From NCBI GenBank assembly GCA_021202075.1, contig JAJQDT010000094.1, positions 52,234-96,673 on the forward strand: a stretch of 44,440 nucleotides of DNA. Direction: 5' to 3'. The position numbers and the translations under genes are program-made. The notes under the pieces are model-generated. The model saw only the letters and a list, made by a program, of their open reading frames with translations. It ran no database searches and had not been told where the DNA came from. Positions 1-44,440 of the stretch are shown here, piece by piece. The number at the start of each line of letters is the position of its first letter. The stretch's first letter is position 1. This DNA comes from Lachnospiraceae bacterium (GTDB lineage: Bacteria; Bacillota; Clostridia; Lachnospirales; Lachnospiraceae).

Positions 1-86
1 ATGGCTCCTGCAGCCATTTGGCAGAATGCGAATGTTTGGATGGATGATTGAGATACAGGGAGATTGATTAAGAGGGGATTAATATC

Positions 87-1403
87 ATGTCGAAAGGGAA
101 ACGCGGGATTCTGGCGGCCCTGGCTGCGGGAATCGCCATTTTGGGAACGGGCGGCTGTTCCAGAAGCATGATGAATTATCAGATCGCGGAGAGCATTGGC
201 ACCGTGGGGATGTATGAGGACAATGCACCGGTCGAGACGCCGAAGATGCAGGCGGAGCGCGAGCTGGAGGAAGCGGAGGCAGCCGCGGAGGAGGAGAGGC
301 TGGCGCTGCTTTCGCAGGCGGAAACGCTGGCCGCCGGATACTGGTATGAGGAGGCTATCGTCCTGCTTTCGGAGTCGGATCTGTTTGCGGAGGACGATGA
401 CCGGGCAGAGACTGCGATCGAAGAATATCAGGAAGCGCAGAATGCGCTGGTGGAATATGACGGAACGGTTGTTCATCTGAATTTTCCGAACCTGATTGCG
501 GACACCAGCCTGGCGATTGACGGCGACAGCTATTCTTCGACCTACAGCCAGAATCTGATTACCATCAGCGAGTTTCAGGGGATTCTGGAGCAGCTTTATG
601 AAAACGGCTATATTTTGATTGACATTCATTCGCTGGCGGATGAGACGGACGATGGATTTGGCGACGTCACGCTGACGGAGGCCTCGCTGCTTTTGCCCGC
701 CGACAAAAAGCCGCTGGTTCTTTCTGTGGAGAACCTGAATTATGCGAGTGTGCGCAGCGGAGACGGAATTGCCACCAGGCTGGTGCTGGATGAAGACGGG
801 GAAGTGGCCGCTTCTTATGTAGACGCGAACGGAGTCACGAAGGTAGGCGCTTATGACGTCGTTCCGGTGCTGGAGCAGTTTATCGAAGAGCATCCGGACT
901 TTTCCCTGCAAGGTGCGCGGGGCATCATCGGCCTGTCCGGCGAGGACGGCGCTTTCGGCTATGAGGTAGAAGAGGACAGCGATGAGAATTGGGAGAGCAA
1001 TGCCCAGACAGTAAAGCAGATCGCCGCGAAGCTGCTTGCGGATGGCTGGACATTTGCGACGGAAGGATACAGCTATTCTTATATGAATGACATGACCTAT
1101 TCTGCGCTGGTGGAAGACATTACACAGTGGGAGGATACGATCGGCAGCCTGATCGGGGACTGCGATACGCTGATTTACCCGTACGGGTCGGAGGTGGAAT
1201 ATGAATCGGAAAAATCCGCTTATCTGACCAGCGCCGGGTATTGTTATCTGATCGGACTGTGGGCGTCAGACGATTACCTTTCTGTCAATCAGACGTATCT
1301 GCGGCAGACCAGACGATCCATCACCGGGTATCTTCTCGAAAATTACGCGAGCTACTATGAATCATTTTTCAATGTTTCGGCAATTCTGGACAGTGTAAGG
1401 TAA
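87..1403 (+). CDS. Polysaccharide deacetylase-like lipoprotein
   Basis: A signal peptide (residues 1-23) ends in a lipobox-like GTGGC, so the protein is probably anchored to the outer face of the membrane through Cys24. Residues 50-115 are a charged, Glu/Ala-rich helical stretch. From about residue 125 the chain follows the deacetylase-like (NodB-type) layout often found in clostridial surface proteins: a first strand with HLNF, a segment ending in GYILIDIHSLAD, then PADKKPLVLSVENLNY where catalytic members carry TFDD. The usual metal-binding Asp-Asp and His-x-x-x-His motifs are not evident, so it may bind glycan without deacetylating it. The ribosome site AGAGGGG lies 10 bases before the ATG. 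The next gene is a second lipoprotein with its own promoter. Fold assignment is fairly sure; activity is uncertain. Confidence 0.75.
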   Translation: MSKGKRGILAALAAGIAILGTGGCSRSMMNYQIAESIGTVGMYEDNAPVETPKMQAERELEEAEAAAEEERLALLSQAETLAAGYWYEEAIVLLSESDLFAEDDDRAETAIEEYQEAQNALVEYDGTVVHLNFPNLIADTSLAIDGDSYSSTYSQNLITISEFQGILEQLYENGYILIDIHSLADETDDGFGDVTLTEASLLLPADKKPLVLSVENLNYASVRSGDGIATRLVLDEDGEVAASYVDANGVTKVGAYDVVPVLEQFIEEHPDFSLQGARGIIGLSGEDGAFGYEVEEDSDENWESNAQTVKQIAAKLLADGWTFATEGYSYSYMNDMTYSALVEDITQWEDTIGSLIGDCDTLIYPYGSEVEYESEKSAYLTSAGYCYLIGLWASDDYLSVNQTYLRQTRRSITGYLLENYASYYESFFNVSAILDSVR

Positions 1404-1531
1404 ACGGGCTGCGCGACTGCATTTTTTCTTTTTGTGAAACTGGATGCGTGTAAAAGGAAACGGACGGCCTTTTTCGGATCGGTCTGATACAAAAATCGAA
1501 AGAATGAAAAGTGAAAAAACAATGATAACAC

Positions 1532-1560
1532 TTGCTATTTTTCGGACAGAGTGGTATGAT
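1532..1560 (+). promoter_or_regulatory. Sigma-A type promoter with extended -10 for the SH3 lipoprotein
   Basis: TTGCTA (1532-1537), a 17-base spacer and TGgTATGAT with TATGAT at 1555-1560. The TG one base before the -10 is a classic extended -10. The start of RNA would fall near 1567, about 50 bases before the ATG at 1618. Confidence 0.6.
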
Positions 1561-1617
1561 GCAAGGCAAGAGTCGAATTTTCGAGGAATGAGTATAAAAT
1601 AATGGAGGGACAGCTTT

Positions 1618-2439
1618 ATGACAAACAAATGCAGGAGATGGATGCTGGCGTTACTGATGTGTGTTTCTGTGGCATTGGCGACTACCGGCTGCGACCAGCT
1701 GAAAAAAGAGACGGAAACCGAGGCGCCGACGGAGACAGAAGCGCCGACCGAGGCGCCGACGGAGACAGAGCCGCCGACAGAGAGTGAGACGGAACCGCCG
1801 ACAGAGAGTGAGACGGAGCCGCCGACCGAGGCCGAGACGGAGCCGCAGACGTTTACACTGGATACGACTGTGGATGAGGAGAATGCGACGCGGGTTGAGT
1901 TCGATACGATTCGTGTGATGTACGCACTGGATGACCTGAATGTCCGCTCTGAGCCGGGTACGAGTGATACCTCGGAGATTTTCAGCAGCTATGCGAACGG
2001 CGACCAGATCAATGTGGTCGGTGAGACGACGAACTGGTATATGGTTTCTGTGGATGGCTATGCGGAGTATGGCTTTGTGTATAAGGGATATGTAGGTACG
2101 AGCGAGGATTCGGCCTCCTCGGATACCGGTGTGGATGATACTGGCGCTGCTGACACGACGGTGTCAGAGACAACGGCAGATTCTGACACGGCGGCTTCGA
2201 CGACGGATACTTCCTCCGTTGATCTGGAATACGGTGTAGAGACCTATGCGGAGTCGTTTACCATCACAGCGACGGCCGGTGCAAATATGCGCGCGGAACC
2301 GTCCCAGGACGGCGAGATTATCGGCACGATCGCGTCGGAGACACAGGTGACGGCGATTGGCTACACGGACCGCTGGTACAAGATCAGCTACAACGGCACC
2401 GTTGGATATGTCAATAAAAACCTGTTCAGCGCGGAGTAA
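1618..2439 (+). CDS. Lipoprotein with Thr/Glu/Pro linker and two bacterial SH3 domains
   Basis: The signal peptide ends in LATTGC (Cys25), which predicts a surface lipoprotein. Residues 30-80 are a low-complexity spacer of TETEAPT and ESETEPPT units that would hold the rest away from the membrane within the wall. Two SH3_3-type domains follow: about residues 95-162 (NVRSEPGTSDTSEIFSS, then NWYMVSVDGYAEYGFVYKGYV) and about 210-273 (NMRAEPSQDGEIIGTI, then RWYKISYNGTVGYVNKNLF). A Ser/Thr/Asp linker joins them. Such domains bind peptidoglycan peptides or serve as targeting modules. There is no catalytic domain, so the protein is probably a wall-binding or sensing factor. The ribosome site GGAGGG lies 12 bases before the ATG. 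Confidence 0.85.
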   Translation: MTNKCRRWMLALLMCVSVALATTGCDQLKKETETEAPTETEAPTEAPTETEPPTESETEPPTESETEPPTEAETEPQTFTLDTTVDEENATRVEFDTIRVMYALDDLNVRSEPGTSDTSEIFSSYANGDQINVVGETTNWYMVSVDGYAEYGFVYKGYVGTSEDSASSDTGVDDTGAADTTVSETTADSDTAASTTDTSSVDLEYGVETYAESFTITATAGANMRAEPSQDGEIIGTIASETQVTAIGYTDRWYKISYNGTVGYVNKNLFSAE

Positions 2440-2451
2440 AAGCACTCAGAA

Positions 2452-2523
2452 CGAAAAATCAGAAACGAAACCTCAGAAACAAAACATCAGAAAAAAATCA
2501 AAAGCGAAAAATCAGAAACGAAA
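2452..2523 (+). repeat. A-rich tail with a 19-base direct repeat
   Basis: Between the stop codon at 2439 and the terminator at 2551 the plus strand is almost free of T and runs as variants of ATCAGAAAC. The 19-mer CGAAAAATCAGAAACGAAA occurs exactly at 2452-2470 and again at 2505-2523. No coding function is evident. It would give an unstructured 3' UTR. Confidence 0.6.
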
Positions 2524-2550
2524 AAACAGTAACAAAATATCAAAAACAGA

Positions 2551-2590
2551 GAATCCCGAGCCGGAAGCTTATCCGGGTCGGGAATTTTTA
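2551..2590 (+). terminator. Rho-independent terminator after the SH3 lipoprotein
   Basis: An imperfect 13-bp stem (AATCCCGAGCCGG against CCGGGTCGGGAAT, two mismatches) with loop AAGCTTAT, followed by TTTTTA. Confidence 0.7.
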
Positions 2591-2596
2591 TGCACA

Positions 2597-2675
2597 GGGC
2601 CGGGCAGGGTGTTTTGCAGCTAAAGCCGCCCCGGCCCGCGCGGGCGAGTAGGAGCCACAAGCTGCCTCCGACTCG
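2597..2675 (+). repeat. Two-hairpin structured repeat, copy A
   Basis: Hairpin 1: outer stem GGGCCGGG/CCCGGCCC (2597-2604 with 2630-2637), an 11-base one-sided bulge CAGGGTGTTTT, inner stem GCAGC/GCCGC and tetraloop TAAA. Then a 7-base linker. Hairpin 2: CGAGT-A-GGAG with CTCC-G-ACTCG (2645-2654 with 2666-2675), followed by ATCAC. Copies B (2682-2757) and C (30303-30380) share this exact architecture with different stem bases. Confidence 0.65.
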
Positions 2676-2681
2676 ATCACA

Positions 2682-2757
2682 GGGGCGCGTAAGGTGTTTT
2701 GTGGCTTGCGCCACACGCGCCCCGCGGAGACGAGCAGGGGACAAGTCTCCCTGCTCG
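2682..2757 (+). repeat. Two-hairpin structured repeat, copy B
   Basis: Directly behind copy A. Hairpin 1: outer stem GGGGCGCGT/ACGCGCCCC (2682-2690 with 2715-2723, 9 bp perfect), a 10-base one-sided bulge AAGGTGTTTT, inner stem GTGGC/GCCAC and tetraloop TTGC. A 7-base linker. Hairpin 2: CGAGCAGGG/CCCTGCTCG (2731-2739 with 2749-2757, 9 bp perfect), followed by ATTGTTC. No U-run follows, so it is not a plain terminator. Confidence 0.7.
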
Positions 2758-3027
2758 ATTGTTCATCTGCTTTAAAGCTTTGTTTAAGGTCAATGGGCCT
2801 GCGGCCGGATTCCGGGTAAGTTATTTCGCGACTGTTCCTGTCCCCTCGCATTCACGAAATTTCCATATTTCAATCACAAATCTGACGTATTGAAGTTTTA
2901 TTGTTTACGATGTGTTTAAAACCGTGTTTTGTATAAGATAAAGGATTACACATTTGATAAATATATAGACTTATATTATTTCCTGAAACTTATTTGAATA
3001 GGAAATAATGGCAGAGGAGACGTCAGG

Positions 3028-4065
3028 ATGAGCGATGACTGGAATCGATTGAATCGACAGCTGAAAAGGGAGGAAGAAGTCAGACAAAAGCGTCTGCGTA
3101 TCGGGATTGTGGTGTTCTCGATTCTTCTGTTTGGCATGGGAATTCGCATGATTGTCAGAAGAATCGCTAATTTCAATAATGAAGATGTGACGGCGGCGAT
3201 CAGTGAGTCGGCAGATCTTGTTGGAGAGGGCGAAACGGAAAATGAGACGGAAGCTTCCTCGGAGGAGCAGACCGAAGAGGCGTTTTTACCGGATCTCGAG
3301 GGGCTGTCCGCGCAGATCGAAGGGATGCTTGGGGAAGTTTCCGGGGTCTGGAGCGTTTATCTGAAGGATCTTGACACAGACGAATCCTTTACAATCAACA
3401 GCCAGAGTATGTACGCGGCCAGTCTGGTCAAGCTGTATGTGATGATGTCCGCCTATGAAAATATGGATGATCTGGTAGAAAATTATTGCAGGGTGAATCG
3501 CGTAAACGAGGAGGAGGCGCAGGCAACAATCGAAGACCGGCTGTATACGATGATTACGGTTTCCAGAAATGAGTCCTATAATGAACTGGTCCGTCTGCAC
3601 AGCAGTGAGAACAGTTTTGCGCAGGGAGCACGTCTGATTAACTCCTATATCACGGAAAATGGTTTTTTGAGTACCGGCGTTCATTCGACTCTGCACCCTT
3701 CGGATTCCAGCTTTGAGTCCACCGGGGAGGGCATCAACGAGACGACTGTGGAGGACTGCGGAGCGCTGCTGGAAATGATTTACGACGGCGCCTGCGTATC
3801 AGAGGACGCTTCGGAGGAAATGCTGAGTCTTTTGCTCCAGCAGGAGAATACGACCAAGATACCGGCGGGCGTTCCGGATGAGATTCTGGTAGCAAACAAG
3901 ACTGGTGAGACGGATGAAGAGACCCATGACGCCGCAATCATATTTGGCGAAAAGACCGATTACATCCTCTGCGTCATGTCCTCTGAGGTGGATGACATGG
4001 GCGTCGGAAACGCGGGGAATCTGATTGCAGAGATGTCCGAGCTGGTGTATGAGTTCCTGAACTAA
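3028..4065 (+). CDS. Membrane-anchored class A beta-lactamase-like serine hydrolase
   Basis: A charged cytoplasmic start (residues 1-24) and one membrane helix (about 25-45) put the rest outside the cell. An acidic linker (60-85) leads to a beta-lactamase2-type domain with all three signature motifs: S132-x-x-K135 (ASLVK), S179-R-N181 and K291-T-G293. A TTVED segment stands where class A enzymes have the omega-loop region. In clostridia such proteins are usually penicillin-interacting or wall-related hydrolases rather than resistance enzymes; which applies here cannot be told. AGGAG lies 9 bases before the ATG. The gene stands alone, with structured DNA on both sides. Confidence 0.82.
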   Translation: MSDDWNRLNRQLKREEEVRQKRLRIGIVVFSILLFGMGIRMIVRRIANFNNEDVTAAISESADLVGEGETENETEASSEEQTEEAFLPDLEGLSAQIEGMLGEVSGVWSVYLKDLDTDESFTINSQSMYAASLVKLYVMMSAYENMDDLVENYCRVNRVNEEEAQATIEDRLYTMITVSRNESYNELVRLHSSENSFAQGARLINSYITENGFLSTGVHSTLHPSDSSFESTGEGINETTVEDCGALLEMIYDGACVSEDASEEMLSLLLQQENTTKIPAGVPDEILVANKTGETDEETHDAAIIFGEKTDYILCVMSSEVDDMGVGNAGNLIAEMSELVYEFLN

Positions 4066-4249
4066 CTTTCCGACCGAAGAGGAGTATAGCCCCTCATCAG
4101 CTACAGGTGATGCGTAAGCGGCATATAGCCTGCGGCAGCGAATCGATGTGGGCCTGAGTTGAAATAGGCCGGCCGCAATCCTATTGGCTTTAGACAATGC
4201 GTAATTCACTTTAAGGATTTTTGCAAGAAGAAAATATGTCGTATTTAGA

Positions 4250-4282
4250 AAAAAATCTCCCATAGCAGTTGGGGGATTTTTT
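4250..4282 (+). terminator. Rho-independent terminator
   Basis: AAAAAATCTCCC, loop ATAGCAGTT, then GGGGGATTTTTT. The stem is perfect apart from one G-T wobble, and the A/T tracts make it usable from either side. It ends the beta-lactamase-like transcript. The stretch 4066-4249 before it holds no gene that I can support, only short GC-rich inverted segments. Confidence 0.7.
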
Positions 4283-4288
4283 CGATAC

Positions 4289-4389
4289 AATAAAGAAAGC
4301 CGCGCAACGGAGAATCGCTTTGCGATTGGCGCGGCCTTCGTCCATATTCGCTTCGCGAATACGGACATAAAATAAAGAAAGCCGCGCAA
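4289..4389 (+). repeat. 82-base palindromic unit flanked by 19-base direct repeats
   Basis: AATAAAGAAAGCCGCGCAA occurs exactly at 4289-4307 and 4371-4389. Between them are two hairpins. The first is GCCGCGC/GCGCGGC (4299-4305 with 4329-4335), with a one-sided bulge AACGGAG and inner stem AATCGC/GCGATT. The second is GTCCATATTCGC/GCGAATACGGAC (4340-4351 with 4355-4366, one mismatch). It looks like a REP-type element. The plan (bulged hairpin, linker, simple hairpin) resembles copies A to C, but the sequences differ. Confidence 0.6.
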
Positions 4390-4413
4390 TCAACAGAGGG
4401 AGGTATTTTCAGA

Positions 4414-5316
4414 GTGAAAACAGAAGAAATCAACATTCGTGACCCGTATGTACTTTTGCATGAAAACCGGTATTATCTATATGGCACGAGAAGCGCAACC
4501 TGCTGGAGTGAAGCGGACGGTTTTGACTGCTATGTGAGCGACGACCGGGAGAACTGGGAAGGACCGATTGAGATTTTTCACCGGCCAGAGGGCTTTTTTG
4601 CCGATCGCAGCTACTGGGCGCCGGAATGTTATTTTTATCAGAATGCGTTTTATTTTGTGACTACGCTGGAGGGCGGCGGCCGCAAGAAGGGAGTCTATGT
4701 GCTGCGCAGTGAGAGCCCGACCGGCCCGTTTGTCCCGTATGGCAAGGAGCTGACGCCGCAGGAGTGGACGAGTATCGACGGAACTCTTTATGTGGAAGAT
4801 GGAATTCCTTATCTGATTTTTTCACACTCATTTGAGGACAGCCCGAACGGTGATATGTGCATGGTCGAGCTGAAGCCGGATCTGTCGGCGGCAGCCGGTG
4901 AGCCGGTTTTGCTGTTTTCGGCCGGCGAGGCAGACTGGGCGCATCCGGTTCCGTTTGCGAAGGCGGAGTTTGGGATGGACGGGGACGTCTATTTTACCGA
5001 TGGCCCCTGTATGTTCCGGATGCCGCAAATGGGCCTTTGCATGACCTGGTCCAGCTGGGGTACGAATGGATACGCGGTTGGCGTGGCGGTATCGGAGAGG
5101 GGGAGCGTGAAGGGACCGTGGCGGCAGATCGCGCGGCCGATTTTCCCGGAAAACGGCGGGCACGGCATGGTATTTGCAGATAAGGACGGGCAGCTTCTGT
5201 TTGTCCTGCATTATCCGAACGACAAATTTCAGGAGAAACCGTGTTTTATGAAGCTGATCAATCAGAATGGGGAACTGATTCTGGAGCAGGTGTGCGGTTC
5301 GATTGCCGGAATCTGA
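4414..5316 (+). CDS. Glycoside hydrolase family 43 protein
   Basis: A single five-bladed propeller domain without signal peptide, so it acts in the cytoplasm. RDPYVLL near the start carries the probable base Asp. YWAPECYF and SIDGTLYVEDGIPYL are typical GH43 blade motifs. Family members release arabinose or xylose from plant oligosaccharides; the exact substrate cannot be read. The start is GTG, with AGGGAGG ten bases before it. The rhamnosidase gene begins 30 bases downstream, so the two are likely one transcript acting on side chains and backbone of the same glycan. Confidence 0.85.
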   Translation: MKTEEINIRDPYVLLHENRYYLYGTRSATCWSEADGFDCYVSDDRENWEGPIEIFHRPEGFFADRSYWAPECYFYQNAFYFVTTLEGGGRKKGVYVLRSESPTGPFVPYGKELTPQEWTSIDGTLYVEDGIPYLIFSHSFEDSPNGDMCMVELKPDLSAAAGEPVLLFSAGEADWAHPVPFAKAEFGMDGDVYFTDGPCMFRMPQMGLCMTWSSWGTNGYAVGVAVSERGSVKGPWRQIARPIFPENGGHGMVFADKDGQLLFVLHYPNDKFQEKPCFMKLINQNGELILEQVCGSIAGI

Positions 5317-5345
5317 CATCATCAAACAATATGGAGATTGGAAAA

Positions 5346-8087
5346 ATGAAAGTAGAAAAACTGAGAGTAAATCAAATTGAAAATCCGCTGGGGTATGCGA
5401 TTGATCCGCTGAGCTTTTCGTGGGTCGTGACAGAATGCGAAAGCAGGCAGAAATGGGCGCGGATCCGTGTGGCGGAGGCATTTGCCGGCCGGAAGCCGAC
5501 GGTTGAGGCTTCATGCTGTCAGCAGCCAGTGACGGAGACTTCTGTCGACCGGCAGCTGATGCCGGAGGTTTCCCCCTTTGACAAGGCGGACCTTCTCTTT
5601 GACAGCGGAGAGGACGCGGAAGCGGAAAGCCTGGATTATCAGGTGTTTCTTGCATTAAAGCCGCGCACCGGATATCTCTGGGAAGTGACGGTGAAGGCAG
5701 AGAACGGCGAGTCGGCATCGGCAGTCGGGCGGTTTGAGATCGGGAAGATGGATGAGCCCTGGTGCGGGCAGTGGATCTCACCGGTGGGAGAGACTTCCTC
5801 TGCCATACTGGTTAAGAAGTTTTTGGTGGAGAAAATCGGTGACGCGAGGCTTTATATCTGCGGCCTCGGCGTCTATGAGTGCCGGATCAACGGCGAAAAG
5901 GTTGGGGATGAATACCTGGCGCCGGGCTATCATTCGTATGATTTCCATCTGCAGGCGCAGACGTACGATGTGACTTCGTATCTGCGGGAGGGCGAGAATG
6001 AGATCCGCATCTGGCTTGGGGAAGGGTGGTTTAAAGGACGTCTCGGCTTTGACGGGGGCTTTACGGATATCTATGGAGACCGCCTGTATGCGATCGCGGA
6101 GTTGTATGTAAAAAATCAGGACGGCGAAACGCTGGCAGTCCGGACAGACGATACCTGGGAGAGCCGGATTTCGCCGGTGATCTTTAACAACATCTATGAT
6201 GGAGAGGTTTACGATGCCAGACGAGAGTATTGGTCTGGAATTGTGATGGAAGGGTCGACGGCGGATACTCAGGCAGCGAACTGTCAGGCAGCGGATTCTC
6301 AGGCCGATGATGCGGCAGCCTCGGGTCAGGCAGATGTATTTACGATTGGCACAGTCGAGCTTGCTGCTCCGACAGACTCGCAGCACGATGAGATCTTACC
6401 TTGCGGTCCCCTGACCGACCGCTACAGCCTTCCGGTTGTGAAGAAGGAATCCTTCGCGGTAAAAGAATTGATTCACACGCCGAAGGATGAGACGGTTCTT
6501 GATTTTGGACAGGAGATTACCGGCTGGGTGGAGATCGATGCTGATTTTCCAGTGGGAACAACGATTACGCTCACTGCGGGCGAAATCCTGCAGAACGACT
6601 GTTTCTATCATGAGAATCTGCGCACGGCAAAGACGGAATTTACTTATATATCGAATGGCAAAAAGGCGTTGGCGAGGCCGCATTTTACCTTTTACGGATT
6701 CCGCTATATGAAAGTGGAATGTGCGATTCCGGTGAGAGCAGAGCAGTTCACCGCCTGGCACCTGCGCAGTGATTTTGACCAGATCGGAAAAATCGAGACA
6801 GGAAACGCGAAGGTCAACCAGCTCTTTTCCAACGCGCTCTGGGGGCAGAAGGATAATTTCCTGGACGTGCCGACGGACTGCCCGCAGCGTGATGAGCGCC
6901 TTGGCTGGACCGGCGACGCGCAGGTCTTTTCGGAGACGGCCTGCTACAATATGTATATGCCGGCGTTTTACCGCAAATATCTCTGGGATATGCGCGCGGA
7001 GCAGAGTATCCTGGACGGCTCTGTGCCGAACGTGGTGCCGCGCCTGAAGCGGGGGATGGTGGCCGAGCATGGCTCCTGCCCGTGGGCGGATGCCGGGGTC
7101 ATTATTCCGTGGAATGTCTATAAGCACTACGGAAGCAAAACCCTGCTGGCGGAGACCTACCCCGGCATGAAGGCCTGGGTGGACTGCCAGAGAAAGCGGG
7201 AAGAGGCTGTCAGCGATCCGGAAGGAGACGGAAAAGAGAGGCATCTGATAAAGGACGGTTTCCATTTCGCGGACTGGCTCGCGCTCGACAATCCGCAGCC
7301 GGGACCGTTTGGCGCGACCGATCCGCTGTACATCGCCAGCGCGTATTATTACCGCGATGCGGACATTGTGGCGCAGTCCGCAGAGATTCTCGGTTATGAT
7401 GAAGCAAAGGAGTACCGGGAACTGGCAGACGCGATCAAACAGGCGATCCGGGAGAAGTATTTTGATGCAGACGGAACCTGCTCCTGCAAAACACAGACCG
7501 GATCAGCGATCGCGATCTGCTTTGGGCTGACGGACACTGAGTTCGCAGAAGGAAGCGAGCTGGAGGCACGGGTTAAGGCCAACAACGACCATCTGAATAC
7601 CGGCTTTGTCGGGACGACCATGCTATGCCCGGCGCTCACAAAGACCGGACACAACGATACAGCAGTCACTCTTTTACTGAATGAGGATTTCCCGAGCTGG
7701 CTCTACAGCGTCAACCTGGGAGCGACGACGATCTGGGAGCGCTGGGATTCGGTGGGACCGGACGGCGTCATCAGCGCGGAAGGCATGAACAGCCTGAACC
7801 ACTACAGCTACGGAAGCATTGAAGCCTGGATGTATGGGTATGTATGCGGCATCCGTCAGGCAGAGCCGGGATTCCGGAGAGCCATCCTCGAGCCGCATCC
7901 GGATCAGAGACTGGGATATGTGAAAGGAACGCTGGAGACGGCGGCGGGTGTGTATGAGAGCAGCTGGAGCTATGATGAGAGTGGTAAGGTGACATACACT
8001 TTTACCGTACCGTTCGGTGCGGAGGCAGAGCTGAGGCTGCCGGATGGCAGGACGGAAGTGCTGACAGCCGGAACCTCGGAATTTTGA
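5346..8087 (+). CDS. Alpha-L-rhamnosidase, GH78
   Basis: A 913-residue cytoplasmic enzyme that removes terminal alpha-L-rhamnose. The start is set at 5346 (MKVEKLRVNQIENPLGY) because GGAG lies 8 bases upstream and the opening matches the second rhamnosidase (18994). Order: N-terminal beta domain, a jelly-roll carbohydrate-binding region (about 150-270), then the (alpha/alpha)6 barrel with DCPQRDERLGWTGD at 511-524 (acid Glu517) and TIWERWDSV near 795, then a beta-sandwich C-terminus. Odd: a Cys/Gln/Ala-rich insert at about residues 302-332, made of three 15-base repeats (AANCQ, AADSQ type), interrupts the region before the barrel. Confidence 0.92.
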   Translation: MKVEKLRVNQIENPLGYAIDPLSFSWVVTECESRQKWARIRVAEAFAGRKPTVEASCCQQPVTETSVDRQLMPEVSPFDKADLLFDSGEDAEAESLDYQVFLALKPRTGYLWEVTVKAENGESASAVGRFEIGKMDEPWCGQWISPVGETSSAILVKKFLVEKIGDARLYICGLGVYECRINGEKVGDEYLAPGYHSYDFHLQAQTYDVTSYLREGENEIRIWLGEGWFKGRLGFDGGFTDIYGDRLYAIAELYVKNQDGETLAVRTDDTWESRISPVIFNNIYDGEVYDARREYWSGIVMEGSTADTQAANCQAADSQADDAAASGQADVFTIGTVELAAPTDSQHDEILPCGPLTDRYSLPVVKKESFAVKELIHTPKDETVLDFGQEITGWVEIDADFPVGTTITLTAGEILQNDCFYHENLRTAKTEFTYISNGKKALARPHFTFYGFRYMKVECAIPVRAEQFTAWHLRSDFDQIGKIETGNAKVNQLFSNALWGQKDNFLDVPTDCPQRDERLGWTGDAQVFSETACYNMYMPAFYRKYLWDMRAEQSILDGSVPNVVPRLKRGMVAEHGSCPWADAGVIIPWNVYKHYGSKTLLAETYPGMKAWVDCQRKREEAVSDPEGDGKERHLIKDGFHFADWLALDNPQPGPFGATDPLYIASAYYYRDADIVAQSAEILGYDEAKEYRELADAIKQAIREKYFDADGTCSCKTQTGSAIAICFGLTDTEFAEGSELEARVKANNDHLNTGFVGTTMLCPALTKTGHNDTAVTLLLNEDFPSWLYSVNLGATTIWERWDSVGPDGVISAEGMNSLNHYSYGSIEAWMYGYVCGIRQAEPGFRRAILEPHPDQRLGYVKGTLETAAGVYESSWSYDESGKVTYTFTVPFGAEAELRLPDGRTEVLTAGTSEF

Positions 8088-8238
8088 TAGTATGAGAAGT
8101 AAAACGACTAAAGTCGTTTACTATTAAAGAATAATAAGCCAGAAGTGTGTTCCCTGATAGTAAGACATTCTGGGATATGCTTCGGCCTGGTTTTGCGGTC
8201 GTGGCGATTGGAAAGGAACAGAAGGGAGAAGTTTTATT

Positions 8239-8301
8239 ATGGATCAGGAACTGAGAGCGATTGTAGATAAAATGAAAGCCGAACTGGCGCAGGAAGTCTA
8301 A
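8239..8301 (+). pseudogene. 20-codon N-terminal fragment ending in a TAA, in frame with the next gene
   Basis: MDQELRAIVDKMKAELAQEV then TAA, with a good ribosome site (GGGAG, 10 bases before the ATG). It is in the same frame as the alpha/beta hydrolase that restarts at 8305, and the helix reads on smoothly (KMNLANQMMEIDG). The simplest view is that this is the true N-terminus, cut off by a nonsense mutation. The alternative is a leader peptide. Confidence 0.55.
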
Positions 8302-8304
8302 AAG

Positions 8305-9291
8305 ATGAACCTGGCGAACCAGATGATGGAGATTGACGGAATCCGGCGCACTCTTCCACTGGAAGGGCGCACGCTGGATATGGTGTACTATCCGGCAAAC
8401 AGGGAAAAAGGAACTGCCTCGGAGAAAAAGGCTCCTCTGCTTATCGGATTTTACGGCGGCGGTTTTCTTTTTGGCGGCTGTGCAATGAATGATTATATGT
8501 GGCAGGCCATTCGGGAACAGCTGGGTGTCAATGTCGCATCCATTGGTTATCGGAAATCCCCGGATCATATGTGGCGGGATGTTCTGGACGATGGGTATGA
8601 TGCAGCCGTTTACCTGAAGGAGCACGCAGAGGAGTTTGGTTTTGATCCGGATCATATCTCCGTATTTGGCTGCAGTGCGGGAGCCTCCCTTGCGACCAGA
8701 ACGGCGCTGTACGCGAAACAAAAAGGGAATCTGTTTTTTGAGGACCAGATTCTGATGTATCCTTTTGTGGATATGGTAACGGATCCGCTGCAAAAAGGCG
8801 AAGGAAGTCTGAGCGGACCGATTATGTATGTGTTCAATGAATTTCATTGCAGAGCTGATGAGGTTGCGCTTCCTCTTGTCTCGCCGGTGTGTGCTTCCGA
8901 GGAGGAACTTTGCGGAATGCCGAACACCGTGATTGTTCTGGCGGAAAATGACTGCCTTCGTGCGGAAGGACAAAAATACGGTGAGATGCTGGCGGCAGCG
9001 GGGGTTCCCGTTCATATGACATGTATGGAAGGAATGCCGCATGGATTCTTTGAGTCCGGTTTTGGCGTCCGCGGCGAGGAACTGGAATTTCTGGGTGAGG
9101 CGGTACGTTCCGGTATGAAGGATGGAACTATCGCGCAAAAGTCGCAGGAATCAATGGAGTTTATCAATACTCATCTTTCTTCAGAACAGTTTTTTTCCAG
9201 AACAAATCTTTCTTATGTGGAAAAGTCTGTAAAGGAGCTGCGTACAGGCGGAGGCCATTCGCACGAGCTGATTGATTCAAATGAAGAATGA
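8305..9291 (+). CDS. Alpha/beta hydrolase (acetyl-esterase type)
   Basis: The catalytic elements of an HSL-like esterase are present: oxyanion loop YGGGFLFGG, nucleophile elbow GCSAG with Ser124, acid Asp in LAENDCLR, and His in GMPHGFFES. No signal peptide. It would deacylate small esters, for example acetylated sugars released from plant polysaccharide, which suits its place behind GH43 and GH78. The frame is open upstream to 8239 except for one TAA at 8299-8301. An AGGA 10 bases before 8305 would allow restart, so the protein may be made without its first 22 residues. The C-terminal 50 residues are Ser/Glu-rich and look non-catalytic. Confidence 0.82.
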   Translation: MNLANQMMEIDGIRRTLPLEGRTLDMVYYPANREKGTASEKKAPLLIGFYGGGFLFGGCAMNDYMWQAIREQLGVNVASIGYRKSPDHMWRDVLDDGYDAAVYLKEHAEEFGFDPDHISVFGCSAGASLATRTALYAKQKGNLFFEDQILMYPFVDMVTDPLQKGEGSLSGPIMYVFNEFHCRADEVALPLVSPVCASEEELCGMPNTVIVLAENDCLRAEGQKYGEMLAAAGVPVHMTCMEGMPHGFFESGFGVRGEELEFLGEAVRSGMKDGTIAQKSQESMEFINTHLSSEQFFSRTNLSYVEKSVKELRTGGGHSHELIDSNEE

Positions 9292-9331
9292 AAAACCGGG
9301 ATAGAAGACAGAAAATAAACAGGAGATATTA

Positions 9332-10246
9332 ATGGAAATCGTCTTATTACTGCTCAGGCAGAGCCTGATCATGTTTGTGTACCTGCTGATCGGATATTTT
9401 CTGTATAAAAAGAAGCTGGTCAGCAAACAGGGCAGCGCGGACATGGGGCGGATGCTTTTATACGTCATCATGCCGGTCGCCATTTTGAAATCCTATATCC
9501 GGGATTTCAGCACAGAGCTGCTGGAAGGGCTGGCGGTCTCCTTTGTGCTGGCTTTGTTGTCGCTGATTCTCGCGGTGGTGGTAAGCCGCCTGTTGTTTAA
9601 AAAGGAAGAAGGCGTGGAGCGTTTCGGGGCCGCGTTTTCTAACGCGGGTTTTATCGGGATTCCACTGGTGCAAATGGCGCTGGGGACGGAAGCTGTCTTT
9701 TATGTGGCGTCATTTGTAGCGATCCTGAACATTCTGCAGTGGACCTACGGTATTTTAGTCATGACGGGTGACCGTTCCGTTATCAGTCCGCGGAAGATTT
9801 GCACAAACCCGATCGTGATCAGCTTTCTGGCGGGTCTGCTCCTGTTTTTCGCGCCGATCACTTTGCCGGAGATGCTTACTGATATCATCGGCACACTCTC
9901 GTCCATGAACGGGCCTGTCGCGATGATCGTGCTGGGCGTGTATCTGGGGCAGGTGCCGCTGAAATCCTTATTTACAGACAGGCTGGTCTATAAGTGCGCG
10001 GCCGTGCGCCTGCTGCTGATACCGGCACTGACGATCGTATTGATGCTTGCTGCTCCATCCACATATCAGATCATTAAGCTCACCGTGCTGATCGCAGCGG
10101 CGGCCCCGGTGGGATCAAATGTGGCGATTTTCGCGCAGCTGTATGATCAGGATTATACCCGTGCGGTCAAAGAAGTGTGCCTGAGCACGCTGCTATGCAT
10201 TGTGACGCTGCCGGTGGTGGTCGGGGTTGCGAATATGTTATTTTGA
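9332..10246 (+). CDS. AEC family transporter (auxin efflux carrier type)
   Basis: About ten membrane helices in two bundles of five, beginning LLLLRQSLIMFVYLLIGYFL and ending LCIVTLPVVVGVANMLF. NAGFIGIPLVQMALG is the helix-break motif of the family, and PVGSNVAIFAQLY is its counterpart in the second half. Members export or import organic anions and related small molecules across the plasma membrane. AGGAG precedes the ATG by 8 bases. It lies 40 bases after the esterase, probably in the same operon. The substrate is unknown; acetate or another product of the neighbouring enzymes would fit. Confidence 0.85.
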   Translation: MEIVLLLLRQSLIMFVYLLIGYFLYKKKLVSKQGSADMGRMLLYVIMPVAILKSYIRDFSTELLEGLAVSFVLALLSLILAVVVSRLLFKKEEGVERFGAAFSNAGFIGIPLVQMALGTEAVFYVASFVAILNILQWTYGILVMTGDRSVISPRKICTNPIVISFLAGLLLFFAPITLPEMLTDIIGTLSSMNGPVAMIVLGVYLGQVPLKSLFTDRLVYKCAAVRLLLIPALTIVLMLAAPSTYQIIKLTVLIAAAAPVGSNVAIFAQLYDQDYTRAVKEVCLSTLLCIVTLPVVVGVANMLF

Positions 10247-10353
10247 GAAAGGGAAAAATCAGCCCTTGAAAAAAACAAACAAGTCCGTTGAATGACAGGT
10301 GGAATAAAAATAATTGAAGGCATCTGCTGTAAAAAAAGAAGGGAGACTATATC

Positions 10354-11052
10354 ATGAACGACGCAGAATTGGAGAAACTGACAGGCGAGGTCATGCGGGG
10401 AATGACGCAGAATGAGCAAAACACAAAGGCGGAGCGCTTCCGCATTTTGAATCCAATGACGAAAAAGGGGGAGATCCTGTTTACCGGTTCCTCTCTGATG
10501 GAGCAGTTCCCGATTCAGGAGCTGCTTGTGGATCTTGGTTCGGATCTGGTTATTTACAACCGCGGGATTGGCGGGTTTACGTCGGACGATATGCTGGAGC
10601 ATATGGAGGAGCAGGTGTTCGGCACGGAGCCGTCGGTCATTTTTATCAACATCGGGACGAACGACCTGGGCGATAACAGTCAGCCCTTTGAGGTGCAGCT
10701 GGAAAAAATGCTGGCGAACTATGAGCAGATTCTGATGCAGATCAAAGAACGTCTGCCGGAGACGAAGGTCTATATGATGGCCTATTACCCGGTCAATGAG
10801 ACCGACAAGGTTCCGGAGGGCTGGGGCGCGGATCTGTTTGTGAACCGCAACAACCGCAATCTGCCTGTCGCGAACGCCGCGGTAAAGGCACTGGCGGAGA
10901 AGATGGGGAATGAGTATATCGATGTCAACGAGGGGCTGACGGACGAGCGGGGCATGCTCAAAGCGGAGTATACCATCGAGGGCGTCCATATGTACGCGAA
11001 CGGGTACCGGGTCGTGCTGGAGAATCTGAGAAAGTACCTGCCGCTCTCATAA
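10354..11052 (+). CDS. SGNH/GDSL-type esterase
   Basis: Block I is FTGSSLMEQF (nucleophile Ser), block II NRGIGGFTS (Gly), block III INIGTNDLG (Asn), block V EGVHMYANGY (His). The usual Asp of block V is Glu here, which is tolerated in the family. There is no signal peptide, so the enzyme is cytoplasmic. It probably removes acetyl groups from sugars and complements the alpha/beta hydrolase upstream. GAAGGGAGA lies 9 bases before the ATG. Confidence 0.85.
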   Translation: MNDAELEKLTGEVMRGMTQNEQNTKAERFRILNPMTKKGEILFTGSSLMEQFPIQELLVDLGSDLVIYNRGIGGFTSDDMLEHMEEQVFGTEPSVIFINIGTNDLGDNSQPFEVQLEKMLANYEQILMQIKERLPETKVYMMAYYPVNETDKVPEGWGADLFVNRNNRNLPVANAAVKALAEKMGNEYIDVNEGLTDERGMLKAEYTIEGVHMYANGYRVVLENLRKYLPLS

Positions 11053-11391
11053 ATGACTTCTTATCTGCAAATTCGAAATGTATTCATCGCCTGACTGTGC
11101 TGCAGCAGACGAAGCAGAGCGAAATACGGGAAACGGGCTTCGTAGAAACAGGAGTTCTGCTCTGACACGATGGGAAAACGTGATTCGGCGTAAAAGAGAC
11201 AGGAAATAATCCTATGTCCGGTAAAAAATGCCGGTTTCTGTAACAGATAAAATCCTCAGCATAAAAAATGTCGCTTTTAAAGTAAAAAATAACATGGAGC
11301 GTTTTCATGCAATCCGCTACAATGTCAACAGTTAATTTTTTATAGCTTTATAAAAAATTTATAAAATTTTTTACAAAGAAGGAGGATAAAA
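11053..11391 (+). other. Intergenic region before the sugar symporter
   Basis: 339 bases without a supported gene. The last 60 bases are very A/T rich with runs of A and T (TTTTTTATAGCTTTATAAAA type) and end in AAGGAGGA before the ATG. That is what a promoter and strong ribosome site for the transporter would look like, but no single -35/-10 pair stands out. Confidence 0.4.
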
Positions 11392-12828
11392 ATGGGCGAC
11401 CAAAATCCAACAAAAGCACCAAAAAAGAAGGGACTGGGCTTTGCGTTTACCTGGTTCCACGCAACTTCCGTGAACGGTGGCGCGATGGCGATCGCAGCGA
11501 CAATTGCGACGTATTTTTCACTCTATGTACAGAATGAGATCGGTATCACGGCTGCACAGCTGTCCATCATCCTGCTGATCTGTTCTCTGTGGGATGCGAT
11601 CAATGACCCGATCATGGGCGTGATCTGCGACTCGATTAATCCGAAGCAGGGACGCTATCGTATCTGGTTTACATTCACACCGATCTTCCTGCTGGTTGAT
11701 ATGTTCCTGCTGTTCTCGAACCCGGGCTTTATCCAGGGCAGCACGATGGCGAAGTGTGTATATGTATGCGTCAGCTATATGTTCTATGGCATGATTGTTA
11801 CCGCTTATACGATGCCGCAGATGGCGATTCTGCCGGCGATGACGCTGGACGATGCGGAGCGGAACTCAGTCGTATCCAAGGGCGCAGCGGTCTGCGCGCT
11901 GGCATTTACGGTAGCCTCTACGTTCTCCACACAGCTGGTTGAGATTTTCGGCAGCTACCGGAATCTGATGTGTACATACGCGGTACTGGCAATTGTATCC
12001 TTCTGGGGACTGTACAAGACCTCCGAGGAGCGCTATGTTATGCCGAAGGATCCGAATAATGCAGGCTTAAAGCAGCTGGTTTACGTATTCCGTCACAAAG
12101 AGATCTGGCCGGTTATGCTTTGCTGGTGCCTGGCGGCGATCAGTTACGGTTTCATGTTCTCGTCTTCCGTATATTACGCACAGTACATTATGGTTCCGGA
12201 TCGAGTTGACCTGACAACGATGGATGAAGCAACGATCGGTGCATTGACCGGCTCTACGATCTCCACCTACATGGGCTTTATCTCTGTAGGAGCGCTGATT
12301 TCCATGATGGTGCTGATGCCGATTTTCCTGAGAAAGTTTAAGACCGGTTATCAGGCACTGATTGTATCTCAGATTCTGACGATTATCTGCTATGTAATTC
12401 TGTTCTTTACAGGCCGAATGAATTATATGTACTGCTGCATTCTTTCCTTCGTTGCTACTGCTGTAGGCGCGATGGTAAATGCGCTGGTAAATGTTCTGGT
12501 AAATGATACCATTGACTTCATCCTCCTGAAGGAGGGCAAGCAGCTGAACGGTATCGTATCCTCCGTCAAAGGTTTTGCACAGAAGTGCGGCAATACCGTG
12601 ACGAGCTCCGGTATTCTGGCAATCATCGCAGTGGCAGGCTTCAGCACCGATTATGGTATCTTCGGACAGCCGGCATCGGCGACGACCTCCATCAACATTG
12701 CCCGTTTCCTTGTTCCGGCAATTGTGTCAGCGGTTATTCTGGTTATCATGCTGTTCTACCCGCTGAAGAAATACTTCCCGGAGATCGCGGCAATGAAAGA
12801 AAAGATGCGCGCGGAGCATGCTGAGTAA
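11392..12828 (+). CDS. Glycoside-pentoside-hexuronide (GPH) family sugar:cation symporter
   Basis: A 12-helix MFS-type protein of MelB type. Helix 2 carries the signature WDAINDPIMG (residues 64-73), followed by DSINPKQGRYR, the typical cytoplasmic loop. It brings oligosaccharides or glycosides into the cell by Na+ or H+ symport. As the only sugar uptake system in the window it is probably the entry port for substrates of the surrounding cytoplasmic GH43, GH78, GH3 and GH65 enzymes. Codon use is smoother and richer in optimal codons than in neighbours, consistent with high expression, and the ribosome site AAGGAGGA is near perfect. A terminator follows at 12964. Confidence 0.92.
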   Translation: MGDQNPTKAPKKKGLGFAFTWFHATSVNGGAMAIAATIATYFSLYVQNEIGITAAQLSIILLICSLWDAINDPIMGVICDSINPKQGRYRIWFTFTPIFLLVDMFLLFSNPGFIQGSTMAKCVYVCVSYMFYGMIVTAYTMPQMAILPAMTLDDAERNSVVSKGAAVCALAFTVASTFSTQLVEIFGSYRNLMCTYAVLAIVSFWGLYKTSEERYVMPKDPNNAGLKQLVYVFRHKEIWPVMLCWCLAAISYGFMFSSSVYYAQYIMVPDRVDLTTMDEATIGALTGSTISTYMGFISVGALISMMVLMPIFLRKFKTGYQALIVSQILTIICYVILFFTGRMNYMYCCILSFVATAVGAMVNALVNVLVNDTIDFILLKEGKQLNGIVSSVKGFAQKCGNTVTSSGILAIIAVAGFSTDYGIFGQPASATTSINIARFLVPAIVSAVILVIMLFYPLKKYFPEIAAMKEKMRAEHAE

Positions 12829-12963
12829 TGAAGTTGAGTAGTATTCACTTTTTGCAGCTGTTGGATGTGTAGCTGATCGGGACGTTGTGATTGATGCACA
12901 GATCCGGGCAGGTGCTTTGAATAAGGGTGTATACGAACATACATAATAATCTGGATTTAAGGG

Positions 12964-12999
12964 TGGCTTCCTCTGCGGCATGGTGGAGGAAGCCATTTT
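12964..12999 (+). terminator. Rho-independent terminator after the GPH symporter
   Basis: TGGCTTCCTC/GAGGAAGCCA, 10 bp perfect (12964-12973 with 12986-12995), followed by TTTT. Confidence 0.8.
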
Positions 13000-13094
13000 C
13001 CGGTATGTTCAGTATAAACAGGATGGGTTGGAAATAACGAGCCGGGCAGGCTGCTGCAGCTGCTGATCGTGTCAGATACCGGTTGCCTGGATAT

Positions 13095-13122
13095 CGGAAT
13101 ATCAGAATGTCGGAATATCAGA
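13095..13122 (+). repeat. 12-base direct repeat upstream of the exporter pair
   Basis: CGGAATATCAGA at 13095-13106 and again at 13111-13122, a 16-base period about 55 bases before the ThrE-type gene. It could be a regulator site. Otherwise the stretch 12829-13175 holds only the terminator. Confidence 0.35.
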
Positions 13123-13175
13123 CAGAAGCTTTCCTGGATGAAATGGTCTGAATCATACCGTATTGTGAGGATTGT

Positions 13176-14027
13176 ATGGGAAAAATGAAATCATCTCCTG
13201 CAGCGTCTGGTGTACCGCGGCATAGGGAGAAACAGGCAGAAAATAATAGAAAAAACATCAAAAATCTGGAATATCTGGTGGATTTTGCGCTGAAGTTCGG
13301 GGAGACCATGCTCAGCGCCGGGGCGAATCTGGAGCGGGTCAATGATACGATCTACCGTGTTTGTGACAGCTACGGCTGCCGGGAGACGCACTTCTTTTCG
13401 CTGAACTGCTATCTGACGCTGAGCCTGGAGGATGCGGACGGGAATCATGTGAGCGCCCAGCGCTGTGTGCGCGGCGGGATGGATACGCACCTGGAGAATC
13501 TGTCGAAGCTGAACCAGCTCTCCAGAGAGATCTGTGCAAATAGGCCCGCGCCCCGCGAGCTGGAGAGCCTGCTTGCAGATGCACTCAAGACCGAGACGTA
13601 TTCCATGCAGGTCCGCCTGCTGGGCTTTTTGCTGGCGATGACCTGCCTGACTCTGATTTTCGGCGGCTCTTGGAAGGATCTGGTCACAGCGCTGCTGAAT
13701 ACAGTGCTGATGTTCCTGGCATCCGTCTACCTGAAAAAGCCGGGCGTCAACCGCATGGTGTTTAACATTTTTAGCACCTTCCTGGCCGGAACAGTCGCGA
13801 TCCTGATGAGCAGAATCGGACTGGTGGACGACATTTATATCGTCATGATCGTGAACAGCATGATGCTGATTCCCGGAATCCCGATGGTCAATGCGTTCCG
13901 GAACCTGCTTTGCGGCAATGAGATTAACGGAGTGCTGGAAATTCTGAAAACCATGCTGGAAACCATCGCGATTGTCGGCGGCTTTGTCCTGAGTATTTTT
14001 CTGTTTGGAGGGCTGATTCCATGGTAA
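13176..14027 (+). CDS. ThrE-type threonine/serine exporter, large subunit (DUF1212)
   Basis: The N-terminal half (residues 30-140) is the soluble ThrE domain with the family opening FALKFGETMLSAGANLERVNDTI and NCYLTLSLEDADG. From about residue 145 there are four to five membrane helices, with GIPMVNAFRNLLCGN as the conserved loop. It forms an exporter with the small subunit encoded next. The ATG at 13176 has GAGG 7 bases before it. The stop overlaps the next gene by 7 bases, which implies translational coupling. It is unrelated to the glycan genes by function and may export amino acids or dicarboxylates. Confidence 0.85.
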   Translation: MGKMKSSPAASGVPRHREKQAENNRKNIKNLEYLVDFALKFGETMLSAGANLERVNDTIYRVCDSYGCRETHFFSLNCYLTLSLEDADGNHVSAQRCVRGGMDTHLENLSKLNQLSREICANRPAPRELESLLADALKTETYSMQVRLLGFLLAMTCLTLIFGGSWKDLVTALLNTVLMFLASVYLKKPGVNRMVFNIFSTFLAGTVAILMSRIGLVDDIYIVMIVNSMMLIPGIPMVNAFRNLLCGNEINGVLEILKTMLETIAIVGGFVLSIFLFGGLIPW

Positions 14028-14485
14028 ATGCGATAAAACTGATCATTTGCTCGTTTGGAGCTTCTGTCGGGTTCGGAATTGTCTTCCGCATTCAAAAAAA
14101 ATACCTGATCTATGCGGGGATCGGCGGGGCGATTACGCGCTGCGTCTATCTGATTCTGCTGCAGTTCATCTCAGAGAGCTTTATCTACAGCTTTCTGGCG
14201 GCAATGGCCGCGGCTCTGTTTGCAGAATTTATGGCGGTATATGCAAAAACGCCGTCCACCGTATTCCTGTACCCGTCCATCATTCCCCTGATTCCGGGAG
14301 ATCTGCTCTACTATACCGTGGTCGGGCTGATATTGCAGGACACCGAGCGGATCAGCCAGAACGCGGTGAAATGTATCCATTCCCTTCTCGGGCTGGGGAT
14401 CGGATTTGTGATTGTGTCGATGTTCATGTATTACAAGAGGCGTCTGACGTTTCACCGGAAGCGGCAGGCGCAGATGCACAGGTGA
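14021..14485 (+). CDS. ThrE-type exporter, small subunit (DUF3815)
   Basis: 154 residues, four membrane helices, with AEFMAVYAKTPSTVFLYPSIIPLIPGDLLYY as the typical ThrB-like stretch. It supplies the second half of a split ThrE exporter. Its start lies inside the last codons of the large subunit, and it is followed 18 bases later by the next GH43 gene with its own AAAGGAGG. Confidence 0.85.
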   Translation: MVNAIKLIICSFGASVGFGIVFRIQKKYLIYAGIGGAITRCVYLILLQFISESFIYSFLAAMAAALFAEFMAVYAKTPSTVFLYPSIIPLIPGDLLYYTVVGLILQDTERISQNAVKCIHSLLGLGIGFVIVSMFMYYKRRLTFHRKRQAQMHR

Positions 14486-14503
14486 CAAAGGAGGAATTGC
14501 TCT

Positions 14504-16081
14504 ATGAAAAAATTAGCCTTTAACCCTTACCTTCCGTTCTGGGAGCTTGTTCCGGACGCGGAGCCGCATGTATTTGACGGAAGAGTGTATGTCTATGGCA
14601 GCCATGACCGGCGGAACGGCACATCGTTTTGCATCGATGACTATGCGGGGTGGAGCGCCCCGGTGGATGACCTGGGAAACTGGCGCTATGAGGGTGTGAT
14701 CTACCGCAAGGATCAGGATCCCATCAATGGCGCACCGTATGAGGACCGCTCGGGGCTTGGGATTCCGGAGTTTGACCGCGCATTCGAGGGAGAAAGCCTG
14801 CACCAGCTCTACGCGCCGGATGTGGCTAAGGGCCCGGATGGACGGTACTATCTGTATTATGCGCTGGATTTTGTAAATATCATATCCGTAGCGGTGTGCG
14901 ATACCCCGGCAGGGCCGTTTGAATTTCTGGATTATGTGAGATGCGAAGACGGAACCATCCCGCAGATCGGCCGCTGGTTTGACCCGGCGATTCTCTCAGA
15001 GGAGAGCGGAAACTACCTTTACTACGGCTTCTGCCCGCCCGTGCGTTTCCCGGGGATGGAAAGCCTGGAGATCCCGGGCGCGATGATGGTTCGCCTGGCG
15101 GACGACATGCATACCATTATCAGTGAGCCGAAATGTGTGGCAAACGGCTGTGATACCGCAAAGGGCACCTGCTATGAAGCACATCCGTTTTTTGAGGCGT
15201 CCAGCATCCGTAAATTCGGTGACCTGTACTATTTTGTATACTCCAGCCTGCAGGGCAACGAGCTCTGCTATGGAACCGCGAAAACGCCGGAGGGACCGTT
15301 CGAATACCGGGGCGTGATCGTCTCGAATGGCGATCTCGGCCTTGACGGCAACGAGCTGGCAGTCAATTATACCGGCAACAACCACGGCGGTCTGGTTCAG
15401 ATACGGGATAAAACCTATATCTTCTGGCATCGCCAGACGCACGGCACCGGATTCAACCGGCAGGGCTGCGCGGATGAAGTGCAGATTCTAAAGGACGGCA
15501 CGATCCCGCAGATCGCCATCACCAGCTGCGGCCTGAACGGCGGACCGCTCCCGGCAAAGGGACAGTATCAGACCTACATCGCCTGCCACCTGACGGAGGC
15601 TGACCGTACGAAGGTGGGGCACGTGGCGGAACCGGGGCCGGACGGCGGCGCGATCGTGATCCCGGAAGAATGGCCATATATCACCGAGGAAGAGATTGCG
15701 GCAGCGGGAGCGGAAGCAGATTTATTCGAAAACAAAGGCCTCAAGCCTTACATTTATAACCTGCGTAAGGGCGCAGTCGCAGGCTTTAAGTCCTTCGCGT
15801 TTGATGGAACGGAAAAAGAAATCACACTCGAGCTTCGCGGGGAAGGACGCATGGAGGTGCGTCTGGATGCGCCGGAGGGTGCGCTGGCTGCGGAAGTGAC
15901 GGCGGATGCATGCAAGAAAGGCTCAACTGAAGCTGCGGTTTCTGCGGAAACGAATGTATGTGGAAAAGCCGCTTTGTGGCGGGAGATTGCCGCTCCGCTC
16001 ACAACGACGACAGGTGAACATGCTCTGTATTTTGTCGTCGCGGAAGGGACACTGGATTTTGCGTCATTTACGATTCGATAA
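14504..16081 (+). CDS. Glycoside hydrolase family 43 protein with C-terminal beta domain
   Basis: A propeller domain (residues 1 to about 385) opens with NPYLPFWELVPDAEPHVF, carrying the base Asp, and YVYGSHD. RWFDPAIL and YEAHPFFEASSIRKFGD (probable acid Glu) follow, and HRQTHGTGFNRQG is a late blade motif seen in arabinofuranosidase-type members. Residues 420-525 form a beta-sandwich that resembles carbohydrate-binding modules. No signal peptide. It likely removes arabinose from imported oligosaccharides. AAAGGAGG lies 10 bases before the ATG. A short Ala/Cys/Thr-rich stretch near residue 475 recalls the inserts in the neighbouring enzymes. Confidence 0.87.
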   Translation: MKKLAFNPYLPFWELVPDAEPHVFDGRVYVYGSHDRRNGTSFCIDDYAGWSAPVDDLGNWRYEGVIYRKDQDPINGAPYEDRSGLGIPEFDRAFEGESLHQLYAPDVAKGPDGRYYLYYALDFVNIISVAVCDTPAGPFEFLDYVRCEDGTIPQIGRWFDPAILSEESGNYLYYGFCPPVRFPGMESLEIPGAMMVRLADDMHTIISEPKCVANGCDTAKGTCYEAHPFFEASSIRKFGDLYYFVYSSLQGNELCYGTAKTPEGPFEYRGVIVSNGDLGLDGNELAVNYTGNNHGGLVQIRDKTYIFWHRQTHGTGFNRQGCADEVQILKDGTIPQIAITSCGLNGGPLPAKGQYQTYIACHLTEADRTKVGHVAEPGPDGGAIVIPEEWPYITEEEIAAAGAEADLFENKGLKPYIYNLRKGAVAGFKSFAFDGTEKEITLELRGEGRMEVRLDAPEGALAAEVTADACKKGSTEAAVSAETNVCGKAALWREIAAPLTTTTGEHALYFVVAEGTLDFASFTIR

Positions 16082-16124
16082 TAGCATTATTGCACAAAAG
16101 TTTTTGCGTTCGAAGAGAAATGGG

Positions 16125-16172
16125 AAAAGCACCATGTCATCGCCTTGCATGTGTGATGGTATGGTGCTTTTT
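16125..16172 (+). terminator. Rho-independent terminator after the second GH43 gene
   Basis: AAAAGCACCAT/ATGGTGCTTTT, 11 bp perfect (16125-16135 with 16161-16171), with a shorter CATC/GATG stem inside the loop and a T5 run. It can work in both directions, serving the minus-strand gene at 16229 as well. Confidence 0.75.
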
Positions 16173-16228
16173 GGCGCAAGCTGCGTGAAGTCCGTTTATG
16201 TAAGCTACTTGTTTGACCATTGAATGCT

Positions 16229-16510
16229 TTAGTACAGCATTTCATCAAGATAAGGGCAGCGCTTCGCTGCGCCTCCTTCCGAGGACAGCATCCCTTCGCA
16301 GGATACATGGCGCACCTTGCGGCAGTAGGTATCACACTGCCAGGTCTCGGGCGACCAGTCCGGCTGCTGATCCGCCGCCGCGATCAGAACGGATAAAGCG
16401 TGCTGCTCTTCAGCCGTCATATTGCCCTGATTTTTCTGCAGGAAGAAATAAGCTGCTTCGGCGGCTTTTTTTGTGCTGTTGTTTGTGTTTATTGTGTTAG
16501 TTCCATCCAT
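16229..16510 (-). CDS. Small Cys-containing hypothetical protein
   Basis: 93 residues, no family recognised. The start at 16510 has GGGGGTGAT 5 to 10 bases upstream on the minus strand. An Asn/Thr-rich beginning (TNTINTNNSTKK) is followed by an amphipathic helix (AAEAAYFFLQKNQG), then a segment with four cysteines (QCDTYCRKVRHVSC and RCPYLDEML) that could bind a metal or form a small knot. It lies convergent to GH43 and divergent from the strong promoter at 16605. Real gene is likely but not certain. Confidence 0.5.
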   Translation of the reverse strand: MDGTNTINTNNSTKKAAEAAYFFLQKNQGNMTAEEQHALSVLIAAADQQPDWSPETWQCDTYCRKVRHVSCEGMLSSEGGAAKRCPYLDEMLY

Positions 16511-16604
16511 AATATCACCCCCGCTATGAACAAGTATAAGGATTATAGAATAAAATGTCAATTGAATTTAAAATTATTTGTGTTGTATTTAATGCAAAAA
16601 TCGA

Positions 16605-16632
16605 TTGACTTATATATAAAATAATGTATAAT
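16605..16632 (+). promoter_or_regulatory. Strong sigma-A type promoter
   Basis: TTGACT (16605-16610), a 16-base spacer and a perfect TATAAT (16627-16632). It would start RNA near 16639, upstream of the toxin remnant and the probable immunity gene, and is the best match to consensus in the first half of the window. Confidence 0.7.
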
Positions 16633-16680
16633 ACGAATTATATATTAAAAATTGCAAAATTTATTCGGGGAGAGTATACT

Positions 16681-16873
16681 ATGGCTAATGGGGTTCTGTC
16701 AGAGTGCAGAAATGATAAAGGGGAAATAATTACCGGGAAAAAGATACTTCGAAGCAGCGGGTTTTGACTGTCCGGGCGGGGCGGTTCAGTACCTGCACCC
16801 GATGACAATCAGACAATCTCTTAGAGAAAACATATTGGAAAGGATATCCTGGACTGAAAAATATGAGCGCTGA
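16681..16873 (+). pseudogene. Remnant of a polymorphic toxin C-terminus (TNT-like)
   Basis: An ATG with GGGGAGAG before it opens a 28-codon frame (MANGVLSECRNDKG, then stop at 16767). In the next frame, 16730-16873 reads LPGKRYFEAAGFDCPGGAVQ and continues YLHPMTIRQSLRENILERIS to a TGA at 16871. A PGGxxQY...PMTI...L ending is typical of the last strand and helix of TNT-type (NAD glycohydrolase) toxin domains. The N-terminal body is missing and the two parts are in different frames. The TGA overlaps the start of the next gene, the usual toxin-immunity junction. The family assignment is a judgement from motif memory. Confidence 0.45.
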
Positions 16874-17276
16874 AAATAAAAATTTGGTAAATAAGAATAG
16901 CATCGAGTATCGTTATATAAAAAAACTGCAAACAATTTTGCAGGATTCTGGGATTCCTTCGCATTATTATGGGATGCTGTACTATAAGGAGGAAGCGATT
17001 TGTCTTGAGAAGAGCAGCCAAAATGCCTGGTGTATATATGAGGCAGAACGAGGAAATAAATATAATATACGATCCCATGGAAACTTATACGCGGCTTGTC
17101 TGGATTTAATTGAAAGGATATCTGAGAGTGAGGATCAGAAACAACGGATGACCAGAGCCTTCAATCAGGATACGGATTTATTTCGCTATGATACCTTGCT
17201 GGAGTATCCAAACAGAGATGAAATCGTAGCGGAAAGATGGATCGAAGGATATCATACTCGTAAAGAGAACAAATAA
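16863..17276 (+). CDS. Probable immunity protein for a polymorphic toxin
   Basis: 137 residues, acidic to neutral, no signal or membrane segment. The centre reads NAWCIYEAERGNKYNIRSHG followed by NLYAACLDLIERI, a strand-strand-helix pattern seen in small immunity proteins (Imm59-like) encoded right behind toxin domains. The start codon overlaps the stop of the toxin remnant by 11 bases. Because the toxin is destroyed while this frame is intact and sits behind a strong promoter, it may be kept as an orphan immunity gene that protects against toxins of neighbours. The family name is tentative. Confidence 0.5.
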   Translation: MSAENKNLVNKNSIEYRYIKKLQTILQDSGIPSHYYGMLYYKEEAICLEKSSQNAWCIYEAERGNKYNIRSHGNLYAACLDLIERISESEDQKQRMTRAFNQDTDLFRYDTLLEYPNRDEIVAERWIEGYHTRKENK

Positions 17277-17340
17277 TCCAGCCCATCTTTGGGAAGTATG
17301 TGAACTACCCATCATCTAAAGCTAAGGAACTGTCGCGAGG

Positions 17341-17408
17341 GTCAAATACCCCGATGCTTGCATCGCTGCAAATTTGATGCCCCGTATGCTTGCATCGGGG
17401 TATTTGAC
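17341..17408. terminator. Bidirectional palindromic terminator between convergent genes
   Basis: GTCAAATACCCCGATGC at 17341-17357 pairs perfectly over 17 bp with 17392-17408. The 34-base loop holds a second pair GCATC/GATGC. It lies exactly between the immunity gene and the AraC gene, whose stop codon is at 17410. Confidence 0.65.
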
Positions 17409-17409
17409 T

Positions 17410-18537
17410 TTATGCATCCTCCAGAAACGGTACCAGTGCGTCGTCCGCGGTTTTGTGCTCTTTGCGGTATTTCTGCGGCGACACGTGGAACTGAGAGCGG
17501 AATACGCGGGAAAAATGGTCGGAGGAATTGTAGCCCACTTTCTCCGCGATTTCGCCGATGTTCATGCTGGTATTGGTCAGATAATCGACGGCCTCGCCCA
17601 TGCGGAGCTCCTTGATCAGCTCGGTGAAATTCTGTCCGGTGTTCTGCTTGATCAGCGTACACAGGTAGGGCTCGCTGTAGTGGAAGAATTCTGCCAGAGA
17701 CGCCAGCGTCAGGTTCTGGTAATTGTGCTGGATGTACTGGAGCACCAGCGAAAACTCACTTCCCAGCTGATAATCATAAAACTGTACCGTTTTGCTGTAA
17801 TTCCGCAGCAGATACGAGAACAGCTGGTTCAGCCAGCTGATGCAGCAGATGTTGCTGTAGGGGTCGCTCTTGTAGCACTCCAGCATGGCGTTGAAGATAA
17901 TCATGCGGAGCCATTTGGTCGGCTGACAGAAGAACAGCAGGTAATTCGTGTGGCTCTCCCCGGAGAGAAACGTCCGGAAAAACTGCGAGAGCAGGTTTTT
18001 CCCTGATAAAAGTGTCATGAAGGTTTTATTAAATGTACTTTTCCGCAGCATGATGCAGAATACGGTAGAATCATCATCGATGGTCAGATCGTGCATGGAG
18101 CCGGGCGCAATCATACAGAGTTCGCCCTCTTTCAACGTGCGGGTACTGTTTTCAAACTTAAATGTGCATTCGCCGCTGGCGACATAATTCACCTCAAAAT
18201 AATTATGCTTATGAAGAAGCGGGCGGGTCAGCCGCGGATGCCGGATGATAAAGACATCCCGCGAATTCGGGATAATATCAGCCTCTGTGACGTTGGTCGG
18301 GTCATTGGTATAGGTGGTCACCGTGAATACAAGATCGTCAATAAAGCGATTGACCTCTTCAATGCTGATATCGTCCAGCATCTGGTGCGGCGAGACGTCC
18401 GGAAGCGGTTCATCGGATAAAAGTCCCTTCTGAAAAAGAAAATTCATCATTTCCCGAAACTGCAGCCGCGTGCCGTGCCTTCTGCTGTATTCGGTTAAGT
18501 GTTTTTGAAAATCTCCGTAAGTAATGTAATAATTCAT
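17410..18537 (-). CDS. AraC family transcriptional regulator with cupin sensor
   Basis: Residues 95-165 form a cupin-like sensor (LHKHNYFEVNYVASGECTF, then LKEGELCMIAPGSMHDL). The C-terminal 100 residues carry two helix-turn-helix units: LTLASLAEFFHYSEPYLCTL and MNIGEIAEKVGYNSSDHFSRVFR, ending in the family signature FHVSPQKYRK. It is divergent from the GH78-GH3-GH65 genes and is the only sugar-type regulator in the window, so it probably senses a mono- or disaccharide product and activates them. GGGAGACGG lies 6 bases before its ATG. Confidence 0.9.
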   Translation of the reverse strand: MNYYITYGDFQKHLTEYSRRHGTRLQFREMMNFLFQKGLLSDEPLPDVSPHQMLDDISIEEVNRFIDDLVFTVTTYTNDPTNVTEADIIPNSRDVFIIRHPRLTRPLLHKHNYFEVNYVASGECTFKFENSTRTLKEGELCMIAPGSMHDLTIDDDSTVFCIMLRKSTFNKTFMTLLSGKNLLSQFFRTFLSGESHTNYLLFFCQPTKWLRMIIFNAMLECYKSDPYSNICCISWLNQLFSYLLRNYSKTVQFYDYQLGSEFSLVLQYIQHNYQNLTLASLAEFFHYSEPYLCTLIKQNTGQNFTELIKELRMGEAVDYLTNTSMNIGEIAEKVGYNSSDHFSRVFRSQFHVSPQKYRKEHKTADDALVPFLEDA

Positions 18538-18993
18538 AATCCGTCTCCCAATTCAATTCCGTCTATTTCCAGGATCGAAATAAATTGATATGGTATTTAT
18601 TTGCGATTCCTTCGCTGTCAGGCAAATTATAAAAAATGTTCCTCCTGTTTCCGGACAGAATATCACATGGTGAGGGAAACATCCAACCGGAGGACTATTA
18701 TCTCAGACTTTATGTAGTATACCATACCTCGACATTTTTTATCAACCGAAAAAGTGTGAAAATACGTCGGATTGAGTAAAAGAAAGAACATGGAGTTTTT
18801 GGAGGGGGTTTACTAAACTGACAGTATAAAGCGGATGATGTGTTTTGCCAGATTTTCCGGGCATATGTGTTATCAGCAGGAAACCATGAATGTAGGAAAA
18901 AGTATGGCAAAAAGCCGGTTCTGGTCGTCGTTTGACGCTTCTGTCCGGCCCGGTGAAGACACATCCCGGCATAAAAAGAAAGTGAGGACAGTC
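18538..18993. promoter_or_regulatory. Divergent control region between the AraC gene and the GH78 operon
   Basis: 456 bases, A/T rich in the middle, with no supported gene; the open frame upstream of 18994 lacks a ribosome site until that point. It must hold the promoters of both directions and the AraC binding sites. A TATAAT-like motif lies on the minus strand near 18628-18633, and an 11-base palindrome GTTTACTAAAC lies at about 18808-18818. No half-site pair can be named with confidence. Confidence 0.45.
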
Positions 18994-21837
18994 ATGAAAA
19001 TTACAAACATCCGGATCAACGGGATTGAGAACCCGTTGGGGTACATACTGGACGGTCTGACCTGCTCCTGGAACGTGAGCGAGACGATAAGCAAAAAGCA
19101 GACGGACGCAGTCATCGAGGTGAGCAAGGACGCGGATTTTAGCGAAATCCTCTGCCGGAAGGAGGGCGCAGATCTGAAGCAGGGCGGCGAGCAGTTGGAG
19201 GTGACGCTTGCACCGCGCACAAAGTATTACGTTCGCGTCAGCGTGACCGGCGATGCGGGCGACCATGCGGTAAGTGAGACACAGACGATCGAGACCGGCA
19301 AGATGGACGAGCCGTGGACGGCAGAGTGGATTGCCGCGGCGAAGGAGGATACCTTCCATCCGATCATGTCGAAAAGCTTTGCGGCGAAGGGACAGGTGAG
19401 CCGTGCGAGATTGTATATCTCCGGCGTCGGAATGTTTGAGGCATATCTGAACGGACAGAAGCTGGGCGAGGAATATCTGACACCTTATGTTAACAACTAT
19501 GAGACGAACATTCAGGTGATCACCTTCCCGGTGGAGGAGTGCCTGAAGGAAGAAAATACGCTGGAAATCCTGCTTGGCAAGGGCTGGTATATGTCCGTGT
19601 TCGGTCTGGCTCTGCAGCCGAATAACTATGGCGACCGCATGGCAGCGATCGCGGAGCTGCACATCGAATACGCGGACGGCGCCGAAGAAGTGATTGCGAC
19701 CGACGGCAGCTGGGAGTATTGCGGGTCGGATATTGAGGATTCCGGCATTTACCTGGGCGAGACGCTGAACCGGCAGCTCTGGGCAGGGAAGACGAATGAG
19801 AAGAAGCCGGTGGAGGTCCTGGCGGATCCGGCGGCTTCTGAGGGGACAAAGAATCTTGTAAAATCTCATCTGATGGATCGGATCAGTATCCCGGTGCTGG
19901 TGAAGGAATCGATCCCGGTGAAGGAAGTGATCCAGACGCCGGCGGGCGAGACGGTGCTGGATTTCGGGCAGAACTTTGCGGGCTTTGTAGAATTTGAGGC
20001 CAAGCTTCCGGCCGGCACAAGGGTGGTGCTGGACTGCGGCGAGATTCTCCAGAAAGGGAATTTCTATAATGGCAATTACCGCGATGCACAGTCACAGTTT
20101 ATTTATGTCTCGGACGGCAGAGAAGAGACGGTGCGGCCTCACTTTACGTTCTTCGGCTTCCGCTATATCCGTGTGACCGGATGGGCCGGCGAGCTGAAGG
20201 CGGAGGATTTTACCGGACGGGTGCTTTATTCCGATATCCGCCGGACCGGTTACATTAAGACGAGCAATGAGAAAATCAACCGGCTCTATGAGAATACCGT
20301 ATGGGGACTAAAGTCGAACTTTATTGATATGCCGACGGATTGTCCGCAGCGCAGTGAGCGCCTGGGCTGGACCGGCGACGCGCAGGTGTTTGCGCCGACC
20401 GCGAGCTATCATATGGATACGCGGGCATTTTTCCACAAATTCATCAAGGATCTGAAGGATGAACAGGAATACCTGGACGGCGGAATGCCGAACTTCCTCC
20501 CGAACATGGGACATCAGGAGACGGCGGGCAGCGTCTGGGGCGACATCGCGACCTTCCTGCCCTACACGATGTATCTCTATTATGGGGATAAAAACGAGCT
20601 GGCCTACTGCTATCCGATGATGAAAAACTGGGTGGATTACATCGACCGCAAGGATGCCGAGCGCGGGCGCACGTATCTGTTTGATTTCCTGGATACCTTC
20701 GGCGACTGGCTGGCACTCGACGGACCGACCCCGTCCAGCTTTAAGGGCAGCACCGACGATACCTATGTGTCGACGCTGTACTACTACCGCTCCACGCAGA
20801 TGGTGCGCGAGATGGCGGAGGTGCTTGAAATCAATGAGGATGTAGTGCACTACGGCGAGCTGGAGAAGCATATTGAGACTGCCATTTACAATGAATTCTT
20901 TACACCGAGCGGCCGCCTTGCGATCAATACGCAGAGCGCGGGCGTCATCGCGATGAAATTCGGTCTCGGCCAGAACCGCGAGAAGCTGAAGGCACAGTTC
21001 CGCGCGCGTCTGCAGCAGGATCTGAACCAGATCAAGGGCGGCTTTGTCGGCGCTCCGCTGCTGTGTACGGTACTCGCGGAGGCGGGAATGTTTGAACTGG
21101 CGTATGATTTCCTGCTCAAGGAGGGCTTCCCGAGCTGGCTCTACAGCGTGAATCTCGGCGCGACGACCATCTGGGAGCGCTGGAATTCGGTATTTGAAGA
21201 CGGAACCATCAGCGACACAGGCATGAACTCGCTGAACCATTATTCCTACGGCTCTGTCATGGAATTTGTCTACGCATATGTGGGCGGCATCCGGCTGCTG
21301 ACTCCGGGCTTTGCGAGCGCTATCATCGCGCCGCATCCGGACATCCGCATTCCGAAGGTCGACTGCTCCTACGAGTCCGTGAACGGAAAATACGTCAGCA
21401 ACTGGGAAATCTGCGCGGACGGACAGATCAAAGCGCACATTGAGGTGCCGTTCAACTGTAAGGCGGAAGTCGAGCTGCCGGGATACGATCCGGCCGAAGC
21501 AGCCGCGAATGCTGCCGCGAACGGCTGGAAGATGGATGCGGCCGGGAAGCTGATTCTCACGGCTGGCGCATATGATTTCCTGTACCAGCCGACCAAAGAT
21601 CTGAGAAAGCCCTACACGCGCCAGACGACGCTCGGCAGAATCGCGCAGGATCCGAACGCGGTCGGCATTCTTGGAAAATACACACCGGCGCTTGCGGGCA
21701 TCGCAATGTCCGGCAACCCGGAGATGGCGGCGAACTCACTTGAGGTACTTTCTCATATGGGCTTCCTGCCGTTTGACCCAGCCGCGCTGGAGACGGCGAT
21801 CACGGAAATTGAGAATCTGGTCGTGGTGCCGGCGTAA
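18994..21837 (+). CDS. Alpha-L-rhamnosidase, GH78, with C-terminal extension
   Basis: 947 residues from the ATG at 18994, chosen because GAGG lies 8 bases upstream and MKITNIRINGIENPLGY matches the start of the first rhamnosidase. Domain order is the same: beta domain, jelly roll, (alpha/alpha)6 barrel with CPQRSERLGWTGD near 450-462, TIWERWNSV, then beta-sandwich. In the acid motif, Ser replaces the Asp before Glu, so the two paralogues probably differ in substrate. Residues from about 865 (QPTKDLRKPYTRQTTLGR onwards) form an 80-residue helical tail that the first enzyme lacks. Cytoplasmic. First gene of the AraC-controlled set. Confidence 0.92.
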   Translation: MKITNIRINGIENPLGYILDGLTCSWNVSETISKKQTDAVIEVSKDADFSEILCRKEGADLKQGGEQLEVTLAPRTKYYVRVSVTGDAGDHAVSETQTIETGKMDEPWTAEWIAAAKEDTFHPIMSKSFAAKGQVSRARLYISGVGMFEAYLNGQKLGEEYLTPYVNNYETNIQVITFPVEECLKEENTLEILLGKGWYMSVFGLALQPNNYGDRMAAIAELHIEYADGAEEVIATDGSWEYCGSDIEDSGIYLGETLNRQLWAGKTNEKKPVEVLADPAASEGTKNLVKSHLMDRISIPVLVKESIPVKEVIQTPAGETVLDFGQNFAGFVEFEAKLPAGTRVVLDCGEILQKGNFYNGNYRDAQSQFIYVSDGREETVRPHFTFFGFRYIRVTGWAGELKAEDFTGRVLYSDIRRTGYIKTSNEKINRLYENTVWGLKSNFIDMPTDCPQRSERLGWTGDAQVFAPTASYHMDTRAFFHKFIKDLKDEQEYLDGGMPNFLPNMGHQETAGSVWGDIATFLPYTMYLYYGDKNELAYCYPMMKNWVDYIDRKDAERGRTYLFDFLDTFGDWLALDGPTPSSFKGSTDDTYVSTLYYYRSTQMVREMAEVLEINEDVVHYGELEKHIETAIYNEFFTPSGRLAINTQSAGVIAMKFGLGQNREKLKAQFRARLQQDLNQIKGGFVGAPLLCTVLAEAGMFELAYDFLLKEGFPSWLYSVNLGATTIWERWNSVFEDGTISDTGMNSLNHYSYGSVMEFVYAYVGGIRLLTPGFASAIIAPHPDIRIPKVDCSYESVNGKYVSNWEICADGQIKAHIEVPFNCKAEVELPGYDPAEAAANAAANGWKMDAAGKLILTAGAYDFLYQPTKDLRKPYTRQTTLGRIAQDPNAVGILGKYTPALAGIAMSGNPEMAANSLEVLSHMGFLPFDPAALETAITEIENLVVVPA

Positions 21838-21875
21838 CGCCTATTATATAACAAAATAGAAGGAGGAGATTTATC

Positions 21876-23585
21876 ATGGTAGATTTAAGAGCAAATCCGT
21901 TTTTTCTGGATGACGAGGGCGTAAAGTGGGTCAATGATACCCTGGCGTCTATGACCGATGAGGAAAAAATCGGCCAGCTGTTCTGCCCGATCGGCGGCAA
22001 TATTGATCCGGAATTTTTGAAGGGCTTTGTAGAGGAGTTCAAGCCGGGCGCAATGCTGTACCGCCCGATGTTGGCTGCCGATGTGCAGCGCACACACCGC
22101 CTGATTCAGGATACTTCGCGGATTCCGCTTTTGTTCGGCGCGAACCTGGAATCCGGCGGCAACGGCATCTGTGCGGACGGGACCTATTTCTCCCGCCCGA
22201 TGGGCGTAGCGGCGACGGATAATGCCGTCAACGCGTACCGTCTGGGTGCGGTTGCGGGCAAGGAAGCACAGGCGGTTGGCTGCAACTGGGCGTTTTCCCC
22301 GATCTGCGACCTGGATATGAACTACCGGAACCCGATCACCAATGTGCGTACCTTCGGCACGAATCAGGAGCGCATTATTTCGTTTGTGAAGGAGCAGCTG
22401 AAGGGCCTTAGGGACTACGGCGTGGCGGCAGCCGTGAAGCATTTCCCGGGCGACGGCGTGGATGAGCGCGATCAGCATCTGGTGGCTTCGGTCAACAGCC
22501 TCTCCGTGGAGAGATGGGATGAGACCTATGGCCAGATCTGGCAGGCAGTCGTGGACGCGGGAACGCTTTCCATCATGGTTGGCCACATTCTGCAGCCGGC
22601 GTACAGCAGGTTCTTCAATCCGGATCTGACCGACGAGCAGATTATGCCGGCGACGCTCTCCAAAGAGATCCTGCAGGGTCTGCTGCGCGGAAAGCTTGGC
22701 TACAACGGCATGATCGTGACAGACGCGACGCCGATGATCGGATTTAACACGCCGATGGCCAGAAGTGAGGCGGTTCCGACCGCGATTGCGTCCGGCTGCG
22801 ACATGATTCTGTTTAATAAAGATATCCGTGAGGATTATCAGTTTGTCCGCGATGCACTTGCTGACGGGCGTCTGACCTGGGAGCGCGTGGATGAGGCGGT
22901 GACCAGAACGCTGGCGATGAAGGCGGCAATGGGGCTTCCGGCGATGAAGGCGGCCGGGACGCTGGTGCCGGGCGAAGACGCGCTGGCAGTCGTTGGCTGC
23001 GAGGAGCACAAGGCCTGGACGAAACAGTGCGCGGACGAGGCTGTGACGCTTGTAAAGGATACGCAGTCGCTCCTTCCGATCTCTCCGGAAAAATATAAGA
23101 GGATCCGTCTGTATCTGCTGGAGGACCGCGTCGGCGGCGGCTTCAAGGACGGCGAGGGCGCATCGGGGAGCATTAAGGCGAAGCTGGAGAAGGAGGGCTT
23201 CGAGGTGACGCTCTTTGACTACAGCAATCTGGACTTCTATGAGATGTTTGAGGGCGGCGTCGAGGATATCAAGAGCAAATTCGACCTGGCCGTGTATGTG
23301 GCGTGCATCGATACCGCGAGCAATCAGTCCGTGCGCCGGATTGACTGGGTACATCTGATGGCTGCGGACGCGCCGTGGTTCCTGAACGACGTACCGGCGA
23401 TGTTTATTTCCATCGCGAACCCGTACCATCTGGTGGATGCGCCGATGGTGAAGACCTTTATCAACGCCTATACGCCGAACGAGGAAGTGATTGATGAAGT
23501 CGTGGATAAGATCATGGGCCGCTCCGAATTCAAGGGAACGAACCCGGTGGATCCGTTCTGCGGCATCTGGGGCGCGAAGTTCTGA
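21876..23585 (+). CDS. Glycoside hydrolase family 3 protein
   Basis: 569 residues with an N-terminal (beta/alpha)8 barrel and a C-terminal alpha/beta sandwich from about residue 370. AAVKHFPGDGVDERDQHL is the GH3 loop of the beta-N-acetylhexosaminidase/beta-glucosidase type, and MIVTDATPM carries the nucleophile Asp283. No signal peptide. The likely role is removal of a beta-linked glucosyl or related sugar from imported rhamno-oligosaccharides. AGGAGG lies 10 bases before the ATG, 38 bases after the rhamnosidase, so it is co-transcribed. The exact specificity cannot be read. Confidence 0.87.
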   Translation: MVDLRANPFFLDDEGVKWVNDTLASMTDEEKIGQLFCPIGGNIDPEFLKGFVEEFKPGAMLYRPMLAADVQRTHRLIQDTSRIPLLFGANLESGGNGICADGTYFSRPMGVAATDNAVNAYRLGAVAGKEAQAVGCNWAFSPICDLDMNYRNPITNVRTFGTNQERIISFVKEQLKGLRDYGVAAAVKHFPGDGVDERDQHLVASVNSLSVERWDETYGQIWQAVVDAGTLSIMVGHILQPAYSRFFNPDLTDEQIMPATLSKEILQGLLRGKLGYNGMIVTDATPMIGFNTPMARSEAVPTAIASGCDMILFNKDIREDYQFVRDALADGRLTWERVDEAVTRTLAMKAAMGLPAMKAAGTLVPGEDALAVVGCEEHKAWTKQCADEAVTLVKDTQSLLPISPEKYKRIRLYLLEDRVGGGFKDGEGASGSIKAKLEKEGFEVTLFDYSNLDFYEMFEGGVEDIKSKFDLAVYVACIDTASNQSVRRIDWVHLMAADAPWFLNDVPAMFISIANPYHLVDAPMVKTFINAYTPNEEVIDEVVDKIMGRSEFKGTNPVDPFCGIWGAKF

Positions 23586-23951
23586 GAAAATGAAAGACAT
23601 GAGTTCCCTGTGATTCTGGCGGTGATTTTATACCGTGTATCGGTGAAACCAGTATGTCGAGGATTTTTGCATCGTGCTGTCGGCAAAACAGGCTGGCAGA
23701 ATGCGCATGGAATTGCGATACAGGCTACTGACATGAATTCAGCATACGAGCAAATGGTTGTATCATCAACCCAAAAACAGGATGGGGCAGCCGAGGCACA
23801 AATGATTTCTTGAACGATGGAATTATGCATAATAATCAAAGAATCATACGGAAAAATCACACAGAAGAATCACGCAGATAAACCACCGTCCGGCGGAGAG
23901 ATGCGCCGGACGGCGGCGATTGCAGAAAATGCAGAAGGAGATGAAACGATT
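23586..23951 (+). other. Intergenic stretch with a perfect 10-bp hairpin
   Basis: 366 bases without a supported gene. CCGTCCGGCG at 23886-23895 pairs perfectly with 23904-23913 across an 8-base loop. No U-run follows, so it is not a standard terminator; it would sit in the 5' UTR of the MBL gene. The rest shows no feature I recognise. Confidence 0.4.
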
Positions 23952-24818
23952 ATGGGAGAGCCATCATTGGAGCAGATCTTTGGCAGCTATGTGGCATGGC
24001 AGGCCAAGGAAGGCACCTGGTTTATCAATTTTATGAACGGCAGTGAGAATATGTATCTGCTGGAGGGCGAGGAGAAAGCCCTGTTGATTGACACCGGCTA
24101 TGCGGTGGGCAATCTGCGCGCGTTTGTCGAGAAGCTGACAGACAAGCCGATTGTTGTCGTGAACACGCATTTTCATCCGGACCATGCGGCCGGAAACGGT
24201 GAGTTTGAGGAAGTGATGATGCACTGGAATTACAAGGTGGATGAGCCGTCTGTGACCACTCCGGGCGCCGGTCCGTTCCCGATTGAAGCGCTTCCGCATC
24301 CGGATTATAAGAAGATATTGCTGCATGACGGCGATGTGATTGAGCTCGGTGGCCGCACCATTGAGGTACTCGAGGCACAGCCGGCGCATTGCAACAGCTC
24401 GCTGTTTTTCCTGGACCGGAAGGAGCGGATGCTGTTTACCGGCGATGATTTCGAGGCGGCGCAGGTCATGATGTATGACAACTCCAACAATCCGGACGCG
24501 CCGTATGAGATTCATGAGCGTCTGGGAAGCCTGCGCGCAAATGCGGTTCGCCTGAAGGGGCTGTCGGATGCGTACGACTGGCTGCTGCCGAATCACAACG
24601 GCTATCCGATCGCGAAAAGCTATCTGGATGATTTTATCGGTCTGGTCGACGCGATCTACGCGGGAACCGCTGTGATCGAAGACAAGCTAAACCATCCGTT
24701 TGTAGAGATGGATCCGAAGGCGCCGTTCCTCTGCCGCGTCCGGTATCAGAAATGCAGCATCTTTATCCGCAAGGATGAGGTGATGAAGGCATACGGAACC
24801 GGGAAGGCTCCGCAATAA
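23952..24818 (+). CDS. MBL-fold metallo-hydrolase
   Basis: 288 residues from the ATG at 23952 (MGEPSLEQIFGSYVAWQAKE), with GGAG 11 bases upstream; an in-frame ATG at 23901 inside a hairpin is less likely. The metal motif THFHPDHAAGN (HxHxDH), a second His in PAHCNSS and the bridging Asp in FTGDDFEA are all present, so it should bind two metal ions. This group includes lactonases, thioesterases and phosphodiesterases. Its place between GH3 and GH65 suggests a sugar lactone or phosphate ester as substrate, but this is inference. Cytoplasmic. Confidence 0.85.
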   Translation: MGEPSLEQIFGSYVAWQAKEGTWFINFMNGSENMYLLEGEEKALLIDTGYAVGNLRAFVEKLTDKPIVVVNTHFHPDHAAGNGEFEEVMMHWNYKVDEPSVTTPGAGPFPIEALPHPDYKKILLHDGDVIELGGRTIEVLEAQPAHCNSSLFFLDRKERMLFTGDDFEAAQVMMYDNSNNPDAPYEIHERLGSLRANAVRLKGLSDAYDWLLPNHNGYPIAKSYLDDFIGLVDAIYAGTAVIEDKLNHPFVEMDPKAPFLCRVRYQKCSIFIRKDEVMKAYGTGKAPQ

Positions 24819-24841
24819 AAATAAGCAAGGAGATTGCGAAC

Positions 24842-27316
24842 ATGGGAATGGATTACAGTAAGGTGTCAGAATGGGTGATCCGCGAGGATTCGTTCAACCC
24901 GCTGGCACTGGGAAAATGCGAAGCGATCATGAGCCTGGGCAATGGCTACATCGGTGTTCGCAGCGCGACAGAGGAGCGGTATCTGCGGGAGACGCGCGAT
25001 ACGTTTGTCGTAGGAACCTTTAATAAATTTGATGAAAATGAAGTGACGGAGCTTCCGAATTCGGCGGACATGATGGCGATGGAGCTGACCATCAACGGCG
25101 AGCCGTTTGACCTGACTGTTGGGAGCATGGAGGAGTACACGAGGGAGTTGAATATCCGGACCGGTGAGCTCAAAAGAAGCGTCATCTGGACGTCGCCGAA
25201 GGGCGCGAAGGTTCTGTTTACATCTTACCGCGTCGTCTCACTGAAGGAGCTGCACTGGATCGCGCAGCGCGTGGAGGTGACGCCGCTTGGCGCGGATGTG
25301 ACGGTGAAGATTCGCTCCGGCATCAACGGAACGATGACCAATACCGGAAGCCAGCATTTTTCCGAGGGCGACAAGCGCTTCTATGACAAACGCTTCATCC
25401 AGTTTGTGCAGAGGACGACGCAGTCCGGGATTGACTTTGTCAATACGACCGCGCACAAACTGATGCTCGGAGGCAGGGAGCTGGAGCAGGACGCGCAGGT
25501 ATTTATTGAGCGCAGAGAGATTTTTGCCGGATATGAGGTGGAAGTAAAGGCCGGTGAGCTGCTGGAGATTGAAAAGTATTCGAATATCTATACGACCAGA
25601 GATGCGGACGCCGGCAGGTATGCAGAAGATTCGGAGTGTACCTGCGGCGGGATTAAGGATGGCGTAGACGCAGAGTCTGATACGACATCTGTTCAGACAG
25701 AAGAAGCAAATGTGAACAACATTTCGCAGAAAGCCATCACCGCCGGTCTGCAGAAGAAGGGGCTTGCGGACTGCAAGGAGATGGCGGCCATCGGCTACCG
25801 GAGCATAGCGGATGCATCCGCGACCGAGTGGGAGAAGCAGGTCTGGGAAGCAGCTCCCATTTACATTGAAGGAAGCTGCGGAACGGAGGATAAGTCAGAC
25901 AGCAAAGCGAACTCGGCCGAGCTGGATCAGTTTGCGGTGCGCTTTGCGCAGTATCATATGCGCGTGATGGTACCGGCGCATGACAACCGGATGAACATCG
26001 GCGCGAAGGGGCTTTCCGGCGAGGGCTACAAGGGACACTGCTTCTGGGATACGGAGATTTTCCTGCTGCCTTACTACATATTTACGAATCCGGAGATTGC
26101 CAGAAAGCTGGAGGAGTACCGCTATCTGTCACTGCCGGGCGCTCACGCAAAGGCGGAGCACAACGGCTACCAGGGCGCGATGTTCCCATGGGAGTCCGCT
26201 TGGCTGGACGACGGCGAGGTGACGCCGGAATACTGTGATGTGGATATTCTGACGGGACTGCCGATCAAGGTGTGGTCCGGTATTATTGAGCAGCACATCA
26301 CGTCCGATGTGGCCTTCGGCGTATGGCAGTATGCGGTCATCACCGGCGATGAGGATTTTATGGACCGGTATGGCTATGAGCTGATCATGGATACGGCCCG
26401 TTTCTGGGCGTCCCGGATGGAACCGGCCGCGGACGGCTCTTATCACATCAATGACGTGGTTGGTCCGGATGAGTTCCGTGAGCACGTCAATGACAATGCA
26501 TTTACAAACTACATGGCGAAGTGGAACATGGAAAAGGCCATGGAATACTACCATGTATTAAAGGAAGAAAAGCCGGAGATTTTTGCCGCGCTGAACAAGA
26601 AGATGAACCTGGATGACGCGTACGGAAAATGGGAGGATGCCTGCAGGCATATTTTCCTGCCGCAGCCGACTGCGGAGGGCGTGCTTCCGCAGGATGACCG
26701 GTACTTAAGCTGCCGCGATATTGACCTGACGAAATACAAGCAGCAGGAGCATATCGGCGGTATCATGCGCGACTACAACCTGGAGCAGATCAATCAGATC
26801 CAGGTATCCAAGCAGGCGGACGTTCTGGTGCTATTTTTCCTGCTGGAGGATCAGTTCACGCCGGAGGTAAAGGCGGCGACCTGGAAGTATTATGAGCAGA
26901 GAACCATTCATGACTCCTCCCTGTCGCTCTCGACCCATGCGGTGCTCGCCTGCGATATGGGCCAGACGGATATGGCCTATGATCTGTATCAGAAGGCGGC
27001 CATGATTGACCTTGGCTCGTTTATGGGATCCTCAAACGCCGGTATTCACGCGGCATCTTTCGGCGGCTCCTGGCAGTGCGTGGTCTACGGCTTTGGCGGC
27101 GTGCGGATGCTCGGCGGGAAGCTGCGCATCAATCCGGTGCTCCCGGATGCATGGGACCGGCTCTCCTATACGATCATCTGGAAAGGACAGAAGCTGACGG
27201 TCGCCGTGACCAAAAAGGAGATCACCATCGAAAATCTGACGAGCATGATGCCCGTCGAGCTGGAAGTGGCCGGAAAAGAGCGCGTGGTCATCGGGAATCT
27301 GACGGTGGCGCTTTAA
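24842..27316 (+). CDS. Glycoside hydrolase family 65 phosphorylase-type enzyme
   Basis: 824 residues: N-terminal beta-sandwich (GNGYIGVRSATEE), helical linker, (alpha/alpha)6 barrel and small C-terminal beta domain. VVGPDEFREHVNDNAFTNY holds the catalytic acid Glu544. Family members split alpha-glucosides with phosphate (maltose, kojibiose, nigerose, trehalose) and, in one clostridial case, 3-O-alpha-glucosyl-L-rhamnose. The last would fit two rhamnosidases in the same locus. Residues about 258-305 (ECTCGGIKDG, VQTEEANVNN) and 345-360 are Ser/Asp/Glu-rich inserts absent from typical members. It starts 23 bases after the MBL gene. Confidence 0.88.
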   Translation: MGMDYSKVSEWVIREDSFNPLALGKCEAIMSLGNGYIGVRSATEERYLRETRDTFVVGTFNKFDENEVTELPNSADMMAMELTINGEPFDLTVGSMEEYTRELNIRTGELKRSVIWTSPKGAKVLFTSYRVVSLKELHWIAQRVEVTPLGADVTVKIRSGINGTMTNTGSQHFSEGDKRFYDKRFIQFVQRTTQSGIDFVNTTAHKLMLGGRELEQDAQVFIERREIFAGYEVEVKAGELLEIEKYSNIYTTRDADAGRYAEDSECTCGGIKDGVDAESDTTSVQTEEANVNNISQKAITAGLQKKGLADCKEMAAIGYRSIADASATEWEKQVWEAAPIYIEGSCGTEDKSDSKANSAELDQFAVRFAQYHMRVMVPAHDNRMNIGAKGLSGEGYKGHCFWDTEIFLLPYYIFTNPEIARKLEEYRYLSLPGAHAKAEHNGYQGAMFPWESAWLDDGEVTPEYCDVDILTGLPIKVWSGIIEQHITSDVAFGVWQYAVITGDEDFMDRYGYELIMDTARFWASRMEPAADGSYHINDVVGPDEFREHVNDNAFTNYMAKWNMEKAMEYYHVLKEEKPEIFAALNKKMNLDDAYGKWEDACRHIFLPQPTAEGVLPQDDRYLSCRDIDLTKYKQQEHIGGIMRDYNLEQINQIQVSKQADVLVLFFLLEDQFTPEVKAATWKYYEQRTIHDSSLSLSTHAVLACDMGQTDMAYDLYQKAAMIDLGSFMGSSNAGIHAASFGGSWQCVVYGFGGVRMLGGKLRINPVLPDAWDRLSYTIIWKGQKLTVAVTKKEITIENLTSMMPVELEVAGKERVVIGNLTVAL

Positions 27317-27480
27317 TGAACGGACGATTTTAATTCCACGCATATCTGCTGTGCAGTAAGCGAATGATGAGTGGAGCGAGTCTCGGGCTGATGCTCCGCA
27401 ACTCTGTTGCAGAGAATTGTATCGTTTGGCGTTTGTTCCGGAAACAGGAATGAAAGTTTATGAATCGGGACATTGCCAGC

Positions 27481-27507
27481 GTCCTGCACGATAAACCAGT
27501 GCAGGAC
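27481..27507 (+). promoter_or_regulatory. Hairpin just before the ribosome site of the second GH65 gene
   Basis: GTCCTGCAC, loop GATAAACCA, GTGCAGGAC: 9 bp perfect, ending 4 bases before AAAGGAG. There is no U-run. It may protect or tune translation. The surrounding gap 27317-27524 shows nothing else. Confidence 0.4.
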
Positions 27508-27524
27508 ATATAAAGGAGACAGAA

Positions 27525-30227
27525 ATGAGCTATGCAGGTTTAACATTTATCGACGACCACACCCTCATGGAGCAGGAGTACAGCCTGCTGAACGAGGCGA
27601 ATGTGGCCACGCTTCTGACCACCGGAAACGGCTATATGGGCGTGCGTGCGAGCCTGGAGGAATTCTCCAGCCTTGGCATCCAGGGACTCTTGGTGCGCGG
27701 CGTGATGGACGAAGTGGTGGAAGTGCGGCTGACCATGTGCGACAATATGTACATGAAGAAATATTACGTAAACGAAGAGCGCCTGAAGAAGTTCGAAAAA
27801 GAGGAGCGCGCGATCAACCTCCTGGATTTCCTGCTGATCCGGTTTGAAATCGGCGGCGAGGTATTTTATCCGTGGGAGGGAAAGCTTCTTTCCTGGAAAC
27901 GCTGGCTTGATCTCTCGGATGAGACGCTTCACCGCGAGGTAGTCTGGGAGAACAGCAAAGGGCAGAAGAGCCGCCTGACATTCCGGCGTTTCGCGAGCTT
28001 TGCGGACGACCACACCTACTGCATGGAGGTGTCGATTGAGCCGCTGAATTATACAGATACGGTGCGGATCATCAGCGGTCTGGATCTGCGCACAAAATCC
28101 AACGGGCAGATGCCGCAGACATCGATCGACGTCGGATTTGAGGGGCAGAGTCTCTGGCAGGAGGAAATCGTCGGGCCGAAATATGGCTTCCACGCGGTGA
28201 CCGGTGTGTCGCACGAGTTCTATTGTGAATCGGGGAAAGCTTTGGGACAGGCCTCTGGTTCCGCGTCTGCTTCAGCGGGTGCCTCCGGAGCGGCTTCTTC
28301 CTCCGTATCAGCGGGAGCTTCCGGTGCGGTTATGTCCGGGTCAGACTCCGCCGCTTCTGCGAGATGGGAGAACCTCAATGAGGACGGTCTGGTGGCACAG
28401 ACGATTACGTTTGAGGCGAAACAGAATCAGAAATATACGCTGGAGAAGCTGATCGTAACGGTGACGAGCCGTGATCTCGAGGAAGGCAAGATTCTCACCG
28501 GCAGCGAGCTGTTGAAGGTGAGCAAAGACGCATTCCTGACCAAAGAGGCGGAGTCAGGACTGACAGAGGAAACGCAAATGGAAGCCGCGGCAAGCGTGGA
28601 ACCGGCTGCGTGCGATATCGCTGCTTCTGAGACGCTGGCAGGCGCTGTTGAACGAGAATCGGGATGCGGCGCACAGGTGGGATGTGCTGATTGTGAAAAC
28701 TTGTCCGCAGCCCCGGATCCGATCCTTCAGGATTGCGTGAAGCGTTATCTGGCTGCTTTCCAGAAGAGCAGCTACGAGAAGGAATATGAGAAGCACGTAG
28801 CGGTATATCGTCCGCTCCTTAAGAAGCTGGAGATTTCCATTAAGGGAGACGACACCGCAGACCGGGCGATCCGTTTCAGTAATTATCACACCCTGCTGTC
28901 AATCGAGCGCAACGACTTTGTACACAGCTTTTCCGCAAAGGGCCTGACCGGCGAGACCTACAATAATTTTGTCTGGTGGGACGCGGAGATTTTCCAGGCG
29001 CCGGTATTCCAGCAGACCATGCCGGAATACAGCAAAAACAACATTTTGTTCCGCTACTCGCACCTTGATCAGGCGCGGGAGTTGGCGGTTCAGGAGGGGT
29101 GCAAGGGCGCACGGTTCCCGTTCACAACGGGTGTCACCGGTGAGGAGACCGTCTGGATTGATGTGCGGCATCCGTTCATGCAGATTCACTGCGTCTCCGA
29201 TGTGGCGCTTTCCGTCCTGAATTATTACACCTGCACCGGAGATTCCGACTTCCTGAAGGAATACGGGATGGAAATTCTGATGGAGGTGTCCCGCTACTGG
29301 GTATCGCGTGTAATCTGGAACGCAGAGCAGTCTCGTTATGAGATCCTTCAGGTGACCGGCACAGACGAGCACCACCCCTATGTCGATAACAATGCTTATA
29401 CAAACTACAGTGTGCAGCATGTCCTTTCCGACACGCTGCGGCTGCTGGATCAGTTCGGAGACGAGCTAGATGCGTTAAAAGAAAAAATCGGATTTACCGA
29501 AAAGGATACAGCGGAAATCGAAGAGGTCTCCGAAAAGATTTATCTGCCGCTGGATGAGAAAACCGGCATGATTCCGCAGTTTGACGGCTACTTCGATCTC
29601 TCCAGGGAACTCGAGGTGCAGGGCGGCAGTAAGAGCGGCTATACGCAGATGAAGCAGGCCGGTCTCTACAACAAGAGCCAGGTCATCAAGCAGCCGGATG
29701 TGCTGATGCTGTTCGCGTACCAGAACCTTCCGCTCTCCATGAGAACCTACCGGCGTAACGTGGACTATTACCAGGGCCGCTGCGAAGCCGCGTCCTCCCT
29801 TTCCTACTGTGTCCATTCTATCTGCTTCGCGGATATGGATATGCCGGAGAGCACCTACGGCTATCTGATGGAGACCGCCGAGATGGATCTGAAAAACATG
29901 CACGGCGGCACAGAAAACGGCGTCCACTCCGGCTGTGCGACCGGCGCGTGGACGGCGGTCGTCCGCGGTGTGTCAGGCATGAAAATGCGGGAATCCCATG
30001 TAGAATTCACCCCGCATTTCATCCCCTGGTGGGAGGAAGTCAGCTTCCACTGCATCTGGCACGGACAGGGATATCAGGTGACCGTATCCAACGAGGAGAT
30101 GCTCATTTGCGCGGACGCGCACAATCAGGACGTGCTTCCGGTCGTCATCAACGGCATGGGTCAGGTACTCAAGCCCGGCGAGACCGGAAAATACGAATTC
30201 GAGCGGCAGGAGCCGAAGGCAAGATAA
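27525..30227 (+). CDS. Glycoside hydrolase family 65 enzyme with low-complexity inserts
   Basis: 900 residues. The N-terminal domain opens MSYAGLTFIDDHTLMEQEYS with GNGYMGVRASLEEF. The barrel carries VTGTDEHHPYVDNNAYTNY with the catalytic Glu615, and GGTENGVHSGCATGAW is a late barrel motif. It is a distant paralogue of the gene before it and probably acts on a different alpha-glucoside. Two inserts are striking: residues about 240-278, Ala/Ser/Gly only, built on a 36-base repeat (SAGASGA twice), and about 342-400, Ala/Cys/Glu-rich. Both fall between structured segments. AAAGGAG lies 7 bases before the ATG. Confidence 0.85.
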   Translation: MSYAGLTFIDDHTLMEQEYSLLNEANVATLLTTGNGYMGVRASLEEFSSLGIQGLLVRGVMDEVVEVRLTMCDNMYMKKYYVNEERLKKFEKEERAINLLDFLLIRFEIGGEVFYPWEGKLLSWKRWLDLSDETLHREVVWENSKGQKSRLTFRRFASFADDHTYCMEVSIEPLNYTDTVRIISGLDLRTKSNGQMPQTSIDVGFEGQSLWQEEIVGPKYGFHAVTGVSHEFYCESGKALGQASGSASASAGASGAASSSVSAGASGAVMSGSDSAASARWENLNEDGLVAQTITFEAKQNQKYTLEKLIVTVTSRDLEEGKILTGSELLKVSKDAFLTKEAESGLTEETQMEAAASVEPAACDIAASETLAGAVERESGCGAQVGCADCENLSAAPDPILQDCVKRYLAAFQKSSYEKEYEKHVAVYRPLLKKLEISIKGDDTADRAIRFSNYHTLLSIERNDFVHSFSAKGLTGETYNNFVWWDAEIFQAPVFQQTMPEYSKNNILFRYSHLDQARELAVQEGCKGARFPFTTGVTGEETVWIDVRHPFMQIHCVSDVALSVLNYYTCTGDSDFLKEYGMEILMEVSRYWVSRVIWNAEQSRYEILQVTGTDEHHPYVDNNAYTNYSVQHVLSDTLRLLDQFGDELDALKEKIGFTEKDTAEIEEVSEKIYLPLDEKTGMIPQFDGYFDLSRELEVQGGSKSGYTQMKQAGLYNKSQVIKQPDVLMLFAYQNLPLSMRTYRRNVDYYQGRCEAASSLSYCVHSICFADMDMPESTYGYLMETAEMDLKNMHGGTENGVHSGCATGAWTAVVRGVSGMKMRESHVEFTPHFIPWWEEVSFHCIWHGQGYQVTVSNEEMLICADAHNQDVLPVVINGMGQVLKPGETGKYEFERQEPKAR

Positions 30228-30262
30228 GAAAGCAAGATAAGTAAGATAAGAGATAAAAGACG

Positions 30263-30293
30263 GGAGCGGGGTCAGCGGATCCTGCTCCTTTAT
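30263..30293 (+). terminator. Rho-independent terminator after the second GH65 gene
   Basis: GGAGCGGG with CCTGCTCC (one wobble), followed by TTTATT. It ends the glycan-use operon. Confidence 0.65.
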
Positions 30294-30302
30294 TATGCAC
30301 AC

Positions 30303-30380
30303 GGGCCGCGTAAGGAAATTTCCAGCTTACGCTGGACGCGGCCCGGCGCGGCGGATAGGGGGAGAGGCTTCCCCTATCCG
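30303..30380 (+). repeat. Two-hairpin structured repeat, copy C
   Basis: Hairpin 1: outer stem GGGCCGCGT/ACGCGGCCC (30303-30311 with 30336-30344), a 10-base one-sided bulge AAGGAAATTT, inner stem CCAGC/GCTGG and tetraloop TTAC. A 7-base linker. Hairpin 2: CGGATAGGGG/CCCCTATCCG (30352-30361 with 30371-30380, 10 bp perfect), followed by ATTGCAC. Same plan as copies A and B, 27 kb away, with both stems changed on both sides. Confidence 0.7.
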
Positions 30381-30412
30381 ATTGCACACAGCCGTCTCTG
30401 ATCATTTGATGC

Positions 30413-30441
30413 TTGCATATTCTGCCGGGTAGTGGTATAGT
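30413..30441 (+). promoter_or_regulatory. Promoter with extended -10 for a candidate small RNA
   Basis: TTGCAT (30413-30418), a 17-base spacer and TGgTATAGT (TATAGT at 30436-30441). RNA would start near 30448. Confidence 0.6.
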
Positions 30442-30446
30442 ATACA

Positions 30447-30510
30447 TATCAATTGGGGTGTGCGTTTGCGGACGCACACTTGAGGGAGTCGGTTCTGCTG
30501 GCTCCCTTTT
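30447..30510 (+). ncRNA. Candidate small RNA of about 63 bases
   Basis: Behind the promoter lies no start codon with a ribosome site. There are two hairpins only: GTGTGCGT/ACGCACAC with loop TTGCGG (30458-30479), and GGGAGTC/GGCTCCC (30484-30506) followed by TTTT. The second is a terminator, so promoter and terminator enclose a short structured RNA. No known RNA family is recognised. Confidence 0.5.
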
Positions 30511-30523
30511 GAATTTTAAAAAT

Positions 30524-30567
30524 AAAAAGCCTCACTTGCTGGCTTCATACTGGCAAGGAGGCTTTTT
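30524..30567 (+). terminator. Second strong terminator behind the candidate small RNA
   Basis: AAAAAGCCTC-a-CTTGC pairs with GCAAG-GAGGCTTTTT: 15 bp with a single bulged A, and A/T tracts on both sides. It works in either direction. Confidence 0.75.
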
Positions 30568-30594
30568 GCATGAAATGTAGAGGGTATTGATTAT

Positions 30595-30930
30595 TTACGC
30601 TTTAATTTCCGTCCCATCCTTGAATGTGAATCGGATGTCATCCATACTCCACGGGCTCCGGACAACCGGGATGAGAGCAGGGGTGTTTCGGTTTTCTTGG
30701 CAATGATTCCACCTCCAAACATGGACCGCCTGTCACGGCTGCGCCTCAGCGAAGGCCACAGGTTGAGTTTCACGCCACGAAAAAAGCTCCCGCAGGATTT
30801 TTCCTGTGAGAGCTTTGCCCATCGTGCAGTTTTTCATGGTGCCATATTCCATGCAACTGAAAAAAATATGCCACATGGATTTCCTGCATCTTTCTTTGCC
30901 TCCCGTAAGAGGCCAGCCAAAAGGGAATGT
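30595..30930. other. Degraded region without an intact gene
   Basis: On the minus strand a 47-codon tail ending at 30595 reads SPWSMDDIRFTFKDGTEIKA, which looks like the real C-terminus of a lost protein, but it runs into a stop at its upstream end. A terminator-like hairpin (AAAGCTC..GAGCTTT type, 30780-30816) carries a T6 run on the minus strand. The open frames here on both strands have no ribosome sites and read like noise. Probably remains of a mobile or accessory gene. Confidence 0.4.
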
Positions 30931-31199
30931 CAAACTGACCCTGAATTTTGAATTCCGCTGCACTGTGTTCCGTACCATGTTCCTAAGTTAGCGATATCGT
31001 CACCATATCGAACATTTGTTTGTTTGCCGATTGGTTTTTTGAGATTTTTCAGCAAAATTGATTTCAATAGCACATTTTTTATCTCCATGCCTTTATATTG
31101 TCCCAAAATCGAGACAGTAAAATCGGCAGAATTACTAATATATTGTTGCAAATCAGTGGGATATTTGGTATAATAATACTCGATTTTTGACTTTTCCAT
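30930..31199 (-). CDS. Hypothetical protein or gene remnant
   Basis: 89 codons from the ATG at 31199 (MEKSKIEYYYTKYPTDLQQY). Amino acid use is normal and hydrophobic and charged residues alternate as in a real protein, but I recognise no family and see no good ribosome site. It could be a small gene or the C-terminal rest of a longer one. It is convergent with the degraded region and divergent from the WYL gene. Confidence 0.35.
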   Translation of the reverse strand: MEKSKIEYYYTKYPTDLQQYISNSADFTVSILGQYKGMEIKNVLLKSILLKNLKKPIGKQTNVRYGDDIANLGTWYGTQCSGIQNSGSV

Positions 31200-31240
31200 C
31201 GAACCATCGGAGAGCCTGCCCATTTGAAATGGCGCTGTAT

Positions 31241-31348
31241 CGCAGGACTTCGTCCTACGACAAAATCCGGTGAAGGTCACAAGTTCTGCTTTACAGCAGA
31301 ACTTACGACATACCATGAGCAGGCCTGCGTCCCGAGCAGAGTTCGGGA
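31241..31348 (+). promoter_or_regulatory. Three-hairpin leader before the WYL regulator
   Basis: AGGAC/GTCCT (31244-31248 with 31252-31256), AAGTTCTGC/GCAGAACTT (31281-31289 with 31296-31304, 9 bp perfect) and TCCCGA/TCGGGA (31330-31335 with 31343-31348). The first two are each followed by ACGACA. They may be operator sites for the WYL protein or RNA structure. Confidence 0.4.
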
Positions 31349-31371
31349 AAATAATCGGAGGGGTGAGAGCT

Positions 31372-32352
31372 ATGCCGAGAGAAAACTGGCAGAAAATTAA
31401 ACTACTGAAACTTGTTGACCTGCTGCGCCAGGAAACGGATGAACAGCATCCTCTCACCACGGCACAAATATGTGAGCGGCTGAATGAAATGGACATCCCA
31501 TGCGACCGGCGTGTTTTAAGCAAGGATATCGACCTCTTAAACGCCAATGGTGTTGAAGTCCGCTGGACATCGGTTGGCAAGGGGAAAGGGTATTATATTG
31601 AAAGCAGGGACTTTTCCGTCCCTGAATTAAAAATACTGATTGATGCGGTTTGCGCAGCCAATTTTATTACGGATAAGAAGACCGCATCTCTGGTGAATAA
31701 GATTGCCAGCCAGGGCGGCACCAACAGGGCGGAGATTTTAAAAAGCAATCTTGCGTATTACAACACACGCAAGCATAGCAATGAAAACATTTATGACAAT
31801 GTGGCGGCTGTAGAGGATGCCATACAGCGCAGGAAGAAAATCATCTTCCGTTATTTTGACCTTAACATACGGGATAAGCGAGCCTACCGGCGCGACGGTC
31901 ATCATTATGTGGTGGAGCCGGTTGCCCTTGTATATAATGAGGATAATTATTATGCCGTAGTCTACAGCGCAAAACATGATAACACGGCGAACTACCGTCT
32001 TGACCGAATGGATGATGTTGAAGTGATAGATGAAAGCATTTCGGAAAGAGCACTGGCACTGAGGAATAGTGTAAGTGAAAATACCGAACAGGCGATTAAA
32101 ATGTACGGCGGCGAGCTGCAGACGGTCATACTGGAATTCGACATCAGACTCATCGGTATGGTGTATGACCGGTTTGGAGAGAAAATCAGTATGATGCCTG
32201 CCGGTATCGACAAGGTTGCGGCGACTGTGGACGTGCAAATCTCACCCACCTTCTGGGGCTGGCTGTTCCAGTTTGGAAAGCAGATGCGGGTGATTTCGCC
32301 GGAGGTTGTGGTAAAAGAGCAGCGGGAACGAATAGAGGAATTGATGGGATAG
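31372..32352 (+). CDS. WYL-domain transcriptional regulator
   Basis: 326 residues from the ATG at 31372, chosen because GGAGGGG lies 8 bases upstream. Residues 5-80 form a winged helix-turn-helix of DeoR type (TTAQICERLNEMDIPCDRRV and LSKDIDLLNANGVEVRW). Residues about 140-220 carry the WYL domain (HHYVVEPVALVYNEDNYYAV, then YRLDRMDDVEV), which binds nucleic acid or nucleotide ligands. The WCX extension follows. WYL regulators often sit beside phage defence genes. Here it is followed by the scar of a helicase gene and then by cas3, so it may control the CRISPR system or be left over from the lost one. Confidence 0.9.
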   Translation: MPRENWQKIKLLKLVDLLRQETDEQHPLTTAQICERLNEMDIPCDRRVLSKDIDLLNANGVEVRWTSVGKGKGYYIESRDFSVPELKILIDAVCAANFITDKKTASLVNKIASQGGTNRAEILKSNLAYYNTRKHSNENIYDNVAAVEDAIQRRKKIIFRYFDLNIRDKRAYRRDGHHYVVEPVALVYNEDNYYAVVYSAKHDNTANYRLDRMDDVEVIDESISERALALRNSVSENTEQAIKMYGGELQTVILEFDIRLIGMVYDRFGEKISMMPAGIDKVAATVDVQISPTFWGWLFQFGKQMRVISPEVVVKEQRERIEELMG

Positions 32353-32375
32353 GTACATAGGCTGGAGGTACGTCC

Positions 32376-32660
32376 ATGAAAATATTTGATAATATTTCTG
32401 AAATCGTGCGCGATGATATGGCCGCAACGATTACGAGAGGAAGCAAAGTCTCCATTGCGGCAGCGTGTTTTTCGATGTAAGCGTACAGGGCTATGACTCT
32501 GCTTCACGTGTTCAGCGAATTTCTGGATGACGTGTCGGAGGATGTCCTGCTGAATGAAATCACCGTCTTCAAGCAGAGCAAAATCTGGAATATGGTTTAT
32601 GGATTGGGTATAAAGAAGCGGTTCAGTCTGGTAACAATGCATTCAAGGTTAGGGAAGTAA
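32376..32660 (+). pseudogene. Scar of a helicase-type gene downstream of the WYL regulator
   Basis: GGAGG then ATG at 32376 gives MKIFDNISEIVRDDMAATIT and goes on to SKVSIAAACFSM, where a TAA stops it (32478-32480). This opening is what I know from large SNF2/DEAD-type helicases that follow WYL regulators in defence loci. Downstream, in the same frame, another 59 codons are open (AYRAMTLLHVFSEFLDDVSE on to LVTMHSRLGK, stop at 32660); I do not recognise them. Around 900 or more codons of helicase must have been lost. The helicase assignment rests on the first 34 residues only. Confidence 0.5.
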
Positions 32661-32774
32661 TAGCGCTGTCTTTAGCTGGCGCTGAGAATAAACGGAAGCG
32701 TTTTGGGATGCAGAGAGGAATATATATATTAGCATACGTGAGGAATAGAAAGTAAAATTAGGGAATGAGGTACT

Positions 32775-34961
32775 ATGCCAGAACTAAAAAAGTTTGCTGC
32801 TCATATCGATCCAGAGGGAAATGAGCAATCGGTGAAGGAACATCTAATTGGGACAGCGGAGAAAACGAGCCAATTTGCATCTGAGTTTGGATGCGCAGAG
32901 ATAGGATATCACTGCGGTCTTTTGCACGACATCGGGAAATATTCAGATGCTTTTCAAAAAAGAATACATAATCCTGAAAAATATAGAAAAATCGATCACT
33001 CTACAGCGGGAGCCAAAGAAACGAAACCACCGGAAGGCATGGTGATTGCGGGACACCACAGTGGGCTGATGGATGGCGGAAACAGTTTAACCTCTTATGC
33101 CGGAGATGGAACGTTTTTGGGCAGAATGAAGTCGGTCATTCCTGATTATGACGATTGGAAAAAAGATCTGTCCGAGGAAATTAATTTTGATTATAATTAT
33201 ATAGAATTACAGCCGGACTTTGCCCGAAAAGGTGGGTTTAGTGCGGCCTTTTTTATGCGAATGCTTTATTCTTGTCTTGTGGATGCGGATTATCTGGACA
33301 CAGAGTGTTTTATGGATAAAGAGAAAGCAGATAATCGAAGCGGGTATGATGCATTAGAAGTACTGATAAAGAAATTCGATGAATATACCAGACCATGGCT
33401 GAATCCGACTGGCAAGGTACAACCGTTATATCAATGCAGAACTAAAATTCTCAGAGAATGTATGCAAGAAGGCGAGGAACTTCATAAGGGCCTTTATACT
33501 CTTACTGTGCCTACAGGGGGCGGGAAGACAACCGCATCCATGGGATTTGCATTACATCAGATAAAAGCTCATGAAATGAAAAGAATCATTTATGTGATTC
33601 CTTATACATCCATTATTGATCAGACAGCAGAAATCTTTTCTACTATTTTTGGAAGGCATAATGTTGTAGAACATCATTCCGGAGTGCTGTTGGATTCAGA
33701 CGAGAACAATTGCGACCCGCGGCAAATAAGAAATGTTCTGGCAACAGAGAACTGGGATGCCCCTGTGATTGTGACAACGGCGGTTCAGTTTTTTGAATCG
33801 TTATTTGCAAATAAAAGCTCCAAATGCAGGAAGCTTCACAATCTGTGTAACAGCGTGATTATTTTTGATGAAGCGCAGACACTGCCAATTCCATATTTAA
33901 AACCCTGCATAGCGGCGATTGCACAACTAGTACAGAATTATGGGGCAACGGCAGTTCTCTGTACAGCAACCCAGCCAGCGTTGGAATCCTATTTTAAGGA
34001 ATTTATTCCTGATTTGAAAATGCGGGAAATATGCGAAGGCTGTTCAAAGGAAGAAAGTTTAGTATTTGAACGGGTTACAATCAGAAACGCTGGTCTTTTG
34101 ACTATGGAGCAGCTGGAAGAAAGGCTGAATAAAAACAGCCAGATATTATGCATAGTAAACAGGAAATCTACGGCACAGGAGCTATATAACTGTTTAGACA
34201 ATGATGGAAGATACTGCCTTACAACGTTTATTTATCCTGCTGACAGAAAAGCAAAGATTGCGGAGATAAAACAAAGATTAAAGGACGGAAGACCATGCAA
34301 GGTAATATCAACATCTCTCATAGAAGCCGGGGTGGATCTGGATTTCCCTGCGGTATATCGGGAGGAAGCCGGACTAGATTCTCTGATACAGGCGGCAGGG
34401 CGCTGCAATCGAGAAGGCAAACGCTCGAAAGAACAGAGCGAAGTATTTTCATTTTCGCTGGAAGGGAAAAGCAATCCACGGATGGAGCAGAGCCGTGGTG
34501 CGCTCCGGGAAACCATAAGGAAATATGAAAAGGTAAACAGCTCAGAGGCAATTGCTTTTTATTTTCAGTATTATCGGGAACTTTTAGGTCAGGAAAACCT
34601 GGATGAAAAAGGACTTATAAAAATATGGGATCAGATGGAAAATTTCTTCCCGTTTGCTACGGCTGCGAAAAAATTCAAGCTGATTGAAAATGACACGGAA
34701 ACGATCTATATACCTGCGGATGAGACAGTTGAAGAATATTTACAGATCATACAGTCAGGACATGCGAGCAGAACAATTTATCGGAAACTGGGGCAATATG
34801 GTGTTTCTGTACCTGAATACCAGTTTCAGAAATTTATAGATCAGGGACTGGTAGATGAAGTCGCAGAAAATATATATGTGCTAAACGATATGGGAAAATA
34901 TGATTCTCAGACAGGATTGCAGTTGGATCCTGAAATGGGAATCGGAATCTTTTTTGATTGA
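32775..34961 (+). CDS. cas3: CRISPR-associated nuclease-helicase Cas3, type I-C
   Basis: 728 residues. The N-terminal HD nuclease domain carries His23 (KEHL), His51-Asp52 (LLHDIGKYSD) and AGHHSG. The SF2 helicase domain carries Walker A TGGGKT at 247-252, DEAQ at 365-368, the SAT-like CTATQPAL and the late motif LIQAAGRCNREG. Cas3 is recruited by target-bound Cascade and degrades the displaced strand with ATP. GAATGAGG precedes the ATG. Unlike the other cas genes it is not tightly coupled: 200 bases with a hairpin and a separate promoter lie between it and cas5c. Confidence 0.95.
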   Translation: MPELKKFAAHIDPEGNEQSVKEHLIGTAEKTSQFASEFGCAEIGYHCGLLHDIGKYSDAFQKRIHNPEKYRKIDHSTAGAKETKPPEGMVIAGHHSGLMDGGNSLTSYAGDGTFLGRMKSVIPDYDDWKKDLSEEINFDYNYIELQPDFARKGGFSAAFFMRMLYSCLVDADYLDTECFMDKEKADNRSGYDALEVLIKKFDEYTRPWLNPTGKVQPLYQCRTKILRECMQEGEELHKGLYTLTVPTGGGKTTASMGFALHQIKAHEMKRIIYVIPYTSIIDQTAEIFSTIFGRHNVVEHHSGVLLDSDENNCDPRQIRNVLATENWDAPVIVTTAVQFFESLFANKSSKCRKLHNLCNSVIIFDEAQTLPIPYLKPCIAAIAQLVQNYGATAVLCTATQPALESYFKEFIPDLKMREICEGCSKEESLVFERVTIRNAGLLTMEQLEERLNKNSQILCIVNRKSTAQELYNCLDNDGRYCLTTFIYPADRKAKIAEIKQRLKDGRPCKVISTSLIEAGVDLDFPAVYREEAGLDSLIQAAGRCNREGKRSKEQSEVFSFSLEGKSNPRMEQSRGALRETIRKYEKVNSSEAIAFYFQYYRELLGQENLDEKGLIKIWDQMENFFPFATAAKKFKLIENDTETIYIPADETVEEYLQIIQSGHASRTIYRKLGQYGVSVPEYQFQKFIDQGLVDEVAENIYVLNDMGKYDSQTGLQLDPEMGIGIFFD

Positions 34962-34974
34962 GTTTTTATGGTAA

Positions 34975-35043
34975 CAGAACGGGCGACAAGGTGAATTTGT
35001 CGCCCGATGCTGCTTAACAGATAATTCTCAAATTTCAATCCAC
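34975..35043 (-). ncRNA. Predicted crRNA-like regulatory RNA with truncated repeat
   Basis: Read on the minus strand, 35043-35032 is GTGGATTGAAAT, identical to the last 12 bases of the 32-base CRISPR repeat, the part that forms the crRNA 5' handle in type I-C. No other part of the repeat is present. A 25-base pseudo-guide follows (35031-35007, beginning TTGAGAATTATCTGTTA), then the hairpin at 35006-34980. The total of about 65 bases is close to a mature I-C crRNA. Guide positions 1-17 match the cas5c promoter region at 14 of 17 positions beside a TTC PAM. Inferred role: guide for autorepression of the cas operon. Confidence 0.6.
34980..35006. terminator. 9-bp hairpin behind cas3; also the 3' hairpin of the minus-strand RNA
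   Basis: CGGGCGACA (34980-34988), loop AGGTGAATT, TGTCGCCCG (34998-35006), perfect. On the plus strand only ATGCTGCTT follows, a poor U-run. On the minus strand TTCTGTT follows, somewhat better. On that strand it closes the predicted crRNA-like RNA, standing where a normal crRNA carries the repeat hairpin. Confidence 0.5.
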
Positions 35044-35046
35044 ATC

Positions 35047-35074
35047 ATATTAGATGACAAAAAAAGTATATCAA
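35047..35074 (-). promoter_or_regulatory. Minus-strand promoter of the crRNA-like RNA
   Basis: On the minus strand TTGATA (35074-35069), a 16-base spacer and TAATAT (35052-35047). RNA would begin 6 to 8 bases later, at 35041-35039, inside GTGGATTGAAAT, so initiation itself would create the 5' handle without processing by Cas5c. Confidence 0.55.
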
Positions 35075-35103
35075 AATTTTTATGAAAAATATAGAGGAAA
35101 CTA

Positions 35104-35132
35104 TTGACTTTTTAAAAATATAGTTATAGTAT
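35104..35132 (+). promoter_or_regulatory. Promoter of the cas5c-cas8c-cas7c-cas4-cas1-cas2 operon
   Basis: TTGACT (35104-35109), a 17-base spacer and TAGTAT (35127-35132); TATAGT two bases earlier is an alternative. RNA would start near 35139. Confidence 0.6.
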
Positions 35133-35134
35133 TG

Positions 35135-35154
35135 TAACTAATAATACTCAAGAA
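35135..35154 (-). promoter_or_regulatory. Predicted Cascade binding site: PAM plus 17-base partial match to the pseudo-guide
   Basis: On the minus strand 35154-35152 reads TTC, the type I-C PAM. Directly 3' of it 35151-35135 reads TTGAGTATTATTAGTTA, against guide TTGAGAATTATCTGTTA. Mismatches are at 6, 12 and 13. The PAM overlaps the ribosome site (AAAGGAG) and the match covers the RNA start, so bound Cascade would block both the promoter and the message start. Confidence 0.6.
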
Positions 35155-35167
35155 AGGAGAAATGAAA

Positions 35168-35812
35168 ATGATCCGTTTGGAGGTTTTTGGCGATTATGCC
35201 TGTTTCAGCCGCCCGGAACTCAAAACAGAAAGAGTAACTTATGATGTAATTACTCCATCTGCTGCGCGTGGTCTGTTGGAATCAATCTTCTGGCATCCCG
35301 GGCTTAAGTTTTGCGTAGAACGCATCTATGTCCTGAATCCGATCCGCACAACGAGTATTAAAAGAAATGAAGTAAAATCAAAAATACTTGCGAGCAATGT
35401 GAAGAAAACGATGATTGACGGAAAGAGCGATTTGTATCTGAATACTTCAGATGAGCGAAATCAGCGTTCAGCGTTGATTCTGCAGGATGTACATTATGTA
35501 ATTGAGAGCCATTTTGATATGACCGATAAGGCTGCGCCAAGTGATAACCCGGGGAAATTTCAGGATATCCTAAAACGGCGAATCCGAAAAGGGCAATGCT
35601 ACCATCAGCCATACTTTGGATGCCGGGAGTTTCCGGCACATTTCTGTGAGTGGGAAGGAGGAGAGATTCATCCGCTCCCGATCGATAAGGATCTGGGATA
35701 TATGCTGTATGATATGAATTATGATGATTTGCAAAATATTCAGCCGATGTTCTTTCATGCTCAGCTCAAACAGGGAATTATGGAAGTCGAAAATTGTGAG
35801 GTGATTATGTGA
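35168..35812 (+). CDS. cas5c: Cas5c (Cas5d), type I-C crRNA endonuclease subunit
   Basis: 214 residues from the ATG at 35168. AAAGGAG ends 8 bases before it, whereas the ATG at 35162 would leave only 2 bases. IRLEVFGDYACFSRPELKTE is the RAMP-fold start of the family, and KGQCYHQPYFGCREFPAHF is the conserved C-terminal stretch with the Lys/His region used for RNA cutting. In type I-C, which has no Cas6, this protein cleaves the repeat and keeps the 5' handle. It would therefore be the subunit that binds the handle of the crRNA-like RNA found upstream. It ends in ATGTGA, overlapping cas8c by 4 bases. Confidence 0.93.
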   Translation: MIRLEVFGDYACFSRPELKTERVTYDVITPSAARGLLESIFWHPGLKFCVERIYVLNPIRTTSIKRNEVKSKILASNVKKTMIDGKSDLYLNTSDERNQRSALILQDVHYVIESHFDMTDKAAPSDNPGKFQDILKRRIRKGQCYHQPYFGCREFPAHFCEWEGGEIHPLPIDKDLGYMLYDMNYDDLQNIQPMFFHAQLKQGIMEVENCEVIM

Positions 35813-37551
35813 TTTTACAGGCATTGGTAAGGCATTATGAGGATCTGCTGGAAAAAGGCCAGATTCCGCAGCCAGGCTGGGGAACGGAAAAGATATCCTT
35901 TCAGCTGAATATTGATTCGCAGGGAAAGCTTTTAGACCTGGTTTCTCTAAAGAGGGAGGTTGATAGTGGAAAGAAAAAAGTAATGGTGCCACTTGATATG
36001 CAGGTTCCTCAGCGTGTAAAGCGTGCCAGTGGGATAAATGCAAATTTTCTATGCGATAATTCTTCGTATGTGTTTGGAACTGACGAAAAAGGAAAACCGG
36101 AGCGTTCTCTGCAGTGTTTTCAGGCATTTCGAGAATTACACCATCAGATACTGGATTCGATTGATTCAGAGATTGCGAGAGCCATTCTTCTTTTCCTGGA
36201 TGGATGGGAACCAGAAAAAGCAAAAGAGTATGAGTGTGTTGTTTCTCACTGGAAAGATCTTATGAAAGGGGCCAATATTCTTTTATATGTGGACGGAGTG
36301 TCTTCCGTGGAGGATGCGAAAATCAGAACCGGCTGGCAGGAGCACTATGAGGATTCTGACGGAAATTCGGATTGTATCTGCATGGTAACCGGAAAGAAAA
36401 CAAAAGCAGCAATCCTTCATCCGATTATTAAAGGCATTTACGGAGCACAGGCGATGGGAACCTCTCTTGTCTCGTATAATGCTCCGGCATTTTGCTCTTA
36501 TGGAAAGGAGCAGGGAAAAAATGCCTCTGTAGGTGAGTATGCCGCAGCCGCTTATGGAGCGGCTTTAAACCATCTGCTGAATGATCGGGAGCATGTAAGA
36601 AGCATCGGGGATACTACGGTAGTATGCTGGGCAGATGGCGCTGAGGAAAAATATCAGGACGCCGCGCTTGCTGCTTTTATGGGTGAAAGCGATCGCAATA
36701 AGATATCGGAAGATGATATTCGGGCAATTTTAAAAGCGGCATTGCAAGGAGCACCTCTGGATCTGGAAAATGTGGACTTAGATATGGCCAGACCGTTTTA
36801 TATTCTGGGATTGGCTCCAAATGCGGCCAGATTGTCTGTTCGATTTTTCTATCAGGATTCTTTTGGAAACCTGCTGAGAAACGTGGCCAGACATTATGAA
36901 CGAATGGAGATCATAAGGCCTGCGAAAGACCCGTTTGAAAGACTTCCAGTGTGGAAAATGTTGCAGGAGACAGTGAATCAGAACTCAAAAGATAAAAGTC
37001 CTTCCCCACAGATGGCTGCTGATACATTGAAAGCTATTTTATCTGATAGCTATTACCCAGATTCTCTGATAAATGGGGTAATGCTTCGAATCAGGGCGGA
37101 ACATAAGATAACAAGGGGGCGGGCTGCCACTATTAAGGCTTTTTACCTGAAAAACACAAATCCAAAATGTCCGAAGGAGGTGCTGCAAATGCAGCTGAAT
37201 GAGCAGAGTACAAATATTTCATATAATCTTGGACGATTATTTGCGGTATTAGAGCATATCCAGCAGGAAGCAAACCCTGGGATTAATGCGACCATTAAAG
37301 ACAAGTATTTTAATACTGCGGCTTCTACACCGTCGCATATTTTTCCGTTTTTGATTAATCTGTCGCAGAAACACTTAAAGAAAATTAAAGAACCGAATAA
37401 AAAGGTGTATTTTGAAAAAAACATACAGAATATTGTAGAAAAACTTGGGGAGAAATTTCCAGACAGGATGACATTGCCGGAACAGGGATCTTTCCAGCTG
37501 GGATATTATCATCAGACACAGAAACGCTATCAGAAAAAGGAGGAAAAGTAA
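35809..37551 (+). CDS. cas8c: Cas8c (Csd1), large subunit of type I-C Cascade
   Basis: 580 residues beginning at a GTG inside the cas5c stop codon. MILQALVRHYEDLLEKGQI is the usual opening of Csd1, and DGNSDCICMVTGKKTKAAIL and FCSYGKEQGKNASVGEYAA are typical central blocks. The protein reads the PAM (TTC in this subtype) and, by internal translation, often also supplies the small subunit; a candidate internal start region near residue 460 (MQLNEQ) would fit the helical C-terminal part. It is followed without a gap by cas7c. Confidence 0.93.
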   Translation: MILQALVRHYEDLLEKGQIPQPGWGTEKISFQLNIDSQGKLLDLVSLKREVDSGKKKVMVPLDMQVPQRVKRASGINANFLCDNSSYVFGTDEKGKPERSLQCFQAFRELHHQILDSIDSEIARAILLFLDGWEPEKAKEYECVVSHWKDLMKGANILLYVDGVSSVEDAKIRTGWQEHYEDSDGNSDCICMVTGKKTKAAILHPIIKGIYGAQAMGTSLVSYNAPAFCSYGKEQGKNASVGEYAAAAYGAALNHLLNDREHVRSIGDTTVVCWADGAEEKYQDAALAAFMGESDRNKISEDDIRAILKAALQGAPLDLENVDLDMARPFYILGLAPNAARLSVRFFYQDSFGNLLRNVARHYERMEIIRPAKDPFERLPVWKMLQETVNQNSKDKSPSPQMAADTLKAILSDSYYPDSLINGVMLRIRAEHKITRGRAATIKAFYLKNTNPKCPKEVLQMQLNEQSTNISYNLGRLFAVLEHIQQEANPGINATIKDKYFNTAASTPSHIFPFLINLSQKHLKKIKEPNKKVYFEKNIQNIVEKLGEKFPDRMTLPEQGSFQLGYYHQTQKRYQKKEEK

Positions 37552-38439
37552 ATGAGCGAAGCAATTAAAAACAAGTATGATTTTGTGATTCTATTTGATG
37601 TGGAAAATGGGAATCCGAATGGAGACCCGGATGCCGGTAATATGCCGAGAATTGATCCGGAAAGCGGATATGGCCTTGTGACGGATGTATGTCTGAAAAG
37701 AAAGATCAGAAATTATGTGGAAATGGTAAAAGAAGATGCCACGGGCTATCGAATTTATATTAAAGAAAATGTTCCTTTGAACGCAAGCGATAAGGAAGCG
37801 TATGACTCACTTGGTGTCGAACCGGGACAGATAAAAGTGATGAAAAAAGATAATCCGGATTTGGATAGAAAAGTGCGTGATTTTATGTGCGGGAATTTTT
37901 ATGATATTCGTACCTTTGGCGCAGTTATGACCACGTTTGTTAAGGATAATTTAAACTGCGGACAGGTTCGTGGACCGGTGCAGATCGGGTTTGCACGATC
38001 GGTAGATCCAATTATACCGCAGGAGATTACCATCACGAGAGTTGCTATAACAACTGAAGCAGATGCGGAGAAAAAGAATACAGAAATGGGGCGGAAGTAT
38101 ATTGTGCCATATGGCCTGTACCGCGCAGAAGGCTACGTGTCTGCAAATTTGGCTCGAAAAGTGACGGGTTTTTCAGAAGAAGATCTGGAACTGCTCTGGC
38201 AAAGTATTTTGAATATGTTTGAAAACGATCATTCAGCTGCGAGAGGAAAGATGGCAGTGCGAAAACTGATTATTTTCAGGCATGACAGTGAATTAGGCAA
38301 TGCTCCATCCCATAAGCTTTTTGACAGCGTTAAGGTTGTAAAAAAGGATGGTGTTGATGTTCCGCGAAGTTTTGAAGATTATAACCTGACATTACCTTCA
38401 GAATTGCCGAAAGGAGTTACCTGTATTTGCAGGGATTAA
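37552..38439 (+). CDS. cas7c: Cas7c (Csd2), backbone subunit of type I-C Cascade
   Basis: 295 residues. DVENGNPNGDPDAGNMPRID and VTDVCLKRKIRNYVE are the Csd2 signatures. RTFGAVMTTF and GPVQIGFARSVDPI follow. About seven copies coat the guide and force every sixth base out of the duplex; this bears on the mismatch pattern of the pseudo-guide described upstream. AAGGAGG lies before the ATG, which follows the cas8c stop directly. Confidence 0.95.
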   Translation: MSEAIKNKYDFVILFDVENGNPNGDPDAGNMPRIDPESGYGLVTDVCLKRKIRNYVEMVKEDATGYRIYIKENVPLNASDKEAYDSLGVEPGQIKVMKKDNPDLDRKVRDFMCGNFYDIRTFGAVMTTFVKDNLNCGQVRGPVQIGFARSVDPIIPQEITITRVAITTEADAEKKNTEMGRKYIVPYGLYRAEGYVSANLARKVTGFSEEDLELLWQSILNMFENDHSAARGKMAVRKLIIFRHDSELGNAPSHKLFDSVKVVKKDGVDVPRSFEDYNLTLPSELPKGVTCICRD

Positions 38440-38442
38440 TCT

Positions 38443-39120
38443 ATGGCGTATAAGGAAGATGACTACTTAATGCTTTCCGGCCTGCAGCATTTTGTGTTTT
38501 GCCGAAGGCAGTGGGCGTTGATTCATATCGAACAGCAGTGGGCTGAGAATTACCAGACCACTGCTGGTGAACTGATGCACAAGAATGCTCATGATGAAAG
38601 CAAATTTGAGAAGCGCGGGGACACCATGATTGCACGTGGCCTGCGAATTGCTTCGCCGCAGTTGGGATTGAGCGGTCAGTGTGATGTGGTCGAATTTCAT
38701 AAGTCGGAAGAAGGTGTTCCTGTTTTTGGATACGACGGATGCTGGAAAATAATCCCTGTAGAATACAAACGCGGCAAAGCAAAAGAAGGGAAGGAAGACG
38801 AGGTACAACTCTGCGCGCAGGCGATGTGTCTGGAAGAAATGTTCCTGACACAGATTGACGAAGGCTATCTCTTTTATGGCGAGACAAAACGAAGGACATA
38901 CGTGTCTTTTAGCGACAAGCTGAGGGATTATGTGCGACAGTGCGCTCGGGAGATGCACGATTATTTTGACCGTGGCTATACTCCGAAGGTCAAGACATCA
39001 TCGAAATGCAGATCCTGCTCTCTGTCAAATCTTTGTGTGCCGAAGCTGAACAAAAAGGGGACTGTCAACCAATATATCGAAGCTCATATGACAGATGAAG
39101 ATGTGGATAAGGGGGAGTGA
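38443..39120 (+). CDS. cas4: Cas4, adaptation exonuclease
   Basis: 225 residues. The iron-sulphur cluster cysteines are C20 (FVFCRRQW) and C189, C192, C198 (KCRSCSLSNLC). The RecB-type nuclease core is DVVEFH (Asp81) and PVEYKR (Glu107, Lys109). Cas4 trims new spacers and selects those next to a TTC PAM, working with Cas1 and Cas2. The stop overlaps the GTG of cas1 by 4 bases. The gene itself looks intact even though its partner is broken. Confidence 0.94.
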   Translation: MAYKEDDYLMLSGLQHFVFCRRQWALIHIEQQWAENYQTTAGELMHKNAHDESKFEKRGDTMIARGLRIASPQLGLSGQCDVVEFHKSEEGVPVFGYDGCWKIIPVEYKRGKAKEGKEDEVQLCAQAMCLEEMFLTQIDEGYLFYGETKRRTYVSFSDKLRDYVRQCAREMHDYFDRGYTPKVKTSSKCRSCSLSNLCVPKLNKKGTVNQYIEAHMTDEDVDKGE

Positions 39121-39905
39121 GTACGAGAAAATTATTAAATACCCTGTACATCATGACGGAGGATGCATATCTGACTCTGGATGGTGAAAATGTTGTGGTA
39201 GTAAATGGCGAAACCACCCTAGGAAGAGTTCCGCTGCATACGCTTGAAAACATTATCTGCTTTACGTATAAAGGAGCGTCTCCGGCTTTTATGGGAGCAT
39301 GTGCGGACAGAAAGATAGGCTTGTGCTTTTATTCCCCTACAGGGAAATTTCTCGCGAGGATAAAAGGAAAAGAGTATGGCAATGTTTTGCTGCGCAAAGA
39401 ACAATACCGAATCTCGGATTCCCTGGAAAGAAGCACCGATTATGCAAAAAACATGATTCTGGGTAAGGTATATAACTGCCGATGGAATATAGAAAGAACC
39501 ATAAGAGATCATGCATTAAGAGTCGATGTGGACAAGCTTCGTACTGCGTCGCAAACCTTAAAGGACGGCTATCAGAAAATTCCTCTTATTTCGGAAATGG
39601 ATGAGTTAAGGGGAAAAGAAGGAAAGCTGGCGGAGTGCTATTTTGGCGTTTTTGATGAACTGATATTGAATCAAAAGGAAGATTTTATTTTTAAAAATCG
39701 AAATCGCAGACCGCCGCTTGATAATGTGAATGCGCTGCTGTCTTTTGCGTATACGGCTCTGGCAAATGACTGCGCAAATGCATTGGAGAGCGTTGGCCTG
39801 GATCCATATGTAGGGTTTATGCATCGCGATCGGCCTGGCCGGAAATCTTTGGCGTTGGACTTGATGGAGGAGCTTCGCGCTGTCTCAGGCGACGGTTTGT
39901 GTTGA
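39117..39905 (+). CDS. cas1: Cas1 integrase, N-terminal part (frameshifted)
   Basis: 262 codons from a GTG that overlaps the cas4 stop. MTEDAYLTLDGENVVV is the normal opening. Glu168 (GKEGKLAE), His236 (FMHRDRPGRKSLALD) and Asp248 mark the active site. A full type I-C Cas1 has about 340 residues; this frame stops early at VSGDGLC because one C is missing after 39893. With it, GAC CGG TTT GTG would read DRFV and join the downstream frame. The lost tail of about 84 residues belongs to the helical domain that shapes the active site, so adaptation is probably off unless frameshifting or a sequencing error is involved. Confidence 0.9.
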   Translation: MSTRKLLNTLYIMTEDAYLTLDGENVVVVNGETTLGRVPLHTLENIICFTYKGASPAFMGACADRKIGLCFYSPTGKFLARIKGKEYGNVLLRKEQYRISDSLERSTDYAKNMILGKVYNCRWNIERTIRDHALRVDVDKLRTASQTLKDGYQKIPLISEMDELRGKEGKLAECYFGVFDELILNQKEDFIFKNRNRRPPLDNVNALLSFAYTALANDCANALESVGLDPYVGFMHRDRPGRKSLALDLMEELRAVSGDGLC

Positions 39906-40153
39906 CATTGATTAATATGAAAAAGATATACGCTTCGCATTTTGAAAAGCAGAAAGACGGTGCGGTTTATCTGAACGAAAAAGGCAGAAAGGTATTTTTC
40001 AGCGAGTGGCAGGCAAAAAAGCGAGAGAGCATTACCCATCCTTATTTGAAAGAGAAGATAGAATGGGGACTGGTGCCATACGTGCAGGCATTGCTTCTGG
40101 CGCGTACCATACGCGGCGACCTGGATGAATATCCGCCATTTTTCTGGAAATGA
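39899..40153 (+). pseudogene. cas1: Cas1 C-terminal part in the shifted frame
   Basis: LTLINMKKIYASHFEKQKDG followed by VYLNEKGRKVFFSEWQ, THPYLKEKIEWGLVPYVQA and RGDLDEYPPFFWK is the standard C-terminus of type I-C Cas1. It continues the N-terminal frame after one missing base near 39893. There is no ribosome site at its apparent GTG start, so it is not a gene of its own. The sequence after the shift is still well conserved, so the mutation is recent or the window has an error here. Confidence 0.88.
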
Positions 40154-40162
40154 GGTGAAAGA

Positions 40163-40453
40163 ATGCTGGTGTTGATTACGTATGATGTCAGTACAGTAGA
40201 TGGAGCAGGGCGCAGACGGCTGCGAAAGGTAGCAAAAGAGTGTGTGAACTATGGGCAGAGAGTTCAAAATTCCGTGTTTGAGTGTGTAGTGGATGCCTCA
40301 CAATCGTTACTCCTGAAAGATGCATTGCTGAAGCTCATTGATCCGGAAAAGGACAGCCTGCGATTTTATTATCTTGGAAATAATTACAAAACAAAAATTG
40401 AACACTTTGGTGCTAAGAATACTTATGAGGCTGAAGGAACCCTTATGCTGTAG
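40163..40453 (+). CDS. cas2: Cas2
   Basis: 96 residues with the ferredoxin-like start MLVLITYDVSTVDGAGRRRL, Asp8 at the metal site, and VQNSVFECVVD and RFYYLGNNYKTKIEHFGA. It forms the bridge of the Cas1-Cas2 integrase. GAGGTGA lies 6 bases before the ATG. Last gene before the leader. Confidence 0.95.
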   Translation: MLVLITYDVSTVDGAGRRRLRKVAKECVNYGQRVQNSVFECVVDASQSLLLKDALLKLIDPEKDSLRFYYLGNNYKTKIEHFGAKNTYEAEGTLML

Positions 40454-40617
40454 CCGTGCGAAGCCGGAGCGAACATGAGAAAGCAAGGAGTTTCGCACTG
40501 AAAAAACAAGTAAATATAAAAGAAAATAATAGAGAATTTCTGACAAATGAGTGATAAAACAGGGGATAATATCTAATAGAATGCTTACTTGCCGGGCAAA
40601 ATTTGTCTATTATTGCC
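40454..40617 (+). promoter_or_regulatory. CRISPR leader
   Basis: 164 bases, A/T rich, between cas2 and the first repeat. It starts with an inverted repeat GTGCGAA (40456-40462) / TTCGCAC (40492-40498), an arrangement usual behind cas2 in type I-C loci. A GATAAT at 40565-40570 with CTGACA 19 bases before it is a possible promoter of the array. The degenerate repeats at the far end confirm that this is the leader side. Confidence 0.7.
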
Positions 40618-41385
40618 GTCGCTCCCTTCGCGGGAGCGTGGATTGAAATTGGCATACGGGGATGTAAGAATTTATCTGTATTAGTCGCTCCCTTCGCGGG
40701 AGCGTGGATTGAAATCCCTTTGGTTGTGTGTATATTAACTCTGATGCGGCAGGAGTCGCTCCCTTCGCGGGAGCGTGGATTGAAATAATAACTTCTACAG
40801 AGGTAGCATTAGTAGCAATTCGTCGCTCCCTTCGCGGGAGCGTGGATTGAAATATCGTAGTGACGCACACCTACCGACCATGCAAGGTCGCTCCCTTCGC
40901 GGGAGCGTGGATTGAAATAGTTAGCAGTGTGGAAAAATACCATCCATCACAGGTCGCTCCCTTCGCGGGAGCGTGGATTGAAATCTATGATTATTTCGAT
41001 ATTTCCAAATGGGAAGAGTCGCTCCCTTCGCGGGAGCGTGGATTGAAATAACTAATCCTCTGTATCCGGCGATCTTTCCGCCGTCGCTCCCTTCGCGGGA
41101 GCGTGGATTGAAATTGATATACAGAAAAGAATAGACGCGGAAGTCGATGACGTCGCTCCCTTCGCGGGAGCGTGGATTGAAATTCTGTTAATCAATAGTC
41201 ACAGATTTCAGGTGACAAGTCGCTCCCTTCGCGGGAGCGTGGATTGAAATGTATACAAGCTGAACGGGACGGATATGCTCGCGGTCGCTCCCTTCACGGG
41301 AGCGTGGATTGAAATACCGTATACGCGGCAGAGGATATCTACCACCCAGACGGGTCGCTCCCTTCACAGGAGCGTGGATTGAAAT
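40618..41385 (+). CRISPR. Type I-C CRISPR array, 12 repeats and 11 spacers
   Basis: The 32-base repeat begins GTCGCTCCCTTCG, has a GCTCCC/GGGAGC stem and ends GTGGATTGAAAT. Repeats start at 40618, 40684, 40755, 40822, 40887, 40953, 41018, 41083, 41152, 41219, 41284 and 41354. Spacers are 33 to 39 bases. The first ten repeats are identical. The last two carry G-to-A changes in the loop and stem (TTCACGGG, then TTCACAGG), as expected at the leader-distal end. No spacer was seen to match elsewhere in the window. Confidence 0.98.
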
Positions 41386-41439
41386 CAGGTCTGTCGTCTA
41401 TTGTCGATGTTATATAAAGCCGCTAGTTATTCAAAGTCG

Positions 41440-41475
41440 GTTCCGAATTCCCGGCATATCCAAGGAATTCGGAAC
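41440..41475 (+). terminator. Rho-independent terminator behind the CRISPR array
   Basis: GTTCCGAATTCC/GGAATTCGGAAC, 12 bp perfect, with a 12-base loop, followed by TTTTAACTTT. Confidence 0.7.
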
Positions 41476-41596
41476 TTTTAACTTTACATAAAATATTACC
41501 ATCTTATAGATTGTTTTTCAACCAGACAATCAGATCCGCTACTCGAATGAATTTACATATATTTGCCAGAGATCCCACCTTGAAAGCATCATGATT

Positions 41597-41678
41597 TTAT
41601 GTTAAGTTAGAGCAAAGAAAAAGCCCTCGTTCTGGGCTTATTAGCACTCTATTTTGCATAACTAACGACTTTACATAA
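41597..41678. mobile_element. Palindromic insertion remnant (MITE-like)
   Basis: TTATGTTAAGTTAG (41597-41610) and the complement of CTAACGACTTTACATAA (41662-41678) are imperfect inverted ends, with GCCC/GGGC near the centre (41623-41637). ACTTTACATAA also occurs near 41480. The unit is about 82 bases and carries no gene. Its right end lies a few codons before the start of the next open frame. Confidence 0.4.
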
Positions 41679-41690
41679 CACCGAGATTAT

Positions 41691-42134
41691 TTGTCGTATC
41701 AGTTGATTGTTTTTGAGATTGAACCGGAGCTTATTCGGATTATTAACTATCCGGGAATTGACCGTTCCATTCCGATGAGAGATATTGAAGTCGGGGAGCG
41801 TTTTTTTACGAGATACTATCGCAATAAGCGGCTTGACGAATTCTTAAAAGAACTGGATATGTCTGAAGGAAAATGCACAGGTATCCCGACAACCCAAGAG
41901 GGACTGCGCAATAACGGTTCCCCTGCTGCAAGGTTTTATACGGATGATGACAGACGGGCGGTGACGATCGAAATACTGATTCATCCGGATTTCCTGGAGA
42001 AGGATGATACGGTGACGGTTTCAGAAGAAAAAATGACCGTTTTAAAAGGAAAGAAGCTGTTTGACCATGTGTTAGACAATTACAAGAGGAGGAAAGTAAA
42101 TGTTTCTGGACAACACATTCTTTTTGATGAATAA
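41691..42134 (+). CDS. Hypothetical protein encoded before the HipA-like kinase, possibly 5'-truncated
   Basis: 147 residues from a TTG, with no clear ribosome site. The frame is open back to the TAA at 41676, which is the end of the palindromic remnant, so the true start may have been removed. The text is clearly protein-like (SYQLIVFEIEPELIRIINYP, GERFFTRYYRNKRLDEFLKE), with a helical C-terminus, and I recognise no family. There is no helix-turn-helix, so it is not a usual HipB. The last 35 bases overlap the kinase gene, which implies coupled translation and a partner role. Confidence 0.6.
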   Translation: MSYQLIVFEIEPELIRIINYPGIDRSIPMRDIEVGERFFTRYYRNKRLDEFLKELDMSEGKCTGIPTTQEGLRNNGSPAARFYTDDDRRAVTIEILIHPDFLEKDDTVTVSEEKMTVLKGKKLFDHVLDNYKRRKVNVSGQHILFDE

Positions 42135-43233
42135 AGACCGAAAGCTTCTGACCTTTCATGTACACCGTTCAGAACTTGGGACGCTGAAGTTTGAGGAAAT
42201 CTCCCGTGAGGGCGATGCGCTCCTGCCGATTGGCTTTTCGGATATTCAGTCATGGATTGCCCGTCGCCAGGCGCCTAAACACCGGGCGCATATGGAAAAG
42301 CTTCTTCGTCTGTGCGGGTGCTATGATTTGGAAGGTTATATTCGCGTGACCTACGCTCTGAACCTGAACGATACATTCTGGATCTGTCCTGCGCCGTCTG
42401 ATCTGACCTGGGAGCGGGTTTCTCTTTTTCGAAATGATTTTGATGAGACGATTGCGCGTCTGGCTTTTGAGGGCGGGCTGTATGGAGAAAGTTTTTCCAC
42501 CACCTCACCGGAATTTGGAACGAGTGGTTCATTTGCAAAATGCTGGATACGGGAGAATGGTAAAATTTACCTGATGAAACAGGGATCTGAAGGGGCGCGT
42601 AACTCTGGACTTGAGCCTTATTCCGAAATGTATGCAAGCGAGGTGGCGGCAGCGTTTTGCCGGACGTATGTACCTTATCAGACGGAACTGTTTCGGGGAA
42701 AACTGGTTTCCCGGTGCCCGCTTTTTACCGATGAAAAGTCTGGGTTTGTGACGATTCACGCTGCGGCCAGGGATATTCTGGATCCGGAGGATATTCTCTC
42801 CTATATGGAGACATATGGTGCAGACGATGATTTCCGGCGGATGGTCGTACTGGATGCACTGATTATTAATACAGACCGTCATCGGGGGAATTATGGCATG
42901 CTTTTTGATACGGATACGCTTAAAATTACTGGAATGGCGCCAGTGTTTGACCATAATCAGGCGCTGCTGCCTTATGCGGAGGAAGAGGATTTTCGGAATA
43001 TGGATTCCTACTTGGCGGAACGGCCGACCAGGATCGGGGAAGATTTCAACGAAATTGCGTATGGCCTGCTGACACCGCAGATTCGTTCGGATCTGCAAAA
43101 TCTGACCGGGTTTCAATTTAGCAGAAATCGGACATATGGCTTATCCGAAGAACGCCTTTCCGTGTTAGACCATCTGGTTAATACGCAGATTGACAGGATC
43201 CTGCATCGGAAGCGCCTGTATATCCGACAGTAG
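42100..43233 (+). CDS. HipA-like serine/threonine kinase
   Basis: 377 residues. The first 110 residues are a non-kinase domain. Kinase features follow: GTSGSFAKCW (142-149 region), Lys160 in YLMKQGS, Glu in YSEMYASEVA, catalytic loop NTDRHRGN with Asp259 and Asn264, and metal-binding FDHN with Asp284. HipA kinases phosphorylate a translation factor such as a tRNA synthetase and slow growth; some act in phage defence. This one lacks a HipB neighbour and the typical HipA N-terminal couple domain. GAGGAGG lies 7 bases before the ATG, inside the upstream gene. Confidence 0.75.
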   Translation: MFLDNTFFLMNKDRKLLTFHVHRSELGTLKFEEISREGDALLPIGFSDIQSWIARRQAPKHRAHMEKLLRLCGCYDLEGYIRVTYALNLNDTFWICPAPSDLTWERVSLFRNDFDETIARLAFEGGLYGESFSTTSPEFGTSGSFAKCWIRENGKIYLMKQGSEGARNSGLEPYSEMYASEVAAAFCRTYVPYQTELFRGKLVSRCPLFTDEKSGFVTIHAAARDILDPEDILSYMETYGADDDFRRMVVLDALIINTDRHRGNYGMLFDTDTLKITGMAPVFDHNQALLPYAEEEDFRNMDSYLAERPTRIGEDFNEIAYGLLTPQIRSDLQNLTGFQFSRNRTYGLSEERLSVLDHLVNTQIDRILHRKRLYIRQ

Positions 43234-43369
43234 TTTAAGCGAGCTGCTTTATCCAGCTTAAGACAGACTGTTCCACCCCGCTGCGCGGATCAGCAAAGGA
43301 GCGAAAACTGTCAGTTCTTTATACCGAAGCGGATTTTGATAAGTACATTCTGAGTAATTATTCAGGACA

Positions 43370-43571
43370 GTACCTCGCACTTGCTGCGAGGTACGTATGA
43401 AAACTTATAGCAAGTGGGGAAAAGCCCTCGCCGGGTGGCATCCCATCCAAAAACCGGATGGGATAATCCCCATCGCGAAGCGATTTTAAATGGGCTTTTC
43501 CCCTCGCCGGGGCGGCATCCCGCACTTTGTGCGGGATAAGCCTCGTAACTGTGAAGGTACTGAACAGTTAC
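43370..43571. repeat. Cluster of palindromes with two variant copies of one unit
   Basis: GTACCTCGCA/TGCGAGGTAC hairpin (43370-43379 with 43385-43394). Then CCCTCGCCGGG appears twice, at 43425 and 43501. Each time it is followed by GGCATCCC and a hairpin with different bases on both arms: ATCCCATCC/GGATGGGAT and ATCCCGCAC/GTGCGGGAT. GGAAAAGCCC/GGGCTTTTCC frame the first unit. GTAACTGT/ACAGTTAC (43545-43571) closes the cluster. The whole gap 43234-43598 holds no gene. Confidence 0.6.
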
Positions 43572-43598
43572 CATTCTGGGATTGGAGGGACACAGGGC

Positions 43599-44189
43599 AT
43601 GAGGGAAATCAAACACCGCTGTTCTTATGTGAATATGAAAAATCCGCTCTATATTCGTTATCACGATAAGGAGTGGGGTGTGCCGGAGCATTCTGACCGG
43701 AAGCTCTATGAGCTTTTGATTCTGGAATCCTTTCAGGCGGGACTGTCCTGGGAGTGCATTCTGAATAAGCGGGCGAATTTTCGCGTCGCTTTTGACGGGT
43801 TCGACATCGACAAAGTCTGCGCTTATGATGAAGCAAAATGTGAGGAGTTGCAAAATGACCCCGGCATCGTTCGTAATCGGCTCAAGATTGCGGCGGCTGT
43901 CAATAACAGCATTGTCTTTAAGGAGATTCAAAAGGAGTTCGGCTCCTTTGATGCGTATATCTGGGGTTTCACCAATGGCGGGATTATTGTGGAAGATTAT
44001 CACATCCGCACGACCTCGCCGCTCTCTGATACGATCTCGAAGGATTTGAAGAAGCGCGGCATGAAGTTCGTTGGCTCTACGATCATCTATTCCTACCTCC
44101 AGGCCATCGGCGTTCTGAACGCGCACGGGAAGGAATGTGATTTGTGCCCACCACGCGCGGAAACAGGGCCTGGCGTCTCCCGCCTCTGA
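43599..44189 (+). CDS. tag: DNA-3-methyladenine glycosylase I
   Basis: 196 residues from the ATG at 43599, which has GGAGGG 9 bases upstream; the open frame further upstream runs through the palindromes. RCSYVNMKNPLYIRYHDKEWG supplies the zinc ligands Cys8 and His22, and NAHGKECDLCP near the end supplies the other pair. ESFQAGLSWECIL holds the catalytic Glu, and KRGMKFVGSTIIYSYLQAIG is the conserved helix. The enzyme removes 3-methyladenine from DNA. Single gene, unrelated to its neighbours. Confidence 0.95.
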   Translation: MREIKHRCSYVNMKNPLYIRYHDKEWGVPEHSDRKLYELLILESFQAGLSWECILNKRANFRVAFDGFDIDKVCAYDEAKCEELQNDPGIVRNRLKIAAAVNNSIVFKEIQKEFGSFDAYIWGFTNGGIIVEDYHIRTTSPLSDTISKDLKKRGMKFVGSTIIYSYLQAIGVLNAHGKECDLCPPRAETGPGVSRL

Positions 44190-44440
44190 GCATACACGAA
44201 AAGAAATGCGATTTGTACCCCGACCGATCAGTGGCCAGCCCATGAGCAGCGATTGGAGGTGCGCAGCGCTTTTCCAGATTCTGGTTGCATTTCACTTAAT
44301 TCTGTGATAGATATATCTGAGTATGTTCCGGGCGCCTTTGCCGGGAGTGATGATGTTCTGACAGATCAGGCAAAAAGGAGTATGTTTCTTAACTTCCTGT
44401 GATTTTTCTCACTCAATGATAAACCGATAGGGGGAAAGTG
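44190..44440 (+). other. End of window, no supported gene
   Basis: Only short frames. AAGAAATGCGATTTGTACCCC at about 44201-44221 resembles the codons for the last residues of the glycosylase (GGAATGTGATTTGTGCCCA), which hints at a small partial duplication. Confidence 0.3.

Follow-up and report, generated by a model that had tools for sequence, protein, structure and literature searches.

CRISPR-derived RNAs that aim an effector at host promoters by a short match are known from type II systems as tracr-L and scaRNA; the element described here is like them in this respect, while they belong to Cas9 systems and have a different RNA architecture. The closest described systems are the CreR and CreA RNAs. 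CreR, a crRNA-like RNA partly complementary to a cas promoter, occurs in type I and type V-A systems according to one review (PMC12737573), and its autorepression has been demonstrated in types I-B, I-E and V-A according to another (PMC13131331). For a haloarchaeal I-B CreA, mutations have shown a TTC PAM, pairing at guide positions 1-5 and 7-11, and positions 6 and 12 unpaired (PMC8501985). The element in our locus shares the partial complementarity to a cas promoter with CreR, it shares the TTC PAM and the described pairing with the CreA of the CreTA and CrePA modules, and it also has the one-repeat-plus-terminator form reported for the CreA of H. hispanica. By contrast with the reported CreR, it belongs to type I-C, which is without Cas6 and in which Cas5c would cut, it has one shortened repeat and a hairpin where CreR has two repeats, it has about 15-16 paired bases, and its action is a prediction; by contrast with CreA, its target lies at cas5c and not at a toxin. 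RacrIC1, a phage RNA anti-CRISPR against type I-C, also has a solitary I-C repeat in an RNA, but it is described as a phage-borne repeat mimic that inhibits interference, whereas the present element is host-borne and has a guide and a target. No report of a type I-C CreR was found in the literature that we searched, although an earlier in-silico listing may exist. In this predicted form, the mode of action of CreR would be found in a subtype that lacks Cas6, in an element with a single shortened repeat and a hairpin as its end.

Among the subtypes of type I, I-C is a common one, and its crRNAs are cut by Cas5c and not by Cas6. In the window, by which we mean the whole stretch of 44,440 nucleotides that was analysed, the type I-C locus occupies positions 32775-41385, with the gene order cas3-cas5c-cas8c-cas7c-cas4-cas1-cas2 followed by an array with a repeat ending in GGATTGAAAT, which places it in this subtype. 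The cas3 gene (32775..34961, plus strand) precedes the guide-RNA gene and falls outside the promoter that is targeted, while cas5c (35162..35812, plus strand) is the first gene behind the target; an alternative cas5c start, the ATG at 35168, has a better spacing from AAAGGAG at 35153-35159. Together with cas8c (35809-37551) and cas7c (37552-38439), both on the plus strand, cas5c encodes Cascade. The array (40618..41385, plus strand) has 12 repeats of GTCGCTCCCTTCGCGGGAGCGTGGATTGAAAT, the last two of which (41284-41385) have point changes, as is frequent at the old end of arrays. It is noted that cas1 is split over two overlapping frames, 39117-39905 and 39899-40153, which cover profile positions 1-257 and 259-340, arising either from a frameshift or from an assembly error; given this split, adaptation may have been lost in this locus. 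Note also that a WYL-domain protein, of a family of transcriptional regulators, is encoded at 31270-32352, upstream of cas3.

The cas3-cas5c gap is 200 bases long and holds, on the minus strand, a guide-RNA gene with the layout of a promoter-like box, a short repeat, a 23-nt guide and a hairpin. The predicted -10 box TATACT (35065..35070), a hexamer match to TATAAT, lies 6 nt before a GTC, with a weak -35, and the strand reads TATACT-N6-GTCATCTAATATGATGTGGATTGAAAT, which is a whole but shortened repeat. This shortened repeat (35032..35058) is composed of GT, a 4-bp CATC/GATG stem-loop and an 11-nt tail TGGATTGAAAT, and RNA folding of the array repeat gives the matching layout of GT, stem and 11-nt tail. 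Its end is the crRNA 5'-handle sequence GTGGATTGAAAT (35043-35032), which the preliminary description had identified with the 12 bases that end the array repeat; the identity is exact, and of the 13 copies of this 12-mer in the 5.55 Mb assembly 12 are in the array and only the one in the gap is outside it, while the reversed 12-mer, taken as a control pattern, has no copy. The 23-nt guide segment follows at 35009..35031, its first 17 nt (35031-35015) being TTGAGAATTATCTGTTA. There is thus, near the cas genes and outside the array, a crRNA-like element with a repeat-derived handle and a spacer-like guide, as in CreR. A GC-rich hairpin CGGGCGACAA-N7-TTGTCGCCCG (34980..35006, minus strand) begins 25 nt after the handle and is predicted to be the RNA 3' end or a terminator, and it may also end the cas3 transcripts; no clear T-run was found behind it in the window, and some relatives, e.g. 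L028 and L036, have one. From this layout the RNA would have its 5' end at G35058 and its 3' end after the hairpin.

The target of the guide is the protospacer TTGAGTATTATTAGTTA (35151-35135, minus strand), flanked by a TTC PAM (35154-35152, minus strand) and located over the predicted cas5c transcription start. The promoter, predicted by consensus match only, lies at 35104..35132 on the plus strand, with TTGACT at 35104-35109, TAGTAT at 35127-35132 and the start at about 35139, so that target and PAM span -5 to +15 relative to the predicted start. As already claimed in the preliminary description, guide and target match at 14 of 17 positions (1-5, 7-11 and 14-17) next to the TTC, with mismatches at 6, 12 and 13. 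Counting from the handle, Cas7 flips bases 6 and 12 out of the duplex, and in the following the match score is the number of matches among the 15 non-flipped guide positions, with at least 11 of 15 taken as a target. By this score the window guide reaches 14/15, while the 12 sequences following the array repeats reach at most 8/15 against the same gap and none of 500 shuffled guides equals the real match; TTC followed by the target seed, TTC+TTGAGNATTAT, occurs in the assembly a single time, at the target.

Based on these features and on the comparison of relatives given below, we consider it very probable that the gap element is a type I-C CreR, i.e. an RNA that would guide Cascade to the cas5c promoter and lower Cascade production. 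The RNA would be transcribed from the TATACT promoter with its start at G35058, Cas5c cleavage at the foot of the short stem would leave UGGAUUGAAAU, and the RNA would then assemble with Cas5c, Cas8c and Cas7c. The complex would bind the target by about 15 paired bases (1-5, 7-11 and 13-17), with bases 6 and 12 flipped out, a pairing that would be too short to license Cas3 cleavage. Bound Cascade would block the transcription of cas5c, cas8c and cas7c, and probably also of cas4, cas1 and cas2, presumably leaving cas3 free of repression, and the operon would be released by crRNAs or anti-CRISPRs that divert Cascade from it. That the effect is repression is suggested by the position of the target and by the analogy with CreA and CreR.

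As proposed in the preliminary description, the same gap was compared in related I-C loci. A minus-strand handle in the cas3-cas5c gap was present in 48 I-C loci including the window, these being the window, its relative L002, 37 of the 80 loci of a Cas7c scan (the best 80 of 108 I-C loci, mostly of Clostridia) and nine loci from Cas5c, plasmid and phage searches. For Cas8c the further searches covered 98 genomes, for Cas5c 392 genomes within the order and 398 within the phylum; in the latter two sets at least 35 and at least 71 genomes, respectively, bear Cas5c, and the best 30 places of each were taken; in plasmid and phage collections, 50 plasmid and two phage records had a Cas5c match, and three and one stretches were taken. 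Before counting, L001 was left out as a second copy of the window, and L003, L010 and L019 because cas3 is absent from their stretch; loci that had no cas5c match, or a scanned stretch of less than 150 bases, were left out as well. L003 and L050, with 12/15 each, are outside the 48. Among the carriers are cultured bacteria, e.g. Faecalibacterium sp. An122 (L032) and Lachnoclostridium sp. An196 (L069). Handles were accepted with at most two mismatches, and there are none in 28 loci, one in 16 and two in four. Since the best of all TTC sites in a gap was taken as its target, the counts per position lean towards matches; the controls were scored identically.

In 43 of the 48 handle loci the same gap holds a TTC target at 11/15 or better, and in 39 at 13/15 or better, so that handle, guide and target are kept together in the relatives, as in CreR. 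No two of the 43 guides are identical, and 30 distinct 5-nt seeds occur among them, yet the mean match is 13.95/15 to the own target as against 6.35/15 to the targets of other loci. Among 1806 comparisons of a guide with a foreign target, 88 reach 11 and 30 reach 13, because close relatives share seeds. Such a co-change is seen in the nearest relative found, L002, which is of the same genus, with a Cas8c 96% identical, and has kept handle and hairpin: its guide is TTTAGATTTGAGTGTTA, TTC-TTTAGTTTTGATTGTTA lies upstream of its cas5c, the mismatches are again at positions 6 and 12, and between the window and L002 seed and target are both altered, from TTGAG to TTTAG. Array spacers scored against their own gaps in the first 39 loci reach 11 in 3 of 1049 cases and 13 in none, and pseudo-handles at random gap positions reach 13 in 1 of 1835. 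For the 35 first-set loci with a target, shuffled guides equal the real match in 0 of 500 trials in 33 loci and at frequencies of 0.004 and 0.006 in L041 and L049, and in 32 of the 35 the guide is better than every other position of its own gap. The preliminary description had held that relatives keeping guide or target alone would speak against it; this is absent in 43 of the 48 loci and applies to the other five (L053, L055, L063, L077 and L104), where no TTC target at 11/15 or better was found. L063 and L077 are closely related and have a decayed element, L063 with 14/15 at a TTA site and L077 with a mutated handle and a best match of 9/15.

The other parts of the element also recur. In 27 of the 48 loci a TATAAT-like hexamer (at least 5/6) stands exactly 6 nt before a GTC on the upstream side of the handle, as against 4 of 353 other GTCs of those gaps, and a stem of at least 4 bp leaving the same 11-nt tail is found in 43 of the 45 handle loci that have a GTC candidate, as against 6.4% of shuffles, where the best GTC per locus was chosen for the real count and the shuffles were without such a choice. 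Moreover, for the 32 loci with a usable repeat, the T/A variant of the handle agrees with the own array repeat in 10 of 11 cases for A and 17 of 21 for T. The handle variant thus mostly tracks its own repeat, and the RNA therefore seems to change in step with the effector by which it is read.

Two aims of the guide can be discerned, with 35 of the 43 matching loci aimed upstream of cas5c and eight aimed at another gene. In L065, L069, L072, L102, L104, L106, L110 and L162 two genes lie between cas3 and cas5c, and L003 and L101 have remnants of the two-gene insert. The first cargo gene encodes a DUF3990 protein (PF13151, E 4.1e-50 for L069), and no Pfam match was found for the second, the 146-aa partner. 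The TTC target is upstream of the DUF3990 start in the same loci except L104, and in the remnant L101 (8/43), and likewise, at 12/15, in L003; L104 has the cargo and no TTC target at 11/15 or better. DUF3990 is reported as a member of the Pfam ADP-ribosyltransferase clan (PMC7955679), and our structural model (pLDDT 82.8) has a weak resemblance to the ADP-ribosyltransferase fold. We hypothesize that the cargo acts as a toxin over which Cascade stands guard, in the manner of CreA; the logic is the same as in CreA modules, while the likeness to CreTA and CrePA, where the guide points to the promoter of the toxin linked to it, is one of form only, and the cargo is a predicted ADP-ribosyltransferase as opposed to the tRNA-sequestering RNA or KilA-N protein of the described CreTA and CrePA modules. 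The window was also considered as such a module and rejected: no cargo gene was found in its gap among frames of at least 80 aa, and its guide fits the cas5c promoter instead. It is also noted that the gap of L070 holds a HicA/HicB toxin-antitoxin pair in opposite orientation, and its guide still fits the cas5c promoter.

Relative to the best predicted promoter, the targets of 23 of the 35 cas-aimed loci, i.e. the window and 22 others, overlap the region from -35 to +25, in which transcription is blocked by a bound complex, as against 16.1 expected, which is a weak excess. Limited complementarity to the own cas-operon promoter next to a functional PAM, as in CreR, is present in the window and 34 other loci; the promoters are predictions, and 12 sites do not fall within -35 to +25. 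Of these 12, three lie further downstream and nine cluster at about -71 to -38. These nine (L076, L079, L081, L087, L088, L093, L094, L097 and L108) form a second geometry, with the target just upstream of the predicted cas5c -35. Activators use such positions, and one may argue that the RNA-guided Cascade activates the promoter, or only tunes it from a site upstream of -35. The DUF3990-aimed targets can be adduced in the same sense: measured from the start of the best-scoring promoter they begin at -66 to -70 in L069, L072 and L106, and measured from the start that belongs to the second-ranked promoter they begin at -69 or -70 in L003, L101, L102 and L110; by the best promoter L065 (-95) and L162 (+21) are off this pattern. 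We consider activation or such tuning unlikely, because the majority of the cas-aimed sites lie inside the blocking region, because Cascade bound at the upstream sites would, with its whole footprint, extend to the -35 box, and because CreA and CreR are reported to repress. In the reading as a CreR, Cascade at the upstream sites might still cover the -35 box, or might act otherwise.

The pairing within the 43 guide-target pairs bears on whether Cascade is involved. Positions 1-5 match in 43, 43, 43, 43 and 42 loci, positions 7-11 in 42, 40, 42, 41 and 42, and positions 13-17 in 39, 40, 39, 36 and 25, while position 6 matches in only 7 and position 12 in only 6, and positions 18-26 in 6 to 15 each. 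Together, positions 6 and 12 match in 13 of 86 cases, which is if anything under the 21-30% expected from base composition. When sites were sought without regard to the PAM, 42 of the 48 loci had one at 12/15 or better, flanked by TTC in 41 and by TTA in one. Based on these data, it is very unlikely that the RNA is a plain antisense sRNA that pairs with the cas5c 5' leader and blocks translation without Cascade. Such an sRNA would fit the window target, which lies in the predicted leader directly before AAAGGAG with the guide antisense to the mRNA, and the same orientation is shared by 32 of the 43 targets. But the other 11 targets are reversed and have no pairing with the downstream mRNA (the eight of the DUF3990 class and the cas-aimed L076, L081 and L094), nine of the 35 cas-aimed loci have their target ahead of the predicted promoter, and neither the TTC, nor the mismatches fixed at 6 and 12 from the handle, nor the handle that mostly tracks the array repeat would be expected of it; the dips at 6 and 12 and the oppositely oriented targets thus argue for Cascade and against plain antisense pairing. 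The core proposal of the preliminary description, that a crRNA-like RNA takes the I-C Cascade to its own operon promoter, is supported by the handle, the TTC, the 5+1+5+1+5 pairing, the co-change and the predominant aim upstream of cas5c. Finally, that the element is a functionless decayed array remnant with a chance match nearby, as the shortened repeat and the five handle loci without a TTC target might suggest, is hardly credible against the co-change over 43 different guides, the 32 of 35 first-set guides that beat all other positions of their gaps and the recurrence of box, stem and hairpin among the relatives.

The distribution of the element was followed on a tree of 145 Cas5c proteins, with gap counts only for loci with cas3 in the stretch. 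Where the gap is at least 150 bases, 39 of 50 loci have element and target, five have a handle without target and six have no handle; where it is shorter, the element is found in 2 of 84 (L041, and L050 with the element upstream of cas3). Since there are long-gap loci without a handle and the short-gap loci have the element so seldom, type I-C does not need it. The state of the element requires at least 23 changes on the tree, implying that it is gained or lost often, and even close pairs differ in it (L044 versus L039 and L047; L036 versus L038), the element-less members having gaps of 55-78 bases, which could not hold both the RNA gene and a separate promoter for cas5c. It is noted that in L050 the handle lies about 187 bases before the cas3 match and the cas3-cas5c distance is 53 bases, as if the element had moved to the operon promoter.

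The switch to the DUF3990 target requires two changes on the same tree. We lean slightly towards the view that in Clostridia I-C systems one guide-RNA gene has been re-aimed by evolution, mostly at the cas5c promoter for autorepression and, within a single lineage, at that of the DUF3990 gene pair, so that a silenced Cascade, e.g. by an anti-CRISPR, would release the immune operon or the toxin, respectively.

With the element described, the setting of the effector dose in type I-C becomes testable, and the feedback loop, if real, would affect strains built with I-C tools and experiments with anti-CRISPRs. In addition, the 43 natural guide-target pairs outline the pairing as 5+1+5+1+about 4-5 with TTC. 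If the re-aiming is true, a CreR and a CreA would be two settings of one gene, and the switch between a cas promoter and a toxin-like gene would show an autoregulator becoming an antitoxin, or the reverse.
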